Shown here piece by piece: positions 1-64,000 of a stretch of DNA of 64,000 bases. Positions within the stretch are counted from its first letter, which is position 1. Each line of letters begins with the position of its first letter. Below the pieces are notes generated by a model. That model was not told where the DNA came from. It was given only the letters and a program-made list of their open reading frames with translations, and searched no databases. The translations under genes were made by a program, and so were the position numbers. Origin of the DNA: Longitalea arenae (GTDB lineage: Bacteria; Bacteroidota; Bacteroidia; Chitinophagales; Chitinophagaceae); assembly GCF_016924755.1 (NCBI RefSeq), contig NZ_JAFFJX010000016.1, positions 62,001 through 126,000 on the forward strand. Reading direction: 5' to 3'.

Positions 1-1
1 C

Positions 2-91
2 TTATTGGTGACCCCATTGATCTTTTTAATGGCTAAAGAATTTGAATTGCGTAAGCATGGAAAGATAGATGTATTGGAAGCAAAACATTAG
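2..91 (+). CDS. C-terminal end of a probable heavy-metal RND efflux permease (partial)
   Basis: Only the last 29 codons of a gene entering from the left edge are visible, ending in TAG at 89-91. They read as a hydrophobic segment (LLVTPLIFLMA) followed by a short charged tail, which fits the last membrane helix and cytosolic end of an RND pump. The identification rests mainly on context: the next three genes are an outer-membrane channel and two metal-binding adaptors, the usual partners of a CusA/CzcA-type permease. The fragment is too short to prove the family. Confidence 0.45.
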   Translation, partial: LLVTPLIFLMAKEFELRKHGKIDVLEAKH

Positions 92-131
92 TCAATTGAA
101 ATACGCAAAGCATTGCGATAAAAAAGACAGT

Positions 132-1391
132 ATGTTCAAAAGATGTATAATAACCGGTATTATGGCAGGCTGGGCGATGGCCTTATCCGCTCAATCACCA
201 ATGACCCTGCAGGAGATCTTAACAACGGTCGAGAGCAAAAACCCGGGTTTAAAAATGTATGAAGCCGAAGCCCGCGCTTTTAATGAAGCCGCCAAAGGCG
301 CCTACAGCTGGATGCCGCCGGAGGCGGGTGCAGGCTTGTTTATGACGCCTTATGATACGAAAGAGATCAAGGCCAATCCAATGATGCATAGTGAAGGAAT
401 GGGCTTTTTTATGGTGTCGGCGCAACAAATGTTTCCCAACCGTAAAAAGCAGAACGCCGAAGCCGCCTGGATGCGATCCATGTCAACCGTGGAAACAGAA
501 AGAAGAAAAGTGGCATTAAATGAGTTGTTGTACACCGCCAAAAAAAGTTATTATGAATGGGTGATCCTGCTTAAAAAGCAGGCGGTGCTTGATGAAGGCA
601 GTCATATACTTGACTTTATGATCAAAAGCGCTGAGATCCGGTATAAGAACGGTTTGGGCAGGATCAGTGCCTATTATAAAGCAAAAGCGGCGTTGGCCAA
701 TATCGACAATATGAAACTGATGGTGGAAAGCGAGCTGCGTCAAAAGCGCATTATGCTCAACAGCCTGATGTACCGCAAGGCCGATACAGAATTCAGTATT
801 GACACTGTCTATGATCTTAAAGAATTCTCCCCGGCCATAATGGATTCGGCCTACCTGGCCGCCAGGCGAAGCGATATCCAGGCTTTACAACGCAATATGG
901 AAGTGAACAACCTGCAGCGTACAGCCGAGCTGGCAAAACTAAAACCGGAATTCGGGATCAGGTATGATCACATGATCGGACTGGCGGCGCAACCGGCGCA
1001 ATTTACGGTCATGGGCATGGTGAAGTTTCCGCTCGCAAAATGGTCGTCAAAAATGAATAAGGCCAAGGCCGAAAGCCTGGTATGGCAAAATGAATCCCTG
1101 CGCAGCCAGCAGCAAATGATCCTGAATGAAGCTGCCGGCATGGCGGGCTCCGCCCGTGCAGAGCTCGAAACCAAAAGGAAACAAATGCGATTATACGAAA
1201 CGCAGATCGTGCCGGCTTTGCGAAAGAATTTTCAAACCATGCAATTGGGCTATGAGCAGAACACCGAAGAACTGTTCGAACTCTTCGATGCCTGGGAAGC
1301 TTTGAATATGACGCAGCTGGAATATTTGGATCAGTTAAAGGCTGCATTGTTGCTACAGGCTGAACTTGAAAAGATACTGGAGATCAAATAA
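132..1391 (+). CDS. TolC/CusC-like outer membrane efflux channel
   Basis: A 419-residue TolC-family protein that would form the outer-membrane exit duct of the metal efflux pump. The start at 132 is preferred because it begins with a clean signal peptide (MFKRCIITGIMAGWAMALSA); an in-frame ATG at 69 would overlap the permease gene by 23 nt and bury that signal. The mature part is mostly long amphipathic helices with family features, including MTLQEILTTVESKNPGL near the N-terminus and a late helix rich in Q, E and L. Length fits the usual 400-450 residues. It sits between the permease tail and two adaptors on the same strand, consistent with a single operon. The metal specificity (Cu, Ag, Co, Zn or Cd) cannot be read from this gene. 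Confidence 0.85.
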   Translation: MFKRCIITGIMAGWAMALSAQSPMTLQEILTTVESKNPGLKMYEAEARAFNEAAKGAYSWMPPEAGAGLFMTPYDTKEIKANPMMHSEGMGFFMVSAQQMFPNRKKQNAEAAWMRSMSTVETERRKVALNELLYTAKKSYYEWVILLKKQAVLDEGSHILDFMIKSAEIRYKNGLGRISAYYKAKAALANIDNMKLMVESELRQKRIMLNSLMYRKADTEFSIDTVYDLKEFSPAIMDSAYLAARRSDIQALQRNMEVNNLQRTAELAKLKPEFGIRYDHMIGLAAQPAQFTVMGMVKFPLAKWSSKMNKAKAESLVWQNESLRSQQQMILNEAAGMAGSARAELETKRKQMRLYETQIVPALRKNFQTMQLGYEQNTEELFELFDAWEALNMTQLEYLDQLKAALLLQAELEKILEIK

Positions 1392-1398
1392 TTTTAAA

Positions 1399-2700
1399 AT
1401 GAGTAGTCATCATCGTCTATGGTCAATGGTCAGTGGTAAATGGTCAATAAACAGAGCTTATATACTGCTTATTGCCTATTGCCTGTTGTCTATCGTATTT
1501 ACAGCGTGTCAGGAAGCAAAACAAAAACAGCCACAAACACAGGCAGCTGCAAAGGAAACCTACACCTGCCCCATGCACCCGCAGATCATTAATGACAAAG
1601 CAGGCAGCTGCCCGGTATGTGGTATGGACCTCGTGAAAAAATCAGCCAATGGCGAAAAGGTCACAGATATAACCTTAAACGATCTGTTACGGCCAAGCAA
1701 CCAGTATGTGCTTTCGTCGATCCCTACGGTACATATTCAGTTGCGTGACGAACCCATAGAGATACCTGCTTATGGTTTTATTACCTATGACACCCGGCAG
1801 GTAGGCACCCTGTCTTCCAATGTATCTGGCCGCATCGAAAAGTTGTATGTCAAATACAGGTATCAAAAGGTGAGCAAAGGGCAAAAGATCATGGATATAT
1901 ACAGTCCTGAACTGTTAACGGCCCAGCAGAACCTCTTGTTCCTGCAGCAGCACGATGCAGAAAATAAAACGCTTATTGGCGCGGCGCGTCAAAAGCTGCT
2001 ATTGCTGGGCATGAGTAATCAGCAGCTCGACCAGGTTATAAAAAGCGGCAAACCTGTTAATACGGTTTCCATCTATAGCGCATACAGCGGGCATATTCAC
2101 GAAAGCAGTTCGCCTGAATCCATGCAACAGCAGGCACAAAGCGGAATGAAAGATGTATCGCTGATCACTGAGGAGTTGCCCCTCAAAGAGGGCATGTATG
2201 TAACTAAGGGGCAGAATTTATTTGTGATCTACAATCCATCCAAAGCCTGGGCGGTATTGAATATTTTCTCCGGGCAGGCCAGCATGGTAAAAGTGGGCGA
2301 TAAAGTGCGCATAATCCCGGAAACAGTGCCTGACAAAGATTTCAGGGCGGCCATTAGTTTTATTGAGCCATTTTACCGGCCTGATAATAAAACGGCCACG
2401 GCCCGCGTGTACTTCAACAATGCCAATAATGCCATACCCATCGGCAGCCAGGTAAAAGCCGTCATATTTGCCGGCGCCCGTTCTGCACGCTGGTTACCCG
2501 AAGAAGCCGTACTTACCCTGGGGCTCGATAAGGTGGTTTTTGTAAAAAAGGATGATGCTTTTATTGCACATAAAATAGAGGCCGGCATTGTAAATGATCA
2601 TTTGATCCAGGTATTGAATGGCTTGACAGAAGAAGATGAAGTGGCTGCCAATGCCCAATACCTGGTAGATAGCGAAAGTTTTATTAAAGTGAAACAATAG
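1399..2700 (+). CDS. RND efflux periplasmic adaptor lipoprotein with heavy-metal-binding domain (CusB-like)
   Basis: Membrane-fusion adaptor of the metal efflux system, 433 residues from the ATG at 1399, 7 nt after the channel gene stops. An in-frame ATG at 1366 would lie inside that gene. The N-terminus is a lipoprotein signal ending in FTAC (Cys37). A heavy-metal-binding domain follows, with CPMHP and CPVCGMDL around residues 55-80, the module found on CusB-like adaptors and copper ATPases. The rest is the barrel-sandwich/beta-barrel adaptor fold (VSGRIEKLYV, EGMYVTKGQNLF). The codons for the signal peptide are built from two tracts of imperfect heptanucleotide repeats. It may act together with the second adaptor downstream or be an alternative to it. 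Confidence 0.87.
   Translation: MSSHHRLWSMVSGKWSINRAYILLIAYCLLSIVFTACQEAKQKQPQTQAAAKETYTCPMHPQIINDKAGSCPVCGMDLVKKSANGEKVTDITLNDLLRPSNQYVLSSIPTVHIQLRDEPIEIPAYGFITYDTRQVGTLSSNVSGRIEKLYVKYRYQKVSKGQKIMDIYSPELLTAQQNLLFLQQHDAENKTLIGAARQKLLLLGMSNQQLDQVIKSGKPVNTVSIYSAYSGHIHESSSPESMQQQAQSGMKDVSLITEELPLKEGMYVTKGQNLFVIYNPSKAWAVLNIFSGQASMVKVGDKVRIIPETVPDKDFRAAISFIEPFYRPDNKTATARVYFNNANNAIPIGSQVKAVIFAGARSARWLPEEAVLTLGLDKVVFVKKDDAFIAHKIEAGIVNDHLIQVLNGLTEEDEVAANAQYLVDSESFIKVKQ
1420..1492 (+). repeat. Two heptanucleotide repeat tracts inside the signal-peptide codons of the first adaptor
   Basis: Positions 1420-1447 are four tandem heptamers TGGTCAA, TGGTCAG, TGGTAAA, TGGTCAA. Positions 1465-1492 are four further imperfect heptamers of the type YTGCYTA (CTGCTTA, TTGCCTA, TTGCCTG, TTGTCTA). 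Both lie in the 5' coding part of the adaptor gene. Seven is not a multiple of three, so gain or loss of one unit would shift the reading frame before the lipobox. Confidence 0.8.
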
Positions 2701-2707
2701 CAACAAT

Positions 2708-3976
2708 ATGCTTCAAAATATTTTCTCTTATGGTTCGGGCGGCAGGAATGCTGATCGGCTTTACTTGCGACGCTCCTTTCTACGCTTTGTTCTCTATGCA
2801 GCATTGGCGGCGGTCTTTTTACTGAGCGCCTGCAAAAACAAAAGAACGCCTGCAACAGCAAAAAGCGACAGTTATTATACCTGCTCCATGCATCCGCAGA
2901 TCATGCAGGACAAACCGGGTACCTGCCCTATTTGTCACATGGACCTGATACCGGTTAACAGATCAAAGGAAGCCCGGGATGAAATTATGCTTAGCGACGA
3001 GCAGATCCAGCTGGGCAACATTCAAACCGATACGCTTGGCAACGCTCTCATGGGCGATAAAGTAGTGTTGACCGCTACCCTGAACTTCGACGAAATGAAA
3101 GTAAATACGGTAAGCGCCCGGATCACCGGCCGCATAGACAGATTGTATTTTAAAAATACCGGTGACTATATAAAAAAAGGCGATCGCCTCTTCGATCTGT
3201 ACAGCGAGGAATTGAATACCGCCAAACAGGAATACCTGGCGGCCATGGAAAGACAGCAGACTTTGGGCAATTCCATCATCGATTTTAAACAATTGCTGCA
3301 AAGCGCCAAAAACAAACTGATGTTATGGGGTATGAGCGAATCCCAGATCGATGCGTTGGGAAAAACAAAACAATTCTCGCCGCTGACCGCATTCTATAGT
3401 ACTGCTTCGGGATATGTAACAGAATTACCGGTAAAAGAAGGGCAGTATGTAATGGAAGGAGGCGTAGTAGTAAAACTGGCCGACCTGTCGACCCTGTGGG
3501 CGGAAGCGCAGGTATACGCCTCACAACTGGCCTCTATTGATTATAAAGGCGTGGCAACGGTGCAGTTGCCCGATATGCCCGGAAAGGAAATAAAAGGCAA
3601 GGTGACCTTTGCAAATCCGGAAATAAGCGCAGATACCCGCATTAATTTATTACGGGTATCGATCGCCAATACCAACAATCAATTAAAACCTGGCATGCCG
3701 GCATACGTGATCTTAAAAAGCAGTGCCGGTAATGCGATGACGCTGCCCATCGATGCAGTATTGCGCGATGGAAAAATGGCGATGGTATGGGTGCAAACCG
3801 ATCAAAATACCTACAAGCGAAAAATGATCGAGACCGGCCTGGAAAGCGGCGACCGTATAGAAGTTAAATCAGGGCTGCAGCAGGGCGAAGTGGTAGTGAT
3901 CAGTGGCGCTTATCTGCTAAACAGCGAATACATTTTTAAAAAGGGTGCCGATGCTGCCAGCGGCCACCATCACTAA
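2708..3976 (+). CDS. Second RND efflux adaptor lipoprotein with heavy-metal-binding domain and His tail
   Basis: A 422-residue membrane-fusion protein starting 7 nt after the first adaptor, so translated from the same message. It has a lipoprotein signal (VFLLSAC, Cys at about 42), a metal-binding domain with CSMHP and CPICHMDL, then the adaptor core (ARITGRIDRLYF, VTELPVKEGQYVMEGG) and the C-terminal membrane-proximal domain (ALRDG...ETGLESGDRIEV-type). The last residues are GHHH, an extra possible metal ligand. Two consecutive metal-binding adaptors with one channel is less common than a single CusB. The pair may form a mixed hexamer or serve different metals; the sequence does not decide this. 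Confidence 0.87.
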   Translation: MLQNIFSYGSGGRNADRLYLRRSFLRFVLYAALAAVFLLSACKNKRTPATAKSDSYYTCSMHPQIMQDKPGTCPICHMDLIPVNRSKEARDEIMLSDEQIQLGNIQTDTLGNALMGDKVVLTATLNFDEMKVNTVSARITGRIDRLYFKNTGDYIKKGDRLFDLYSEELNTAKQEYLAAMERQQTLGNSIIDFKQLLQSAKNKLMLWGMSESQIDALGKTKQFSPLTAFYSTASGYVTELPVKEGQYVMEGGVVVKLADLSTLWAEAQVYASQLASIDYKGVATVQLPDMPGKEIKGKVTFANPEISADTRINLLRVSIANTNNQLKPGMPAYVILKSSAGNAMTLPIDAVLRDGKMAMVWVQTDQNTYKRKMIETGLESGDRIEVKSGLQQGEVVVISGAYLLNSEYIFKKGADAASGHHH

Positions 3977-4018
3977 TGGCTGTTTCCTGGAAGCTTCACA
4001 CCGTTCAGCCCTGGCGAT

Positions 4019-5410
4019 TTAATTGCCAGCCTTCTTTTTGGCTGCTTCCAGCATATTGTTGAGCCTTGCCCTGTCATATACTTTTCCATGCACAAACACT
4101 GCCCGGATCTTTTTGGTGTTACTGATATTGACTAAGGGGTTCTCATCCAGTAATACCAGGTCGGCGATTTTTCCAGCGCTAACGGTTCCGTAGCTGTTTT
4201 GCAGTTCCAGGTAACGGGCCGGATTAATAGTAGCTGTCTGCAAAGCCTGTGCGGGCGTGAGGCCAGCCTTTACCAGCCATTCCAGTTCATCGTGCAAACC
4301 AAAACCCGGGAAACAATAAGGATTCGGGAAATCGGTTCCTGCGAGGATGGGAATGCCGGCATCAAAAATTGGCTTGATCAATTGAAGCTGCATCTGAAAA
4401 TTGCGTTCATAAACAGCAGCTGATTCCGGCGTTCGCGATTTTGAGCGAAAATCCTTGCTTGGGTCCCAGCCCTGCGCAATGCTTTTGGACAGGTATTGTA
4501 ACCGGGGGTCTCTTAACCTGGACGTATCATGTATAAACGCCATATTATAGTTAACGATCAGGGTGGGACAGATCCAGCTATTGTATTTTTTTATTTCCTG
4601 CAATATGCTTTTGAGTTTGCGGGCATTATATGTCCGTTGCAGAAATTGTTTGGCATTGTCCGGTTTCCTTAGATTGGTATCAATTATCTTTCCCTGTAAT
4701 ACCTGCATATAGTAATCAGCGCTGTCAGACGCTGCCTCCAGGAATCCATTCAGATGCTCCTGGCTTTTTTGACCGGCACATGCTGCTTCTACAACGGTGA
4801 CCTGTGTGGGCACATGTCCGGCAAAAGGAATATGCTGTTTGGCAGCCTCTTCAGCAATGGCGAAATAAGCATCCCTGGGCAGCAGGGAATACACTTTTAC
4901 GAAATCAGTGTGTAAGATATTTTTCAATGAGTCTACTGCCTGTTTGGCCTGTGCTGCATCCTTCACGGCAACCGATCCCGGCCAAATTGGTTTGGGGCCG
5001 TCAACAATGGGACCGGCGGCAACAATTTGCGGACCGGCAATTTCATTACTGGCGATCTTTTTCTTCCATCCCTGGATCAGTTGAATGAAAAAGAACATAT
5101 CACGAACGCCTGTTACACCATTGGCGAGCAGGAGCGGGAACCATGCATCCGTCCACATATGCACATGCATATCCCATAAACCCGGTATGAGGTACCGGTT
5201 ACTGCCATCGATAACAGTATCTGCCTTAAGATCGGATTGCCTGGTAGCAATAGTGAGAATAGCAGTATCCCTGATCAGTACATCGGCATTTTTGATAATG
5301 GTGCCTTTTTCTACATCCACAATATTTACCTGCCTGATCAGGATAGTGTGTTGCGCACGGATAGCCTGTAGTAACAATATGCTCACGGCGAGCAAGAGTA
5401 ATTTTCTCAT
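4019..5410 (-). CDS. Exported amidohydrolase-family metal hydrolase (imidazolonepropionase/prolidase-like)
   Basis: A 463-residue amidohydrolase with a Sec signal peptide (MRKLLLLAVSILLLQAIRAQ), so probably periplasmic. Visible metal and active-site positions are the HxH motif in GLWDMHVHMW (His82, His84), Lys172 in DFVKVYS, His199 in AGHVPTQ, His219, and Asp360 in AGTDFPNP. This set matches binuclear or mononuclear TIM-barrel amidohydrolases of the imidazolonepropionase-like group, which in Bacteroidota often act on dipeptides or cyclic amides. The substrate cannot be assigned. It is convergent with the metal efflux operon and 42 bp from it. The short upstream gap contains no clear promoter match. 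Confidence 0.85.
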   Translation of the reverse strand: MRKLLLLAVSILLLQAIRAQHTILIRQVNIVDVEKGTIIKNADVLIRDTAILTIATRQSDLKADTVIDGSNRYLIPGLWDMHVHMWTDAWFPLLLANGVTGVRDMFFFIQLIQGWKKKIASNEIAGPQIVAAGPIVDGPKPIWPGSVAVKDAAQAKQAVDSLKNILHTDFVKVYSLLPRDAYFAIAEEAAKQHIPFAGHVPTQVTVVEAACAGQKSQEHLNGFLEAASDSADYYMQVLQGKIIDTNLRKPDNAKQFLQRTYNARKLKSILQEIKKYNSWICPTLIVNYNMAFIHDTSRLRDPRLQYLSKSIAQGWDPSKDFRSKSRTPESAAVYERNFQMQLQLIKPIFDAGIPILAGTDFPNPYCFPGFGLHDELEWLVKAGLTPAQALQTATINPARYLELQNSYGTVSAGKIADLVLLDENPLVNISNTKKIRAVFVHGKVYDRARLNNMLEAAKKKAGN

Positions 5411-5516
5411 GCGGTAAGGTTTGCAATGGAAGTTAGCAAAATTTAATGGATTTCGCCATCTAGTGTGAAATTCACCGTTATATTAGAATTATTTAAGGCA
5501 TAAGCACTGCCTGGTT

Positions 5517-5547
5517 AAAAAAGAAAACGCCCCGATCGATCGGGGCG
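5517..5547 (-). terminator. Rho-independent terminator of the small exported protein gene
   Basis: A perfect 20-bp palindrome CGCCCCGATCGATCGGGGCG (5528-5547). On the minus strand it is followed by a T-rich tract (the A-run at 5517-5527 on the plus strand). It lies 46 bp beyond the stop codon of the minus-strand gene at 5593-6000. Confidence 0.85.
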
Positions 5548-5592
5548 CCCTCGTGCAAACTTTATGTAATGTTGATGACTGGTAGTCGTCGC

Positions 5593-6000
5593 TTATTTTA
5601 CTTTGTTTACTACAGTTTCTTCAACATAGCTGTGGCTTCTGTTGATCGAGTAAACCTCAGTGGTATTGTTCTTTTTAGATTTTACCACCACATTCAAAGC
5701 TGCATCTCCAAGATCATCTGCTTTTAACAGGAATCTTTTGTTGAGGTTAGCGCCTTTGAATTTCTCAGTGTACAGCAGGTTACCATACTCATCGCGGAAA
5801 GTAACGGTGTACTCGTCCTCCACTGTAGAGCTCAGGTTCAGTTCAAATACAGGTTGATTTTCTTTATTGCCGATGAACTTTAATTCAGTAACATGTTTTT
5901 TGGGGCCTTCTTCATTTGCCATTACAGTGTTAGAGAAAGCGAAAGTAAAAGCTACTAAAACGATGGCGATAATTCCGTAATTCCTCATTGCCTTTTTCAT
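5593..6000 (-). CDS. Small exported protein of unknown function
   Basis: A 135-residue protein with a signal peptide (IIAIVLVAFTFAFSNTVMA) and a mature part of about 105 residues. The middle (QPVFELNLSSTVEDEYTVTFRDEYGNLLYTEK) alternates hydrophobic and polar residues and looks like a small beta-sandwich. I do not recognise a named family; similar short secreted proteins are common in Chitinophagaceae. The gene stands alone with its own terminator and is divergent from the paa operon across 437 bp. No function is proposed. Confidence 0.75.
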   Translation of the reverse strand: MKKAMRNYGIIAIVLVAFTFAFSNTVMANEEGPKKHVTELKFIGNKENQPVFELNLSSTVEDEYTVTFRDEYGNLLYTEKFKGANLNKRFLLKADDLGDAALNVVVKSKKNNTTEVYSINRSHSYVEETVVNKVK

Positions 6001-6375
6001 GATGTGTAATTTATAATTTTTTTAATGCTGTTAATTCTTATCCCATTTGGACAATCGGCGGCAGGCAATTCGTACGTCTTTTCGAAAGAGAGGGCAACAT
6101 CTTGTTTCAGCTTTACACCAGGTGGTGTTCTTTGTTGCGTTTCGTATTGCAAACTTATGGAGTGCCAGGGCCCTGCAAAAATCAACTCTACTGCATTTAT
6201 AGGATGTTTAAACCCTGTATAAAATGTTAAAACCCGCTGCCAGCCTGCATTTCATGCGAAACGCCACATGATGCCCAACCCGTTTTCAAGTCCGTAAAAG
6301 GGCTTTCAGTTAATGATTTATTAACCTGGTTATGCCTGCTTTGCGAAAAAACAAGGCAAATACAGGCAATAAACC
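6001..6375. other. Intergenic region between divergent genes, no gene seen
   Basis: AT-rich sequence between the small exported protein gene and the paa control region. A 65-codon open frame at 6025-6222 has no recognisable motif and starts inside the likely leader of the minus-strand gene; I do not call it. No strong hairpin or repeat was seen here. The paa promoter and operator lie immediately to the right. Confidence 0.5.
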
Positions 6376-6391
6376 ACTAACGATTGTTAGT
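6376..6391. promoter_or_regulatory. Candidate operator of the paa operon (perfect inverted repeat)
   Basis: ACTAAC-GATT-GTTAGT is a perfect 6+6 bp inverted repeat with a 4-bp spacer. It covers the TTG (6384-6386) that would serve as the -33 element of the paaA promoter, so a bound protein would block transcription. Symmetry and size fit a TetR-family dimer such as a PaaR-type regulator. No regulator gene is adjacent, so the binding protein is unknown. Confidence 0.6.
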
Positions 6392-6415
6392 ATTAATGAC
6401 AAATGATTATCTTTG
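6384..6415 (+). promoter_or_regulatory. Promoter of paaABCD (Bacteroidota consensus)
   Basis: TTG at 6384-6386, a 21-bp spacer and TATCTTTG at 6408-6415 match the Bacteroidota sigma-ABfr pattern TTTG/TAnnTTTG. The paaA ATG lies 22 bp downstream of the -7 element. Confidence 0.75.
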
Positions 6416-6437
6416 GAACTACTAAAAACGAATTGCC

Positions 6438-7385
6438 ATGTCGGTGCAGGAATTAGAAAAAATCTTTCTGTCAAAAATTGACCAAGAGATCAAGATAGAA
6501 CCAAAAGACTGGATGCCGGATGCCTATAGAAAAACGTTGATCAGGCAGATCTCGCAGCACGCACATAGTGAAATAGTGGGTATGCTGCCCGAAGGGAACT
6601 GGATCAGCCGGGCGCCCAGTCTGAAAAGAAAAGCCATTCTGCTTGCCAAAGTGCAGGATGAAGCGGGGCATGGCCTGTACCTGTATTCTGCTGCCGAGAC
6701 CTTAGGCACTACCCGCGAACAAACCATCCTTGACCTGCATAGCGGCAAAGCCAAATATTCTTCCATTTTTAATTATCCTACGCTTACCTGGGGCGACATT
6801 GGCGCCATTGGCTGGCTGGTTGATGGAGCTGCGATCCTGAACCAGGTAATGTTATGCCGCACTTCTTATGGGCCCTATGCCCGGGCGATGGTGCGCATTT
6901 GCAAGGAAGAAAGTTTTCACCAGCGGCAGGGCTTCGATATACTCATGGCGCTTTCAAAAGGTACAGCCGAACAACGTACCATGTGCCAGGATGCGATCAA
7001 TCGCTGGTGGTGGCCTTCCCTGATGATGTTTGGTCCGCACGACAGCGAATCAACCCACAGTGAGCAAAGCACCCAATGGAAAATAAAACGCATGAGTAAT
7101 GATGTGCTTCGGCAAAAGTTTGTTGACATGATCGCTGAACAGGTAAAAGTATTGAACATGAGTTTACCCGATCCGCAGCTGAAATGGAATGAACAAACCA
7201 ATCATTATGATTTTGGTGAAATTGACTGGACAGAGTTCTGGAATGTAGTAAAAGGCAATGGACCCTGTAATAAGCAACGCCTCGATGCCCGGCGCAAAGC
7301 CTGGGACGAAGGGGCCTGGGTGAGAGATGCAGCGAGGGCGCATGCCGCTAAAAGAAAACAGCGCCAGGAAAAACAAATTGCCTAA
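6438..7385 (+). CDS. paaA: 1,2-phenylacetyl-CoA epoxidase, catalytic subunit PaaA
   Basis: Catalytic subunit of the multicomponent di-iron monooxygenase that epoxidises phenylacetyl-CoA, the committed step of aerobic phenylacetate breakdown. It is 315 residues, the usual PaaA length. Carboxylate and His ligand motifs typical of the ferritin-like fold are visible: [11 protein letters not shown] (ExxH) and [12 protein letters not shown] (second ExxH-type helix). Substrate-loop residues such as [16 protein letters not shown] are also characteristic. It is the first gene of paaABCD-G-I and follows a clear promoter with an overlapping inverted repeat. The epoxidase also needs PaaC for structure and the reductase PaaE for electrons; no paaE is present in this window. 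Confidence 0.96.
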
Positions 7386-7479
7386 TTGAAGGATGGCAGT
7401 GGAGAATAGAAATAGCTGAAGAAATAAAAACAAGTACCTGATCGCAATGAGCGCCAGGTAAGAAAATAAAACGATTGTA

Positions 7480-7893
7480 ATGGCTATACGACTGACAAAA
7501 TATTATTACGGTGATATCCCGGAAGATAAAGGTGGCGGTCAGGTAAATGACCGGGTAATGAAAAGCTCCTCAAAAGAGGCTGGTTCCCCAGCTACCGGAG
7601 GGAGCGGGGATGGCGCCGACTGGCCTTTATGGGAAGTATTCATCCGCAGCAAGCAGGGCATCGATCACAAACATGTAGGCAGTTTGCATGCGGCCGATGC
7701 ACAAATGGCTATCGAAAATGCCCGCGATGTGTATACACGCCGCATGGAAGGTGTAAGCATTTGGGTAGTGGAAAGCAAATACGTCCATGCGTCGAATCCC
7801 GATGAAGCCGCTTCGTTCTATGAACCGGCGAATGACAAGGTATACCGGCATCCTACCTTTTATGATCTGCCCGATGAATTAACGCATATGTAA
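7480..7893 (+). CDS. paaB: 1,2-phenylacetyl-CoA epoxidase subunit PaaB, N-terminally extended
   Basis: Small accessory subunit of the phenylacetyl-CoA epoxidase. The conserved core begins at WPLWEVFIRSKQGIDHKHVGS and runs through SLHAADAQMAIENARDVYTRR and IWVVESKYV to the C-terminal DPYH-like region (PTFYDLPDELTHM). At 137 residues it exceeds the roughly 95 of E. coli PaaB. The extra 40 or so N-terminal residues include a Ser/Gly-rich low-complexity stretch (KSSSKEAGSPATGGSGDGAD). A start at the internal ATG 7558 would shorten but not remove this. It lies 94 bp after paaA and 6 bp before paaC. Confidence 0.93.
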   Translation: MAIRLTKYYYGDIPEDKGGGQVNDRVMKSSSKEAGSPATGGSGDGADWPLWEVFIRSKQGIDHKHVGSLHAADAQMAIENARDVYTRRMEGVSIWVVESKYVHASNPDEAASFYEPANDKVYRHPTFYDLPDELTHM

Positions 7894-7899
7894 TCAGCC

Positions 7900-8727
7900 A
7901 TGACAAAGGACACGATTTATAACTATACGCTACACCTCGCAGATAATGCCCTCATACTGGCACAACGCAATAGTGAGTGGTGCGGGCATGGGCCTGTATT
8001 GGAGCAGGACATCGCCATCACCAATATTTCGCTGGACCTTTTAGGCCAGGCCAGAAGTTTATACCAGTACGCCGCAACCCTGATGAATGAACTGAACGCT
8101 ACCCCGCTACCTAAAGGAGCGCCTATTGCGAACGGGGAAGGTCAGGCTGGGCTTGCCACGGAAGACAGCCTTGCTTACCTGCGCGACGTTAGAGCTTATA
8201 AGAACTGCCTGCTGGTGGAGCAACCTAATGGCGATTGGGCGCAAACCATTTTGCGACAATTCTTTTTCAGTACCTACCAGTTCTTTTTGTACCAGCAATT
8301 ACAGCGTTCAACCGATGCCACCTTGGCCGCCATTGCAGAAAAGTCATTGAAAGAAGTGACTTATCACTTGCGCTGGAGCAGTGAATGGGTGATCCGGCTG
8401 GGCGATGGTACTGAAGAAAGTGCAAACAGGTTATTGAATGCACTCGATGAATTATGGATGTATACCGGTGAATTATTTATACCGGCCAGTTATGAAACCG
8501 CAGCTGTTGAAGCCGGTGCTGGCGTTGATGTTACCGCGCTAAAAACGCATTGGCAACAAAGGGTGAATGAGGTCTTTGCCGAAGCAATGCTTACCGATGC
8601 AACTGCAGGCCGCGAAAGCACCTGGATGCAACATGGGGGTAAGGAAGGTGTGCATTCGGAACACCTGGGTTATATACTGGCGGAAATGCAGTATATGCAA
8701 CGCGTTTATCCCGGTTGTGAATGGTAG
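7900..8727 (+). CDS. paaC: 1,2-phenylacetyl-CoA epoxidase, structural subunit PaaC
   Basis: Non-catalytic ferritin-like partner of PaaA, 275 residues. Family hallmarks are LADNALILAQRNSEWCGHGPVLEQDIA near the N-terminus, LDLLGQARSLYQYA, the KEVTYHLRWSSEWVIRLGDGTEES region and the C-terminal GGKEGVHSEHLGYILAEMQ. PaaA and PaaC form the catalytic heterodimer pairs of the complex. It starts 6 bp after paaB, so the subunits are probably co-translated. No unusual substitution was noticed. Confidence 0.95.
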   Translation: MTKDTIYNYTLHLADNALILAQRNSEWCGHGPVLEQDIAITNISLDLLGQARSLYQYAATLMNELNATPLPKGAPIANGEGQAGLATEDSLAYLRDVRAYKNCLLVEQPNGDWAQTILRQFFFSTYQFFLYQQLQRSTDATLAAIAEKSLKEVTYHLRWSSEWVIRLGDGTEESANRLLNALDELWMYTGELFIPASYETAAVEAGAGVDVTALKTHWQQRVNEVFAEAMLTDATAGRESTWMQHGGKEGVHSEHLGYILAEMQYMQRVYPGCEW

Positions 8728-8781
8728 GCCAACAGGCAGTGGGCCAGGTAAATACAAGTGTTTGAAAGGTGAAATACAATA

Positions 8782-9297
8782 ATGAAGACAACGGAGAACA
8801 TATCAGTTAGAAAAGTATGGGAGATACTGGAAGGAGTGTGTGATCCCGAAGTGCCTGTGTTAACGGTGATTGACCTGGGAATAGTAAGGGATGTAAAAAT
8901 AGCAAAGGCGAATGAGGAGGAGAAAATAGAAGTAGTGATCACGCCTACCTATTCAGGTTGCCCGGCCATGGATGTTATACGGATGAATATACGCATGGTT
9001 TTGATGCAACATGGGTATAACAATGTGCAGATCACTACCATTTTATCACCGGCCTGGACAACCGACTGGATGACGGAAGCCGGTAAACAAAAACTAAAGG
9101 CCTATGGTATTGCGCCTCCCAACCCTAAACAACAGGTTTGCCATACCGAGTTGTTTGCAGAAGACGAAGCAGTGCAATGCCCGCACTGTAATTCATACAA
9201 TACCCGGCGCATAAGCGAATTTGGATCAACCGCCTGCAAAGCGCTATTCCAGTGTAACGACTGCCAGGAGCCTTTCGACTATTTTAAATGCTATTAG
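8782..9297 (+). CDS. paaD: Phenylacetate-CoA oxygenase assembly protein PaaD (DUF59 + zinc ribbon)
   Basis: Metal-cluster assembly or maturation protein of the epoxidase, 171 residues. The N-terminal MIP18/DUF59 domain (VWEILEGVCDPEVPVLTVIDLGIVRDV, then VVITPTYSGCPAMDVI with the conserved Cys) is followed by a C-terminal zinc-ribbon pattern, CPHC...C...CNDC, ending FDYFKCY. This arrangement is typical of PaaD (PaaJ in some nomenclatures). It lies 54 bp after paaC on the same strand. Confidence 0.93.
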   Translation: MKTTENISVRKVWEILEGVCDPEVPVLTVIDLGIVRDVKIAKANEEEKIEVVITPTYSGCPAMDVIRMNIRMVLMQHGYNNVQITTILSPAWTTDWMTEAGKQKLKAYGIAPPNPKQQVCHTELFAEDEAVQCPHCNSYNTRRISEFGSTACKALFQCNDCQEPFDYFKCY

Positions 9298-9338
9298 TTA
9301 ACTTTCCTGTTTGAACGCTGCTTAAATCATCGAATCAT

Positions 9339-10115
9339 ATGTCCTCTGTTCTTTTTACCATTGAAGAAGGAATTGCTACGATCACCCTGAACCGCCCCGA
9401 CAAACTAAATTCTTTTAACCGCGAAATGGCTCTGCTCCTGCAGCAGAAGCTGGATGAATGCGCCAACTTACAAACAGTGCGATGTGTATACCTGACGGGC
9501 GCCGGTAAAGGATTTTGTGCCGGTCAGGACCTGGCCGAAGTTGTTGAGCCGCAGGGACCGGGTATGCAACGCATCCTGAGAGAACATTACAATCCCATTG
9601 TTACCCGCATTCGTAAACTGCCAAAACCGGTGATCGCTGCCGTGAACGGGGTAGCCGCCGGCGCCGGCGCCAACATCGCGCTGGCCTGCGACATTGTGGT
9701 GGCGGCCCATTCAGCATCGTTCATCCAGGCTTTTTCAAAACTGGGATTGATACCCGATAGTGGCGGCACTTATACGCTGCCGCGCCTGATCGGCTGGCAA
9801 AAAGCAAGCGCCATCATGATGCTGGGCGATAAGATACCAGCCACGCAGGCCGAGTTATGGGGCATGATCTATAAGGTCATTCCCGATGAAGCGTTTGCGG
9901 AAGAAAGCAAAAAGCTGGCGGCCACCTTGTCAAAAATGCCTACAAAGGGATTAGCTTATACCAAACATGTGCTCAGCCAGTCTATGACCAACAGTCTGGA
10001 GCAGCAATTGATGCTGGAAGATGAATATCAGCAAAGGGCAGCCAATACCTATGATTTTAAGGAAGGCATACAGGCATTTTTGGAAAAGAGATCACCGCAG
10101 TTCAAAGGAGAATAG
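9339..10115 (+). CDS. paaG: Ring-1,2-epoxyphenylacetyl-CoA isomerase (oxepin-CoA forming) PaaG
   Basis: Crotonase-fold enzyme that turns the epoxide made by PaaABC into oxepin-CoA. It is 258 residues and closely matches the PaaG pattern: TLNRPDKLNSFN, LTGAGKGFCAGQDL, KPVIAAVNGVAAGAGANIALACDIV (oxyanion hole) and FSKLGLIPDSGGTYTLPRLIG, where the Asp in IPDSGG is the PaaG-type catalytic position and the second hydratase Glu is absent. The C-terminus FLEKRSPQFKGE is nearly identical in style to E. coli PaaG. It follows paaD by 41 bp and precedes paaI by about 60 bp. Confidence 0.92.
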   Translation: MSSVLFTIEEGIATITLNRPDKLNSFNREMALLLQQKLDECANLQTVRCVYLTGAGKGFCAGQDLAEVVEPQGPGMQRILREHYNPIVTRIRKLPKPVIAAVNGVAAGAGANIALACDIVVAAHSASFIQAFSKLGLIPDSGGTYTLPRLIGWQKASAIMMLGDKIPATQAELWGMIYKVIPDEAFAEESKKLAATLSKMPTKGLAYTKHVLSQSMTNSLEQQLMLEDEYQQRAANTYDFKEGIQAFLEKRSPQFKGE

Positions 10116-10177
10116 GCCGGTTGCGGCAGGGTTTAGCAAACGTTACCGGTTACATGCTTTATTATAAACTATTGGTT

Positions 10178-10606
10178 ATGTCTGACTTCAGTAAAACGAG
10201 GGCCAGTGCCATCATCGACGCCATGATGTATAAAGACTACTTCAGTCAATGGCTGGGGGTTGAGCGGCTGGAAGAAAAAGAAGGGTTTTGTAAATTGAGG
10301 ATGATGATACGTGCCGAAATGTGCAATGGCTTTGAAATTGCCCATGGCGGTATCAGTTATTCGCTGGCCGATAGCGCATTGGCCTTTGCATCGAACAGCC
10401 ATGGCCGGCAGGCCGTTTCTGTAGAAACATCCATTTCGCACATTAAACCGCTGAAAGCAGGCGATATCATAACTGCAACGGCAGCAGAAAAAAGCCGCAC
10501 GAATAAGATCGCTATTTACGAAGTGCGCATTGAAAAAGAAAGTGGAGAACTGGCGGCGCTGTTTAAAGGCACTGTATTCAGAAAAGAAACCGAATGGAAC
10601 GTGTGA
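10178..10606 (+). CDS. paaI: Hydroxyphenylacetyl-CoA thioesterase PaaI
   Basis: Hot-dog-fold thioesterase, 142 residues from the ATG at 10178; an in-frame ATG at 10121 would add 19 residues unlike the family. The core motif FEIAHGGISYSLADSALAFASNS matches PaaI, with the catalytic Asp of the SLADSA segment and the conserved HGG. PaaI clears dead-end acyl-CoAs and protects the CoA pool when the ring-opening step is slow. It is the last gene of the paa run here; the later pathway genes (paaZ, paaF, paaH, thiolase, ligase) are not in the window. Confidence 0.9.
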   Translation: MSDFSKTRASAIIDAMMYKDYFSQWLGVERLEEKEGFCKLRMMIRAEMCNGFEIAHGGISYSLADSALAFASNSHGRQAVSVETSISHIKPLKAGDIITATAAEKSRTNKIAIYEVRIEKESGELAALFKGTVFRKETEWNV

Positions 10607-10683
10607 GTTCCATCCGGCTTATTGGGAATAAAGAAGTGTGTCAGCTCTGCCAACTGCACAAACCGGACTGTGGCAAACCTGTA

Positions 10684-11694
<1,011 letters not shown>

Positions 11695-11712
11695 AAAATT
11701 GTGTTTAGAAAA

Positions 11713-11742
11713 CAAAACTAATTGAATCGCAGCGTCCGCTGC
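11713..11742 (-). promoter_or_regulatory. Promoter and candidate operator of the aldo/keto reductase
   Basis: On the minus strand TAGTTTTG (plus coordinates 11713-11720) matches TAnnTTTG, 18 bp before the ATG. Just upstream is GCAGCG-TC-CGCTGC (11729-11742), a perfect 6+6 palindrome placed between the -7 and -33 positions, which could bind a repressor. Confidence 0.5.
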
Positions 11743-11813
11743 TTGTCGGAATCAAACGATTAATTGCAAAATTCAAACAATGGCTTTCTATGGGGATTTA
11801 CTGCCAACCAGAC

Positions 11814-11821
11814 TATCTTTG
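11814..11821 (+). promoter_or_regulatory. -7 element of the paaY promoter
   Basis: TATCTTTG is an exact TAnnTTTG match 13 bp before the paaY ATG. No perfect TTG was found at the expected -33 distance. Confidence 0.55.
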
Positions 11822-11834
11822 AAAAAAAGTCAGT

Positions 11835-12431
11835 ATGATCTATTCATTCAAAGGCTTTATACCGGTTGTGCATGCTTCATCCTTCATTCATCCACAGGCA
11901 GCTGTAACCGGAAATGTAATTATTGGAAAAAACGTATATGTAGGACCGGGTGCTGCTATTCGTGGCGACTGGGGTGGTATTGTAATTGAGGATGGTTGTA
12001 ATATTCAGGAGAATTGTACGGTACACATGTTCCCCGGCATTACCGTTTTATTGAAAGAGGGTGCGCATATCGGTCATGGCGCGGTGATCCATGGTGCTGC
12101 TATTGGCAGGAATTGTTTGGTGGGTATGAACAGTGTGATCATGGATAATGTTGAATTGGGTGATGAATGTATTGTAGGGGCGCTTAGTTTTATTAAAGCC
12201 GATGAAAAGATCCCTGCCCGCAGTTTACTGGTTGGTAATCCGGCAAGGATCGTTAAGGAAGTAACCGATGAAATGATAGCATGGAAGACCGCTGGCACCC
12301 GCCTGTACCAGGCCCTGCCCGGGGAAATGTATCGGGATTGGGCGCCTTGCGAACCTTTGCGCGAGCTGCCTGCCGACCGGCCGCAACAAGCGGTGCTTTA
12401 CAGGACCTGGAATGAGGTGAAAGGGGGTTAA
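11835..12431 (+). CDS. paaY: PaaY-like thioesterase of the gamma-carbonic-anhydrase family
   Basis: A left-handed beta-helix (hexapeptide repeat) protein of 198 residues, the same length as E. coli PaaY and longer than plain gamma-carbonic anhydrases. Conserved stretches are IPVVHASSFIHPQAAVTG, VYVGPGAAIRGDWGGIVI, HIGHGAVIHGAAIGRN and LVGMNSVIMDN, with His ligands for the metal. The C-terminal extension (AWKTAGTRLYQ...EPLRE) matches the PaaY helical tail rather than CamH-type proteins. PaaY hydrolyses the dead-end 2-hydroxycyclohepta-1,4,6-triene-1-formyl-CoA. It has its own promoter and is separated from the paa operon by the aldo/keto reductase. Confidence 0.82.
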   Translation: MIYSFKGFIPVVHASSFIHPQAAVTGNVIIGKNVYVGPGAAIRGDWGGIVIEDGCNIQENCTVHMFPGITVLLKEGAHIGHGAVIHGAAIGRNCLVGMNSVIMDNVELGDECIVGALSFIKADEKIPARSLLVGNPARIVKEVTDEMIAWKTAGTRLYQALPGEMYRDWAPCEPLRELPADRPQQAVLYRTWNEVKGG

Positions 12432-12443
12432 CCCGGCATCACC

Positions 12444-12451
12444 TATCTTTG
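12444..12451 (+). promoter_or_regulatory. -7 element of the obg promoter
   Basis: TATCTTTG matches TAnnTTTG exactly and lies 17 bp before the GTG start, implying a leader of only about ten bases. Confidence 0.6.
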
Positions 12452-12468
12452 CATCCAATTAAAGAATA

Positions 12469-13482
12469 GTGGAAAAATCAAACTTCGTAGATCAGATCAG
12501 GATATTCTGCCGCAGCGGCCATGGAGGCGCAGGCAGCAAGCATTTCTTACGTACCAAATTCAATCCCCAGGCCGGGCCCGACGGGGGCGATGGGGGCCGG
12601 GGAGGTCATATCATCCTGCGCGGTAATAAAAACCTGTGGACGTTATTACACCTTCGTTATTATAAGAATGTGCTGGCCGAAAATGGCCAGGGCGGTAATA
12701 AGAACAATATGACCGGCCGCGATGGCAAGGATATTATCATTGAAGTACCACTGGGCACGGTTGCCCGGGATGAAGAAACCGAAGAACAGGAGGCCGAGAT
12801 CCTGGAGCATGGCCAGGAGATCGTGTGGATGAAAGGCGGCCGGGGCGGATTGGGCAACGCGCGTTTTGCCACACCCACCAACCAGGCGCCGGAGTATGCC
12901 CAACCGGGTGAGCCAGGCGAAGAGGGCTGGAAGGTGCTCGAACTGAAAGTACTGGCCGATGTAGGGCTTGTAGGATTTCCAAATGCCGGTAAATCAACCC
13001 TGCTATCGGTGATCACTGCTGCCAAACCCAAGATCGCCGATTATGCGTTTACTACCATCACCCCGCAATTAGGCATTGTAGCCTATCGCGATGGTAAAAG
13101 CTTTTGCGTAGCCGATCTGCCGGGAATTATTGAAGGGGCGGCCGAAGGCCGGGGCCTGGGCCACCGCTTTCTGCGCCATATTGAACGCAATTCGGTTTTG
13201 TTGTTTGTAATACCAGCCGATAGCAATGATCATAAAAAAGAGTTTTCCATTCTCGTGAACGAGCTGGAACAATATAATCCGGAACTGCTGCATAAACAAT
13301 TCCTCATAGCCATCAGCAAAAGTGAAATGCTCGATGAAGAGTTGAAAGCAGCCATTAAGAAAGAGTTGCCGGCTGATATTCCCCATATTTTTATTTCTTC
13401 ACTCACCCAGCAGGGCCTCAGCGAGCTAAAGGATCTATTGTGGAATGCGTTGAATGATGGGGCCGAAGTGGCGAATAATTAA
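12469..13482 (+). CDS. obg: GTPase Obg (ribosome assembly / stringent response), GTG start
   Basis: Essential GTPase associated with the large ribosomal subunit, 337 residues starting at GTG 12469. The glycine-rich Obg fold covers residues 1-160 ([31 protein letters not shown]). The G domain has G1 GFPNAGKST (169-177), G2 around FTTITPQLG and G3 [16 protein letters not shown] (216 on). The G4 motif, normally NKxD, reads SKSE (283-286); Ser is common at the first position in Bacteroidota but Glu in place of the guanine-binding Asp is unusual. There is no long C-terminal OCT domain. A -7 element lies just upstream. Confidence 0.95.
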
Positions 13483-13590
13483 TAGCCGGACCGGTTTCGA
13501 TCAGTGACTAACCAATGCCCGAATACAACTATTGGGGTATTGGAATTGGCGACCTTATAACTATCTTAGGATTCCCTAAAACTGTTATCT

Positions 13591-15861
13591 ATGTCGGCCA
13601 TAACCGGTATCTTAAAGCGCCTGACTACCCTGCTCCGTTACCTTTTCAGAGCTTTATGGGTATTTTTTCCGGGTTTACTCTTCCTTGCACTTACGTTGGT
13701 TTGCTTCTGGAACCTGGCACAGGGTAAAGACCTGATGGTGTTAGCCACTGAACACCGCGGCTTTTTCCTGCTGTTTCAATCCCTGCTAGGTTTTTTGGTA
13801 TTGGTTAGCTGGTATGCGGCCCGTACAGTGGCCAATGCCAAAAAGGATTGCGTTCATGCGGCACCGGGTTATTTACCCGAAAGCTATTATAAACACATGC
13901 CCCGTTTTATAGGCTTTTCTATCTTCACTATAATTATACTCGCCTTTGTACAAACACCGGTATTTGGCAGTGCTATCGAGGACGACAGTAAATTATACTT
14001 TGTCTTGCTGGCCGCTTCCATTCCCTATTATTTCTGGATGAACAATTATTTCGAACGACGGTTCAAAGTGATCCGGCTTAACCGGTTGTTTTTAATAACG
14101 CTGCTGCTCATAGTCACGGGTTCAACGCTGATCACATTTAATATTGACCGTTATTCCTGGATGGTGATCCTGATGCTGTTGGTACTGCAGGCCTGCTTTT
14201 TGGTGCTTGTGGTAACCAGGCGGGAAATGCTACAGCAGTATAAAAAAGAGCAGAAACAATCCAACAAAGCCATGGCAAAAGTGCAACAACTGGCTCATTT
14301 GCTCGGCATACCGCGGGAAGAAGTGCGTTTCCATATTATTTTTTTAATGATCAGCCTGGTGGCGCTGGGCGTTTACGTGGCCTGTACACTTAATGTAGGT
14401 TTTGCGGTCTCAATGGGTTCTTTCCCTTTTGTACTCCTGGCTTTTTCAGTATTCATGGGTTTCGGATTCATACTTGCGTTTATCTCCATCCGTATTGGTA
14501 TAAATATCCATCTCATTTTCGTGATCCTCACTTTCCTGTTTGGTCAGTGGACGGAACGCCATGAAGTGGCATTGATCGAAAAGAAACCAACCATAAAGCG
14601 CTTTACCAACAAAGCCAGTGTACGTGATTATTTCATACAATGGGTAAAAGACAGGGATACGCTTATCAAAAGATCTAAAGAATTTCCGGTGTACTTTGTA
14701 CTCTCTGATGGCGGTGCTTCCCGTTCTGGTTATTGGGTGGCTTCGGTATTGGGAAAGCTGGAAGACACTTCACAACATGATTTCTCAAAACACCTGTTTT
14801 GCCTGTCGGGTGCTTCGGGTGGAAGTGTAGGTAATGCGGCTTTTTATACCTTATTGAAAAATGCCGCAGACCGGCCCAATAAGGACCTGCCGAATGATCA
14901 GTCATTTTACCAGGCAGGAAAGGAATACCTGCGCAGCGATTTTCTTACGTATACACTAAGCCGTATGCTGGGCCATGATTTCTTCGTAGCGATGCTGCCC
15001 ATGGATACCCGCGGCGACCGCGCAAAGGCCTTGACAGATGCGTTGGAATGGGCGCCTAAAGACAGTGTACTGCTGAAACGGCAGCTGCAAACGCCTTTAT
15101 CGGAGCTGGCCGTATACAAAGATCGCGTGAATACGAAACTGCCCATTCTTTGTGTGAATACTACCCGTATGCAGGACGGACAACCATCGGTGATCAGTAC
15201 TATCGCCATTGACCCGCTTACCTTCAATAACAGGATCGATGTGCTGGCCCGGCTAAAAGATAATAAGGATATGAAGCTGAGCACAGCCGTTGTGTTGGGC
15301 GCCAGTTTCCCCTATGTTAGTCCGGCCGGCCGTATAGATGCCTACAAATTTCTAAGGAATGGTCCCACCGAGTTTCCATTTTATTTTGTAGATGGTGGAT
15401 ATGTAGATAATTCCGGCGCAGGAGTGGTGCATGAAATGATCATTAAATTGAATTCCTTACGCGATAGCATTTGCCGCTCGAATAATGACACTATACTGAG
15501 TAACCATTGCAAGAAGATCTCTTTTTATGTAATGCACATCAGCAATGGCCCCGAAGGCGATGTATTATTAAAAAAGGTCAATCCATTTGTAAATGACCTG
15601 GCTGCTCCCCTGAAAACATTGATGGGCGCTTATGGCGTACAAACAAGTATTAACGACAGCCGCCTGAAGAATTACCTGCGTGACATGTACGGCAACAATT
15701 TACATTATAAACCCATTAACTTATACCGGCCGCAGGAGCCATTGAAATACTCCATGAACTGGGTCATTTCGGGCCGCACCCTCGATAGCATGGACAAAAG
15801 GCTGTATTCTGCAGACGTGCGGGCATACATGGTAAAGATATTACAGGAACTAAAAAGATAA
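13591..15861 (+). CDS. Multi-pass membrane protein with C-terminal patatin-like phospholipase domain
   Basis: A 756-residue protein. The first 330 residues contain about eight or nine hydrophobic helices (for example FFPGLLFLALTLVCFW, FTIIILAFVQTPVFG, MVILMLLVLQACFLVLVV, VLLAFSVFMGFGFIL). The C-terminal half is a patatin fold: an oxyanion segment reading LSDGGASRSGYW, a nucleophile elbow GASGGS in LSGASGGSVGNAAF, and the catalytic DGG in FVDGGYVDNSG. The Ser-Asp dyad is therefore present, although the glycine-rich oxyanion loop differs from the usual GGGxRG. It probably acts on lipids at the cytoplasmic membrane. A short frame at 13515-13727 overlaps the start and is not called. The gene is monocistronic. 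Confidence 0.85.
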   Translation: MSAITGILKRLTTLLRYLFRALWVFFPGLLFLALTLVCFWNLAQGKDLMVLATEHRGFFLLFQSLLGFLVLVSWYAARTVANAKKDCVHAAPGYLPESYYKHMPRFIGFSIFTIIILAFVQTPVFGSAIEDDSKLYFVLLAASIPYYFWMNNYFERRFKVIRLNRLFLITLLLIVTGSTLITFNIDRYSWMVILMLLVLQACFLVLVVTRREMLQQYKKEQKQSNKAMAKVQQLAHLLGIPREEVRFHIIFLMISLVALGVYVACTLNVGFAVSMGSFPFVLLAFSVFMGFGFILAFISIRIGINIHLIFVILTFLFGQWTERHEVALIEKKPTIKRFTNKASVRDYFIQWVKDRDTLIKRSKEFPVYFVLSDGGASRSGYWVASVLGKLEDTSQHDFSKHLFCLSGASGGSVGNAAFYTLLKNAADRPNKDLPNDQSFYQAGKEYLRSDFLTYTLSRMLGHDFFVAMLPMDTRGDRAKALTDALEWAPKDSVLLKRQLQTPLSELAVYKDRVNTKLPILCVNTTRMQDGQPSVISTIAIDPLTFNNRIDVLARLKDNKDMKLSTAVVLGASFPYVSPAGRIDAYKFLRNGPTEFPFYFVDGGYVDNSGAGVVHEMIIKLNSLRDSICRSNNDTILSNHCKKISFYVMHISNGPEGDVLLKKVNPFVNDLAAPLKTLMGAYGVQTSINDSRLKNYLRDMYGNNLHYKPINLYRPQEPLKYSMNWVISGRTLDSMDKRLYSADVRAYMVKILQELKR

Positions 15862-15917
15862 AATGGCTATATTCGGCAGACGGCATACCCGTTGAGCCAA
15901 TTAATGAAAATTTTCTA

Positions 15918-15925
15918 TAGGTTTG
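15918..15925 (+). promoter_or_regulatory. -7 element of the S46 peptidase promoter
   Basis: TAGGTTTG matches TAnnTTTG and ends 22 bp before the ATG. A TTG at 15892-15894 could be the -33 element, with a slightly long 23-bp spacer. Confidence 0.55.
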
Positions 15926-15947
15926 CCGCCACAAAAGCTATCATTAT

Positions 15948-18113
15948 ATGAAGAAAATTTATTTAACGGTTGTGTTAGCCGTTACTATGGCGCGCAGTTT
16001 TGCCGATGAAGGCATGTGGCTGCCGCTATTGCTTGGTCAACAGGTTTATAACGATATGGTGAAGCGGGGTTTGAAGCTTACCAAAGATCAGTTATACCAC
16101 ATGAACAAGGCCTCTATCAAAGATGCTATTATCATTTTCGGCGGATTTTGTACCGGCGAAATTGTAAGTAACGAGGGGCTTATTTTTACCAATCACCACT
16201 GTGGTTACGATGCGGTGGCATCTGCCAGCTCGGTAACCAACAACTACCTCAAAAATGGTTTCTGGGCGAAAAGCAAACAGGAAGAAATTCCCTCCCCCGG
16301 CTTATATGCTGAGTTCCTTACCAAAATAGAAGATGTAACCGCTGAAGTGCTGGATTCTGCAAAAGGATTGAGCGGCGTTGACCGTGTATCTAAGATCACT
16401 GCGGTTACAACGGCCATCAACAAGCGGCTTTCCGATGAATCAACCAACACCATTGCCAGGGTAAGCTCGCTGTTCAAAGGCAATCAATACCTGGTGTTTG
16501 TTTACAAAAAATATTCCGATATCCGCCTGGCCGGGGTTCCACCCGAAAGCATTGGTAAATATGGGGGCGATACCGACAACTGGGAATGGCCCCGCCACAC
16601 GGGCGACTTTTCCGTCTTCCGCGTATATATGAGCAAGGATGGAAAACCCGCTGAATATTCGCCCGAGAACGTTCCTTTAAAGCCTAAACATTTTCTGCCC
16701 GTTTCTATTAAAGGTATTAAAGATGGCGATTATGCCATGATCTACGGATATCCCGGCAGCACCAACAGATATGAAACATCTTTTGGCATCAAACAAAAAA
16801 TAGATATCGATAATCCCACGCTGGTGAAGTTGCGTGACATGCGGTTGAAATATATGTTTGAGCAAATGAAAGATGATCCGGCTACCAAACTGAAACTGGC
16901 CGCTGATTATGCGTCTATCGCCAATTACTGGAAGTTCTTTGATGGTGAAAGCAAACAGCTGATCAAATACAATGTATATGACCAGAAGAAAGCGGCTGAG
17001 GCAAAATTCCAGGCATGGGCGAATAACAAACCCGAATTTGCAAATATCTTTAAAGACTGGAGCGCGGCTTATGATCAATGGCGCCCGTTTTCAAAACACC
17101 GTGTGTATATCAATGAAGGTATTTTCGGATCACCGCTCCTGGCTTTTGCCGGTTCTTTGCAACAGGTGGAAAATGCCATCGTAAAAAAGGGAGGGTCAGC
17201 AGACATTAAAAAAGCGATAGATGCTGCCAAAGAAGCAAGAGCCGAGTTGTTGAAAAATGAGAACAGACCTTCTGACCAGAATATAGTGGCAACGGTCTTG
17301 ATGATGTATTACAAAGACATCGATAAAACCCAGCACCCCATCGGTTTTTATGATGCCATAAAAGCGAATTACGGCGATCTGAACGATGAAGCTACTTACA
17401 AAAAATATGCAGCCAGTATTTTCGCCAATACCATGATCCTGGATAATGCCAAATGGGAGGCTTTCAGTGCTAATCCCGATGCTACCGTACTACAGGCCGA
17501 TGCGGCATATGCTGTAGCCAGCGCCTTTTTAAAGAACTGGCAGGGTAAATACCTGCAGAATTTTCAGCAGTTCACTGTAAAGAACAATGAGTTTGGCCGC
17601 TTATACCTGAAGGGTATTATGCAGATGGATACGGTAAAAGCCAAAAAAATGTATCCCGATGCCACCTTTACCATGCGGGTTAGCTTCGGAAATGTAAAAA
17701 GCTACGCACCGCGCGATGCAGTTAAATACGACTATGTAACTACGATGAAAGGTGTGCTGGAGAAATACAAACCCGGTGATTATGAGTTTGACCTGCCCGA
17801 GAAACTGGTAGAACTCGCTAAGAAAAAAGATTACGGCCAATACATCGATAAACAACGCAATGACCTGGTGATTGGATTTATTACTACCAATGATATTACG
17901 GGCGGTAATTCCGGTTCACCAGTGATCGATGGCAGCGGAAATTTGATCGGACTGGCATTCGACGGTAATTACGAGGCTTTGAGCCATAAGATATCATTCG
18001 ACCCGGTATATAACCGCACCATCTGTGTAGATGTTCGTTATGTGCTTTGGTGTATCGATAAGCTGGGCGGCGCTACCAACCTCATCAATGAGTTGAAGCT
18101 GGTAAGGCAATAA
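15948..18113 (+). CDS. S46-family dipeptidyl-peptidase, DPP7-type specificity
   Basis: Periplasmic exopeptidase that releases dipeptides from peptide N-termini, 721 residues with a signal peptide (MKKIYLTVVLAVTMARSFA). The catalytic triad is readable: His84 in FTNHHCGYDA, Asp220 in PRHTGDF and Ser655 in TGGNSGSPV. Position 673 is Gly (AFDGNYE), as in P. gingivalis DPP7, which prefers hydrophobic P1 residues; DPP11 enzymes, specific for Asp/Glu, have Arg there. The length equals that of characterised S46 enzymes. The gene has its own promoter and a strong terminator. The specificity call is inferred from that single diagnostic position. Confidence 0.92.
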   Translation: MKKIYLTVVLAVTMARSFADEGMWLPLLLGQQVYNDMVKRGLKLTKDQLYHMNKASIKDAIIIFGGFCTGEIVSNEGLIFTNHHCGYDAVASASSVTNNYLKNGFWAKSKQEEIPSPGLYAEFLTKIEDVTAEVLDSAKGLSGVDRVSKITAVTTAINKRLSDESTNTIARVSSLFKGNQYLVFVYKKYSDIRLAGVPPESIGKYGGDTDNWEWPRHTGDFSVFRVYMSKDGKPAEYSPENVPLKPKHFLPVSIKGIKDGDYAMIYGYPGSTNRYETSFGIKQKIDIDNPTLVKLRDMRLKYMFEQMKDDPATKLKLAADYASIANYWKFFDGESKQLIKYNVYDQKKAAEAKFQAWANNKPEFANIFKDWSAAYDQWRPFSKHRVYINEGIFGSPLLAFAGSLQQVENAIVKKGGSADIKKAIDAAKEARAELLKNENRPSDQNIVATVLMMYYKDIDKTQHPIGFYDAIKANYGDLNDEATYKKYAASIFANTMILDNAKWEAFSANPDATVLQADAAYAVASAFLKNWQGKYLQNFQQFTVKNNEFGRLYLKGIMQMDTVKAKKMYPDATFTMRVSFGNVKSYAPRDAVKYDYVTTMKGVLEKYKPGDYEFDLPEKLVELAKKKDYGQYIDKQRNDLVIGFITTNDITGGNSGSPVIDGSGNLIGLAFDGNYEALSHKISFDPVYNRTICVDVRYVLWCIDKLGGATNLINELKLVRQ

Positions 18114-18134
18114 TCAATGAAATGTTAATATTGA

Positions 18135-18171
18135 AAGGGTGAACTGCCAACGGGTAGTTCACCCTTTTTTA
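18135..18171 (+). terminator. Rho-independent terminator of the S46 peptidase gene
   Basis: Perfect 12-bp arms AAAGGGTGAACT and AGTTCACCCTTT around a 10-nt loop, followed by a T-run, 21 bp after the stop codon. Confidence 0.9.
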
Positions 18172-18233
18172 CAACGTATAGTTATTTTTACTTACCGTGG
18201 CAATACGCTTTACCGTAAACCGTTCTTTCGTTT

Positions 18234-18241
18234 TACATTTG
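18234..18241 (+). promoter_or_regulatory. -7 element of the RDD gene promoter
   Basis: TACATTTG matches TAnnTTTG and ends 19 bp before the ATG at 18261. Confidence 0.55.
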
Positions 18242-18260
18242 CACCTTAACCTTTGTTATA

Positions 18261-18731
18261 ATGGAACCACAAAATCAGGCAGATCTGTTACAGGATATAC
18301 ATGATGAAGTAAATTATGTTGATCCGGTGTCACCGGGAATAAGGTTTGTCAATTATCTTATTGACCAGATCGCAATTGGGGTAATTTTCAATGGCCTTGA
18401 TTATGTACTTGGCTTAAGCAGTAATGGAAATTATAGTGAAGATGCCATCATGCAGGGAAACATGGCGGCCGTTTGGCTAAGGCTTTTATTTTCTTTGGCG
18501 GTCACGCTCACCTATTATACCATTTTCGAGGCTGCTACCAAAGGCAGGACCTTAGGTAAGATCTTAACCAATACCACCGCTATCACCCAGGATGGCACTC
18601 CGTTTACTTTTAAACATGCCTTACTGCGGACCTTATGCCGCTTTGTTCCCTTTGAACCGTTCAGCGCCTTTGGCTATATGCCCTGGCACGACCGGTGGAC
18701 GAATACAGTAGTTGTTAAGAAAACCTGGTAA
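18261..18731 (+). CDS. RDD-family membrane protein
   Basis: A 156-residue membrane protein of the RDD family. The family is named for Arg-Asp-Asp residues; here the first helix begins ASPGIRFVNYLIDQIAIGVIF-like (RFVNYLID, the conserved R..D pattern). Later come the conserved GRTLGKILTNTTAITQDG segment and FKHALLRTLCRFVPFEPFSAF. Three hydrophobic segments are visible. RDD proteins have been linked to ion (Na+/H+) transport in some bacteria, but most are uncharacterised; no specific role is assigned. It has its own promoter and a terminator shared with the convergent NADH dehydrogenase gene. Confidence 0.85.
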   Translation: MEPQNQADLLQDIHDEVNYVDPVSPGIRFVNYLIDQIAIGVIFNGLDYVLGLSSNGNYSEDAIMQGNMAAVWLRLLFSLAVTLTYYTIFEAATKGRTLGKILTNTTAITQDGTPFTFKHALLRTLCRFVPFEPFSAFGYMPWHDRWTNTVVVKKTW

Positions 18732-18772
18732 ATAAGTTCACATGTAAATAGTATTAACAAAATCTATACATT

Positions 18773-18806
18773 AAAAAGTCCGAAGCATTGCTTCGGACTT
18801 TTTTCA
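18773..18806. terminator. Bidirectional terminator between the RDD gene and the NADH dehydrogenase gene
   Basis: Perfect arms AAAAGTCCGAAGC and GCTTCGGACTTTT around an ATT loop. A-rich and T-rich flanks on both sides allow it to serve the plus-strand RDD gene and the convergent minus-strand gene ending at 18821. Confidence 0.9.
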
Positions 18807-18820
18807 TGAATGATCCCGTA

Positions 18821-20119
18821 TTAAGTTTTCAACTTGGTCAACTCTTTCTGTACGTCTTCTTTTCTTGGCCGGATGATCAACCGCAGCGTAGGATCGTTCG
18901 TCATAAAGGACCAGAACCAGCTGAAGGCCAGTTTCATTTTATTACGGAAACCGATCAATGGAATAATATGGATGAATAACCAAACCATCCAGGCGCCAAA
19001 ACCTTTGAAGAATAGTTTGGGAAGGTCAACCACCGCCTTGTATTTTGAAATAATGGCCATACTGCCCTTATCGTTATAAACAAAGGCTTCCATAGGTTTG
19101 TTGTTTGCCTGCCTGATGAGGTTTTCAGCCAGCTGTTTACCTCCCTGGATAGCTACCTGCGCCAGCTGGGGGTGGCCATTGGGAAATTTCTTATCAGCGG
19201 TCATTAAGCAGATGTCACCCAACGCAAAGATGTTTTGGGTGCCCTGCACTTTATTATGTTCGTCCACCAGGATCCGTCTGCCACGAGCAATAGCAGAAGC
19301 CGGTAAACCGGGTACTTCCCTGCCGGTTACACCGGAAGCCCAGATCAATACGTTGGTTGGAATGGTTCGGCCGTCAGAGAGGTATACGACGTCATCCTGG
19401 TAATCTTTTACGGCGGTATTGAGGATCACATGCACACCCAGTTTATTTAATACCCGGGTGGCCTCTTCCTGTGATTTTTTACTCATGGGGCCAAGCAGCG
19501 CTTTACCCGCATCGATAAGATAGAGGTGTGAACGCAGGTCTTTTATTTCAGGATATTCTTTCAGCGCAATATTGCGGCCCAGCTCCGCCAGCATACCCGC
19601 TAATTCAACGCCGGTTGGACCGCCGCCGGCGATCACGATATTCAAATGTTTTTCTTTTTCCTTAAGATCGCTGGTGTGTACTGCTTCTTCCATATTCAGC
19701 AATAAATGGTTACGCAGGTTCAGGGCGTCATCGATGGTCTTCATGGGCAGCGAATTGTCTTTTACGCGTTCCATGCCAAAATAATTCGTCTCAGTGCCCA
19801 GGCACAACACCAGGTAATCATATGCTACAATGCCGGTGTCTGTTTCAATGGTGTTTTGTTCGGGATTTACTTTTTTCAGGCAGCCCATATGGAAGCGCAG
19901 ATTGGTGGCTTCCTGGAATAACCTGCGAAACGGATAGCTGATATTCGAAGGTTCAATGAAAGCGGTTGCAACCTGGTATAAGAGTGGAGGAAAGAAATGG
20001 TAGTTGTTCTTATCTACCAGGGTAATGTGGAAGCGCTTGTCTTTTCTAAGCTTTTTGATGAGGTTAATGCCGGCGAATCCTCCTCCGACAATAACTACTT
20101 TTTTAACTGGTTGTTCCAT
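18821..20119 (-). CDS. ndh: Type II NADH:quinone oxidoreductase (NDH-2)
   Basis: Single-subunit FAD enzyme that passes electrons from NADH to quinone without pumping protons, 432 residues. The FAD-binding Rossmann motif is VVIVGGGFAGINLIKKL at the N-terminus and the NADH-binding one is IVIAGGGPTGVELAGMLAE near residue 160. The segment NYHFFPPLLYQVATAFIEP is typical of NDH-2, as is FALGDICLM near residue 300. The C-terminal hydrophobic helices (FGAWMVWLFIHIIPLIGF) would anchor it to the inner face of the membrane. It is transcribed alone and convergent with the RDD gene. A related flavoprotein is possible but less likely. Confidence 0.88.
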   Translation of the reverse strand: MEQPVKKVVIVGGGFAGINLIKKLRKDKRFHITLVDKNNYHFFPPLLYQVATAFIEPSNISYPFRRLFQEATNLRFHMGCLKKVNPEQNTIETDTGIVAYDYLVLCLGTETNYFGMERVKDNSLPMKTIDDALNLRNHLLLNMEEAVHTSDLKEKEKHLNIVIAGGGPTGVELAGMLAELGRNIALKEYPEIKDLRSHLYLIDAGKALLGPMSKKSQEEATRVLNKLGVHVILNTAVKDYQDDVVYLSDGRTIPTNVLIWASGVTGREVPGLPASAIARGRRILVDEHNKVQGTQNIFALGDICLMTADKKFPNGHPQLAQVAIQGGKQLAENLIRQANNKPMEAFVYNDKGSMAIISKYKAVVDLPKLFFKGFGAWMVWLFIHIIPLIGFRNKMKLAFSWFWSFMTNDPTLRLIIRPRKEDVQKELTKLKT

Positions 20120-20472
20120 AACTCGTTCTTCTGATTAAACATTAATGAACAATTGTGCCACCATTGGCATAATGGAGCACTTTTCGCCTAACTAACTTTT
20201 CAGGTTATGGCAAGTATTAAAAAAGCAAGGATGGAGAATGATAGACGCTGTAAAGGTCGTTACTATTCTTGAAATTCCATAAAAAACTTGGCAGTTGAAG
20301 TGGCAGTTGCTTACATTTCAATAAGTTGCCGTGGCCGGAAGCCACGCAGCCTGTCTTATTCCAAGGTTAGAAGGGATGTGTTGAGGCAGCCATTTTTGAG
20401 GCAATGTTACCACAGGCGTTTTGCATGGCAGGTTCCCTGTTCCCCATTTAGATGATCATTCGGCAGGTTTTG
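20120..20472. other. Intergenic region between NDH-2 and the hybrid kinase gene
   Basis: No gene is called here. An imperfect inverted repeat GTGCCACCATTGGCATAATGGAGCAC spans 20155-20180 upstream of the NDH-2 start: outer arms GTGC/GCAC and inner arms CCATT/AATGG, a possible operator. A small hairpin CGTGGC-CGGAA-GCCACG lies at 20330-20346. A strong promoter match was not seen. Confidence 0.4.
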
Positions 20473-23400
20473 TCAGATGAGCTCGGGATAAGCTGCCCTG
20501 AGCATCGGGATCAGTTCATTCATGATTTTTTTAAATGCGTTGATCTGTTGCTGCAGGGCAGGATATTCGGGTTCCGTCCAGCTGGTTTTCTCAATTTTTT
20601 CGGCAATACCGGCTGCTTCCACAACGCTCAGGTTATTCAGCGAAGATTTCATGCGGTGCGAAAGGAACTGTACCTGTTTGATATTATGCTCTTCAAACGC
20701 TTTTTCGAGACCGGCCAGGCCGCTTGCCGTTTCATTGATAAAGATCTGCAACATCTTTATCATGAACCGGTCGTCGCCGCGGGTGATCTGCTTCAGCTTC
20801 GTCAGGTCGTATAAAGGAGTGGTGTTAACTGTGACGTTTTTGGCGGGGCCGAAATGCGTTTCACGCCCGAGCCATTTGGCAATAAGCCGGATGAGATCTT
20901 CTTCTTCAAAAGGTTTACTCAGATAATCGTTCATGCCCGCCTGCAGGCATTTTTCCATCTCACCTTTTACAGCATTGGCTGTAAGGGCAATGATAGGGAT
21001 ATTCGATTGCAGATCATTACGGATGGTGCGCGTGGCTTCCAGTCCATCCATAACCGGCATTTGAATATCCATTAATACAATATCGAATGTGTGGCTGCGG
21101 ATAGCGTCAACGGCTTCAACACCGTTCACGGCTTCCGATATAGTGGCGCCATACTGGTTTAAAATGGTTTCTGCCACCACCCGGTTCATTTCATTATCTT
21201 CTACCAGTAAGATCTTTTTATCGGCCAGGATATGCGCTTCCACATGGCTGTTATCTTTTTTCGGCAGATCGTTTTCGGTGCCTTTTGCAAAAAACAATTG
21301 AATGGTCACCTGGGTACCCTCGCCTTTTTTACTTTTTACGGCAATGCTGCCATTCATCAGTTCAACCAGTTGTTTAACGATGCTCATGCCAAGCCCTGTT
21401 CCGCCATAACTGCGGGCAATGCTTTCATCTTCCTGGCTGAATTTATTAAAAAGGTTTTTCAGGTAGGCTTCATCCATGCCCTTGCCGGTATCACTGATGA
21501 CGATCTGCAACTGCTGTGCATGTGGTTCATTACTGTTTATCAAACATTGTAAAGTAACCTTACCCCGTTTGGTGAATTTAATGGAATTGCTTAGCAGGTT
21601 CATTAAGATCTGGTTTATGCGGTAGGGGTCGCCTTTTAATACCTGCGCTACTTCGGGGGCAATGGAAACGGAAAAGACCAACCCTTTTTCTTCCGCTTTT
21701 AACTTCAAGATGCGGCTGGTATTGGTTATGAGATCGCGCATATTGAAACCGATTTCTTCGAGGGTGACCTTGCCGGCTTCGAGTTTTGAAAAGTCGAGAA
21801 TGTCGTTAATGATCACGAGCAGGTTCTCTGCAGCGGTGCCAATGATCTCGAGGAAAGATTGCTGTTGTGGATTGAGAATGGTCTTTTGCAGCTGTTTACT
21901 CATACCCAGGATGGCGTTCATGGGCGTTCGTATTTCATGGCTCATGTTAGCCAGGAAAAGGTCTTTGGCATGAACAGAACGTTCGGCAACTTCTTTCGCT
22001 TCCATCAGCTGCCGCTCCAGTATTTTTTGCTGGGTAATATCAAGGTGAATACCAATGGAGCCGATCAATTGTTGTTTGTCGTTATACAGTGGAGCGCCGC
22101 AGATCAGCCACCAGTTGGCATCACTGTGCTTGGTTTTTACGTTCATTTCATACGCATCGGAAATTCCCTTTTGCCGCGAACTGTTTTTGGATTCCATAAC
22201 CTGGCTGTACTCCTCTTTTACAAAGAGCGAGGCGGCGTTTCTTCCGATCAGTTCATGCTCTTCGTATCCGCTCATGAGGCAAAAGCTCTGGTTTACATAC
22301 CTTATGTTTTCCTCCAGGTCAACCTCAATCAGGCCAAGGTTCATATTGGCGATAATGCTTCTGTATTTTTCTTCCTGCTTTTTAAGCTGGATCTCCGATC
22401 GTTTTCTTTCAGTGATGTCGTTATAAGTCCATAAATGACCCCGGTAAATATCATCGATAAATAAAGGAATGTAATTTCTTTCGAGCACCCGGCCATCGGC
22501 CATGATCAGTTCTTCGGTATTTACCGGCGCCCGGTTCTTTAAATGCCTGGCTGTTTGACTTAAGAATTCACCCGGGTATTTAAAAAGATAAGTACTCGTT
22601 TCATATAATTCGGTGCATTCAATACCTACCAGGGTTTCGGGTGAGCCGGGATAAGCGAAAAATTCGGTGAACTTTTTATTGGTCAGCACCACCGTTCCGT
22701 TCTCATCTTCCAGCAGCACACCTGTTTGCAGGTTCTTAAGCAGGTGCGACAGGCGGTTGGCGGTTTCCGTTAACTCACTTTGAATGGTTTTATAGTTTTG
22801 AATGTCTGTAAGCGTACCGATGATGGTAACGGGCTTTCCGGTTTTGGATTTGCTGATAACACCGCCCCGGTTCAGGATCCATTTCGTTTTTCCATTTTTA
22901 AGTTTTACCCGGTATTCAACGCAATGCCTGGTTATCTCTCCACTCATATACTGCTGGAAGGTTTCAACGGCTATATGGCGGTCTTCTTCAAGAATGGTTT
23001 GCCACCACACCAGGTTTTCTTTTCCTTCATATACATTTTTGTCGAGGTCGAGGATCGATTTTTCGTTGATGGCGAAGGTCATAGTGCGGGTGGGGAAATG
23101 ATATTCCCACACATTGTCATCGATGGTTGACAATGCCAGCCGTAAACGTTTTTCCGATTGTTGCAGCAGGTCATCGGCCTTCTTTTTTTCCTGCAGCTCA
23201 TGTTCCAGGTAATTAATGATATCCGACAGGTCATCGGATTCATTATAAACATGGGAATCGGTGCCTTTGAATTTATTAATGGTTTCCTTCAGCTGTTGAA
23301 TAGAAGCATGTTTAATCCTGGCTTCCAGCTTCAGCTTCTCATTAATTTTTATGTATTCATTTTCACTGCAGGCGAAAGCATGGTTGAACAGTTTTCGGTC

Positions 23401-23523
23401 CCGTTCATATTCTTCATACGAATCGTGTACAGCCTGAATAAAGCGGTTCAGGTGTTCATCCATGCAATAATCTTCAGGAAGGTATTTTCTGATTTGCCGT
23501 TCAAGAAGTTTATTGAAGCCCAT
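20473..23523 (-). CDS. Hybrid sensor histidine kinase with three PAS domains, receiver and HPt
   Basis: A 1016-residue cytoplasmic signalling protein starting at ATG 23523, 7 nt after the FIST gene stops (a longer start at 23544 would overlap that gene). Order: an N-terminal helical region (1-120), three PAS/PAC domains (about 125-240, 255-375, 385-505), HisKA with His529 in ANMSHEIRTPMNAIL, HATPase with DTGKGM and GGTGLGMSIV, a receiver with phospho-acceptor Asp819 in VLMDIQMPVMDG, and an HPt domain with His956 in LSHRMKSS. No membrane segment is seen, so the input is probably intracellular or comes from the FIST protein. Output passes through the HPt to an unknown response regulator. Confidence 0.93.
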   Translation of the reverse strand: MGFNKLLERQIRKYLPEDYCMDEHLNRFIQAVHDSYEEYERDRKLFNHAFACSENEYIKINEKLKLEARIKHASIQQLKETINKFKGTDSHVYNESDDLSDIINYLEHELQEKKKADDLLQQSEKRLRLALSTIDDNVWEYHFPTRTMTFAINEKSILDLDKNVYEGKENLVWWQTILEEDRHIAVETFQQYMSGEITRHCVEYRVKLKNGKTKWILNRGGVISKSKTGKPVTIIGTLTDIQNYKTIQSELTETANRLSHLLKNLQTGVLLEDENGTVVLTNKKFTEFFAYPGSPETLVGIECTELYETSTYLFKYPGEFLSQTARHLKNRAPVNTEELIMADGRVLERNYIPLFIDDIYRGHLWTYNDITERKRSEIQLKKQEEKYRSIIANMNLGLIEVDLEENIRYVNQSFCLMSGYEEHELIGRNAASLFVKEEYSQVMESKNSSRQKGISDAYEMNVKTKHSDANWWLICGAPLYNDKQQLIGSIGIHLDITQQKILERQLMEAKEVAERSVHAKDLFLANMSHEIRTPMNAILGMSKQLQKTILNPQQQSFLEIIGTAAENLLVIINDILDFSKLEAGKVTLEEIGFNMRDLITNTSRILKLKAEEKGLVFSVSIAPEVAQVLKGDPYRINQILMNLLSNSIKFTKRGKVTLQCLINSNEPHAQQLQIVISDTGKGMDEAYLKNLFNKFSQEDESIARSYGGTGLGMSIVKQLVELMNGSIAVKSKKGEGTQVTIQLFFAKGTENDLPKKDNSHVEAHILADKKILLVEDNEMNRVVAETILNQYGATISEAVNGVEAVDAIRSHTFDIVLMDIQMPVMDGLEATRTIRNDLQSNIPIIALTANAVKGEMEKCLQAGMNDYLSKPFEEEDLIRLIAKWLGRETHFGPAKNVTVNTTPLYDLTKLKQITRGDDRFMIKMLQIFINETASGLAGLEKAFEEHNIKQVQFLSHRMKSSLNNLSVVEAAGIAEKIEKTSWTEPEYPALQQQINAFKKIMNELIPMLRAAYPELI

Positions 23524-23530
23524 ATCGCAA

Positions 23531-24670
23531 TTATATCTCGTCAAAGGTGGTAATTGTCATTGTTTGATTATGTAATTCGCATTTTGCGTTATCATTGAAG
23601 GGGGAGATCTCACCATAAGAATAGAAGCCGGTGAGTAAGGTTTTATTGCCAAAGGTATCGGCAACAGCTTCCACTTCTTCTTCGGTGCGTTTGCCCAGAA
23701 TGATCTTGCGGCCAACGCAGCTGATCAGTAATGCCAGTTGGGGGGCCGCAGGTAATTTTTGAAAAGCCTGTCCGGCAGCATACGTAGCTGCATCAACGAG
23801 CTTGTCGAAATTCGCTTTCATGAACCGTACTTTTGAGCCATTGGGAATATCGCCGGCAAACACCATGCTGCCGCTCTCCTGGTCAATGGAAAGTATGGTT
23901 CGCACAACAGGCGCCGCATCCTCATGCGTTTTAATGCCCAGCGGAAACAGCAAAGCGGATCCCGGCAATTCATCAGCATATGGGCCGAGGTAGGTTTTAT
24001 ACAGGTCAAGCGCTTTTTGTCCTTCGATCTCAAATAGCTGGTTGGCGACTGCTTTCGTAACAGTGCGTTCGGGGCCAAAGATCTCCCAGCCGCCCATCGA
24101 CGCATGGGAAACTACGAAGTGTTTACCATAAAAAGGGATGGCCACGATATTGCCGCCGGATGGTTTTTCGTTCAGTCCAACCACGGTCGATTGAAAATTG
24201 GTGCCATCACCCGCAAGACCACCGGTAACCGGTACGCGGTCATTCACCAGTTCATTGATGCCCCGCACCAGTTCGCTGCCATTTACATGGCTTCCGTCTG
24301 AAATGATAAGGATATACGATAGGTCGGCAAAATCGATCAGTTTGATCAGGGCTTTGCCAGCTTCATAGCTGTTTACATAGTCGCGAATGTTCACTGCAAC
24401 GGGTTGTATGGAGGTTTTTTCCAGTTCAATGGCTGCTACTGATACAGAATTGTCGTTTACCCGTTTATTGATGATCTCGCCCGCCGTTGAGCATAGAACT
24501 ATATGCGCCTCAGGGAAGGTTGATTTCAGCGCTTCATATACGGGTTGCGTATTAATCACTTCTTTACCACCAAAACCTAATACCAGTTGCGATTTGACAA
24601 GGTCTGCCAGTTTGGTTTCGTTTTGGGGTTGAAGTTTGTTGTCATTGTACAGCAGCAGCGTTGTTTGCAT
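23531..24670 (-). CDS. FIST-domain sensory protein
   Basis: A 379-residue FIST protein with the N-terminal FIST domain (KLADLVKSQLVLGFGGKEV, AHIVLCSTAGEIINKRV, GGLAGDGTNFQSTVVG) and the FIST-C half (LDLYKTYLGP, ALLISCVGRKIILGKRTEEEVE, GFYSYGEISPFNDN). FIST domains are predicted small-ligand sensors, proposed for amino acids, and usually sit beside histidine kinases, guanylate or diguanylate cyclases. Here the gene is directly upstream of and translationally coupled to the hybrid kinase, so it most likely supplies its input. The conserved GFYSYGEI motif near the C-terminus is intact. Confidence 0.92.
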   Translation of the reverse strand: MQTTLLLYNDNKLQPQNETKLADLVKSQLVLGFGGKEVINTQPVYEALKSTFPEAHIVLCSTAGEIINKRVNDNSVSVAAIELEKTSIQPVAVNIRDYVNSYEAGKALIKLIDFADLSYILIISDGSHVNGSELVRGINELVNDRVPVTGGLAGDGTNFQSTVVGLNEKPSGGNIVAIPFYGKHFVVSHASMGGWEIFGPERTVTKAVANQLFEIEGQKALDLYKTYLGPYADELPGSALLFPLGIKTHEDAAPVVRTILSIDQESGSMVFAGDIPNGSKVRFMKANFDKLVDAATYAAGQAFQKLPAAPQLALLISCVGRKIILGKRTEEEVEAVADTFGNKTLLTGFYSYGEISPFNDNAKCELHNQTMTITTFDEI

Positions 24671-25003
24671 ATGGAAGCGTTTAAAGGTTAATATTCATTC
24701 AAATTCATTGGTTAAGTGATTAGTGTGTGGGAGGATTAAAAAAGCCCTTCCAATAAAACGAAAGGTGAAACAAATTATTCAGAGACAAAAACCGGGGTTA
24801 TGGGTTAACCCTTATATAATTTACCGCAATTTTTTAAAACCGCAATTTTGTTGGTCTGTTAAATTTATTCTGAATTAATCGTACGACACTATAACCGTTA
24901 GTTTATTGACATAAGTCAACAAGAACCCCGGTGCCGATTAGCTGTTGAAGGTCAGGTTTTTTATGTATGAATGAACAGCGAAGGTATTTTGTAAGAGTAT
25001 TTC
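24671..25003. other. AT-rich intergenic region, no gene seen
   Basis: Lies between the start of the FIST gene and the stop of the patatin gene. It must carry the promoter of the FIST-kinase operon, but I found no clean TAnnTTTG match on the minus strand and no strong hairpin. Confidence 0.4.
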
Positions 25004-25771
25004 CTAGCCCAGGCTTAATAGTTTGTTTTTATGTTTCATGGCAGCCTGGTAGCCGGCTTCATAAATTTGATCGGCTTTGTTTACGTCGAACATACCGAAG
25101 GCATGCAGATCGGGTTCAATGAACAGGTTGAGTTTTTCAACCTTACTGTAAACCACAGGGGCAATGGCCATGTGAAAACATTTTTCGATCATATTCATTT
25201 TACCGATGCGTTTGCCATTGCCAAGGCCTTTCGGGATGCTGTTTACATAACAGCCGATGCGTACATCGCAGTTTTTTTCCAGGGGTTCAACGGGAAAATT
25301 ATTCAATAAGCCGCCGTCGACCAGCACACGATCATCGAACTTTACAGGTTCAAAAATGACGGGAACGGAAGCAGAAGCGATCACTGCTTCAATAAGTTTG
25401 CCTTTCGAGAAAGTTACGGCTTCGTTATTGGCGTAATCGGTAGCAGTAATATATAGTTTTTTCGAAAGGCTTTCAAAACTGTTATCAGGAAGGCAGGATT
25501 GCAATACTTTTTGCAGCACCTTCATGGAGAAAAGACCATCTTTATTCAACAAAAAGCTCGACCAGCCGAAGTAGGAGTGTTTCTTGAGGAGATCTCGTAT
25601 TTTTTGCGGCGAATGGCCGGCTGCGTATAAAGCGCCAACGATTGCACCGGCGCTTACACCGGAGATAGCCGAGGGTTGAATTTCTAATTCTTCCAGCACC
25701 TGTAACATACCTAAATGAGCAAATCCTCTTATGCCACCGCCGCTTAATACGATCCCGATTTTTGACATCAT
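25004..25771 (-). CDS. Soluble patatin-like phospholipase
   Basis: A compact patatin of about 255 residues starting at the double ATG 25771/25768 (MMSKIGIVLSGGG). The open frame continues upstream to 26035, but those 88 residues run through a terminator and an older gene remnant and are not family-like. Hallmarks are GGGIRGFAHLG (oxyanion hole), GVSAGAIVG (nucleophile Ser) and VDGGLLNNFPV (catalytic Asp). It is of the RssA/YchK-like small cytoplasmic type, probably a lysophospholipase or acyl hydrolase. It appears monocistronic. Confidence 0.9.
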   Translation of the reverse strand: MMSKIGIVLSGGGIRGFAHLGMLQVLEELEIQPSAISGVSAGAIVGALYAAGHSPQKIRDLLKKHSYFGWSSFLLNKDGLFSMKVLQKVLQSCLPDNSFESLSKKLYITATDYANNEAVTFSKGKLIEAVIASASVPVIFEPVKFDDRVLVDGGLLNNFPVEPLEKNCDVRIGCYVNSIPKGLGNGKRIGKMNMIEKCFHMAIAPVVYSKVEKLNLFIEPDLHAFGMFDVNKADQIYEAGYQAAMKHKNKLLSLG

Positions 25772-25893
25772 GAATATTTTAGAACTGGGCCGAAAGTAGG
25801 CGCTTTTGGCGTTAAATGCAACAAAGAGATTGAATATTTTAGCGGTGTGGATGGCTATGGTGTCCTGGTTAAGGACCCGTAGAAACAAAAATA

Positions 25894-25915
25894 CCGGCCC
25901 CTTTAATGGGGCCGG
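25894..25915 (-). terminator. Minus-strand terminator without an intact gene upstream
   Basis: CCGGCCCC-TTTAAT-GGGGCCGG is a perfect 8-bp stem with a 6-nt loop. On the minus strand it is followed by ATTTTTGTTTCT, so it works in that direction. The only thing that could feed it is the decayed reading frame ending at 25936. Confidence 0.8.
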
Positions 25916-25935
25916 CCTGGTTAAAGAATAAATGT

Positions 25936-26090
25936 TTACTGAACAATACGAAGAACGGGATCCCAGTATATGGGTTCGCCTGTGCGGGCGATGACTATGA
26001 TCCGCAGCCATACCTTGGAGCAGATGCAAGGCCATTGAAAGTGTGTACCGGCTTCAGCGTAAGAAATAATAAATGGGTCGGCAAAAAACT
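25936..26090 (-). pseudogene. Decayed C-terminal coding remnant of unknown family
   Basis: On the minus strand one frame reads ...ISYAEAGTHFQWPCICSKV... then VIARTGEPIYWDPVLRIVQ and stops (TAA, plus coordinates 25936-25938), 21 nt before a good terminator. The frame is closed by a stop a few codons further upstream and has no start codon. The beta-rich tail plus properly placed terminator suggests the end of a former gene. The original family is not recognised. The same DNA carries a 66-codon plus-strand frame (25906-26106) that I regard as chance. Confidence 0.35.
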
Positions 26091-26474
26091 AAACGGGCAG
26101 GAATAGTTATTTTTTGATCTATTTAAAAAGTAGATGCGGGCTGAAGTTTTTTATTGGCATCGAAAAAAAATTAAACAGTGGTTGCAGGGAATTGAACGAT
26201 CGGAAAATTTTTAAATAGAATGGGGCCCCGATTGCCTTGCCACCTTTTCCGGGAACGATTGCACAGAAAAAGCGGCAGCCGGCTATTATTTTAAGTTATC
26301 TAGTTACTATATTACATAAGCGAATTTACACGATTACGAACGATTGCCAGGCCACGCTGCAGCGCTTTGATCTGTACCCAACCGTTATAGTTTCCTCTTA
26401 TTGCCATTTCACGCCGGCAACCGGGATGTGTATCCTGTAGATCTCCATGATCAAATCTATTATTCATTTCAAAC
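26091..26474. other. Intergenic region before the pectate lyase gene, no confident gene
   Basis: AT-rich with long A-runs near 26165. A minus-strand open frame (26312-26671) covers its right half and runs into the pectate lyase gene; it has no recognisable domain. No promoter matching TAnnTTTG was found for the lyase. Confidence 0.35.
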
Positions 26475-27584
26475 TTGCTTCCAATGGGAAAAACCTCATT
26501 CGTTTGTATGGAAGTACTTGCCATAAGCTTCCATATTTGCACAACTTCGTGCTCTAAATCAACTACATCTAAGATAGGGACGGCCCCTGTTGAATCCGGT
26601 GACGGCAGAACGATCACTACCGAAGCGCCATTTGGTATTGCCGGCTTTGCCACCCAAAACGGTGGTACCACCGGCGGACAGGGCGGCGCTACTGTTACCG
26701 CAACCAGTTTCGCAGATTTGAAAACCTACCTCGAAAGTTCCACCACTTACATTGTAAGAGTAGATCGCAGGATCTATAATGGCACCAAAGGCGGACGTAT
26801 CAACGTTAATAACAACAAGACCCTGCTGGGCGTTGGCACCGCTGGTTTTTTAGATGGCATTGGGTTAAATATTTCCAGTAAAACGAATGTCATAATTCAG
26901 AACATTAAGATCACACTCACTTCTATTACCGACCGCAGCGATCCTGCCGTTTATGATCCGGATGGCGATGAAGGACTGCCCCAGATCATTGTAAATGGTG
27001 GTGATTGCATCAGTATCCAGGGCAGCAGCTCCAATGTATGGATAGACCATTGCGAACTGTATAACACTGATCCAACGGTGCAGACGAATAAAGACCTGTA
27101 CGATGGTTTGGTCGACATCAAAAATACGAGCCAGTACATTACATTGTCATGGAATTATTTTCACGACAACCACAAAACTCATTTGATCGGTTCTTCTGAT
27201 ACAGATATCTCCGACAGGAAATTGACTTTCCATCATAATTATTATCGCAATATTGCTTCCCGGCTGCCTTTGAACCGCGGCGGAGTGGCACATGTGTATA
27301 ATAACTATTATAATGTGATCAGGGGATCAGGCATTGATTCGCGTATGGGCGCCTGCGTTCGCGTGGAGAACAATGTGTTTGAGACGGTTAAGAGCCCGAT
27401 CATTGCCAGTGGTACTACACTGGGTAAGTACCAGGTTATTGGCAATACGTTCTCAGGTATTACGGGTACAGCAGCACCTACGTCTTCTACCTGCACATTT
27501 ACCCCGCCCTATTCCTATTCGCTGGATGACGCCAGTGCGGTTAAGTCAGGAGTAATCGCGGGCGCGGGCGTTGGAAAAATATAG
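26475..27584 (+). CDS. Pectate lyase, polysaccharide lyase family 1
   Basis: Secreted or surface lyase that cleaves polygalacturonate by beta-elimination. The start is uncertain: TTG 26475, ATG 26484 or ATG 26508. After a short Ser/Thr-rich linker the PL1 parallel beta-helix begins at GIAGFATQNGGTTGGQGG. Characteristic segments follow: VWIDHCELYN, YDGLVDIKNTSQYITLSWNYFHDNHKTHLIGSSD, and LTFHHNYYRNIASRLPLNRGGVAHVYNNYY, which carry the Ca2+ ligands and catalytic Arg. The N-terminal signal is odd: it ends TTSC like a lipobox, but the preceding hydrophobic stretch (MEVLAISFHIC) contains Glu and His. It is not next to other pectin genes. Confidence 0.85.
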   Translation: MLPMGKTSFVCMEVLAISFHICTTSCSKSTTSKIGTAPVESGDGRTITTEAPFGIAGFATQNGGTTGGQGGATVTATSFADLKTYLESSTTYIVRVDRRIYNGTKGGRINVNNNKTLLGVGTAGFLDGIGLNISSKTNVIIQNIKITLTSITDRSDPAVYDPDGDEGLPQIIVNGGDCISIQGSSSNVWIDHCELYNTDPTVQTNKDLYDGLVDIKNTSQYITLSWNYFHDNHKTHLIGSSDTDISDRKLTFHHNYYRNIASRLPLNRGGVAHVYNNYYNVIRGSGIDSRMGACVRVENNVFETVKSPIIASGTTLGKYQVIGNTFSGITGTAAPTSSTCTFTPPYSYSLDDASAVKSGVIAGAGVGKI

Positions 27585-27608
27585 CTGAACTGACTTATTT
27601 GTTTACAT

Positions 27609-27644
27609 GCCTGGTTGCGGTCAGATGATCGCGACCGGGCTTTT
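27609..27644. terminator. Terminator between pectate lyase and exonuclease genes
   Basis: Arms GCCTGGTTGCG and CGCGACCGGGC pair over 11 bp with two G-T wobbles around a 10-nt loop and are followed by TTTT, 25 bp after the lyase stop. Confidence 0.65.
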
Positions 27645-27681
27645 CAAATGAACGGAATTTCGGTCATATTACAGATTCTAA

Positions 27682-28200
27682 TCACAACTTGATCTTCAAC
27701 CCATACTCCTTCTTCAAGGTGAGTAAGGCTTCCGCATTTCCCCTGGCATCATCAACCGGGTTATGGGTATGGGCCGTTTTGCGCAGGTGCTTGAAGTTTT
27801 GAAAAGTATCTTTTACCAGTCCTTTATACATACTGCCTAAGTTTTGCGAACTATGCCCGAAAGGATTGGACCCGGTAAAATGATGAAAATACCAGCAGAT
27901 GAACATCCAGTCAAAACCATTATTGTCACTGATGAACACAGGTCTGTCTTTTGCCACTGTTTTTATCCAGCCGGCAAAGGAATTTATAACTGAAGCTGCA
28001 TCGTCAAATGTCATCGTTTCTGCGCGCGAAAAACCGGAAACTGCTAACGCTTCCGGAATAAATCTATCTGATATAGGTTTACACTTTCCGTAAAAGGTCT
28101 TATCCATCCGTTCATCTACCAGCACGGCGCCAAAACAGATCATGGAATAATCGCCAGGAATAGGGCCATCACTTTCTATATCAACCATGATATATGCCAT
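27682..28200 (-). CDS. DEDDh-type 3'-5' exonuclease
   Basis: A 172-residue RNase T/DnaQ-like exonuclease from the ATG at 28200; an upstream in-frame ATG at 28248 adds 16 residues without family features. Active-site residues are Asp7 and Glu9 in IMVDIESDG, an Asp in FISDNNGFDWMF, and the His146/Asp151 pair in HNPVDDARGNAEAL, which defines the DEDDh subgroup. Stand-alone enzymes of this size trim RNA or single-stranded DNA 3' ends; the natural substrate is not evident. It is convergent with the pectate lyase and not in an operon. Confidence 0.85.
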   Translation of the reverse strand: MAYIMVDIESDGPIPGDYSMICFGAVLVDERMDKTFYGKCKPISDRFIPEALAVSGFSRAETMTFDDAASVINSFAGWIKTVAKDRPVFISDNNGFDWMFICWYFHHFTGSNPFGHSSQNLGSMYKGLVKDTFQNFKHLRKTAHTHNPVDDARGNAEALLTLKKEYGLKIKL

Positions 28201-28347
28201 ATGAGGGTTTATTTTAATCTTATTGCGGCTAAAATAGTAAAAAGCCATTCAGTTTGAAAGAGGCATAAGGCACTGTTCACAAGTCGGACAACTGCCACGC
28301 CAGAACCGGGCGCCACGGTAAGCATTTCCATTGTAATTTTACCAGGT

Positions 28348-29241
28348 ATGAAACAAAAAACGCTCCAACAGCCTTTTGAATTGTACGTGGCAGATATGGA
28401 AGACTGGCAGGCACGCCCGCTCGTTTATCATTTTTTCGAGATCGTACAGATCCTCGATGGGGAAGGTGTACGCCTGGTAAACGATAACCGGTTCCCCTAT
28501 AGCAAAGGCAGTATTTTTCTTTTCACACCACTCGACTGCCGCGGCTTTGAAATGCAAAAACCGACCCGCTTTTGTTCCATCCGTTTTTCTGAAGTGTTCT
28601 TAAGCAAATGCAAATCGGCCCAGGACCGCGAACGGATAACCCAATGGCTTCGTCAACTGGAACATATCTTCTACCATCATAACCGCTTCGAACGGGTACT
28701 CATTAAACAGCCGGCCGACTGCCAGATGATCTCTTCCATCATTGGCAATATGGTGCAGGAGTACGAATCAAAGCAATCCTTTTACCAGGAAAACCTGCAG
28801 CATTTCATTACCCTCGTACTGAATATACTTGCCCGCCACGTAGCGGATGGTATTCCCTCTAAAGCTGCCGAACCGCAGGCGGAACCACTCATCAATCGCA
28901 TGTTGCTCCATGTTCATGAGAACATCAATAAACCGGAAAACTTACGCATCGCCTACCTGGCTAAAGAATTTAATCTCTCGGCTACTTATGTTGGTGAATA
29001 TTTCCGAAAGCTCACTGGCGAAAGCCTGCAACAGTATATCATGCAATACAAAATGCAACTGGTGCAGCACCGGCTGGCTAACAGCGCACTCACGGTAAGC
29101 CAGATCGCCCAGGAACTTGGCTTTAGCGATGAAAGCCATTTGAACCGGCAGTTCAGAAAACATACCGGCGGCGTGGGTCCGCTCGAATACCGGAAGAACG
29201 CTAAACAGACCAAAACTGCCAATGAAATGTTAAGGCCATGA
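28348..29241 (+). CDS. AraC-family transcriptional regulator
   Basis: A 297-residue regulator. The N-terminal cupin-like sensing domain includes FEIVQILDGEGVRLVNDNRFPYSKGSIFLFTP. The C-terminal double helix-turn-helix covers about residues 190-290, with LAKEFNLSATYVGEYFRKLTGESLQQYI and VSQIAQELGFSDESHLNRQFRKHTGVGP-type sequence (it reads KHTGGVGPLEYRK). It ends 90 bp before the Old Yellow Enzyme homologue on the same strand and is the likely regulator of that gene, possibly responding to electrophiles; the inducer is unknown. Confidence 0.9.
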   Translation: MKQKTLQQPFELYVADMEDWQARPLVYHFFEIVQILDGEGVRLVNDNRFPYSKGSIFLFTPLDCRGFEMQKPTRFCSIRFSEVFLSKCKSAQDRERITQWLRQLEHIFYHHNRFERVLIKQPADCQMISSIIGNMVQEYESKQSFYQENLQHFITLVLNILARHVADGIPSKAAEPQAEPLINRMLLHVHENINKPENLRIAYLAKEFNLSATYVGEYFRKLTGESLQQYIMQYKMQLVQHRLANSALTVSQIAQELGFSDESHLNRQFRKHTGGVGPLEYRKNAKQTKTANEMLRP

Positions 29242-29303
29242 CCAACCTTTAATTGTACAGAACAAACCTTTTTCTGTCACTGTTCCCCCGTCTTGCTGGC
29301 TGA

Positions 29304-29311
29304 TAATTTTG
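29304..29311 (+). promoter_or_regulatory. -7 element of the ene-reductase promoter
   Basis: TAATTTTG matches TAnnTTTG, 20 bp before the ATG at 29331, so the enzyme gene can be transcribed separately from the AraC gene. Confidence 0.55.
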
Positions 29312-29330
29312 TTCTCAAATACGATCAGTC

Positions 29331-30428
29331 ATGCAAGCAAAGAAATTATTATTACCGTTAGTTACAAAAACACTCAACTTAAATAACCGGGTAGTGATGG
29401 CGCCTATGAGCCGCCGCCGTGCTGTGAACGGCGTACCCGGACCTTCCACCGTTCAATACTTTGCACAAAGAGCAAGCGCCGGTTTAATAATTACCGACAA
29501 TACAGCGGTTGCGGCCAACGGTATAGGATACTTACAGGTACCCGGCATATATAACGAGGAGCAAAAAGCGGGCTGGAAAAAAGTAGTGGATGCAGTTCAC
29601 GCCAAAGGCGGAAAAATATTTATGCAACTGGTGCATGCAGGCCGCATTGGTCACCCGCTGAATAATGAAGGAAATGCACCCGTCGTGGCTCCTTCTGCCG
29701 TGCAGGCCGAAGGTGTGATTCGCGTTCCCGGTGATGTGCATCTGCCGCTGCCGGTTCCGGAAGCTTTGACAACAGCGGGTGCAAAAGCAATGATAGAAGC
29801 GCATATCCAGGCTGCCATCAGCGCCATTGAAGTGGGCTTCGATGGTGTGGAAATTCACGGCGCCCACGGTTTTTTGCCTGAACAATTTCTCCACCCGCAT
29901 ACCAATCGCAGAACCGATGAATACGGCGGCAGCATAGCCAACAGAAGCCGCTTCCTGCTTGAAATTATGGAAGGCGTTGTGGCGGCCATCGGTAAAGAAC
30001 GTACTGGCATACGATTGTCCCCGTTTGCCCATATCAATGATCTGCCGCCCTATGAAGAAGAAGCCGCGACATATACTTACCTGATCGATGCTTTGCAAAA
30101 GCTGGATATCCTGTACATACATTTGTCGGCTTTGATCACCAACGGTCAATCATCCATCCCGAACTCCTTTTTAGAGGATGTACGTAAACAATTCAATAAT
30201 CTGATCATCCTGGCCGGTGGGCACACTGCAGCCTCTGCCGAAGCGCTTTTACAACAAGACCTGGTTGACCTCGTTGCGTTTGGCAAACCTTTTATTGCCA
30301 ACCCCGACCTGGTTGAACGTTTTCGCCATAACGCCGAACTGGCCATTCCCAATGCAGAAACTTTTTACCAGGGCGGCGATAGCGGTTATATCGATTACCC
30401 GGCCATTTATCAGTTACAGAGCGCGTAA
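29331..30428 (+). CDS. Old Yellow Enzyme-family ene-reductase homologue, catalytic Tyr replaced by Phe
   Basis: FMN-dependent TIM-barrel oxidoreductase of 365 residues related to NemA/OYE. FMN and substrate segments include VVMAPMSRRRAVNG, FMQLVHAGRIGHP and the ligand-binding pair His176/His179 in EIHGAHGFLPEQFL. The residue aligned with Tyr196 of yeast OYE1, the proton donor in alkene reduction, is Phe181 (HGAHGF instead of HGAHGY). The downstream HPHTNRRTDEYGGS signature is intact. The change may shift the enzyme towards nitro-group or other two-electron reductions. It follows an AraC regulator. Confidence 0.9.
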   Translation: MQAKKLLLPLVTKTLNLNNRVVMAPMSRRRAVNGVPGPSTVQYFAQRASAGLIITDNTAVAANGIGYLQVPGIYNEEQKAGWKKVVDAVHAKGGKIFMQLVHAGRIGHPLNNEGNAPVVAPSAVQAEGVIRVPGDVHLPLPVPEALTTAGAKAMIEAHIQAAISAIEVGFDGVEIHGAHGFLPEQFLHPHTNRRTDEYGGSIANRSRFLLEIMEGVVAAIGKERTGIRLSPFAHINDLPPYEEEAATYTYLIDALQKLDILYIHLSALITNGQSSIPNSFLEDVRKQFNNLIILAGGHTAASAEALLQQDLVDLVAFGKPFIANPDLVERFRHNAELAIPNAETFYQGGDSGYIDYPAIYQLQSA

Positions 30429-30437
30429 ATGTCAAAG

Positions 30438-30470
30438 AACGGTGCCACGGTCTCAAACCCTGGCACCGTT
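30438..30470. terminator. Hairpin between convergent genes, probable terminator
   Basis: Perfect 10-bp arms AACGGTGCCA and TGGCACCGTT with a 13-nt loop lie between the ene-reductase stop and the regulator stop. There is no T-tract, so termination may be weak or factor-dependent. Confidence 0.5.
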
Positions 30471-30480
30471 ATCCTGTTCA

Positions 30481-33429
30481 TTAATTTATTTCTGAATGAA
30501 AATTCAATAAGAAATTAACCAGGTTCACGTCTGGCTGAATGCCTAATTTCTTTCGTAAGCGGTGACGGCCCAGTTCAACACCTTTAATGGTAATATTCAT
30601 GATCTGGGCTATTTCCTTACTGGTAAGGTTGAGGCGTAAATAGGCACATAACTTCAGGTCACTCGCAGTGAGATAAGGATAGGTCTGCTTTAATGATACC
30701 AGGAAATTACTATGCACTTTATCAAAATGCATGGCAAACTGCTCCCAGTTTTTTTTCATTTTATCGTCACCCAGCATACGCAGGATCTTCTTATAATCGT
30801 CGGTATCCTTATCTATTTCACTCGATTTTTTCATGCGTACAAATTCTTCCTTCACTTTCATAAGCATCTCCCCCTTTTGCACCAGATTAAAGGTGGTTGA
30901 AGCCAGCTCGGTATTTTTTACCTGTATTTCAGATTGCAGCTTTTCATTCTGTAAGCGGATGATCTCTTTTTCATTTCTTTCCAGCTCCAGCTGGTGCAGG
31001 TACATCAATTGCTTTTGTTCTTCCTGGTGTTTTTCTATCTCCAGCTGGTGCAGGTAGGCCATGCGTTTCCGCTCTTCATCGTGCTTTTTTTGCTGAACGA
31101 TGAACTTTTTCTTTTGCCATTTATAAATGGCATAGATAAACAGGATTGCCAGGATGCTGTACAGGGCATAAGCCCAGGAGCTACGGTACCAGGGCGCCAG
31201 GATCGTAAACCGGTAAGCGGCCACCGCCGATTCCTGTCCCTCGTGGGTCCTTGCTTTTACGCGAAAAGTGTAAGTGCCGGGCGACAAATACGTATAATCT
31301 TTCTCGTTCTTCTTCGACCAGGCCGACCAGCCATTATCAAAGTCTTCGAGATAATAGGAATATTCAATGCTCGATTGTTTGCCATAGAGCGGCGATGCAT
31401 AATCAAAATGAATGGAGTTCCATGCATATTGGATGTTGGGCACCTCTTCATTCATTAACTGTTGCTCTGATTCTTTATTGAAATAACCACCGAAAATGGT
31501 GCTGTCGCGCTTGTTAACGATCCGCACATCGCTTATTTGTATCGGGATCTCTTCTTTGAATTGTTTGTACCGCTCATAATCGATGAGATAAAAGCCTTCT
31601 TCCGCTGCTATGAAAATATTTCGGCTGTTATAGGGATATATAAATTCCAGTCCGTTGCCGATAATGCGGTTATTAAGCTCCGGAAAATAAATGATCCTCG
31701 CTTGTTTGCCGCTGAGGTCTGAAACGCCCAGATGGCGATCATGCACGAACCAGATATTGCCCTGGCTATCTTCCTTCATATACCGGATAGGCACTTTTGG
31801 TAACAATTGTTGCAGGAAAACCGAAGGTTCAAAATCCCCCGTCTTTGCATTGTATTCGAAGATCCCTTTGTCGTTCGTTAAAACCACCCGGCTTTTCACC
31901 TTGAATATATGGTTGTAATTACCGGAGAGTAGACCTTTGCTGTCTTTATAGGGGGTATAAGCAGGTTTAACCCCGCCATTCAGCGATATTTTATACAAAC
32001 CTTTATAGGGGTGCGCCGCCCAGGCAATATTATTGTCAACCGCAACAAAACGGGCCGACTCAAAATGGGAATGAATTTCAGGATTGATAAAGCGGCCATT
32101 TACATAATTATAAAAATTCAAACCATTATAGGTACCGGCAATCACGACCGGGGATGGCGTTACATTACTGAGGGGCATGAAGGTCCAGAAGCCTGAGCTG
32201 CTGTCGATCATGCGCGAGCTCTTGTTCTCGATCACAAAAAAGCCATCATTATGCCCCATCACCAACTGGCCATTTAACTCCGACAGGTTCCATACCTGCC
32301 CCTTGGGGCCGGGGATCAATTCGAATTTACTTTTGATCAATCCAATATCACTATGATCAGCCAGGGCCGACTGATAAACGCCATTGGAAGTTCCTATATA
32401 TAAATTGTCCTTGAAAACAATGGCCGCCTTACCGGCGCTGTGTTCCTGGTAATCGGGATAAATATGTTTGATGGCATTATTGTAAGCGATGAAATCAATG
32501 CCGTTATCCAGGCCGAGCCAGATATTTTTCTTCCTGTCAACAAAAACGGTGAGAATATTATTGCTTTGAAGTCCCTCCGCTTTCGAAAGCCGTTGGATCA
32601 GTTCCCCTTTACTGTTGATCACGAAACAACCCGCCAGGTTGGTAATGATAGCGATCTGGTTTTGATCGATCACGGCGGCGCTATAAGGGTTCTTTTCATT
32701 GATCAGCCGCATATCTGGCGTATTAAAGGGGGTGATGGTTTCACCGTGTAAGATATAAGAGCCATGATGTTTGGTGAGCAGCAGTGAACTGTCGCCCTGC
32801 AGCGGAACAATGGCGGTGATCTCCGCTTTTTCCGGAAAGAAATCAGGTTTGGAAAAAGGCACCCAGGTGCCGTTTTGAAATTGCAGTAACCCTTTTTGCC
32901 AGGCTTTGCTGATCAGTTTGTGCCGGTGCAGTCCCAGAAAACTCCAGGCCGGATTGCCATAGACCGTGATCTTGTCGTTTTGCAGCTGAAAGATCTTGCG
33001 AAAGGATCTAAAGAAAACTTCATTTCCAACCGGAACAACATCCCAGATATCGGTAAAATCTTTTTCATTGTCGGGGATCAGGTCGCTCAAAGAGTGGTAT
33101 TGCAGCTTTCCGTTCCTGCCCGGTTCAAAATACCCGATCTCCCCTTGGGAACCAATATAGATCCGTCCGTCATTGCCGATGGCCAGCGAACGAACTCCCG
33201 TGCCGGCCGGTAAGGTGTATTTTTTCCAGAAATTTCCGTCGAAACTTAAAAGACCTTCATCATTGGCAGCGTACATAATGCCTTTTTTATCCTGGGCGAT
33301 CTTCCAGTTTTGGGTACCGGCATTATAAACCTGTTTTTGATAATTGATGATCTCAGGCAGGGCAATGGTGTTTTGGGCAAACCCATGTAACAAACCAAGG
33401 CAACTTATGGTAAGCAATAATTTTCTCAT
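30481..33429 (-). CDS. Membrane-spanning propeller/triple-tyrosine one-component regulator with LuxR-type HTH
   Basis: A 982-residue regulator from ATG 33429 (signal peptide MRKLLLTISCLGLLHGFAQ; two upstream codons allow a start at 33438). Order: a periplasmic two-component-regulator-type propeller (about 30-650), a Y_Y_Y domain (SIEYSYYLEDFDNGWSAWS; LSPGTYTFRVKA, 680-740), one membrane helix (WAYALYSILAILFIYAIY), a cytoplasmic coiled coil, and a C-terminal LuxR HTH (NLTSKEIAQIMNITIKGVELGRHRLRKKL). There is no histidine kinase or receiver, so the signal must pass directly to DNA. It faces the GH5-SusC-SusD-GH30 genes across a region carrying a repeated motif and is the natural regulator of that locus. 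Confidence 0.88.
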   Translation of the reverse strand: MRKLLLTISCLGLLHGFAQNTIALPEIINYQKQVYNAGTQNWKIAQDKKGIMYAANDEGLLSFDGNFWKKYTLPAGTGVRSLAIGNDGRIYIGSQGEIGYFEPGRNGKLQYHSLSDLIPDNEKDFTDIWDVVPVGNEVFFRSFRKIFQLQNDKITVYGNPAWSFLGLHRHKLISKAWQKGLLQFQNGTWVPFSKPDFFPEKAEITAIVPLQGDSSLLLTKHHGSYILHGETITPFNTPDMRLINEKNPYSAAVIDQNQIAIITNLAGCFVINSKGELIQRLSKAEGLQSNNILTVFVDRKKNIWLGLDNGIDFIAYNNAIKHIYPDYQEHSAGKAAIVFKDNLYIGTSNGVYQSALADHSDIGLIKSKFELIPGPKGQVWNLSELNGQLVMGHNDGFFVIENKSSRMIDSSSGFWTFMPLSNVTPSPVVIAGTYNGLNFYNYVNGRFINPEIHSHFESARFVAVDNNIAWAAHPYKGLYKISLNGGVKPAYTPYKDSKGLLSGNYNHIFKVKSRVVLTNDKGIFEYNAKTGDFEPSVFLQQLLPKVPIRYMKEDSQGNIWFVHDRHLGVSDLSGKQARIIYFPELNNRIIGNGLEFIYPYNSRNIFIAAEEGFYLIDYERYKQFKEEIPIQISDVRIVNKRDSTIFGGYFNKESEQQLMNEEVPNIQYAWNSIHFDYASPLYGKQSSIEYSYYLEDFDNGWSAWSKKNEKDYTYLSPGTYTFRVKARTHEGQESAVAAYRFTILAPWYRSSWAYALYSILAILFIYAIYKWQKKKFIVQQKKHDEERKRMAYLHQLEIEKHQEEQKQLMYLHQLELERNEKEIIRLQNEKLQSEIQVKNTELASTTFNLVQKGEMLMKVKEEFVRMKKSSEIDKDTDDYKKILRMLGDDKMKKNWEQFAMHFDKVHSNFLVSLKQTYPYLTASDLKLCAYLRLNLTSKEIAQIMNITIKGVELGRHRLRKKLGIQPDVNLVNFLLNFHSEIN

Positions 33430-33494
33430 GAGAGGCAATTGAGGGCGATATGATACTAAGTTAGGTAAATGATTAATATGAAAAAAGGGGGTGG

Positions 33495-33512
33495 ATGGGG
33501 TGTTAATGGGGT
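33495..33512. promoter_or_regulatory. PUL motif copy 1 (ATGGGGT-N4-ATGGGGT)
   Basis: Two ATGGGGT half-sites at 33495-33501 and 33506-33512, separated by gtta, period 11 bp. It lies 66 bp upstream of the regulator start. Direct repeats one helical turn apart present both half-sites on the same DNA face. Confidence 0.6.
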
Positions 33513-33548
33513 AAAGTTGCTGTTTTTTAATAGTTTATGTTCTTTATG

Positions 33549-33566
33549 ATGTGGTATTGATGGGGT
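33549..33566. promoter_or_regulatory. PUL motif copy 2 (ATGTGGT-N4-ATGGGGT)
   Basis: ATGTGGT at 33549-33555, spacer attg, ATGGGGT at 33560-33566, period 11 bp. It is 168 bp upstream of the GH5 ATG in the shared divergent region. Confidence 0.6.
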
Positions 33567-33733
33567 GCCGGATCGTAAATTTTTCTGGTAGAGTTATAAT
33601 TTAGATACCGTCAATGGGATCGCAATTGCAATTGCCCGCGATTACCGGCTGTGCGAAATGGGTAACGGTGCCTGATCCCTCCGGAAACCATGGAACCTGA
33701 AACTTGTAACCTGTAACAACCAAATAATTCTCA

Positions 33734-35479
33734 ATGCTACACCTTAGATCAACGTGCTTGTTATTGTTATCTCTATTACTGCTGGCCCACCCCGATTCCG
33801 ACGCCCAGGGTTTTTTGCGGGTGAACGGAAAGCAGATTGTTAATGAAAAAGGGCAGAACGTACTGCTCCGTGGCGTTGGCCTTGGCGGCTGGATGCTGCA
33901 GGAAGGGTACATGCTGCGGGTAAATGGCGAGGGCATGCAGCACAAGATCAGGTCCCGCATCGTAGAGCTGATCGGCGAAGACAGCACAAAGGCATTCTAT
34001 GATGCCTGGCTGGCCAATCATACGCGCAAAGTTGACATCGACTCCATGAAAGCCTGGGGATTTAATTCCGTTCGCCTGCCCATGCACTATAACCTGTACA
34101 CCCTGTCTGCCGAACAGGAGCCGGAACCGGGGAAACAAACCTGGCTGGAAAAAGGCTTTCAAATGACCGATAAGCTGCTGGCCTGGTGCAAAGCCAATAA
34201 AATATATCTCATTCTCGACCTGCATGCGGCGCCCGGCGGGCAGGGTAACGACCTCAATATTGCCGACCGCGACCCCTCAAAACCATCGCTTTGGGAAAGC
34301 GAGGGGAACCGGCAGAAAACGGTCGCTTTATGGCGAAAATTGGCTGAACGCTATGCCAATGAACCCTGGATCGGCGGTTATGATATTCTGAATGAACCAA
34401 ACTGGGGCTTTGCTGATCTCAAAAATGACAAGAACGGCTTAAAAGAAACCGGTAACCAACCCCTGAAACAATTGATGGTGGATATCACCAAAGCCATTCG
34501 TGAAGTAGATAATAAACACATCATCATCATTGAAGGGAATGGCTGGGGTAATAATTATAATGGTATACTGCCGCCCTGGGATAAGAACATGGTGCTAAGC
34601 TTTCATAAATACTGGAATTTTAATACCCAGGACGCCATTAAACACATTCTGCAAACAAGGGATACCTATAATGTACCGGTTTGGCTCGGCGAAACCGGCG
34701 AAAACTCCAACGTGTGGTTTACTGAAGCGGTGCGGCTGCTTGAAACCAACAATATTGGCTGGGCCTGGTGGCCTTTGAAAAAGCTGGGCAATAACAACCC
34801 GATGCAAATCCCGTCGAATAAGGAATATGATAAGGTGCTCGAATACTGGGCAGGTAAAGGACCCAAACCTACTGCAGTGGAGGCCTGGAAAGGACTGATG
34901 GAATTGGCCGCGGCCACTAAGCTGGAAAACACGGTCATTAAAAGAGACGTGCTGGATGCATTATTCCGGCAACCTTTTTCACGGGCAACCATTCCCTTTA
35001 AAAAGAATGTGGTCAGGAACGAAGCTATCGTAAAAGCGGTGGACTACGACCTGGGCAGTAATGGGGCCGCTTATTTTGATACCGATACCGCCGATTACCA
35101 CATTTCAAACGGCAGCCGTGGTGGCAACCGGGGCCGGGTGTATCGCAATGATGGGGTGGATATCGCGGCAGACCCTGCCAATGATAGTTATTATGTAACG
35201 AATAGCGAAGCGGGTGAATGGCTGCAATACACGATCGATGTGGTCAAGGCCGGCAATTATCATCTTAAACTGAACTGTAACCCTGCTAAAGAAATAGCAA
35301 AACTAAGTGTACAGGTAAATGGTAACGGTACCAAACAACTACCGGTTGCCAGCACAACAGGTTGGCAATCCCTTGAAGTAAAAGATATCACCTTGAAGAA
35401 AGGATCCAATAGCCTGCGTATATACATTGATGAAGGAGAAATGAGCATCCGCGACATACAGTTTACAGCAGTTGAGTAA
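33734..35479 (+). CDS. Secreted GH5-family glucanase with C-terminal CBM6-like domain
   Basis: Endo- or exo-glucanase of 581 residues with a signal peptide (LLLLSLLLLAHPDSDA). The GH5 TIM barrel has the acid/base Glu221 in YDILNEPNWGF and the nucleophile Glu320 in PVWLGETGENSN. The opening LLRGVGLGGWMLQEGYM is typical of GH5 members related to exo-beta-1,3-glucanases. Residues 440-580 form a CBM6-like beta-sandwich (VDYDLGSNGAAYFDTD, SEAGEWLQYTIDV, GSNSLRIYIDEGEMSI). It is the first PUL gene and ends in a strong terminator before SusC. The glucan linkage is inferred, not shown. Confidence 0.88.
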   Translation: MLHLRSTCLLLLSLLLLAHPDSDAQGFLRVNGKQIVNEKGQNVLLRGVGLGGWMLQEGYMLRVNGEGMQHKIRSRIVELIGEDSTKAFYDAWLANHTRKVDIDSMKAWGFNSVRLPMHYNLYTLSAEQEPEPGKQTWLEKGFQMTDKLLAWCKANKIYLILDLHAAPGGQGNDLNIADRDPSKPSLWESEGNRQKTVALWRKLAERYANEPWIGGYDILNEPNWGFADLKNDKNGLKETGNQPLKQLMVDITKAIREVDNKHIIIIEGNGWGNNYNGILPPWDKNMVLSFHKYWNFNTQDAIKHILQTRDTYNVPVWLGETGENSNVWFTEAVRLLETNNIGWAWWPLKKLGNNNPMQIPSNKEYDKVLEYWAGKGPKPTAVEAWKGLMELAAATKLENTVIKRDVLDALFRQPFSRATIPFKKNVVRNEAIVKAVDYDLGSNGAAYFDTDTADYHISNGSRGGNRGRVYRNDGVDIAADPANDSYYVTNSEAGEWLQYTIDVVKAGNYHLKLNCNPAKEIAKLSVQVNGNGTKQLPVASTTGWQSLEVKDITLKKGSNSLRIYIDEGEMSIRDIQFTAVE

Positions 35480-35497
35480 TACAATCGGTTATGCAGC

Positions 35498-35526
35498 AGC
35501 CCCGGCAATTTTGCCGGGGCTTTTTA
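35498..35526 (+). terminator. Rho-independent terminator of the GH5 gene
   Basis: Arms AGCCCCGGCAA and TTGCCGGGGCT with a 2-nt loop, followed by TTTTTATTTT, 18 bp after the stop. Confidence 0.9.
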
Positions 35527-35577
35527 TTTTATCCTTAAGCGTAAGACGAAGAATATCCGAAACATATAGCCGCCATG

Positions 35578-35595
35578 ATGTGGTAAAGAGGGGGT
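35578..35595. promoter_or_regulatory. PUL motif copy 3 (ATGTGGT-N4-AGGGGGT)
   Basis: ATGTGGT at 35578-35584, spacer aaag, AGGGGGT at 35589-35595, period 11 bp. It lies 134 bp upstream of the SusC ATG; the second half-site has one mismatch. Confidence 0.55.
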
Positions 35596-35631
35596 GAAAA
35601 CAGCGTCTAACCTGCCTGTATGGCTGGCTTG

Positions 35632-35649
35632 ATGGGGTATTGATGGGGC
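35632..35649. promoter_or_regulatory. PUL motif copy 4 (ATGGGGT-N4-ATGGGGC)
   Basis: ATGGGGT at 35632-35638, spacer attg, ATGGGGC at 35643-35649, period 11 bp. It ends 79 bp before the SusC ATG, just upstream of where the promoter should lie, as expected for an activator site. A near-match TACTTTAG to the -7 element follows around 35680. Confidence 0.6.
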
Positions 35650-35728
35650 CCCTTTTTAGGCCAGGGCCTATCAAGGGACTACTTTAGATTTTGATTTGTT
35701 TCATTATTAACTAACAACTGACTTGCGT

Positions 35729-38700
35729 ATGAAAATTCTGCGAATTGTCCTCGTAGTGCTGGTCTTTCAGGCCCTCTTCTTACCTGTACTGGCACAGGAT
35801 CTTGTAGTAAACGGTAAGGTAAATGCCAGATCCGGCGAGCCCCTGACGGGGGCAACGGTAGCAATAAAAGGAACCAGTGTTGCTACTACAACCGATGCCA
35901 GCGGCAATTTTTCCATCAATGTTCCTAACCGTAAAGTTCGCTTGGTGGTGTCCTATGTTGGAATGAACAGCCAGGAGCTATCCATTCCCGAAAGCGGCCC
36001 CCTGCTGGTACAAATGGAAGATGTAGCCAGCTTAGGCCTCGATGAGGTAGTGGTGATCGGGTACGGAACCCAGAGTAAAAAAGTAGTTACAGGCGCTATT
36101 TCAAGCGTAAAAGCAAGAGACCTGGAAAATGTACCCAGTAACAGGATCGAGCAGGCGCTGCAAGGGCGCGTTTCCGGTGTAACCATCGCCCAGAATAATG
36201 GTCAGCCCGGGTCTGCCTCTACCATCAGGGTACGCGGTGTTACCACATTCAGCGCCGGCGCCGGTAACGACGGCGGAAATAATCCGCTGTGGGTAGTTGA
36301 TGGAGTGGTCGTTGACCAGGGCGGTATCGGCTACCTGAACCAAAGCGATATTGAGTCCATTGAAGTATTGAAGGATGCGGCTTCTGCAGCTATTTATGGA
36401 ACCCGCGCAGCAACTGGTGTGATCCTCGTGACTACCAAAAAAGGCAAAAGTGGCAAGCTAACGGTGAATTACAACGGTTTTTACGGTGTGTCGAAAGCCA
36501 ATAAAAAGCTCGACCTGCTGAATGCCACCGAATATGCTACGATCATCAATGAAAGATCGGTGAACGGCGGCGGCGCCAAAATTTTCAATGATCCTGCTGC
36601 ACTGGGTAGTGGAACCGACTGGCAGGATGCGATCTTTAATGATAATGCTGCCCGTTTTTCACATGAAGTAAGCATGAGCGGCGGTAATGAACGGTCAACC
36701 TTTTATTTATCGTTCGGGTACCAGGACCAGGAAGGCATCATTGCCGGCCCGATCTCGAACTATACGCGGAAGAACGTACGGCTCAATTCAACGCATAAGA
36801 TCAGCAAGATCTTCACATTCGGCGAGAACCTGGCGTATTCACGGCAGAAATCAGTTGGCATTGGCAATACCAATAATGAATTTGGTGGCCCATTGGCTTC
36901 CGCCATCAACCTGGATCCGGTAACGCCATTGGTAATTACCGACCCGGCGATTGCGAACGCCAATCCCTACAGCAATAACCCGGTGATCAAAGATGCAAAT
37001 GGAAATCCCTATGCGATCTCCTCATATGTGGGTCAGGAAATTACCAATCCTGCCGCTTATATTCAAACCCGGCTGGGCCAATTCAACTGGTCTGATGATT
37101 TTGTAGGTAATGTTTATTTGGAAGCAGCGCTTGGTAAACATATAAAAGTAAGATCAACGCTGGGTGGTAAACTGGCTTATTGGGGCAATCAGGGTTTCAC
37201 CCCTTTCTACTACCTGAGCGCGAATGTGAAAACTTCACAGAACAACCTCAGAAAAGAAAATAACAACAGTTTTAACTGGAATATTGAGAACACAGTAACG
37301 TATACCAATAGTTTCGATAAACACAATGTAACCGTTTTATTGGGTCAGGGTGCTTATGTAGAGAATATTGGCGGCGCCTCCAGCGTCACCCTGTTCGGTT
37401 TGCCCATCAGCAGTTATAAAGATGCTTCTTTTAATTTCGACATTCCCCAGGCAAACAGGAACTCAACTTCTTCTGACCTTACTGAACATATATTGTCATC
37501 CCTGTTCACGCGCGTGAACTATAATTATAATGAAAAATACCTGTTCACCGGTATCCTCAGAAGAGATGGTTCGTCCAGGTTCTCTATGAAGAATAAATAT
37601 GGAATCTTCCCTTCTTTCTCTGTAGGTTGGAATGTTTCCAATGAAGCATTCTGGCCGGTGAACAATGTGTTTGACCGGTTAAAGATCAGGGGTGGTTATG
37701 GTGTGGTTGGTAACGATGCCATCAGGAACTTCGGTTACCTGGCGGTCATAAACGGCGGCTTTAATTATACCATCGGAACATCGGATAATATCACCACCGG
37801 TTATGCACCGCAGTCGCTCGACAATCCCGACCTGCGTTGGGAAGAAACCTCCCAAACCAATATTGGCTTTGAAGCCCAATTGCTGAAATCGCTCACCCTT
37901 AATGTTGACTATTTCATCAAGAAGACCACCGGTATCTTACGCCCTGTTACGATCCCTGGTTATGTAGGCGTATCTACTGCGCCTGTAGCCAATGTGGCAG
38001 ATATGGAAAACAGCGGGTTAGATCTTGAAGTAGGCTACCGCACCAATTTCGGCGAAGTGAACTTTGGCGCCAATGCCAACTTCTCATACCTGAAAAACAA
38101 AGTGACTTATGTAGCTGCTGATGCCGACTTTATTCCCGGTGAGGCCAGCTTTCAAACCATGGGTACCGTAACCCGTATTCAGAAAGGCCAGTCTTATAAC
38201 ACCTTCTTCGGTTTTCAAACGGATGGTATTTTCCAGAATCAGGCCGAGATCGATGCCTACAGAAACAAGAACGGTGAGTTAATTCAGCCCAATGCGAAAC
38301 CGGGCGATTTCAGATGGGTAGATGTAAATGGTGATGGCAAGTTCACCGGTGATGACCTCGATAAGACCTTCCTCGGCAGCAGCATTCCCAAATATACATT
38401 CGGCTTAACACTCAACGCCGGCTACAAGAACTTCGACATTATGGTGTTTATGCAGGGTGCTGCAGGCAGCAAAATATTCCAGGGGCTTCGCCGGCTCGAT
38501 ATCGGCAATGCCAATTATCAATCGAAAGTATTGGGCCGCTGGACAGGCGAAGGCACTTCCAATGAGTTTCCCAGGTTATCGAGCAATGATCCCAATGGTA
38601 ACTTTTCAAGAATGTCTGATTTCTATCTTGAAAAAGGCGATTATGCGCGCTTTAAACTGGTGCAGCTGGGCTATACCTTACCACAAACATTGCTGAGCAA

Positions 38701-38866
38701 AATAAAGATCAGCAGGCTGCGGGTATATGTAACCGCTGAGAACCTGTTCACCATAACAGGCTACACGGGTTATGATCCTGAAATTGGCGGCGTCGTTTTT
38801 GGCGTTGACAAAGGAGTTTACCCACAGGCCCGTTCCGTTATTGGCGGTGTTCAATTGACATTCTAA
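35729..38866 (+). CDS. SusC-like TonB-dependent glycan importer
   Basis: Outer-membrane TonB-linked transporter of 1045 residues from ATG 35729 (a TTG at 35723 is also in frame). It has a signal peptide (LVVLVFQALFLPVLAQ), an N-terminal carboxypeptidase-regulatory-like domain (ARSGEPLTGATVAIKGTSVAT), the TonB box/SusC signature DEVVVIGYGTQSKK, the plug (ALQGRVSGVTIAQNNGQPGS; IESIEVLKDAASAAIYGTRA) and the 22-strand barrel ending in PQARSVIGGVQLTF. It works with the SusD partner 24 bp downstream to capture and import oligosaccharides. Two copies of the 11-bp-period motif lie in its upstream region. Confidence 0.96.
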   Translation: MKILRIVLVVLVFQALFLPVLAQDLVVNGKVNARSGEPLTGATVAIKGTSVATTTDASGNFSINVPNRKVRLVVSYVGMNSQELSIPESGPLLVQMEDVASLGLDEVVVIGYGTQSKKVVTGAISSVKARDLENVPSNRIEQALQGRVSGVTIAQNNGQPGSASTIRVRGVTTFSAGAGNDGGNNPLWVVDGVVVDQGGIGYLNQSDIESIEVLKDAASAAIYGTRAATGVILVTTKKGKSGKLTVNYNGFYGVSKANKKLDLLNATEYATIINERSVNGGGAKIFNDPAALGSGTDWQDAIFNDNAARFSHEVSMSGGNERSTFYLSFGYQDQEGIIAGPISNYTRKNVRLNSTHKISKIFTFGENLAYSRQKSVGIGNTNNEFGGPLASAINLDPVTPLVITDPAIANANPYSNNPVIKDANGNPYAISSYVGQEITNPAAYIQTRLGQFNWSDDFVGNVYLEAALGKHIKVRSTLGGKLAYWGNQGFTPFYYLSANVKTSQNNLRKENNNSFNWNIENTVTYTNSFDKHNVTVLLGQGAYVENIGGASSVTLFGLPISSYKDASFNFDIPQANRNSTSSDLTEHILSSLFTRVNYNYNEKYLFTGILRRDGSSRFSMKNKYGIFPSFSVGWNVSNEAFWPVNNVFDRLKIRGGYGVVGNDAIRNFGYLAVINGGFNYTIGTSDNITTGYAPQSLDNPDLRWEETSQTNIGFEAQLLKSLTLNVDYFIKKTTGILRPVTIPGYVGVSTAPVANVADMENSGLDLEVGYRTNFGEVNFGANANFSYLKNKVTYVAADADFIPGEASFQTMGTVTRIQKGQSYNTFFGFQTDGIFQNQAEIDAYRNKNGELIQPNAKPGDFRWVDVNGDGKFTGDDLDKTFLGSSIPKYTFGLTLNAGYKNFDIMVFMQGAAGSKIFQGLRRLDIGNANYQSKVLGRWTGEGTSNEFPRLSSNDPNGNFSRMSDFYLEKGDYARFKLVQLGYTLPQTLLSKIKISRLRVYVTAENLFTITGYTGYDPEIGGVVFGVDKGVYPQARSVIGGVQLTF

Positions 38867-38890
38867 TCATTCACCCAATTATTTACAGTT

Positions 38891-40402
38891 ATGCGACTCA
38901 TAAAAATAAAATACTTACTGCTGGCAGTAATTGCTCTTAACACCCTGGCAGCTTGTAAAAAAAGCTTTGTTGATGTAACGCCGCAGGGACAATTCCTCTC
39001 AGATTTTTATTATAAAGACCAGGACCAGGCTTACTGGGCCCTGGTGGCTGTGTATGATGTATTGAGAAAAAATTCCGGTGGCTTCGACAATATGCTTGCC
39101 CTGATGAACTCAGGTTCCGATGATCACGTGGCCGGTGGCGGCGGCGCCACCGATGGCACGCAGTTACAGGCTTTCACCAATTATACAATGACCTCGAACC
39201 TGATGGCTGCCAGCTTCTGGAACGATCCTTACCAGGGAATCTTAAGAGCGAATACCCTCTTATTGAAATTGCCGAATGTACCCATGGATGATAAAGTGCG
39301 TGCACGATTTGCGGCAGAAGCAAAAGCATTACGCGCTTATTATTACTTTAATCTGTTGCGCATGTTCCGAAATATTCCGCTGATCCTGGAACCGGTAAGT
39401 ATTAACAACCTGTACGAGCCTTCACAGGCAAAACCCGAAGACGTATATGCGCAGATAGAAAAAGACCTTACCGAAGCCATTGCCGATCTGCCTGCTACGA
39501 TTACCGCCTCTACTGAAGCCGGCCGTTTTACCAAAGGGGCTGCAAAGGCGCTATTGGGAAAAGTATACCTGTATGAGAAAAAGAATGCGCTGGCTGCCCA
39601 GCAACTGGCTGAAGTGAATGGTACACCTGGCGCTGTGAGCCCATTCGGTTATAAATTGCTCGATAAATTCAGTGACCTGTGGAAGCCTTCGAACAAGTTT
39701 AACTCAGAATCAATATTAGAAGAAACGCACAGTGCCGGTGGCAACTCTGTCTGGGATTTTTGGGGCAGCGGCCGTGATGAAGGCAATACCGTGAATGTTC
39801 AGGTAGGTCCCAGAAGTTATGAAAGAAAAGATACATCAGCACCCGATCTGCCATCTGGCTGGAGCTTCCTGGTGTTTACCCAGAACTTTTATGATTTCAT
39901 AAAAGATGACCCGCGCAAGGAAGCTACTTTATTAGACCTGAACCCACTGCAGGCCGCTAACAAAGTAAAATACATTGCCGGTTATATGAATACCGGTTAT
40001 TTCCTGAACAAGTTCCTGCCCCGTAAAGAAGATGTATCCAAAGGCGGTGGCAATGCCGAATTGAATTACCGTCAGAATACCTACCTCATACGCCTGGCCG
40101 ATACCTATTTAATGGAAGCAGAAGCATTGAATGCTACCGGCCCCCGGGCGCAGGCCTTGCTCGATGCGGTTAGAGCCCGGGTTGGCTTGACTCCTGTGCC
40201 TGTTTCTATGGACGCCATTAAAAAAGAACGCCGGGCTGAACTCGCCGGCGAAGGCCATCGCTGGTTCGACCTGGTAAGATGGGGTGATGCACCGGCAGTA
40301 TTGGGAAGCAGGGGTTTTAAAGCCGGCACCCATGAAATATTTCCCATTCCTTTCCGGGAAACACAGGGCACGAAGATCAAACAGAACCCGAATTATAATT
40401 AG
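38891..40402 (+). CDS. SusD/RagB-like surface glycan-binding lipoprotein
   Basis: Lid protein of the SusC importer, 503 residues. The lipoprotein signal ends LNTLAAC (Cys22) followed by KKSFVDVTPQGQF, the usual SusD N-terminus. TPR-type helices (FAAEAKALRAYYYFNLLRMFRNIPLI; TKGAAKALLGKVYLYEKK) and the C-terminal RagB motif (RRAELAGEGHRWFDLVRWGDA; HEIFPIPFRETQG) are present. It is co-transcribed with SusC. The glycan cannot be inferred from this protein alone; the neighbouring GH5 and GH30 enzymes are the best guide. Confidence 0.95.
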   Translation: MRLIKIKYLLLAVIALNTLAACKKSFVDVTPQGQFLSDFYYKDQDQAYWALVAVYDVLRKNSGGFDNMLALMNSGSDDHVAGGGGATDGTQLQAFTNYTMTSNLMAASFWNDPYQGILRANTLLLKLPNVPMDDKVRARFAAEAKALRAYYYFNLLRMFRNIPLILEPVSINNLYEPSQAKPEDVYAQIEKDLTEAIADLPATITASTEAGRFTKGAAKALLGKVYLYEKKNALAAQQLAEVNGTPGAVSPFGYKLLDKFSDLWKPSNKFNSESILEETHSAGGNSVWDFWGSGRDEGNTVNVQVGPRSYERKDTSAPDLPSGWSFLVFTQNFYDFIKDDPRKEATLLDLNPLQAANKVKYIAGYMNTGYFLNKFLPRKEDVSKGGGNAELNYRQNTYLIRLADTYLMEAEALNATGPRAQALLDAVRARVGLTPVPVSMDAIKKERRAELAGEGHRWFDLVRWGDAPAVLGSRGFKAGTHEIFPIPFRETQGTKIKQNPNYN

Positions 40403-40416
40403 CTAACACTATGACC

Positions 40417-40555
40417 ATGACCTGTAAGGTTCGTCATCGAAAACCAAACAGTTGAGATGTAAATGCGAGCCTGACAGGTCTTTTCAAGCAGGACCTGTCA
40501 GGTGCACATAAACTTGAAAGAAATGCAGCACCTGCCTGTGCACCTTACAGGTCAT
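40417..40555. repeat. Nested inverted-repeat element between susD and the first GH30 gene
   Basis: Outer 14-bp arms ATGACCTGTAAGGT (40417-40430) and ACCTTACAGGTCAT (40542-40555) are perfect complements 111 bp apart. Inside, CCTGACAGGTC (40470-40480) and GACCTGTCAGG (40492-40502) form a perfect 11-bp hairpin, and GGTGCAC/GTGCACC (40501-40507, 40538-40544) adds a third pair. All arms share the core ACCTGT(C/A)AGGT. It resembles dispersed palindromic intergenic elements of this family and may fold in the mRNA between susD and GH30. Confidence 0.75.
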
Positions 40556-40571
40556 ACTTCAAACCTATCCG

Positions 40572-42032
40572 ATGAGATCATTAAAAGAACCACCATATTT
40601 TATGTTCAATTCTCTTGGCTTATTGTTGATCTGGATGATGTTGAACGGCAGCTGCACGAGAAATGAGGTAACCGAAAATCCGCCGCCTGCGCCGGAACCG
40701 CCTGCTTCTACCGATGTGCATTTTTATTTAACCCAGGGCGATCGCAACATTCTCTTCAATAAACAGAACATAAGCCTGTTATTTTCCAGTACGGGAACTG
40801 CAAGTAACACTATTGAGGTAGATACCGCGCAAACATTTCAAACGATTGACGGCTTTGGGTATACATTAACCGGCGGAAGCGCTTCCCTCTTGAATGCGCT
40901 GCCGGCGGCCACACTCGACGCTTTATTGAAAGAGCTTTTTCTGTGGGATAGTACGCATATCGGGGTAAGTTATTTACGCATCAGTATTGGCGCCTCCGAT
41001 CTAAGCGCTACTACCTTTACCTATGATGATATGCCGGCCGGTGAAACCGATCCGGCCCTCACCCACTTCAGCATAGAGAAAGAAAGGCCGGACCTGATAC
41101 CTGTATTGAAAAAGATCATTGCATTAAATCCCGCTATCAAAATATTAGGCTCGCCCTGGTCGGCGCCCGTATGGATGAAGACCAATGGCAGCTTTAAAGG
41201 CGGCAGCCTGAAGCCTGAGTACTACAGCGTCTATGCCAATTACTTTGTAAAATACATCCAGGCTATGAAAGCCGAGGGCATTACCATCGATGCCATTACA
41301 CCGCAGAACGAACCACTGCACGGCGGTAATAATCCCAGCATGGTCATGCAGGCTGCTGAGCAGGCAGCATTCATCAAGGACCATTTGGGGCCCGCATTCG
41401 CACAGGCAGGGGTCACTACCAAAATCATATTGTACGACCACAATGCCGACCGGCCCGATTATCCGCTGGCCATATTAAATGATGCCGAGGCTAAACCTTT
41501 TGTTGATGGATCGGCATTTCACCTGTACGGGGGCAATATTTCAGCGCTTACCGAAGTGCACAATGCACATCCTGATAAACACGTGTATTTTACGGAACAA
41601 TGGGTAGGAGGTCCGGGCAATTTTCCGGTGGATCTGCAGTGGCATGTTGAAAACCTGATCATTGGCGCTACCCGTAACTGGAGCCGCAATGTACTGGAGT
41701 GGAACCTGGCTGCCGATCCTGGCTATAAACCGCATACCCCAGGTGGTTGTACCAGCTGTTTGGGCGCGCTTACCATTGGTGCAACCATAACGAGAAATGT
41801 ATCCTACTATGTTATTGCGCATGCTTCCAAATTCGTTCGGCCTGGTTCGGTACGTATTGCCTCTAACCATGCCGGTGATATACTTACGGTAGCATTTAAA
41901 AATCCCGCAGGTAAAAAGGTATTGATCGCATTGAATAAAGGAACGGCTGCAAGCGCTTTTAATATAAAATTCAATGGAAAAATGGTAAGCACCAGCCTGA
42001 ATGCCGGGGCTGTTGGCACTTATGTATGGTAA
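40572..42032 (+). CDS. GH30 glycoside hydrolase lipoprotein (beta-1,6-glucanase / glucosylceramidase-like), first copy
   Basis: A 486-residue GH30 enzyme with a lipoprotein signal ending MMLNGSC (Cys28); a start at ATG 40602 is also possible. The TIM barrel carries the acid/base Glu247 in AITPQNEPLHGG and the nucleophile Glu342 in HVYFTEQWVG. The preceding QTIDGFGYTLTGGSASLLNAL and GSPWSAPVWMKTNGSFKGG are GH30 signatures, and a C-terminal beta-sandwich ends the protein. GH30 subfamily 3 contains beta-1,6-glucanases; subfamily placement here is inferred. It lies 169 bp after susD, separated by a repeat element, and 19 bp before the second GH30. Confidence 0.9.
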   Translation: MRSLKEPPYFMFNSLGLLLIWMMLNGSCTRNEVTENPPPAPEPPASTDVHFYLTQGDRNILFNKQNISLLFSSTGTASNTIEVDTAQTFQTIDGFGYTLTGGSASLLNALPAATLDALLKELFLWDSTHIGVSYLRISIGASDLSATTFTYDDMPAGETDPALTHFSIEKERPDLIPVLKKIIALNPAIKILGSPWSAPVWMKTNGSFKGGSLKPEYYSVYANYFVKYIQAMKAEGITIDAITPQNEPLHGGNNPSMVMQAAEQAAFIKDHLGPAFAQAGVTTKIILYDHNADRPDYPLAILNDAEAKPFVDGSAFHLYGGNISALTEVHNAHPDKHVYFTEQWVGGPGNFPVDLQWHVENLIIGATRNWSRNVLEWNLAADPGYKPHTPGGCTSCLGALTIGATITRNVSYYVIAHASKFVRPGSVRIASNHAGDILTVAFKNPAGKKVLIALNKGTAASAFNIKFNGKMVSTSLNAGAVGTYVW

Positions 42033-42051
42033 TTTGTAAAATGATATAAAG

Positions 42052-43506
42052 ATGAAATTTCCTGTCCCGTTTTTAATTTTCCTTACCCAGCTTGTTCAGG
42101 CGCAAAATGTGCAAAAGCCCAGGGCGGTAAATCCAATACAAACCTATAGAACAATTACCGTGTATACCACGGCGGAAAAAACGGATTACCGCTTGTCAAA
42201 GACCCAGACCCAGACCCTTTCTCCCTTTGGCCAGCCCCTCGAAACACAGCCCTGTGTGTTTATTGATGTCGCCAGAACATTTCAAACCATAACCGGCATA
42301 GGCGGCGCCATCACAGATGCCAGTGCAGAAACCTTTGCCAAATTACCTGCGGCCAGCCAGGAGGAGCTGATAAACGCCTATTATAGTGCAGAAAAAGGCA
42401 TCGGCTATTCCCTGATCCGCACGAATATGAATAGTTGTGATTTCTCCAGCGGCAGCTATACCTATGTTGATGAAAATGATACAGCCCTCAGAACATTCAA
42501 CATAGCGCATGATGAAAAATACCGCATCCCCATGATCAAAAGGGCACTCGCCACGGCGGGTAAACTCCCTTTATATATCAGTCCATGGAGCCCGCCGGCC
42601 TGGATGAAAGACAACAACAACATGCTGCAGGGCGGTAAGCTGAAAGAAGAATACAGGCAAAGCTGGGCGAATTATTTTGTGAAGTATATCAAGACCTATG
42701 AAAGCAAAGGCATACCGGTGTGGGGACTTACCGTGCAGAACGAACCCATGGCAAAACAGCGCTGGGAATCCTGCATTTTCACCGCGGAGGAAGAAAGGGA
42801 TTTTATAAAGAAATATTTAGGGCCCACCCTGCATAAAGAAGGCCTGGGCAATAAAAAGCTGATTGCCTGGGACCATAACCGCGACCTCTTATATCAACGC
42901 GCTACTACGATCTTGAATGATCCGCAAGCCGCTAAATATGTGTGGGGCATCGGTTATCATTGGTATGAGACCTGGACCGGCAGCGCCATGCAATTCGAGA
43001 ACCTGAAAAGGGTACACGAGACTTTCCCTGACAGAAATTTGATCTTTACGGAAGGCTGCGTTGAGAAGTTCGATATGAACCGCATCCATGATTGGGCTAT
43101 TGGCGAGCGGTACGGTTTCTCGATGGTAAATGATTTTAATAGTGGTACCGTGGCATGGACCGACTGGAATATTTTGCTGGATGAAAACGGCGGACCGAAC
43201 CACGTTGGTAACTTTTGTTTTGCCCCCGTGCATGCAGACACTAAAACCGGTAAACTGATCTATACCAATGCCTATTATTACCTGGGGCATTTCTCAAAAT
43301 TTGTAAAAGCAGGCGCCCGGCGGGTAGGTACTGCCAGCAGCCGCGATAAGCTGGCAAGCACCGCATTCATCAATCCCGATGGCAAAGTGGTAGTGATTGT
43401 TTTGAACACGTCGAACGACCAGTTGGCGTACAGGGTATGGCTGCAGGGCAATGCAGCAGAGATCACCAGTTTGCCGCATTCCATGGCTACATTGGTGTTA
43501 GAGTAA
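42052..43506 (+). CDS. GH30 glycoside hydrolase, second copy
   Basis: A 484-residue GH30 enzyme with a Sec signal (MKFPVPFLIFLTQLVQAQ), so probably periplasmic whereas the first copy is lipidated. Catalytic residues are Glu231 in GLTVQNEPMAKQRWES and Glu334 in LIFTEGCVEKF. Other signatures are FQTITGIGGAITDASAETF and YISPWSPPAWMKDNNNM. It differs enough from the first copy to have another specificity or cleavage mode, for example trimming imported oligosaccharides. It follows the first GH30 by 19 bp and is followed by a terminator. Confidence 0.92.
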   Translation: MKFPVPFLIFLTQLVQAQNVQKPRAVNPIQTYRTITVYTTAEKTDYRLSKTQTQTLSPFGQPLETQPCVFIDVARTFQTITGIGGAITDASAETFAKLPAASQEELINAYYSAEKGIGYSLIRTNMNSCDFSSGSYTYVDENDTALRTFNIAHDEKYRIPMIKRALATAGKLPLYISPWSPPAWMKDNNNMLQGGKLKEEYRQSWANYFVKYIKTYESKGIPVWGLTVQNEPMAKQRWESCIFTAEEERDFIKKYLGPTLHKEGLGNKKLIAWDHNRDLLYQRATTILNDPQAAKYVWGIGYHWYETWTGSAMQFENLKRVHETFPDRNLIFTEGCVEKFDMNRIHDWAIGERYGFSMVNDFNSGTVAWTDWNILLDENGGPNHVGNFCFAPVHADTKTGKLIYTNAYYYLGHFSKFVKAGARRVGTASSRDKLASTAFINPDGKVVVIVLNTSNDQLAYRVWLQGNAAEITSLPHSMATLVLE

Positions 43507-43532
43507 TCGGCAATATCATTGAGGCTAAAACA

Positions 43533-43570
43533 AGAGGTCGCCTGAGTAGGGCGGCCTCTGTTGTTTTGGA
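43533..43570 (+). terminator. Terminator after the second GH30 gene
   Basis: Arms AGAGGTCGCC and GGCGGCCTCT (one G-T wobble) with a 7-nt loop, followed by GTTGTTTTGG. It probably marks the end of the SusCD-GH30 transcript, leaving the GH78 gene as a separate unit after about 190 bp. Confidence 0.65.
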
Positions 43571-43757
43571 TGGGATCAACCGGGACACCGCAGGACAGTG
43601 AACCGTAGAAGCTTTGTATCTTGTTTTGCCCCCCTACGAAACATGACTCAAAAAAGAAATTCGCAATACCTTCACAGGATATAGTGGTCCCTGGCATGTA
43701 AGCCGTTTTAGAAGGATTGTACGTAAGGACGTTTTTAGAACACTAACGAAAGCACAT

Positions 43758-46478
43758 ATGAAAAAGGTCTTTTTATTGTTTCTTGCCTTATCAACAGGCA
43801 TTTCCGCAGCACTCGCACAAGTACAGGTACAGCACCTGGTCATTGAGAACCTCAGCAACCCCATTGGGCTTGATGTAACCAACCCCCGTTTTAGCTGGCA
43901 ACTCAGTTCTCCGAAGCGGAATGTACTTCAAACAGCATATGAAATAAGAGTAGCAAACGATATAAAGACAATTTCAAAAGGTGATGTTTGGAACTCAGGA
44001 AAGATCATATCAGACCAGTCGGTGCTGGTGCCCTATAATGGCGCTGCACTTGGTTCAGGCAAAAAATATTACTGGCAGGTACGCGTTTGGGATAATACGG
44101 GCAAGGCTTCTGCCTGGAGTGCGCCCGCTTACTGGCAAATGGGGCTGTTGAAACCGGCAGACTGGAAAGCCAGCTGGATCGTACCGGGTTTTGAAGAAGA
44201 CAGCCTGCGCGCCTCACCGTTATTCAGAAAAGAATTCAGCAATAATAAGAAAATAAGATCGGCAGTTGCTTATATCACCGCACATGGATTGTATGAAGCA
44301 CAGATCAACGGCAAAAGAGTAGGCGATGCCTACCTCACTCCGGGGTGGACGAGCTACAACAAGCGCCTGCAATACCAGGCCTATGATGTAACTGATCAGC
44401 TGAAAGCGGGCAATAATGCCATAGGCGTAACCCTGGGCAATGGCTGGTACCGCAGTGATCTCGCCTGGGGAAAAGAGAAAAATAATAGATATGGAAAAGA
44501 TATCGCATTATTGTTTCAGTTAGATATAACATTTACAGATGGCACTACACAAAGCATCGTATCGGATGAAAGCTGGAAATCGGCCACAGGTGCTATCCGG
44601 TATTCAGAGGTATATCACGGGGAAACGATAGATGCCCGCCAGGAAAAAAAGGGTTGGGCCATGGCTGGTTACGATGATGCGGCCTGGAGCCCTGCAAAAC
44701 GCGCCGAATTTTCAAAAGACGTTTTACTGGCTACCTACAATGAACCGGTTAAAAAACATGAAACTTTTAAGCCGGTACGAATCTTTAAAACACCAGCGGG
44801 TGAGCAGGTGATCGACTTCGGGCAAAACCTCGTTGGCTGGGTAGTGCTGAAAGCAAAAGGAAAAGAAGGCGACAGGATCACTGTATCGCATGCGGAAGTG
44901 TTGGATAAAGCCGGAAATTTTTACACCGAGAACCTTCGTGTGGCAAAAGCACAGGACATATATATATTAAAAGGGAATGAAGAAGAAACTTTTGAACCGC
45001 ATTTCACCTGGCATGGTTTCCGCTTTATAAAAGTAGAAGGTTATCCCGGCGAATTAATACCCGAAAATTTCACGGCAGTGGCCCTGTATTCTGATATGAG
45101 ACCAGCCGGCAGCTTCACTTCTTCTAACAATTTAATAAACCAGTTGCAGCGAAATATAGAATGGGGACTGAAAGGCAATTTCCTGGATGTGCCCACCGAT
45201 TGCCCGCAACGTGATGAGCGCCTGGGTTGGACCGGCGATGCACAGGTATTCTTTCGCACAGCTACTTTTTTACAGGATTGCAATAATTTTTTTAACAAGT
45301 GGCTGAAGGATCTGTCGGCCGACCAATTCGCCAGTGGCAGCATTCCGCATGTTATTCCCAACGTGATGGGCAATGGTGGTGGCAGCGCCGGCTGGGGCGA
45401 TGTGGCAACGATCATTCCCTGGAGCATGTATATAACCTATGGCGACAAAAGAGTACTGGAAGAACAATTCAGCAGTATGAAGGCCTGGGTTGATTATATG
45501 ACCAGCCAAAGCACCAACGACCTTTGGAATAAAGGCAATCATTATGGCGACTGGCTCTTTTACAGCGTGAACAATGACCGTGACGGAAGATCGGCTATCA
45601 CCGACAAGTACTTTATAGCGCAATGTTTTTATGCGCACTCTACCCAGCTGCTGATAAACGCGGCCAGAATTCTTGGTAAAACCGAGGAAGCCACCAAATA
45701 CACGGCCTTGCTCAACAGAATAAAAGATGCTTTTTTAAAAGAATACACCACCTTGAACGGCGCTACCACCAGCAATACGCAAACCTCCTATGTGCTGGCC
45801 CTGCACTTTGATATGCTGCCGGAATCAATGCGGCAGCAGGCGGCAGACCGGCTGGTGAAAAACATCAAGCAATATAATAATCATCTTAGCACCGGCTTTT
45901 TGGGCACGCCCTATCTCTGCCATGTGCTTAGTCGTTTCGGTTATACCGATGTGGCATATACCCTGTTACTGCAGGAAAGCTATCCTTCCTGGTTATACCC
46001 GGTGAAAATGGGCGCCACTACCATTTGGGAACGTTGGGATGGCATCCGGCCTGATAGCACTTTTCAAACCGCCACCATGAACTCTTTCAATCACTATGCA
46101 TACGGCGCCATTGGCGACTGGATGTATCGCGTAATGGCCGGACTGGATACCGATGAAGAAGCAGTCGGTTATAAAAAGATCAGGGTACAACCGAAGATCG
46201 GCGGCGGCTTTACCCAGGCAGCAGCCACTTACACCACGCGCTATGGAAAATTGTCTTCCGCCTGGAAAATAGAAAATGAAAGGTTATTGTTCGATGTAAC
46301 CATACCTGCCAATACCACCGCTACTATCTATATTCCACTGAAGGGATCAGATGAAGTATTGGAGAACGGCAATCCATTAAGCGCAGCCAAAGAGATAGAG
46401 GTGGTTGGAAAGGAAAAAGAATATTACGTGGTAAAGGTTGGTTCGGGAGTGTACAGATTTAGCGCAAATTGGAAGTAA
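43758..46478 (+). CDS. Alpha-L-rhamnosidase, GH78
   Basis: A 906-residue secreted rhamnosidase with signal peptide MKKVFLLFLALSTGISAALA. The N-terminal fibronectin-like and beta-sandwich domains (LSNPIGLDVTNPRFSWQLSS; VAYITAHGLYEAQINGKRVGD; YQAYDVTDQLKAGNN) precede the (alpha/alpha)6 barrel. The barrel carries the catalytic-acid region DCPQRDERLGWTGDAQVF and the later GATTIWERWDGIRPD. A C-terminal Ig-like domain closes the protein. It removes terminal alpha-L-rhamnose from glycans or glycosides. It lies after a terminator and a 251-bp gap, so its membership in the glucan locus is uncertain. Confidence 0.93.
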   Translation: MKKVFLLFLALSTGISAALAQVQVQHLVIENLSNPIGLDVTNPRFSWQLSSPKRNVLQTAYEIRVANDIKTISKGDVWNSGKIISDQSVLVPYNGAALGSGKKYYWQVRVWDNTGKASAWSAPAYWQMGLLKPADWKASWIVPGFEEDSLRASPLFRKEFSNNKKIRSAVAYITAHGLYEAQINGKRVGDAYLTPGWTSYNKRLQYQAYDVTDQLKAGNNAIGVTLGNGWYRSDLAWGKEKNNRYGKDIALLFQLDITFTDGTTQSIVSDESWKSATGAIRYSEVYHGETIDARQEKKGWAMAGYDDAAWSPAKRAEFSKDVLLATYNEPVKKHETFKPVRIFKTPAGEQVIDFGQNLVGWVVLKAKGKEGDRITVSHAEVLDKAGNFYTENLRVAKAQDIYILKGNEEETFEPHFTWHGFRFIKVEGYPGELIPENFTAVALYSDMRPAGSFTSSNNLINQLQRNIEWGLKGNFLDVPTDCPQRDERLGWTGDAQVFFRTATFLQDCNNFFNKWLKDLSADQFASGSIPHVIPNVMGNGGGSAGWGDVATIIPWSMYITYGDKRVLEEQFSSMKAWVDYMTSQSTNDLWNKGNHYGDWLFYSVNNDRDGRSAITDKYFIAQCFYAHSTQLLINAARILGKTEEATKYTALLNRIKDAFLKEYTTLNGATTSNTQTSYVLALHFDMLPESMRQQAADRLVKNIKQYNNHLSTGFLGTPYLCHVLSRFGYTDVAYTLLLQESYPSWLYPVKMGATTIWERWDGIRPDSTFQTATMNSFNHYAYGAIGDWMYRVMAGLDTDEEAVGYKKIRVQPKIGGGFTQAAATYTTRYGKLSSAWKIENERLLFDVTIPANTTATIYIPLKGSDEVLENGNPLSAAKEIEVVGKEKEYYVVKVGSGVYRFSANWK

Positions 46479-46511
46479 GCAATCGCTTTCCATGGCGTAA
46501 AAATTGCTGCA

Positions 46512-47780
46512 ATGGAGGAAAGAAGTCAAATGCATAACTTATCCAGTGCAAAGGATCTCGACGCGTTGATCGAAGCTGCAGGCGACAAAAAAGTGGTAAT
46601 GCTCGGCGAAGCATCCCATGGAACACACGAATACTACACCTGGCGCACGGCCATTTCAAAAAGACTTATCGAAGAATGCGGGTTCAATTTTATTGCCGTT
46701 GAAGGAGATTGGCCCGATTGTTATAAGATCAACCGGTACATCAAGGGTTATAAAGATGCCGGTAATAACATCCATGAGGTTTTGCAGGTATTTGACAGAT
46801 GGCCTACCTGGATGTGGGCCAACTGGGAAACCGCTGCCCTGGCCGAATGGCTGCGCGAATACAACCAGCGCTTAAGCATGGAAAAGAAAGTAGGTTTTTA
46901 CGGACTGGATGTTTACAGCCTGTGGGATTCCATGGATGCAATGGTTAAATACCTCGATAAAGAAGACGGTGAAGCGGCTTCGTCGGTCAAAGCGGCCATA
47001 CATTGTTTTGAACCCTTTCGCGAAAGGGAACAGGCCTATGCATATTCTTTAAAGGAACATAACTGCCGCGATACGGTGCTGGCACTGCTCAAAGAGATCC
47101 GGATGAAAGCGCAATTCCTCAATGGCGAGCGGGAGGCTGGTTTCAATACCGAACAGAATGCATTGATCGCGGTGAACGCAGAAAAATATTACAGCAGTTT
47201 GATCGGCTTCGATAACGACAGCTGGAACATTCGCGATACCCACATGATGGAAACGCTGGAACGATTGCTGGCATTTCATGGCCCAGACGCCAGAGGAATT
47301 GTGTGGGAACATAACACCCATATCGGCGATGCAAGGGCCACAGACATGAAGCAGGAAGGCATGGTGAATATTGGTGAATTAGGCAGAAAACGATATGGTG
47401 AAGAAGAGGTCTTCCTGGTTGGCTTTGGTTCGTATAAAGGCACTGTTCTGGCAGGTGAAGCCTGGGGCGCTCAAATGGAGGAAATGGATGTGCCGCCTGC
47501 ACGGCCGGGCAGTGTTGAAGAAGCCCTGCATTTACGCGGTAGCAATGACCGTTATATGATCTTTAAGGAAGAAACCGATCGCTTGTTTGATCTGCGTATA
47601 GGCCATCGGGCAATTGGCGTTGTATACGACCCCGGAAGAGAAAGGTTTGGAAATTATGTGCCCACGATCCTGAACCAGCGCTATGATGCCTTTGTGTATA
47701 TCGATACCACGCAGGCTTTGCATGCCCTGCATTTGCCGGAAGGCCATCAAATGCCGGAAACATATCCATTTGGGGTTTGA
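46512..47780 (+). CDS. Erythromycin-esterase-family hydrolase
   Basis: A 422-residue member of the EreA/EreB-like superfamily. Conserved motifs are MLGEASHGTHEYYTWRTAISKRLIEE, FIAVEGDWPDCYKINRYI, WMWANWETAALAEWLREYN and GIVWEHNTHIGDARATDM, which include the catalytic His and Glu residues. No signal peptide is present. Many chromosomal members do not hydrolyse macrolides and their substrates are unknown, so resistance should not be assumed. It starts 33 bp after the rhamnosidase gene, so the two may be co-transcribed, and it is convergent with the phage-type repressor gene at a 2-bp distance. Confidence 0.85.
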   Translation: MEERSQMHNLSSAKDLDALIEAAGDKKVVMLGEASHGTHEYYTWRTAISKRLIEECGFNFIAVEGDWPDCYKINRYIKGYKDAGNNIHEVLQVFDRWPTWMWANWETAALAEWLREYNQRLSMEKKVGFYGLDVYSLWDSMDAMVKYLDKEDGEAASSVKAAIHCFEPFREREQAYAYSLKEHNCRDTVLALLKEIRMKAQFLNGEREAGFNTEQNALIAVNAEKYYSSLIGFDNDSWNIRDTHMMETLERLLAFHGPDARGIVWEHNTHIGDARATDMKQEGMVNIGELGRKRYGEEEVFLVGFGSYKGTVLAGEAWGAQMEEMDVPPARPGSVEEALHLRGSNDRYMIFKEETDRLFDLRIGHRAIGVVYDPGRERFGNYVPTILNQRYDAFVYIDTTQALHALHLPEGHQMPETYPFGV

Positions 47781-47782
47781 GC

Positions 47783-48655
47783 TTATTGCTGCCCCATACG
47801 TTGTTTCAACATAGCCAGTTCGGCCTCAATATTTACCAGGCGCTTGTAAATTTCACCTGGTCCGGGCAATTGCCTTGTCCAGCGTTCTACTACATACCAG
47901 ATCTCTGCTACTTCATCCACATCCAGCACGATCGTAGGAAATTCCCCGGCATGATTATTATCGCTTTTGACAATGATCTTTCCTTCATGATACCGGTTGA
48001 TCAATCGCTTGATCAATATTCCCTGGCTGCGGGTAACCAGCACATATACCCGGTCATCACGAACATCTGAAATGTCGGCCCAGCGCGAGATTACCCGGTC
48101 TGCATCCTGCAGGGTTGGGAACATGGAATGACCTTCCACTTCAAAAATGCGGTAGGTGCCGTTGGTATAGCCGGGCAGGCGGTATGCTGATAAGGACTGA
48201 ATGAATTGAGGATCTCCGTAACCTAACATATACCCTGCCCTGGCTTTTACGGGAACGTATATAATGTTCTCTTCACCCTGGCTGTCCATGGTGATGATCT
48301 TGGGCGCCTGAAAACGGCGAAAAGGAAAAAGCGTGCTGCCTACTACCGAAACCGGAAATTCATCAGTGCTTTGATCCGGCTCGTTTTCAGTGATTTTGTG
48401 ACTTTCTTTTTGCTCATCTTCTTCCCTGTATTCCACCAAACCGCCTTTTGCAAGGTCAACGCTCACCAGCTCATCGATCGAAATGTCGAAAAATGAGGCA
48501 ATTTTTTCTAATGTTCCCAAATCTGGCTCTGAATGAGTTGTCTCGTAATTAGAAAAGGTATTACGCTTCAAACCCAATGCGGTGGCCACTTCTGCCTGAG
48601 TCAGCCCTTTTTTCTTCCTTAAGTAGGAAAGGTTGGGTGCAAAAAAAGTCGACAT
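47783..48655 (-). CDS. Phage-type repressor: XRE HTH + S24 LexA-like autopeptidase
   Basis: A 290-residue CI-like repressor. The N-terminal XRE HTH is LSYLRKKKGLTQAEVATALGLKRNTFSNYETTHSEPDL (residues 9-46). A charged linker follows, then the S24 domain with a candidate Ala140-Gly141 self-cleavage site in VKARAGYMLGY, Ser177 in EGHSMFPTL and Lys216 in ILIKRLI, spaced as in LexA. All residues needed for RecA-stimulated autocleavage are therefore present. It is divergent from a Cro-like gene across a palindromic control region and looks like the master switch of the DnaA-like/Gam module to its right. Confidence 0.88.
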   Translation of the reverse strand: MSTFFAPNLSYLRKKKGLTQAEVATALGLKRNTFSNYETTHSEPDLGTLEKIASFFDISIDELVSVDLAKGGLVEYREEDEQKESHKITENEPDQSTDEFPVSVVGSTLFPFRRFQAPKIITMDSQGEENIIYVPVKARAGYMLGYGDPQFIQSLSAYRLPGYTNGTYRIFEVEGHSMFPTLQDADRVISRWADISDVRDDRVYVLVTRSQGILIKRLINRYHEGKIIVKSDNNHAGEFPTIVLDVDEVAEIWYVVERWTRQLPGPGEIYKRLVNIEAELAMLKQRMGQQ

Positions 48656-48669
48656 AAAGTAAAATTTTT

Positions 48670-48704
48670 TGCCTCAAAAGTTGGTAATGTCCAAAATTGA
48701 GGCA
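48670..48704. promoter_or_regulatory. Candidate repressor operator (inverted repeat)
   Basis: TGCCTCAA (48670-48677) and TTGAGGCA (48697-48704) are perfect 8-bp arms separated by 19 bp. They lie between the divergent repressor and Cro-like genes and overlap the promoter of the latter from -33 to -7. Confidence 0.6.
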
Positions 48705-48712
48705 TATATTTG
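48681..48712 (+). promoter_or_regulatory. Promoter of the Cro-like gene
   Basis: TTG (48681-48683), a 21-bp spacer and TATATTTG (48705-48712) match the Bacteroidota promoter. The spacing is identical to that of the paaA promoter. The right arm of the inverted repeat abuts the -7 element. Confidence 0.7.
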
Positions 48713-48713
48713 C

Positions 48714-48732
48714 TGTATCGAAAAACGATACA
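48714..48732. promoter_or_regulatory. Second palindrome at the transcript start
   Basis: TGTATCG-AAAAA-CGATACA has perfect 7-bp arms. It sits directly after the -7 element and ends 3 bp before the ATG at 48736, so it could be an operator or a 5'-end hairpin in the mRNA. Confidence 0.5.
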
Positions 48733-48735
48733 AGT

Positions 48736-48978
48736 ATGCAGGGGGCTAAAAGTATGCAAAAAAATAACGAAACCGTACTACGCAGGCGCGATGTGGCTGC
48801 GCTGGTCGCAGAAATCCATGGGGTTACTGCCGATCATGTGAGAAAGGTGATACGGGGTGATCGTGACAATGTGCAGATAATGGCCACCTACATGCATATT
48901 ATCGAGAACGATAATTTACTGTTACGTGCTGCAAAGAATATCGTGCCATTTACTACAGACCCAAATGCAGGAACATGA
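48736..48978 (+). CDS. Small Cro-like phage regulator
   Basis: An 80-residue protein starting at ATG 48736 (or 48754); the frame is open from 48697 but that lies upstream of the promoter. The core RRRDVAALVAEIHGVTADHVRKVIRGDRDNVQIM is a helix-turn-helix of the kind found in Bacteroidota phage early regions, and the end LRAAKNIVPF is typical of these small proteins. It is divergent from the S24 repressor, the classic cI/cro arrangement, and is probably the counter-regulator. Confidence 0.7.
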   Translation: MQGAKSMQKNNETVLRRRDVAALVAEIHGVTADHVRKVIRGDRDNVQIMATYMHIIENDNLLLRAAKNIVPFTTDPNAGT

Positions 48979-48987
48979 AATATCGAT

Positions 48988-49022
48988 AGCCTGATCCTGG
49001 CTTCTTCTCCCGGGCTTTTTTT
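48988..49022 (+). terminator. Possible terminator after the Cro-like gene
   Basis: AGCCTG (48988-48993) can pair with CGGGCT (49011-49016; one wobble), followed by seven Ts. The stem is short, so this is tentative. Confidence 0.45.
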
Positions 49023-49100
49023 CTGATACTGCTTCTTGTGCTGACTGATCTTTTCCAGACGCTTTTATTGTTTGACCCTTTAAAACGATGAACTAAAATT

Positions 49101-49185
49101 TATTAATAACATATTCTATACCGGTTGGGCAAATGGCCTGCCAGCGTATAAAACGGCTTATTAATCGATCTATTAATGTATTAAA
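49101..49185. repeat. TATTAAT repeats upstream of the DnaA-like gene
   Basis: TATTAAT occurs at 49101-49107, 49159-49165 and 49171-49177, with TATTAAA at 49179-49185, in an AT-rich stretch that ends 13 bp before the ATG. The last three copies lie within 27 bp. They may be a protein-binding cluster or an easily unwound region. Confidence 0.45.
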
Positions 49186-49197
49186 CCGCCTTAACTT

Positions 49198-49692
49198 ATG
49201 ACACAAATGTTATTACAAAGAAAAGCAAAGCCAAGCTATAAAAACGGACATGCCATGACCGTACATACGAGAAGAGAGCTGTCGATCGTAAGCCATGTTA
49301 TTACCCGTGCCCAGCATGAGATCCAGGAACAGGCTGGTATTGATGTGATCCTCATCCCCCGCTATTCAAATAAACTGGTGGAAGAGGAAGTGAAACAACT
49401 CTTCGAAGCCATGTGCGATTGCTGGAATGTGCAACTATCATGGGTAAGTGATAAAAGCCGGGCGAACGACCGGCCAACCATGCGAAAATTATTGTGGATG
49501 GCAGGCAAGAAAAGATTCCCGCATATCTCTTACAGCCTCCTGGCTAATCTTACAGGTGCTACTGATCACGCAGGTGTGATCAAGGGTATCAGAAGTGGAT
49601 ATAACTGGTTGAATGTGCAGGATGAAAAGATCCTGAAATATTATGAACCTGTGAAAAACTATTTCAATGAATGCCAGGAAGAGCCGGTATAA
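49198..49692 (+). CDS. DnaA domain-IV-like DNA-binding protein (phage-type)
   Basis: A 164-residue protein whose C-terminal two thirds resemble the DNA-binding domain IV of DnaA: RANDRPTMRKLLWMAGKKRFPHISYSLLANLTGATDHAGVIKGIRSGYNWL, where the signature DHTTV of DnaA appears as DHAGV. There is no AAA+ ATPase domain. The N-terminal part (ELSIVSHVITRAQHEIQEQ) is helical. Such truncated DnaA-like proteins are common in Bacteroidota phages and mobile elements, perhaps recognising an origin or regulating replication. It is followed by the Gam homologue at 61 bp and belongs to the same module. Confidence 0.7.
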   Translation: MTQMLLQRKAKPSYKNGHAMTVHTRRELSIVSHVITRAQHEIQEQAGIDVILIPRYSNKLVEEEVKQLFEAMCDCWNVQLSWVSDKSRANDRPTMRKLLWMAGKKRFPHISYSLLANLTGATDHAGVIKGIRSGYNWLNVQDEKILKYYEPVKNYFNECQEEPV

Positions 49693-49753
49693 CTGCTCTT
49701 CCTCCTTTTCACAGGCTGAAGGAATCAATTTCATAACCATAAAAAATTTAAAC

Positions 49754-50275
49754 ATGTTCCGCGAAAAAAAGAAAGTGATCATCAATGTAAATTATGATCA
49801 GGCCCAGGAGGCTTCTGCCCGTTATGCTGAGATCTCAGCCCGGCTCAACATTATCGAAGCGCAAATGAATGAACGTATCAACAACATTAGAAATCAGTTC
49901 CAGGATGAGATCATCCAGCTCACCCTGGAAAAAGAACAGCAAATGGATCTGTTGGAGATCTACGCAAAAGAGCAAAAAGACAGCTGGGGCCGCCGTAAAA
50001 GTCTTGATCTGTTACATAGTGTGATCGGTTTTCGTACAGGAACGCCCAAGGTCACCAAAGACCGCAAATTCAGCTGGGACGATGTGCTGGAGATGGTTAA
50101 AGAAAAATTCCCTTCATTGGTTCGGGTAAAATGCGAACTCGATAAAGAAGCCATCATTGCCATGCGCGAAGAGAAACAGTTCCAGGATCTGCAAAAGACC
50201 TGTTTTATAGATGTAGTGCAGGATGAAACCTTTTTTATAGAACCCAAGTTGCAGGCATTGTTACGCGTTGCTTAA
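49754..50275 (+). CDS. Host-nuclease inhibitor Gam-family protein (Mu Gam-like DNA-end binder)
   Basis: A 173-residue Gam-like protein from ATG 49754; the frame is open from 49667 but that part lies inside the previous gene. Residues 10-75 form a long coiled coil (EISARLNIIEAQMNERINNI; EIIQLTLEKEQQMDLLEIYA). The core follows: SVIGFRTGTPKVTKDRKFSWDDVLEMVKEKFP and LDKEAIIAMREEKQFQDL, the signature of Gam. Mu Gam binds double-stranded DNA ends as a Ku-like dimer and blocks RecBCD-type nucleases. No transposase, MuB or structural gene is nearby, so this is either a prophage relic or a retained end-protection module. Confidence 0.85.
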   Translation: MFREKKKVIINVNYDQAQEASARYAEISARLNIIEAQMNERINNIRNQFQDEIIQLTLEKEQQMDLLEIYAKEQKDSWGRRKSLDLLHSVIGFRTGTPKVTKDRKFSWDDVLEMVKEKFPSLVRVKCELDKEAIIAMREEKQFQDLQKTCFIDVVQDETFFIEPKLQALLRVA

Positions 50276-50357
50276 GCGCAATAAATAATGGGGCCTGATT
50301 TAAAGATCTTGTTTCATAGCTAGTAAGTAGAGCCGTTCTGTTTCTACAGGATGGCAT

Positions 50358-50987
50358 TTAACTTTTTCTGCCGGCCGATAGAATAACTTCATACACAAAT
50401 AAAGGAACAGCCCAGCCAAACCAGAACAGGGAAGGTGAAATGTCTTCAAAACTTCCCAGTTTTTGAATAAAAGGCATTTTCAACAGCAGGCCGGAAATAA
50501 GAAATGCGACAGTAACAATATAACTCCGGGTCATCCATTCTTTGTGGAGTTTGAATTTTCTTTTAATAGCGCTTCTATATGCAATATAAGTGGAAATGAT
50601 CCACACGCTTACCCATACCTGTGCGGAAAATGCATAAGGGCCATTCACGGCATAGGCGGTGGTATAAGCTAAGACCACAGCACAAATGGAGCTGACTAAT
50701 ACGGCCAGCAGGTACAAAATGCCAAGGATGCGGTGCAACCTCCAGTTATCTTGTTGAAACCGCTTCCAGAACTGTAAAGGACCTAACAGCAGGGCGCCGC
50801 CACCGGCTGTTATATGAGCGATGAGAAACCACCGGAATTTAAAATATTTGCCCAATGCTTCGGGGGTTAGTTGCAAATAATGGTCGGCCCCATGCATGAA
50901 AGTGTACGTTAATACAAGAACGCCCAGCCAGGAAAATATAGGCAGAATATCTGCCGTGCCCCAATTCTTAAATTGTAAATTTTTCAT
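50358..50987 (-). CDS. DUF2306-type integral membrane protein
   Basis: A 209-residue protein with six or so membrane helices (ILPIFSWLGVLVLTYTFMHG; FLIAHITAGGGALLLGPLQF; LGILYLLAVLVSSICAVVLA; WVSVWIISTYIAYRSA; YIVTVAFLISGLLL; LFWFGWAVPLFVYEVIL). The pattern HITAGGGALLLGPLQFW and NWRLHRILGILYL plus LHKEWMTRSYIVT is that of DUF2306, whose histidines might bind haem or metal. The function is unknown. It is divergent from an HxlR regulator, which probably controls it. Confidence 0.8.
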   Translation of the reverse strand: MKNLQFKNWGTADILPIFSWLGVLVLTYTFMHGADHYLQLTPEALGKYFKFRWFLIAHITAGGGALLLGPLQFWKRFQQDNWRLHRILGILYLLAVLVSSICAVVLAYTTAYAVNGPYAFSAQVWVSVWIISTYIAYRSAIKRKFKLHKEWMTRSYIVTVAFLISGLLLKMPFIQKLGSFEDISPSLFWFGWAVPLFVYEVILSAGRKS

Positions 50988-51049
50988 ATTGTGTAGATTC
51001 GATGAGGCAAAGTTTCGGCAAGCGTCAAAAAGAAAAAATAACCGATTAA

Positions 51050-51086
51050 TTATTCCTATACCGAAAAATTATTCAGTATGGAATAA
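51050..51086. promoter_or_regulatory. Candidate HxlR operator
   Basis: TTATTCC-T-ATAC (51050-51061) faces GTAT-GGAATAA (51076-51086): arms of 7 + 4 bp, complementary apart from one extra base. It lies in the 156-bp region between the divergent DUF2306 and HxlR genes. Confidence 0.5.
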
Positions 51087-51143
51087 AGCTGTTCCGGCGG
51101 CGGGATTATGCACGGAATGAATTAATTTTAAGCTAAAAAAAAC

Positions 51144-51557
51144 ATGTACGAGCGGAAGATAAAGGAAGACCTGGATTGTGGGATTGTCGTAGCCATGAAA
51201 GTATTTGGCGCCAAATGGAAGCCCTGTATCATCGATGCCATCAGCCGCGGTATAAAACGGCCCAGCGAGCTGCACCGGGAAATAACATCAACCAGTGCCC
51301 GCGTCATTGATATGCAGTTAAGTGAGCTGGTCGATTATGGAATTGTGAGCAAGAAAATATTCCCCGGCTTTCCTTTATGTGTGGAGTATTCACTCACGGA
51401 GGTAGGCGAAACCATAGTGCCTATTTTGATGCAGTTGAATCAATGGGGATTGAAGAATAAAGACCTGGTTAAGAACAAAGACAATCAGCCATTACATGTT
51501 GAATTGCCCGCCGAAGCAAGATTCATCCAGCCCCGTAACTGTTTAGCTAATAATTGA
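51144..51557 (+). CDS. HxlR-family winged-helix transcriptional regulator
   Basis: A 137-residue winged-helix protein. Residues 10-100 match HxlR: DCGIVVAMKVFGAKWKPCIIDAISRGIKRPSELHREI, STSARVIDMQLSELVDYGIVSKKIFPGFPLCVEYSLTEVG, ETIVPILMQLNQWG. Cys residues occur at the N-terminus and in KPCIID, so thiol or aldehyde sensing as in some HxlR members is possible. It is divergent from the DUF2306 gene, with a palindrome between, and ends at a strong palindromic terminator. Confidence 0.9.
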   Translation: MYERKIKEDLDCGIVVAMKVFGAKWKPCIIDAISRGIKRPSELHREITSTSARVIDMQLSELVDYGIVSKKIFPGFPLCVEYSLTEVGETIVPILMQLNQWGLKNKDLVKNKDNQPLHVELPAEARFIQPRNCLANN

Positions 51558-51570
51558 ATTTGACATAAAA

Positions 51571-51610
51571 ATAGAAAATCCCGGTCTCCATGGAGACCGG
51601 GATTTTCTAT
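51571..51610. terminator. Terminator made of a 40-bp perfect palindrome
   Basis: The 20 bases ATAGAAAATCCCGGTCTCCA are followed immediately by their exact reverse complement, centred between 51590 and 51591. A/T-rich ends allow it to terminate in both directions. It lies 13 bp after the HxlR stop and 73 bp from the convergent isoprenoid-enzyme gene. Confidence 0.85.
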
Positions 51611-51682
51611 TTAAAAATGTTGATTTAGTAGGCAAACCAGCCAACGCCTTCATGAAATCCTGCGGAACCGAATTAAATTAAA

Positions 51683-52690
51683 TTAATAATTGACGAAGCG
51701 ATGAATATATTTTAGCCATTTTAATTTTTGTTCAAAACTGTCCATATCACAAACCAGGGCTTTTCGGCTCAGTTTTGTAAGCGCTTCGAAACTAGATATA
51801 CCGGCTGTCACCTGCCTGAGCTGCGCAAGCGAGATCCATCCCATGGCATGCAGGGAATGAATGGTAATGGCGAATTTTTGTTTGTTCTTTACTGTATAAG
51901 GCAATTGCCATAGCTTATGATTGATCAACGCAATTTCGGCCAGGAACCGGGCCTGCAGCTGTTCAAAATTCAGGTACAGGTTAGGGAGGGTGTACACCCC
52001 ATTGTGCACATCTTTCCAAACATCAAAGGCGTCGTTGGTCAATTGCATAAGGCCGGCGATCGGGTACAGTATTTCCAGTACTTGTTGATCGGGGTAATGG
52101 TCGAGCACCGCGCAAAATAACAGGATGGCATAGTAGCTTTTCTTATAGGTGATCTCGTAGAGCTCTTCCTCTGTTATGGTATTATTTAATTGTTTTAAAG
52201 AAGCTCTTTGCCAATAAGAGACCTGCTGCAGCTGCTCAATAAATAATTGCCGGTTCGGAGTAATTTCAAGGAGGGCCAGGTAAAGTTTTTTAACCAGCAG
52301 ATCGGTTTTTGTTTGCGGAACATATGTTTCGGGCTTTGCCACCAGGGAAGCGATCTGTTCGTAGTGCAATATATTGTCATCAAAGAGATCGTCGAACAAA
52401 GGACCGAACACACTCAATAAGATGATCCGTTTGTGTTCGCCGGAGTCTGGTTTGTTTCCGGTTAACTGGTACAGGTTTTCGCAGACCAGGTTTAGGGCCA
52501 GTTGCCAGTATTTGGTAATTCTTTTTATGTCTCTGGGCGAAAAACTTTGCTGGTAGTCAGGAACAGTGTCCGCTAAAATGATGGGCAATTGCTTGTGAAG
52601 CCATTTTTCCTGCCTTTGAACCCGGCGGTACAGCGACACCACGTTGCTGAGAATGCGAAAATAGCTGACGGTTGCGGGATTGTTTTTCAT
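51683..52690 (-). CDS. Class I isoprenoid/terpene synthase-like enzyme
   Basis: An all-helical protein of 335 residues from ATG 52690 (the frame opens at 52729). Two metal-binding motifs of class I isoprenoid synthases are visible: FGPLFDDLFDD (Asp100, 101, 104, 105) and QLTNDAFDVWKDVHNGVYTLPN (Asn219, Asp220, Asp223, Asp227). The second resembles the LTN..D...D...G.YLP motif of squalene/phytoene synthases more than the NSE triad of terpene cyclases. The enzyme therefore probably ionises a prenyl diphosphate, but whether it condenses or cyclises is unclear. No prenyltransferase, P450 or carotenoid gene is adjacent. Confidence 0.75.
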   Translation of the reverse strand: MKNNPATVSYFRILSNVVSLYRRVQRQEKWLHKQLPIILADTVPDYQQSFSPRDIKRITKYWQLALNLVCENLYQLTGNKPDSGEHKRIILLSVFGPLFDDLFDDNILHYEQIASLVAKPETYVPQTKTDLLVKKLYLALLEITPNRQLFIEQLQQVSYWQRASLKQLNNTITEEELYEITYKKSYYAILLFCAVLDHYPDQQVLEILYPIAGLMQLTNDAFDVWKDVHNGVYTLPNLYLNFEQLQARFLAEIALINHKLWQLPYTVKNKQKFAITIHSLHAMGWISLAQLRQVTAGISSFEALTKLSRKALVCDMDSFEQKLKWLKYIHRFVNY

Positions 52691-52806
52691 ACTGGTATTA
52701 TGAGATACGCCCGATCCGGTTGCCGTCATGAAAATTGCCTGTTTTATTAAAACTTAAAGGTCGCCTATTTGAGCGACCTTTACAAGTATGTTCCATCCAA
52801 TCCTTC

Positions 52807-53646
52807 TTATTTTCCTATGATCGTCCAGTCATGACCGCCAAATCCTTTATTGATCCATTCATCCATCAGGGCGGCAATGGCCGGCATCAGCAGCAGCTGG
52901 TCGCCGCTTTGTTGGGTGGCGTCAATGAATAATTGCGTGTCTTTCCGCGCCATGTTCAATTCCCAGGAAGGTTGCGAATGGTCGGCGCCGGTCATGCGTT
53001 GCAGCCGGGCCGTTACAAGTGCCCCCGGGTTCCAGGAGCCGAACAGGGTCAAAAGATCTTCCAGGGAAACACCAAGCGCTTTCGATAATGTGAGTGTGTC
53101 TTTTAAGCCGGCGGTTAAGCATACGAGAAAAGCATTACCGGCCAGCTTCATAGCGGCGGCTTTGCCAACTTCGGCACCGAAATAAAGAAGTTTTCCGGTC
53201 ATCTTCTCGAGCGAAGGTGTAAGGTCGCTGATTATTTTTTCGTCGCCCGATAGTAACATAAAGCCGGTTCCGTCAAGCGCGTTGGCCGGTCCCATAAATA
53301 CAGGCGCATGTTGAAACGTAAATCCTTTTTCTTTCCATACCCGGGTTCTTTTTATGGCGCCTTCTTTAGAAGTGGTAGTGTGATCAATGATAATAGCACC
53401 GGGGTGAAGTGCTGGTTCGGCGGCCATTAACACTTCATCAACAGCGGTATCGTCCTTCAGGGTAAGATGTATTTCGGTGGCGCCCCGTACCGCATCCTGC
53501 ACCTGGGTAAATGCCCTGGCGCCCGCTTTTTCCAATGCCTGTGCTTTTGAAGCGGTCCGGTTCCAAACATGCACGAATTCTCCCCTTCTGAGCATCGCCT
53601 GCACAAAATTTGACCCCAATAACCCCATTCCTAAAAATGCTTTCAT
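52807..53646 (-). CDS. NAD(P)-dependent beta-hydroxyacid dehydrogenase-family protein
   Basis: A 279-residue protein of the 3-hydroxyisobutyrate dehydrogenase/GLYR family from ATG 53646; the open frame upstream to 53832 is not family-like. The Rossmann glycine motif is GMGLLGSN, with HVWNRTASKAQAL as the dinucleotide specificity segment (Arg after Asn suggests NADP). The substrate loop is FQHAPVFMGPANA, and the catalytic Lys is in GKAAAMKLAGNAFL. Imine reductases share this fold, and the usual D/S motifs differ here, so a reductive role on imines or small hydroxyacids is possible. It is monocistronic. Confidence 0.82.
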   Translation of the reverse strand: MKAFLGMGLLGSNFVQAMLRRGEFVHVWNRTASKAQALEKAGARAFTQVQDAVRGATEIHLTLKDDTAVDEVLMAAEPALHPGAIIIDHTTTSKEGAIKRTRVWKEKGFTFQHAPVFMGPANALDGTGFMLLSGDEKIISDLTPSLEKMTGKLLYFGAEVGKAAAMKLAGNAFLVCLTAGLKDTLTLSKALGVSLEDLLTLFGSWNPGALVTARLQRMTGADHSQPSWELNMARKDTQLFIDATQQSGDQLLLMPAIAALMDEWINKGFGGHDWTIIGK

Positions 53647-53903
53647 GATGATGTTTTTGCAAAGATTGGGGATTTTAGGAAAACAAGCGGCCAACTTTTT
53701 AAATGGATCGCCGAAGCTGCCAACACAGTTAACCCGCATGGTGAAACCCGGCGCTAACTTATTGGTCGAATTGAAGTAAAAAAAGTATGGAAATGAATAG
53801 AGAAATGTCAAAACCATACTATTTATAGTCATGCAATGACGTTTCTTAGGTAATTGGCTGACTATTTTGATCAGTTGTTGCGGTACGACGCTTAATTTGT
53901 ATA

Positions 53904-54182
53904 ATGCCGAAGGATAAGCGCTACAACACGGTAAAAAAGCTGATAACAGCCGGATTTATCAAAAGCTTTTCAGAGATCCTGGAGACCGTACCTAAAACGG
54001 TCATTGCCCAGGACCTGGGCATGCACCATCAAACCTTCGGTAAACTAATAAAATATCCGGAAAAGTTTACGTTCAAAGATGCTTTTCGGATCGCTTCACT
54101 CATTGAGGTGGAAGAACAAACGATCATGAATTTGATCTATGAGCAGTATGTCCTGGGAATAAAAGTCAAGCGCAAGAAGTAA
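53904..54182 (+). CDS. Small helix-turn-helix protein of unknown function
   Basis: A 92-residue basic protein. Residues 30-75 (KTVIAQDLGMHHQTFGKLIKYPEKFTFKDAFRIASLIEVEEQTIM) look like a Cro/XRE-type helix-turn-helix, with VIAQDLGMHHQTFGKLI as the HTH. The N-terminal MPKDKRYNTVKKLITAG is positively charged. I do not recognise a named family. The gene stands alone between the dehydrogenase (divergent) and an aldo/keto reductase, with its own terminator, so it may be a local regulator or a relic of mobile DNA. Confidence 0.7.
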   Translation: MPKDKRYNTVKKLITAGFIKSFSEILETVPKTVIAQDLGMHHQTFGKLIKYPEKFTFKDAFRIASLIEVEEQTIMNLIYEQYVLGIKVKRKK

Positions 54183-54203
54183 TGATACTCACAAAGACGA
54201 ATC

Positions 54204-54229
54204 AGGCCTGCAATTGCGGGCCTTTTTTG
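54204..54229 (+). terminator. Terminator of the small HTH gene
   Basis: AGGCCTGCAATTGCGGGCCT folds into an imperfect hairpin (one T-G pair) and is followed by TTTTTT, 21 bp after the stop. Confidence 0.75.
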
Positions 54230-54287
54230 TTGCCCTTCAAAAAGAAGGTATCTTTAGCGGTAGAATCTAATTTTAACTGATACTACG

Positions 54288-55271
54288 ATGCATTACAGGG
54301 ATTTTAAAGGTACAAAGATTGCAGAGGTGGGGCTTGGCACGTGGCAATTGGGCAGCGCCGACTGGGGGCAGGTAGATAAAAGGCTGGCGTTTGAGATCTT
54401 GCAGGCCTATGTTGATGCCGGTGGAAATTTTATAGATACGGCAGATGTTTACGGAATGGGAGTTAGCGAGCGGTATATCGGCGAATTTTTACGATCAACA
54501 GACAAGGAAATATTTGTAGCAACCAAGCTGGGGCGGCGCCACGACGGTAACAACGGCTGGCCACAGAACTTTACCTATGATGCGATAAAACGCCATGTAG
54601 AAGATTCGTTGAAACATATAGGTGTTGATCAGTTATTTCTTGAGCAGCTGCATTGCATACCTACCGAAGAATTACGGAAAGGTAAAGTGTTCGATCATTT
54701 GCGAAAATTGCAAAGTGAAGGACTTATAAAACATTTTGGCGTAAGTGTAGAAACAGCTGAAGAAGCATTTATTTGCCTGGAACATAAAGACGTTGCTTCT
54801 TTACAGATCATCTTCAATCTTTTCCGCCAGCACCTGGCCGATACATTTTTTGCGAAAGCGCAACAGCAGCAGGTAGCGCTGATAGCCCGGGTGCCTTTGG
54901 CAAGCGGACTGCTAACCGGGAAGTTCAATGCACAAACCACATTTGCAAGCAATGACCACCGCCATTATAATGCAGATGGCGCATCCTTTAACGTGGGTGA
55001 AACATTCTCAGGCGTATCATTCCAAAACGGCGTTGTGCTGGCCGAACAAATAAAAGCGCTGCTGCCCGAAGGAAATTTTGCCACCCAGGCTATCCGCTGG
55101 ATACTGGATCATCCGGCTATAACGACTGTAATCCCGGGAGCCACCAAACTCAGCCAGGTACAGAGCAACGTCGCCGCTTCTTCTCTGGCGCCCTTAGGGG
55201 AGGTTACCCATAAAAAGCTTCGTGCATTATACGATCAAAAGATAAAGCCACAAATAAGAGGCGTTTATTAA
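54288..55271 (+). CDS. Aldo/keto reductase (second)
   Basis: A 327-residue NADPH-dependent reductase. Catalytic residues are Asp and Tyr in NFIDTADVYGMGVSE, Lys in IFVATKLGRRH and His in FLEQLHCIP. The C-terminus has TVIPGATKLSQVQSN, the NADPH-binding end of the barrel. It shares only family-level similarity with the aldo/keto reductase at 10.7 kb and is not a recent duplicate. It lies 62 bp upstream of the sulfotransferase gene on the same strand, so co-transcription is possible; the substrate is unknown. Confidence 0.9.
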   Translation: MHYRDFKGTKIAEVGLGTWQLGSADWGQVDKRLAFEILQAYVDAGGNFIDTADVYGMGVSERYIGEFLRSTDKEIFVATKLGRRHDGNNGWPQNFTYDAIKRHVEDSLKHIGVDQLFLEQLHCIPTEELRKGKVFDHLRKLQSEGLIKHFGVSVETAEEAFICLEHKDVASLQIIFNLFRQHLADTFFAKAQQQQVALIARVPLASGLLTGKFNAQTTFASNDHRHYNADGASFNVGETFSGVSFQNGVVLAEQIKALLPEGNFATQAIRWILDHPAITTVIPGATKLSQVQSNVAASSLAPLGEVTHKKLRALYDQKIKPQIRGVY

Positions 55272-55333
55272 AAATAACAGAACCTGGTTGCTGGTGCTTT
55301 TAAAATTCCGGCTGCCAGGCAAAATAATTGTAC

Positions 55334-56269
55334 ATGGACGCCACTATATCATCGGCGCTGGCAAACTGGATACCGTATAAGCTTTCCTATGATGAAGGCC
55401 GCACGTACTGTGAATGGCTGTACACGGGCGGACAATCATTTACGGAGCCGTTTTTTGGCGACACCATCAGCAAATTGCGCCAGTTAAATTACCGCAGGCA
55501 GAAAAGCATTAGCAGTACAGACATTTTGCCGTTATGGTCAAATGACATCGAGAGCATTCCTCCATCTGCGTTCATCTTCCATGTATCAAGGTGCGGCTCT
55601 ACGCTGGCTTCCCAGCTACTGGCTGTAGACCCAAAAAATATAGTGCTGTCAGAAGTCCCTTTTTTCGATGCATTGTTGCGGTCAGAAAAAATGGGTCATA
55701 AAATGCTGAAGGCTGCAATGGCTTTTTATGCACCTGCTAATAATGAAAAACAATGCTTATTTATAAAGACGGATAGCTGGCATATCTTCTTTTACAAACA
55801 GCTCAGAGAATTATATCCCAAAACGCCTTTTATATTACTGTATCGCAGGCCCGATGAAGTGATAAGATCACAACAGAAACAACGGGGAATGCATGCGGTA
55901 CCCGGGTTGATCGATCCTGCCTTGCTGGGATTTACCGAAAATGAAGTACAGCAGTTGAGCATGGACGAATATATAGGCAGCTTACTGGAGAAATATTTAC
56001 AGGCCTTTATCGATATATTGGAAAAAGATAAGCTGGCTATTCCAATCAATTATAATGAAGGTCCGGTGGCGATGGTAGAAAAGATAGCAGCCGCTTCGGG
56101 TGCTCCCATCGGCGCAGCTGAAATGGAAAAAATTAAAAGCCGTGCCCTGTATCATGCAAAGTACCCCGAGCGGGTATTTGCTGAAGAAGCGATCCGTGAC
56201 CCGGTACCTGCTTATTGCAGGGCGGCTTATGAGAAGTATGAAGCCCTGGAGGAAATAAGGAATTCATAG
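55334..56269 (+). CDS. Sulfotransferase-family protein
   Basis: A 311-residue protein from ATG 55334 (a TTG at 55328 is in frame). It carries the 5'-phosphosulfate-binding loop FIFHVSRCGSTLASQLL (residues 81-97) and a 3'-phosphate-binding region LLYRRPDEVIRSQQKQRG, both typical of PAPS-dependent sulfotransferases. No signal peptide or membrane segment is seen, so it would act in the cytoplasm. The gene overlaps the convergent APS kinase gene by 43 bp. The APS kinase supplies PAPS, the donor this enzyme needs, which strongly supports the assignment. The acceptor is unknown. Confidence 0.85.
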   Translation: MDATISSALANWIPYKLSYDEGRTYCEWLYTGGQSFTEPFFGDTISKLRQLNYRRQKSISSTDILPLWSNDIESIPPSAFIFHVSRCGSTLASQLLAVDPKNIVLSEVPFFDALLRSEKMGHKMLKAAMAFYAPANNEKQCLFIKTDSWHIFFYKQLRELYPKTPFILLYRRPDEVIRSQQKQRGMHAVPGLIDPALLGFTENEVQQLSMDEYIGSLLEKYLQAFIDILEKDKLAIPINYNEGPVAMVEKIAAASGAPIGAAEMEKIKSRALYHAKYPERVFAEEAIRDPVPAYCRAAYEKYEALEEIRNS

Positions 56270-56760
56270 AATTTTTGAACAGACTGCTCAGCAGTTTCGC
56301 TGCTGGTATCTATGACCAGATCAGGTTTTGCCGGAATTTCATAAATGTCATTTACACCGGTGAGATTAAAGATCTTATCCGGGTGATCGTCGTTTAATAA
56401 CGCCCGCTTATACAGTCCTTTGGTATCTCTTTTGATGAGCACCGGAATATCGCATTTGATCCATACTGTTTTTGTTCTGTAATTATTGGTTAGCTCATTC
56501 CTGGTGGCTTCAAAGGGATTGATGGCGGCAATCAGGACGATATCTGCCTTATCTTTTAATGCCCAGGCTGCCTTACCAAGCCTTCGGATATTTTCCATTC
56601 TGTCCTCCTTCGAATAACCCAGGTCCTTGCAAAGGGTTTTTCGGTATGCATCTCCGTCAATGATCTCAATTTTCAATGCATGTTTTTCCAGCAGGGATCT
56701 TACCCCTTCCACGAGGGTGGTTTTTCCTGCCCCTGAAAGTCCGGTCAATTGTATGATCAT
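56227..56760 (-). CDS. cysC: Adenylylsulfate (APS) kinase
   Basis: Phosphorylates APS to PAPS. It is 177 residues from ATG 56760 (MIIQLTGLSGAGKTTL; a codon cluster at 56772 allows four more). The P-loop is GLSGAGKTT (7-15), followed by IIDGDAYRKTLCKDLGYSKEDRMENIRRLG, the substrate-binding DGD and the conserved ENIRR. It is a stand-alone CysC with no CysN or ATP sulfurylase in the window. Its 3' end overlaps the sulfotransferase gene on the other strand. It starts 48 bp from the divergent hydroxylase, so one small intergenic region controls both. Confidence 0.9.
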   Translation of the reverse strand: MIIQLTGLSGAGKTTLVEGVRSLLEKHALKIEIIDGDAYRKTLCKDLGYSKEDRMENIRRLGKAAWALKDKADIVLIAAINPFEATRNELTNNYRTKTVWIKCDIPVLIKRDTKGLYKRALLNDDHPDKIFNLTGVNDIYEIPAKPDLVIDTSSETAEQSVQKFYEFLISSRASYFS

Positions 56761-56808
56761 AGCACTGGTCAATAAACGAATTCAGGAAATCTTTGTAGTT
56801 TTATCAAC

Positions 56809-57519
56809 ATGAGCATCATAAAACATGCGTTGTTGAAAATTCCTGTTGCAGTCAAAAGTATTCAAAAAGAAGTTGAAAAGCTGCAATCAGGATACTGGAT
56901 TCCACATTTGAACAAAAAAGAGTATGAAGGCAGGTGGGATGTGTTATCGTTCCGTTCGCCAGGTGGTGGACTGAACACATTTGCTGAATCACTAAATAAT
57001 GAAGCGTTTGCAGACACCCCGTTATTAGAACAGTGTCCATCCGTTCGCTCACTGTTATCCAGCCTGCAATGTGAGAAATTATCGGCCCGCTTATTGAACC
57101 TGCAGGCAGGAGCGGTGATCAAAGAGCATACCGACAAGGAACTATATTACGAAAAGGGTGAGGTCCGGCTGCACTTTCCCATTTTTACCAATCCTTTGGT
57201 TGAATTCTACCTCGACAACGAAAGGCTACAGATGCAGGAAGGCGAATGCTGGTATATCAATGCCAATTTGCCGCACCGGCTGGCCAACAAGGGAAACACT
57301 AACAGGATCCACCTGGTTGTTGATTGTAAAGTAAATGAATGGCTAAGCGGGGTTTTCAATGATGCCATTGCCAAGGCAGCGCTAAGCGAAAAAGAGCTTT
57401 TTTTACGCGATAAGCACAAGATCCTTCAAACGATCAATGAACTGAGAAGGCAGGCCGGCGGTGCAGCGGCTGACCTGGCCAATGAACTGGAGCGGCAGCT
57501 GAAGGAAGCAGAGAAATGA
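56809..57519 (+). CDS. Aspartyl/asparaginyl beta-hydroxylase-domain protein
   Basis: A 236-residue Fe(II)/2-oxoglutarate oxygenase. The facial triad is His107 and Asp109 in IKEHTDKELYY plus His156 in ANLPHRLANKG, with Arg166 in NRIHLVVD as the 2-oxoglutarate-binding candidate. Mammalian AspH lacks the Asp ligand, so this protein has the complete bacterial triad. The substrate may be a peptide or protein Asp/Asn or a small molecule. It is divergent from the APS kinase by 48 bp and convergent with the SGNH gene, which links it to sulfation and surface modification by context only. Confidence 0.85.
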   Translation: MSIIKHALLKIPVAVKSIQKEVEKLQSGYWIPHLNKKEYEGRWDVLSFRSPGGGLNTFAESLNNEAFADTPLLEQCPSVRSLLSSLQCEKLSARLLNLQAGAVIKEHTDKELYYEKGEVRLHFPIFTNPLVEFYLDNERLQMQEGECWYINANLPHRLANKGNTNRIHLVVDCKVNEWLSGVFNDAIAKAALSEKELFLRDKHKILQTINELRRQAGGAAADLANELERQLKEAEK

Positions 57520-57537
57520 GAGGGTCCGTTTTTCGGT

Positions 57538-58566
57538 CTATTGGGTCTTGCCATTCAGCTTCTTCCTGATCGTTTCGGAAAAGACTAATGTTCCTTTTTT
57601 ATTCAAATGGTAGGGATCGCCAAAAAGAGAATTAGGCAGGCCAAGCGGGTCTTTTACAATGAATAATCCGGTATGTTGATGCTGTAATTTTTCAAAATAG
57701 GCATTTACGGATGATTCAAGTTTGGAGTTGGTATAAGAGGCGAAGGAAGCCTGGTTCATAGGGGCGATGGCCAGGAACACAGTTATCTTTTTTTCAGCTG
57801 CAAGATCCATTAGTAAGTTTAAATAATATTGATTGATCGGTTTCGGGTTATAGTGGTAATCAGGGTTTACCCCATCTGTATTATTGCTGTCAGCTTCCCC
57901 AAAGTTCATATAGCCCCGGTGATCTCTTAACTGTTTTATGATCTTTTCCTTTTTTACACGGACCTCAGTCTGTGAGCTAAATAAATTATTGAGCCCATCA
58001 ATAAATGTCTCCCGATAAGAGAACGGGAAATGCAGGTATTTCAGTTTTCTGTCGAATTGCTGCCATTGCAGGTTAAACGAGCTTTTTGTTGCATTGCCAT
58101 GGAATACATAGTTATACTTTTTTTCAACAAGCTCAAGGTTCTGCAATTCTTGATAGGTTAAAAACCGGAAGGGGATGGTGCGTTGGGTAAAATAGGGTGA
58201 GTTTTCGGCTATATAGTTCAACCCATATACCATAACTACGGTATCTACTCTATTGTGCAGCAGGTACCTTTTTAAGGTAATGTAACCTTCCAGAAAATCG
58301 CTTCCGGGAATAGATAAATTAACCCATTGTTCGCCGAGCAGATTGGGATTGATAGAAGCGTTTCCCCGAGAGTCGCCGATTATTATATTTTTAAATTCGG
58401 TTTTCTTATTGATCTGATCATACTGGTAGCTGCAATAGTAATAATCCAATGCAGGTGCGCCGAGAAAGTAAGGAGGTTTTATTGAAATGAATAAGAAAAT
58501 GATAAGCCCTGATAAGCCTGTTACCAGCAGCAGGTATTTGATTATTTTGATTAAAAACTTGTTCAT
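57538..58566 (-). CDS. SGNH-hydrolase-like membrane-anchored protein (DltD/AlgX-like)
   Basis: A 342-residue protein with one N-terminal membrane anchor (YLLLVTGLSGLIIFLFISI) and an extracytoplasmic SGNH-type domain. Ser66 lies in IIIGDSRGNASINP, and the Asp317/His320 pair in GDPYHLNKKG completes the triad. Such proteins pair with MBOAT acyltransferases and carry acyl groups onto surface glycans or other polymers. The gene starts 4 bp after the MBOAT gene ends, so they form a two-gene operon. The acceptor could be an exopolysaccharide, but no polymer synthesis genes are nearby. Confidence 0.83.
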   Translation of the reverse strand: MNKFLIKIIKYLLLVTGLSGLIIFLFISIKPPYFLGAPALDYYYCSYQYDQINKKTEFKNIIIGDSRGNASINPNLLGEQWVNLSIPGSDFLEGYITLKRYLLHNRVDTVVMVYGLNYIAENSPYFTQRTIPFRFLTYQELQNLELVEKKYNYVFHGNATKSSFNLQWQQFDRKLKYLHFPFSYRETFIDGLNNLFSSQTEVRVKKEKIIKQLRDHRGYMNFGEADSNNTDGVNPDYHYNPKPINQYYLNLLMDLAAEKKITVFLAIAPMNQASFASYTNSKLESSVNAYFEKLQHQHTGLFIVKDPLGLPNSLFGDPYHLNKKGTLVFSETIRKKLNGKTQ

Positions 58567-58570
58567 TAGC

Positions 58571-59986
58571 TTAAAACTGAAAGTAGATAAAGTTGGTCTT
58601 TTTGCCGAAGTAGAATATTATTGAGATCGCTACAATAATGTAAATGATGCTTTTATATTTCCTGGGCATTTTTAAATTGCGCTCATCCCGCCGTAACCAC
58701 CAGTCGCCGGCTAACAAGGGAATAATATAGTAAAACAGCGTAGGATTACATGCAAGCGGCTGTTTATAATTGGTGATAATGCCTTTTAAATATCCCAGCG
58801 CCTGCTTCATGTCATGAGCGCGGAAGAATACCCAGGCAACACTTACAAAGGCAAAGGTGGTTCCCATTTGCCAGCATTCTTTCAGGCTTGGGTATTTGCC
58901 GTATTGCGCCACTACATCAGAACTATGTCTCCGGTTACGGCCCAGCAAAAGCAATGGTAAAAAGCCACAGGCATGAATAAATCCCCAGGCAATAAAATTC
59001 CAGCTGGCGCCATGCCAAAAGCCGCTGATGAGGAAAATAATAAAGGTATTTCTTACCGCTTTCAATGTCCCTTGTTTAGAGCCGCCGAGCGGGATGTATA
59101 CATAATCTCTGAACCAGGAAGAAAGAGAGATATGCCAGCGGCGCCAGAACTCCGCAATGTCACGGGAGAAATAAGGAAACCTGAAATTGCTTAACAATTC
59201 AAATCCAAAGAGCCGGGCCGTGCCCAGGGCAATGTCGGAATAGCCGCTAAAGTCGCCATAGATCTGAAAGGAAAAAGCAATGGCGCCAATGATCAGGGAG
59301 ACCGTGTTTTGATCCTGGTAATTGCTGAAGATATTATCTGCAATAGCGGCAAGACTATCAGCTATGACCACTTTTTTGAACAGGCCCCATAAGATCAGGC
59401 GACAGCCTACAACGGCCTGCATATAATCAAAAGATCTTTTTCGCTGGATCTGGGGGAGCAGATGATTGGCTCTTTCAATGGGACCTGCCACCAGTAATGG
59501 AAAAAAGGATACAAATACCGCGTAATCTACAAAGTTTTTGACCGGTTGCTGTTGCTGCCTGTAAATGTCGAATATGTACGACATACCATGAAAGGTATAG
59601 AACGAAATGCCAATAGGTATTGCAACCTGTAAGAGAACCGGATTGAAATGAAGGCTGAGTAATTCAAATGCCTGCTGAAATTGAGTAACGAAAAAATTAT
59701 AGTACTTAAAAACGGCCAGTATGCCAAGGTTATTAATGATGCTCAACCACAAAAAGAGTTTGGCTTTTTTTTTATTGGGAGAAGCAACAGCGAAACCATA
59801 CAGGTAATCGAGCAAGGTGCTGGCGCCTAATAAGATCAAAAATTGCCAGCTCCACCAGCCATAAAAGAAATAGCTGGCCAGCAAAACCAGGAGATTCTGC
59901 CAGCGTACGGATCTGTTGAAAACGAACCAATACAGGATAAAGACGGTTGGCAGGAATAATAAGAATTCGAACGAGTTAAATAACAC
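58571..59986 (-). CDS. MBOAT-family O-acyltransferase (AlgI-like)
   Basis: A 471-residue polytopic protein with about ten helices. MBOAT signatures are ISFYTFHGMSYIFDIYR, FPLLVAGPIERANHLLPQI, GDFSGYSDIALGTARLFG, EFWRRWHISLSSWFRDYVYIPLGG and SGFWHGASWNFIAWG, with the invariant catalytic His325 and the conserved His285. It moves acyl groups, usually acetyl, from the cytoplasm to an extracytoplasmic partner, here most likely the SGNH protein downstream. AlgI of alginate acetylation is the closest well-known relative. It is the first gene of a two-gene minus-strand operon. Confidence 0.93.
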   Translation of the reverse strand: MLFNSFEFLLFLPTVFILYWFVFNRSVRWQNLLVLLASYFFYGWWSWQFLILLGASTLLDYLYGFAVASPNKKKAKLFLWLSIINNLGILAVFKYYNFFVTQFQQAFELLSLHFNPVLLQVAIPIGISFYTFHGMSYIFDIYRQQQQPVKNFVDYAVFVSFFPLLVAGPIERANHLLPQIQRKRSFDYMQAVVGCRLILWGLFKKVVIADSLAAIADNIFSNYQDQNTVSLIIGAIAFSFQIYGDFSGYSDIALGTARLFGFELLSNFRFPYFSRDIAEFWRRWHISLSSWFRDYVYIPLGGSKQGTLKAVRNTFIIFLISGFWHGASWNFIAWGFIHACGFLPLLLLGRNRRHSSDVVAQYGKYPSLKECWQMGTTFAFVSVAWVFFRAHDMKQALGYLKGIITNYKQPLACNPTLFYYIIPLLAGDWWLRRDERNLKMPRKYKSIIYIIVAISIIFYFGKKTNFIYFQF

Positions 59987-60097
59987 TAAGCAATTACAGT
60001 TTGAGTACTAAGATGGCGCAAATTTGAGAAATATTATTAGGTTTTGCCCAGTTCAGATAGAGGAAAGGCGCCAGAGCGGTTAGCTGGATATTATATT

Positions 60098-60214
60098 ATG
60101 GGTTTTAACTATGCAAGTTGGATGGAGGCAGCAGCGGCCGGTCTGAATGGCATTAAATGGTTCATGAACGGCCATAAAATGTCTTTACGCCCTTTCATCA
60201 TTGGAAATACATGA
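60098..60214 (+). CDS. Possible small protein (38 residues), tentative
   Basis: An open frame beginning MGFNYASWMEAAAAGLNGIK and ending FIIGNT lies alone in the 280-bp gap between the MBOAT gene and the small lipoprotein gene. Composition is protein-like (amphipathic, basic end), but no family is recognised and no consensus promoter is seen. It could equally be chance. Confidence 0.2.
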   Translation: MGFNYASWMEAAAAGLNGIKWFMNGHKMSLRPFIIGNT

Positions 60215-60266
60215 TTCTGCCATCCATCATTGAGCGATGAATTGTGTTGGGACCACCGTCGAATTC

Positions 60267-60473
60267 CTATTTCCGGGGCGGCATACTGTCACGGGGATGC
60301 ATGCTGTCAGTCACCATTGCGCCGGTATCGCGGCTGATCACCGATCCGCCGGTAATTCCATTGGGGTGCTGGGTAGTGTTTTCAATGGCCCCGGGCGCTT
60401 CTTTCGTTTCTTCATTGTTACTATTACAAGCGAGCAGACAAGCCAGGGCTATGCAGAAACTGTACTTTTTCAT
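60267..60473 (-). CDS. Small lipoprotein of unknown function
   Basis: A 68-residue protein with a lipoprotein signal (MKKYSFCIALACLLAC, Cys16). A short hydrophilic mature part rich in Asn, Thr, Pro and Met (GAMVTDSMHPRDSMPPRK) follows and is probably unstructured. No domain is recognised. The Met/His/Asp-rich end could bind a metal, but this is speculation. It is divergent from the LytS-like kinase gene and monocistronic. Confidence 0.65.
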   Translation of the reverse strand: MKKYSFCIALACLLACNSNNEETKEAPGAIENTTQHPNGITGGSVISRDTGAMVTDSMHPRDSMPPRK

Positions 60474-60672
60474 AATGCTGGTTTATAGGATTGCTATCAA
60501 ATATCTTACCAGCAGGTGCTAAGCATCTCCCCACCGGCGTACAAGTTGGTAATAGGCTGATCATGAGAGGTTTTGCCAATAGTTTAATTAAGGGGGAAGC
60601 CGGCCTGTGGTGCTTTCATAGCTCATATTGTCAGCTTCATACCGCACTATGCCTTTCCGCCACACGATTTGG

Positions 60673-60680
60673 TATGTTTG
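60673..60680 (+). promoter_or_regulatory. -7 element directly before the LytS-like kinase gene
   Basis: TATGTTTG matches TAnnTTTG and ends only 4 bp before the ATG at 60685. If used, the transcript would start at or next to the ATG, giving a leaderless mRNA. Confidence 0.45.
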
Positions 60681-60684
60681 TAGT

Positions 60685-61674
60685 ATGAAGAAGTATTACC
60701 CGGCCACGGGACTGATCATATCATTTTTTATAGCATTGATGGGCTATGTGCTGCGGTTGAACCGGGAAGATATGCGGTCATCGGTGCTCACATTTTCTTC
60801 TTCGGTTATAAATGCGTTTCTCAGCTGGTTGCTGATACAATTTCTATTGCAATGGCGCAAACCATCGGGTTATGGATGGAAGGCTGTGCTGGCCATTGCA
60901 GGTTGTATACTCATTTCGCTCTTGTCATTCACCATTACCCGGCCTTTTAGCGAGGTGCAGCATCGTATGGGCGCTTTTGCCAACATGCGTGCCGTATATT
61001 TTGTGCTTTTCATGCGCGGGATTGTGGTAGGCGGGTTCTTATTTTTTATAGCATACCTGTTCCGCATGTCGGCCATCGGCCGGCAGGCTGAACTGGAAAA
61101 CGAACGACTGAAAAAAGAAAACCTGCAGGCCAGGCTAAGCCTCTTACAGGAGCAGGTGAGCCCGCATTTCCTCTTTAATTCCCTGGGTACATTGCGAAGT
61201 ATGCTGCACGAAAAAGCGCCCCGGGAATTTATTCAAAACTTGTCTGACGTGTACCGGTATTTACTGAATAACCGTATGGCCGACCTGGTGGTACTAAAGG
61301 CGGAACTTGATTTTACGCAGGCTTACCTGCATATATTAAATGAACGGTTTGAAGATGCGTTGATCACTGAGATCAATATTGCCGGCAGCGACCTGAAGAA
61401 ACGGCTTCCACCCGCCAGCTTGCAGTTGCTGGTAGAGAATGCCGTGAAACACAATGTGGCCACGGCCGATGCCCCACTCAGGATCAGTATAAACACAAAT
61501 GACAAAGGGTGGCTCACAGTAACCAATTCGATACAGAAAAAAAACAAGGTGCGGGATAGCCAGGGCAGCGGGTTGAACAATATCCGGGAACGGTACCGCT
61601 TACTCGCGGGGCTGGATATTATAGTGGAAGAGACCGGTACCCATTTTACCGTACGTATTCCCCTGTTAACATAA
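60685..61674 (+). CDS. LytS/YehU-type sensor histidine kinase
   Basis: A 329-residue membrane kinase from ATG 60685; a longer frame from 60628 overlaps the promoter. Four N-terminal helices span residues 5-128, then a short coiled coil, then the His_kinase domain with His161 in LQEQVSPHFLFNSLGTLRSM and a shortened ATPase domain (LLVENAVKHNVA; GSGLNNIRERYRLL). It phosphorylates the LytTR regulator encoded 4 bp downstream. No extracytoplasmic sensor domain is present, so the helices or the membrane state are the likely input. Confidence 0.92.
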   Translation: MKKYYPATGLIISFFIALMGYVLRLNREDMRSSVLTFSSSVINAFLSWLLIQFLLQWRKPSGYGWKAVLAIAGCILISLLSFTITRPFSEVQHRMGAFANMRAVYFVLFMRGIVVGGFLFFIAYLFRMSAIGRQAELENERLKKENLQARLSLLQEQVSPHFLFNSLGTLRSMLHEKAPREFIQNLSDVYRYLLNNRMADLVVLKAELDFTQAYLHILNERFEDALITEINIAGSDLKKRLPPASLQLLVENAVKHNVATADAPLRISINTNDKGWLTVTNSIQKKNKVRDSQGSGLNNIRERYRLLAGLDIIVEETGTHFTVRIPLLT

Positions 61675-61678
61675 CACT

Positions 61679-62443
61679 ATGAATATACTGATCATAGAAG
61701 ATGAAGCAAAAACAGGCCGGGAGTTGAAAGAAATGATCCAGCGGCTTGACGAGAAGCTGAGCGTGGTGGGCATGGTGCCTTCTGTAAAGGCGGCTGTTGA
61801 TTGGTTAAATAACAACCCATCTCCGCAACTGATCCTGTCGGATATAGAACTGGCCGATGGATTGAGCTTCGAGATCTTTCAGACCGTGCAAATATGTTGT
61901 CCCGTCATTTTCTGCACTGCATTCGACAGTTATGCCATAGATGCTTTCAGTTCTTATGGTATCGATTACCTGTTGAAGCCGGTAGATGAAGATAAACTGG
62001 CTGCCAGCCTTCGCAAATACGAGCTGATGAAACAGTGGATGGCGCCAAGGCAGGGCGTCGATTATGGACAACTGGAAGCTGTTCTCGCAAAATTGCAAAC
62101 CGGTTATAAAAGTGGTTTGCTGGTGTTCAGTAATGAGAAGATCATTCCTGTAAAGACGGCCGATATTGCTTTTATCCATTCTGCAGGCGGCAACGTAAAA
62201 GTGTATACAAAAAACAAACAAAGCTTCCAGATCAATGAAGTGCTCGACGAACTGGAGCCTCAACTCGACCCTTATCAATTCTTCAGGGCGAACCGCCAAT
62301 ACCTGGTAAACCGCGATGCGGTAGTAATGGCCGAGCATTTCTTTAACCGGAGGCTGGTGTTGAAATTAAATATTGAAACTCCGGAGCAGATCATCATCAG
62401 CAAGATGAAAGCCCCGGAGTTAATGGCATGGATGCAACGGTGA
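61679..62443 (+). CDS. LytTR-family response regulator
   Basis: A 254-residue DNA-binding response regulator, partner of the kinase just upstream (4-bp gap). The receiver domain covers residues 1-120 with phospho-acceptor Asp55 in LILSDIELADG, the conserved acidic pair in IIEDEA and Lys in YLLKPVDEDKL. The LytTR domain is at 150-250 (VFSNEKIIPVKTADIAFIHSAGGNVKVYT; FFRANRQYLVNRDAV). Targets are unknown; LytTR regulators often bind pairs of 9-bp direct repeats, none of which I could identify nearby. Confidence 0.93.
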   Translation: MNILIIEDEAKTGRELKEMIQRLDEKLSVVGMVPSVKAAVDWLNNNPSPQLILSDIELADGLSFEIFQTVQICCPVIFCTAFDSYAIDAFSSYGIDYLLKPVDEDKLAASLRKYELMKQWMAPRQGVDYGQLEAVLAKLQTGYKSGLLVFSNEKIIPVKTADIAFIHSAGGNVKVYTKNKQSFQINEVLDELEPQLDPYQFFRANRQYLVNRDAVVMAEHFFNRRLVLKLNIETPEQIIISKMKAPELMAWMQR

Positions 62444-62451
62444 ATACAGTC

Positions 62452-63375
62452 TTATTCCAATTTGAATCGCTGGAAGAAGGACCAGATGAGATCGTTTGCA
62501 TTGATAACCTGTGAAGGTATGTCGGCCCTGGATCGTACCTGTTTGCCACCCGGCCAGGCATGCCCGCCATCCTGAGTTACATAATGCGAAATAAGCACAT
62601 TGCCCTGGGCGTTTGTCCACTCAAGCTGCTTATACTGCGCATTATCTACTACCACCCTTGCATTGGGTAAACAGTTATTGCGAATGGCCCAGCCATTCAA
62701 CACAGAATCGATTGGTGGAAAATAATAACCCAATGCATTGCTGCCGCCATAATAGGGAACTATTCTGTCCAGTGCCGAATGCAAATGAAGGATCGGCATG
62801 GGACCTGGCTGATGGGCCGGGGCTGTGTACACCATCGATGCGCTTACCGGCGCAATAGCGGCTATTTTATTTGACAGCTCGGCAGCCAGGCGGTAGGTCA
62901 TCATACCTCCGTTCGACATGCCCGTTACGTATACACGTTTGGGATCGATAAGGTAAGTACGGGTCATTTTATCTATCAACTGGCTAATGAACGATACATC
63001 ATCTATGCCATTTTTCATGGCGAAATCACAGCAGCTGCCGGCATTCCAGGAACGCAAATGCAATACGCCATTACTCGCAACGCCATTGGGATAAACTGCC
63101 ACAAAGCCCGATGCGTCTGCTTTTTCCGAAAATTCATAATCCCGCTCGAACTGGGATGCGCTGCCACCAGTGCCGTGCAGGGCGATCACCATGGGATAGG
63201 CCCTAATGGTGTCGGAATAGTAAGCCGGTGGCAGGTTTACAATATAGCTGCGGTGAAGTCCATTTACTGTTATGGATGCCTGAAAATGCCTGGGCGGCGG
63301 CGCCGTGTCTTTACCACATCCGGTGGCCATCCAAAACAGTGAAATTCCTGCAATGATGTCAACGATTGTTTTCAT
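62452..63375 (-). CDS. Poly(3-hydroxybutyrate)-depolymerase/feruloyl-esterase-like lipoprotein (LpqC-type)
   Basis: A 307-residue alpha/beta hydrolase with a lipoprotein signal ending FWMATGC (Cys20). The catalytic triad is Ser154 in VTGMSNGGMMTYRLA, Asp202 in SALDRIVPY and His271 in QDGGHAWPGG. The oxyanion segment is VIALHGTGGSASQF. This is the esterase group that includes LpqC, PHB depolymerases and feruloyl esterases, so its substrate may be a plant phenolic ester or a short polyester. It starts 2 nt after the Spy-like gene on the same strand and is convergent with the LytTR gene. Confidence 0.88.
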   Translation of the reverse strand: MKTIVDIIAGISLFWMATGCGKDTAPPPRHFQASITVNGLHRSYIVNLPPAYYSDTIRAYPMVIALHGTGGSASQFERDYEFSEKADASGFVAVYPNGVASNGVLHLRSWNAGSCCDFAMKNGIDDVSFISQLIDKMTRTYLIDPKRVYVTGMSNGGMMTYRLAAELSNKIAAIAPVSASMVYTAPAHQPGPMPILHLHSALDRIVPYYGGSNALGYYFPPIDSVLNGWAIRNNCLPNARVVVDNAQYKQLEWTNAQGNVLISHYVTQDGGHAWPGGKQVRSRADIPSQVINANDLIWSFFQRFKLE

Positions 63376-63377
63376 GC

Positions 63378-63749
63378 TTACTGTTTTCTACTGTTTTTAA
63401 GTTCCGCACGCATTTCTTTCTGCATTTTTTTGTACGTCTCGTACTGGCTTGCATCTAACACCGCTTTCATCTGCCGGTCTTTTTCATCGTTCATCTTACG
63501 ATAAGCTTTCAGCTTGGAAAGTTTGGAGCCGCCAGATTCTTTTAGTGAAGCCAGTCCCTCGAAATAGGTTGTATTGATGGCTTTTACTTTTTCTTCCTGG
63601 GCTTGGGTGAGGTTGAGCTTTACTTTGTACTCTTCGTACTTTGACTGTAATTCTTTTTTGCGCTCATCGCTAAGTTTCGATTGGGCATTTGTAATCATGG
63701 AAAGGCTTACTGCCAGGGCCAATAACAAGAATCTGCGTGATGGTTTCAT
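63378..63749 (-). CDS. Small exported helical protein (Spy/CpxP-like)
   Basis: A 123-residue protein with a signal peptide (FLLLALAVSLSMITNAQS). The mature part is a charged helical hairpin of about 100 residues rich in Lys, Glu and Gln (LNLTQAQEEKVKAINTTYFEGLASLK; YETYKKMQKEMRAELKN). The LTxxQ-like element LTQAQ recalls the Spy/CpxP periplasmic chaperone family, so an envelope-stress role is plausible but unproven. It is translationally adjacent to the esterase gene. Confidence 0.7.
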   Translation of the reverse strand: MKPSRRFLLLALAVSLSMITNAQSKLSDERKKELQSKYEEYKVKLNLTQAQEEKVKAINTTYFEGLASLKESGGSKLSKLKAYRKMNDEKDRQMKAVLDASQYETYKKMQKEMRAELKNSRKQ

Positions 63750-63868
63750 ATTGAGTTTATTTTTTTGTGCGAATCTGACGTGGAACAGAGGGCGTGGTGT
63801 GGGGAAAAACGGATAAAAAGGACAAAACGGAGGATGAAAAGTCGCAGGTATAGTGAATGAAATTTCAC

Positions 63869-63876
63869 TAATTTTG
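63869..63876 (+). promoter_or_regulatory. -7 element of a promoter leading out of the right edge
   Basis: TAATTTTG matches TAnnTTTG. A 10-bp palindrome TGAAATTTCA (63858-63867) lies directly upstream and could be an operator. A seven-codon frame (63882-63905) begins at the expected transcript start. Confidence 0.5.
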
Positions 63877-63987
63877 CAGCCATGAGGATGGCTCCAACAC
63901 TTTAATACTTCTTCTTTTCCAGTTCAGCTGTGATATAACTATCGCATATATTTCCTATTGTTTAATATTCATCCTTATTATCATTTT

Positions 63988-64000
63988 ATGGAAGAAGTAT
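63988..64000 (+). CDS. Possible start of the next gene (partial)
   Basis: ATGGAAGAAGTAT at the window end could be the first codons (MEEV) of the gene served by the promoter at 63869. Nothing more can be seen. Confidence 0.25.

Follow-up and report, generated by a model that had tools for sequence, protein, structure and literature searches.

A putative double operator of paired 11-bp tandem repeats beside a membrane-bound one-component PUL regulator of Longitalea arenae

Long-spaced direct repeats on one face of the DNA are already known for membrane-bound PUL regulators (PMC3878776). For the SusR-like regulators of Bacteroides direct-repeat motifs have been predicted whose centres lie 67 or 77 bp apart, a long spacing that was attributed to large proteins bound on one DNA face (Ravcheev et al. 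2013, PMC3878776). According to excerpts of the same work, three of the five SusR-like regulators of B. thetaiotaomicron lie near susC/susD-like genes, and HTCS motifs have on average 21 bp between their sites. The mechanism of SusR is termed undefined in an excerpt of PMC6874557, and excerpts of PMC11253607 report HTCS binding as shown by shifts only. XylRA and CgrA were considered as prior art and rejected, their DNA-binding parts being AraC-type (excerpts of PMC12125979 and PMC5698469).

The locus described here shares with SusR-like systems, its nearest known counterparts, as far as excerpts of PMC3878776 describe them, a membrane-anchored PUL regulator and long-spaced direct repeats. It differs from them in the layout of the sites, which is two sites 67 or 77 bp apart in SusR-like systems and two 11-bp tandems, i.e. 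four half-sites, about 54 bp apart at our locus. Further differences are the sensor, of the Reg_prop/Y_Y_Y kind, the detectably NarL/LuxR-like HTH and a 30-bp register to a -7 box. Our literature survey, which covered chiefly open-licence papers, yielded no motif for the propeller/Y_Y_Y/LuxR class and no description of the doubled tandem, the 30-bp register or the helix covariation. Computation gave the positions of the sites, their conservation and architecture, the register to the promoter and the covariation.

The regulator, P0001, is encoded in the window, by which we mean the whole stretch of 64,000 nucleotides of Longitalea arenae DNA that was analysed, together with its proposed targets and the following neighbours:

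28348-29241: AraC-type gene, ending 4.2 kb from the start of P0001
30481..33429, - strand: regulator P0001, 982 aa, with a signal peptide (by eye), Reg_prop, Y_Y_Y, a membrane helix (by eye), a long predicted helix and an HTH
33734..35479, + strand: GH5 with a C-terminal CBM35/CBM6-like module, proposed target 1
35729..38866, + strand: SusC-like TonB-dependent receptor, first of SusC-SusD-GH30-GH30-GH78, proposed target 2
38891..40402, + strand: SusD-like lipoprotein
40572..46478, + strand: GH30, GH30 and GH78 (alpha-L-rhamnosidase)

P0001 is transcribed divergently from GH5 and is a membrane-bound one-component regulator adjoining SusC/SusD; judged by gene order, GH30, GH30 and GH78 probably make up the remainder of the SusC unit. 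In a Pfam scan at E <= 0.001 Reg_prop and Y_Y_Y were detected in P0001, and no kinase, receiver or AraC domain, the GerE match reaching 19.3 bits and staying under its cut-off of 23.5. In the predicted structure a helix some 80 residues long leads into a compact HTH (mean pLDDT 80). A profile search matched this HTH to EsrB (E 5.3e-5), and Foldseek placed StyR, DosR and RcsB on top, none of them at E <= 0.001. By sequence profile and fold, the HTH is of the NarL/LuxR type. Relatives of the sensor in the PDB (3v9f, 3va6, 3ott, 4a2l) are annotated as two-component sensor kinases. P0001 resembles the HTCS in its propeller/Y_Y_Y periplasmic sensor, in its direct-repeat motif and in its proposed control of SusCD, whereas HTCS carry kinase, receiver and AraC-type HTHs, none of which the Pfam scan found in P0001. 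With EsrB, DosR and RcsB (NarL/FixJ/LuxR type) it has the HTH fold and sequence profile in common; unlike in these regulators, no receiver was found and the half-sites are arranged head to tail at 11 bp. NarL/LuxR HTHs bind inverted repeats more commonly than head-to-tail ones. Direct repeats arranged head to tail with an 11-bp period upstream of a promoter occur in OmpR/PhoB-type operators, which the array resembles in this respect, but the HTH class differs, as PhoB-type proteins have a winged helix and not a NarL-type HTH.

The gaps in front of GH5 and SusC contain four paired repeats, all on the + strand:

33495-33512, + strand: GH5-promoter site 1, ATGGGGTGTTAATGGGGT
33549-33566, + strand: GH5-promoter site 2, ATGTGGTATTGATGGGGT
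35578-35595, + strand: SusC-promoter site 1, ATGTGGTAAAGAGGGGGT
35632-35649, + strand: SusC-promoter site 2, ATGGGGTATTGATGGGGC

Their positions in the original prediction (33495, 33549, 35578 and 35632) were confirmed, as were the 4-bp spacer at every one of the four sites, the spacer ATTG in two of them and the distance of 54 bp between the paired sites in both gaps (33495/33549 and 35578/35632). The proposed consensus ATGKGGT-N4-ATGGGGT is exact at two sites and has one mismatch at each of the other two, which match the looser form AKGGGGY given in the prediction's own check. Of the description as a 7-bp repeat plus spacer with an 11-bp period, the period stood, but the spacer belongs to the repeat: the real unit is an 11-bp head-to-tail tandem, TTGATGKGGTA then TTGATGGGGT, and two such tandems, 54 bp apart, are found at the promoter of GH5 as well as at that of SusC:

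33493..33512, + strand: distal tandem of the GH5 promoter (half-sites 1+2), GGATGGGGT-GT-TAATGGGGT, 54 bp upstream of the proximal one and aligned in orthologues
33547..33566, + strand: proximal tandem of the GH5 promoter (half-sites 3+4), TGATGTGGT-AT-TGATGGGGT, an exact match to the tandem pattern
35576..35595, + strand: distal tandem of the SusC promoter, TGATGTGGT-AA-AGAGGGGGT
35630..35649, + strand: proximal tandem of the SusC promoter, TGATGGGGT-AT-TGATGGGGC

The repeats are not frequent at unrelated sites of the genome. Scanning its 7,284,291 bp with the relaxed pattern ATGKGGTNNNNAKGGGGY resulted in 4 exact matches, every one at this locus, and the reversed pattern used as control gave 0 genome-wide. 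Neither the window scan with up to 3 mismatches (15 matches vs 10.7 expected) nor the whole-genome scan with up to 2 (80 matches vs 87 for the control) was significant. The extended unit TGATGKRGT-N2-TGATGKRGT, allowing up to 3 mismatches, occurs 6 times in the window against 0.29 expected, namely at the four array sites, at 36043 inside the SusC coding sequence and at 58911. Over 195 genomes of the family the single-site pattern of the window stayed at background level (42 matches vs about 40 for the control, counted by hand), with 11 of the 42 adjoining a P0001 homologue in a check by hand, so that isolated sites mean little without context.

Homologues of P0001 (E <= 1e-60) are present in 79 of the 195 genomes of the family, which is Chitinophagaceae going by the named relatives among the orthologous loci. 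We scanned the regions upstream of the homologues for repeat lags of 9-25 and 30-90 bp without using any motif. Two of 108 regions with less than 250 bp upstream were dropped, leaving 86 distant regions (30-55% identity) and 20 close ones, several of these 106 being near-duplicates of the orthologous loci described below. The distant regions peaked at 11 bp together with 53, 55 and 54 bp (z 6.2, 5.9 and 5.9, respectively) and the close ones at 11/54 (z 10), and the best z of five shuffled sets was 2.7-3.2, at different lags. Locus by locus, again free of any motif, 51 of the 86 distant regions had an 11/52-56 array at p <= 0.02, calculated from 60 mononucleotide shuffles each. The half-site of the family reads TGATGTAGT. 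Under a consensus built from these very loci, a score of at least 28 of 36 was reached by 40 of the 48 distant loci in which a divergent SusC lies within 500 bp, the other 8 scoring below 28, by 10 of the 38 distant loci lacking such a SusC, and by 0 of 1,720 shuffles. A paralogue in the genome itself, L076 (46-47% identical), also scores below 28, the upstream array being absent. In several members of its clade the regulator is instead followed downstream by an 11-bp pair of another, asymmetric kind.

When the tandems were allowed to lie anywhere from 25 to 90 bp apart, the distance was 52-56 bp in 62 of the 67 arrays scoring at least 28. The individual spacings were 54 bp in 26 arrays, 53 in 15, 55 in 12, 52 in 5, 56 in 4, 43 in 3, and 33 and 57 in 1 each; none of the 67 had a spacing of 67 or 77 bp within this range. 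Binding on one DNA face, as originally proposed, fits the 11 bp and the about 54 bp, equal to five turns, but with a family range of 52-56 bp the phasing is approximate.

The arrays keep a register to a -7-like box. Both promoters of the window have a -7-like box 30 bases past the proximal tandem, and GH5 is followed by a terminator-like element:

33597..33604, + strand: -7-like box of the GH5 promoter, TAATTTAG, covered by the family-wide offset statistics
35680..35687, + strand: -7-like box of the SusC promoter, TACTTTAG
35498..35521, + strand: intrinsic-terminator-like hairpin plus T run after GH5, from consensus scans

The two boxes match TAnnTTTG except for one or two letters at their end. 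As the TAnnTTTG box of a flavobacterium occupies positions -12 to -5 according to excerpts of PMC9723704, the tandems would cover about -62 to -43 (proximal) and about -116 to -97 (distal). For the family the register was counted in the 74 of 106 regions scoring at least 26, reduced to 69 arrays once identical downstream sequences were removed and restricted to tandem spacings of 51-57 bp, with a later rerun at 25-90 bp. Of the 69 arrays, 30 had TAnnTTT starting at offset 30, 2 at offset 29 and 3 at offset 31, against a background of about 0.5% per position; a T occupied offset 30 in 55 arrays and an A offset 31 in 59. In the -33 region, where TTTG is expected, there is only a weak T-rich stretch. 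A scan for sigma-70 promoters (-35/-10) yielded 3 promoter-like sites vs 3.4 in shuffles, none of them on the + strand. The terminator-like hairpin behind GH5 makes a separate promoter for SusC plausible and would split GH5 and SusC into two transcription units.

The arrangement is conserved in related loci. We compared 17 orthologous loci, each defined by its regulator, including Niastella species, Longitalea luteola and several metagenome bins, and in 13 of them (L038-L050) the expected gap contains one or more sites with no more than 2 mismatches. Of the remaining four, L051 offers only about 22 bp of upstream sequence, L052 and L054 (regulators 47% and 43% identical) keep the architecture with diverged letters, e.g. 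GATGTAGTATTGATGTAG, and L053 (regulator 42% identical) has only a weak array scoring 26 of 36. The spacing of the array is preserved between orthologues although the flanks diverge. The second array, in the GH5/SusC gap, is present in 10 of the 11 loci that have both genes, the window included, and absent from this gap in L049; all 10 have a TA(C/T)TTTAG or TACTTTTA box at offset 30. In L045, L052, L053 and L054 there is no GH5 in between, and the array occupies the regulator/SusC gap. In L039 SusC was not found and GH5 is followed by GH30, which is preceded by a single tandem of the second array, TGATGTGGTAATGTAGTGGT, with TATTTTTAG beginning 30 bases past it. The promoter-proximal half of the second array thus seems to have been retained there while the downstream gene changed.

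Two lines of evidence connect the array with the regulator. An exact search of the 195 family genomes for the tandem TGATGNNGTNNTGATGNNGT gave 49 matches. Since TGATGTAGT is identical when read backwards, the reversed control is not independent for this pattern, and position relative to the regulators was used instead. The TGATGT[AG]GT type accounts for 34 of the 49 matches, and in 28 of these cases the match stands 42-122 bp upstream of a P0001 homologue, on the other strand and oriented away from the regulator; no listed homologue stands alongside the other 6 or the 15 matches of other types. The second line is covariation with the recognition helix, tallied at position 7 of half-sites with a recognisable core in 55 non-redundant loci scoring at least 30. 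Where the recognition helix has K (NITIKGVELGRHR type), the counts at this position are 53 G vs 2 A; where it has R, they are 23 G vs 111 A. In a tree built from the sensor only (score at least 30, 12 close relatives left out, residues selected after the alignment was seen) the GG half-site form of the window tracks the changed recognition-helix residues in 49 of 49 rows, 10 combining K/L with mostly G and 39 combining other residues with mostly A. Helix type and half-site base each changed twice, and the changes coincide, in the clade of the window and in L137, for which the five rows closest by path all belong to the opposite type. With only two independent changes (sign test p 0.5) this covariation supports P0001 as the binder without amounting to proof. 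The array's tracking of the homologues and the helix covariation, together with the fact that the nearby AraC and OYE genes were found in only 3 and 4 of the 17 orthologous loci, all defined by the regulator, support what the original prediction had suggested, namely that the repeats are a putative operator array of the adjacent LuxR-type regulator.

We therefore propose, with high though not complete confidence, that the repeats are a double operator by which the adjacent one-component sensor P0001 would activate GH5 and SusC. One NarL/LuxR-type HTH may contact each half-site (TGATGKGGT in the window, TGATGTAGT in the family), each 11-bp tandem would be occupied by two HTHs head to tail, and the tandem that lies 54 bp, or about five helical turns, further upstream would hold a second HTH pair. 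The proximal dimer would be located beside RNA polymerase and could recruit it to promoters with a weak T-rich -33 stretch. An oligosaccharide taken up by the periplasmic propeller might cause a change that the coiled coil relays, upon which GH5 and the SusC unit would be turned on jointly. We infer binding by P0001, its stoichiometry, activation rather than repression and the ligand from sequence.

Another regulator, either the AraC-type protein encoded at 28348-29241 or a global factor, might bind the array, which would then merely accompany the PUL. Direct repeats are frequent targets of AraC proteins, the AraC gene is near, and a relative of it is found in 3 of the 17 orthologous loci (L038, L039 and L043), as is OYE in 4, several loci being short. 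However, AraC is absent from the sequence examined, some of it short, at 14 of the 17 loci while the array is present in most, 28 of the 34 tandem matches adjoin P0001 homologues, and the half-site base follows the recognition helix of P0001, all of which argues against binding by AraC or a global factor and leaves this explanation very unlikely. It is barely conceivable that the repeats function in RNA, through attenuation in the leader or through antitermination, or that they represent a mobile or a simple repeat. Short G-rich repeats can serve as RNA-protein sites, but the arrays lie upstream of the -7 box at a fixed distance and would be untranscribed from these promoters, exact copies elsewhere in the genome were not found, and the preserved spacing between diverged flanks likewise argues against an RNA or mobile-repeat reading.

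The sign of regulation is a separate matter, as P0001 might act as a repressor until ligand is present, or repression or looping might be the separate task of the distal tandem. The constant distance to the -7 box is compatible with activation or repression, and looping or silencing would be conceivable for a distal site placed some 54 bp upstream. Against repression, the proximal tandem ends near -43, beyond the core promoter, the weak T-rich -33 region suggests dependence on an activator, and SusR is described as an activator in excerpts of PMC3878776; we consider a repressor role, or a distal site of separate function, highly improbable.

By analogy, the P0001 array may work like SusR-like systems as excerpts of PMC3878776 portray them; the SusR spacing was not found in it, and P0001 is at most a possible member of the SusR family. 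Among 20 shorter relatives obtained with the HTH profile (ORFs of 354-656 aa in 19, one without a match to the query peptide) none was identifiable as SusR. If P0001 activates through a double operator, a large class of PUL regulators that has been little studied would gain an operator code open to testing. Knowing the half-site, the spacing, the register to the promoter and candidate residues for specificity could allow the target promoters of many such regulators to be predicted from sequence. Genes under related sensors may become predictable, as the four-repeat layout recurs beside many of them. It would also become directly testable in what way transcription factors embedded in the membrane gain access to DNA and polymerase, as dimers or tetramers in a fixed geometry.

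The 54-bp form is a rule for the Chitinophagaceae family and not for the phylum: 62 loci outside the family gave no 11/54 signal, the best lag pair being 11/33 (z 4.6), and in 23 co-directional loci no lag pair stood out clearly (best 16/47, z 3.9). Tentatively, the propeller/Y_Y_Y/LuxR sensors of Bacteroidota might share an operator grammar of head-to-tail 11-bp tandems set a branch-specific number of turns apart, about five in this family and three in a flavobacterial branch, with a 30-bp lock to the -7 box in this family; the spacing could be a ruler given by the side-by-side packing of two large sensor dimers in the inner membrane, and the promoter might be read only by an assembly of four HTHs. 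The 16 outside loci with a divergent SusC yielded 11/33 with z 6.3, mainly from the flavobacterial branch.

The SusC promoter carries a further element, a near-palindrome GCCTT(T/A)TTAGGC, located between the SusC array, i.e. the two tandem repeats ahead of SusC, and the TAnnTTTG-like -7 box:

35650-35662, near-palindrome GCCTT(T/A)TTAGGC, present in the window as CCCTTTTTAGGCC

The element, which sits close to the -33 position, is kept in the orthologous loci L038, L040, L042, L043, L047, L048 and L050 and is also found in L039, there ahead of GH30. The GH5 promoter lacks the near-palindrome seen at the SusC promoter.

In the orthologous locus L049 the GH5/SusC gap comprises 140 bp and the second array is absent while the first one is intact, suggesting that GH5 and SusC form a single transcription unit in this locus.

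A recognition helix with the sequence RGVET marks a sister clade of regulators, to which the paralogue in the window's own genome, L076 (G000:C11:554000-573000), belongs. L076, L098, L109, L111, L112 and L118 each contain a single asymmetric 11-bp pair, approximately TGTAGNGGTTT and TGACGTA with variants (the most divergent in L109), which is positioned 3' of the regulator and ahead of the next gene; L140 and L141 retain the second half alone.

In four loci of a flavobacterial branch (L211, L213, L218 and L227) the region upstream of the regulator harbors tandems of TGATGTGTTTT and TGTAATGA or close variants, which are repeated at a distance of 33 bp, corresponding to three turns, ahead of SusC. 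An additional copy resembling (A)ATGTAGTG lies about 100 bp upstream, having the form TTGTAGTG in L211.

The pattern taken from the window is matched five times in genome G171, and three of these matches fall in L024 (G171:C32:35235-35594). Being spaced at intervals of 170 and 172 bp, the three are unlike an operator and possibly represent a repeat element.

The regulator-SusC gap of the co-directional flavobacterial loci L239, L240, L241 and L244 contains TGTATGTTTTTTGTTGAGGTT or TGTATATTTTTTGTTGAGGTT ahead of SusC and, soon past the regulator stop codon, an inverted relative, ACATTACCACAACA (a one-base variant in L241 and L244), which in L239 is located about 130 bp upstream.
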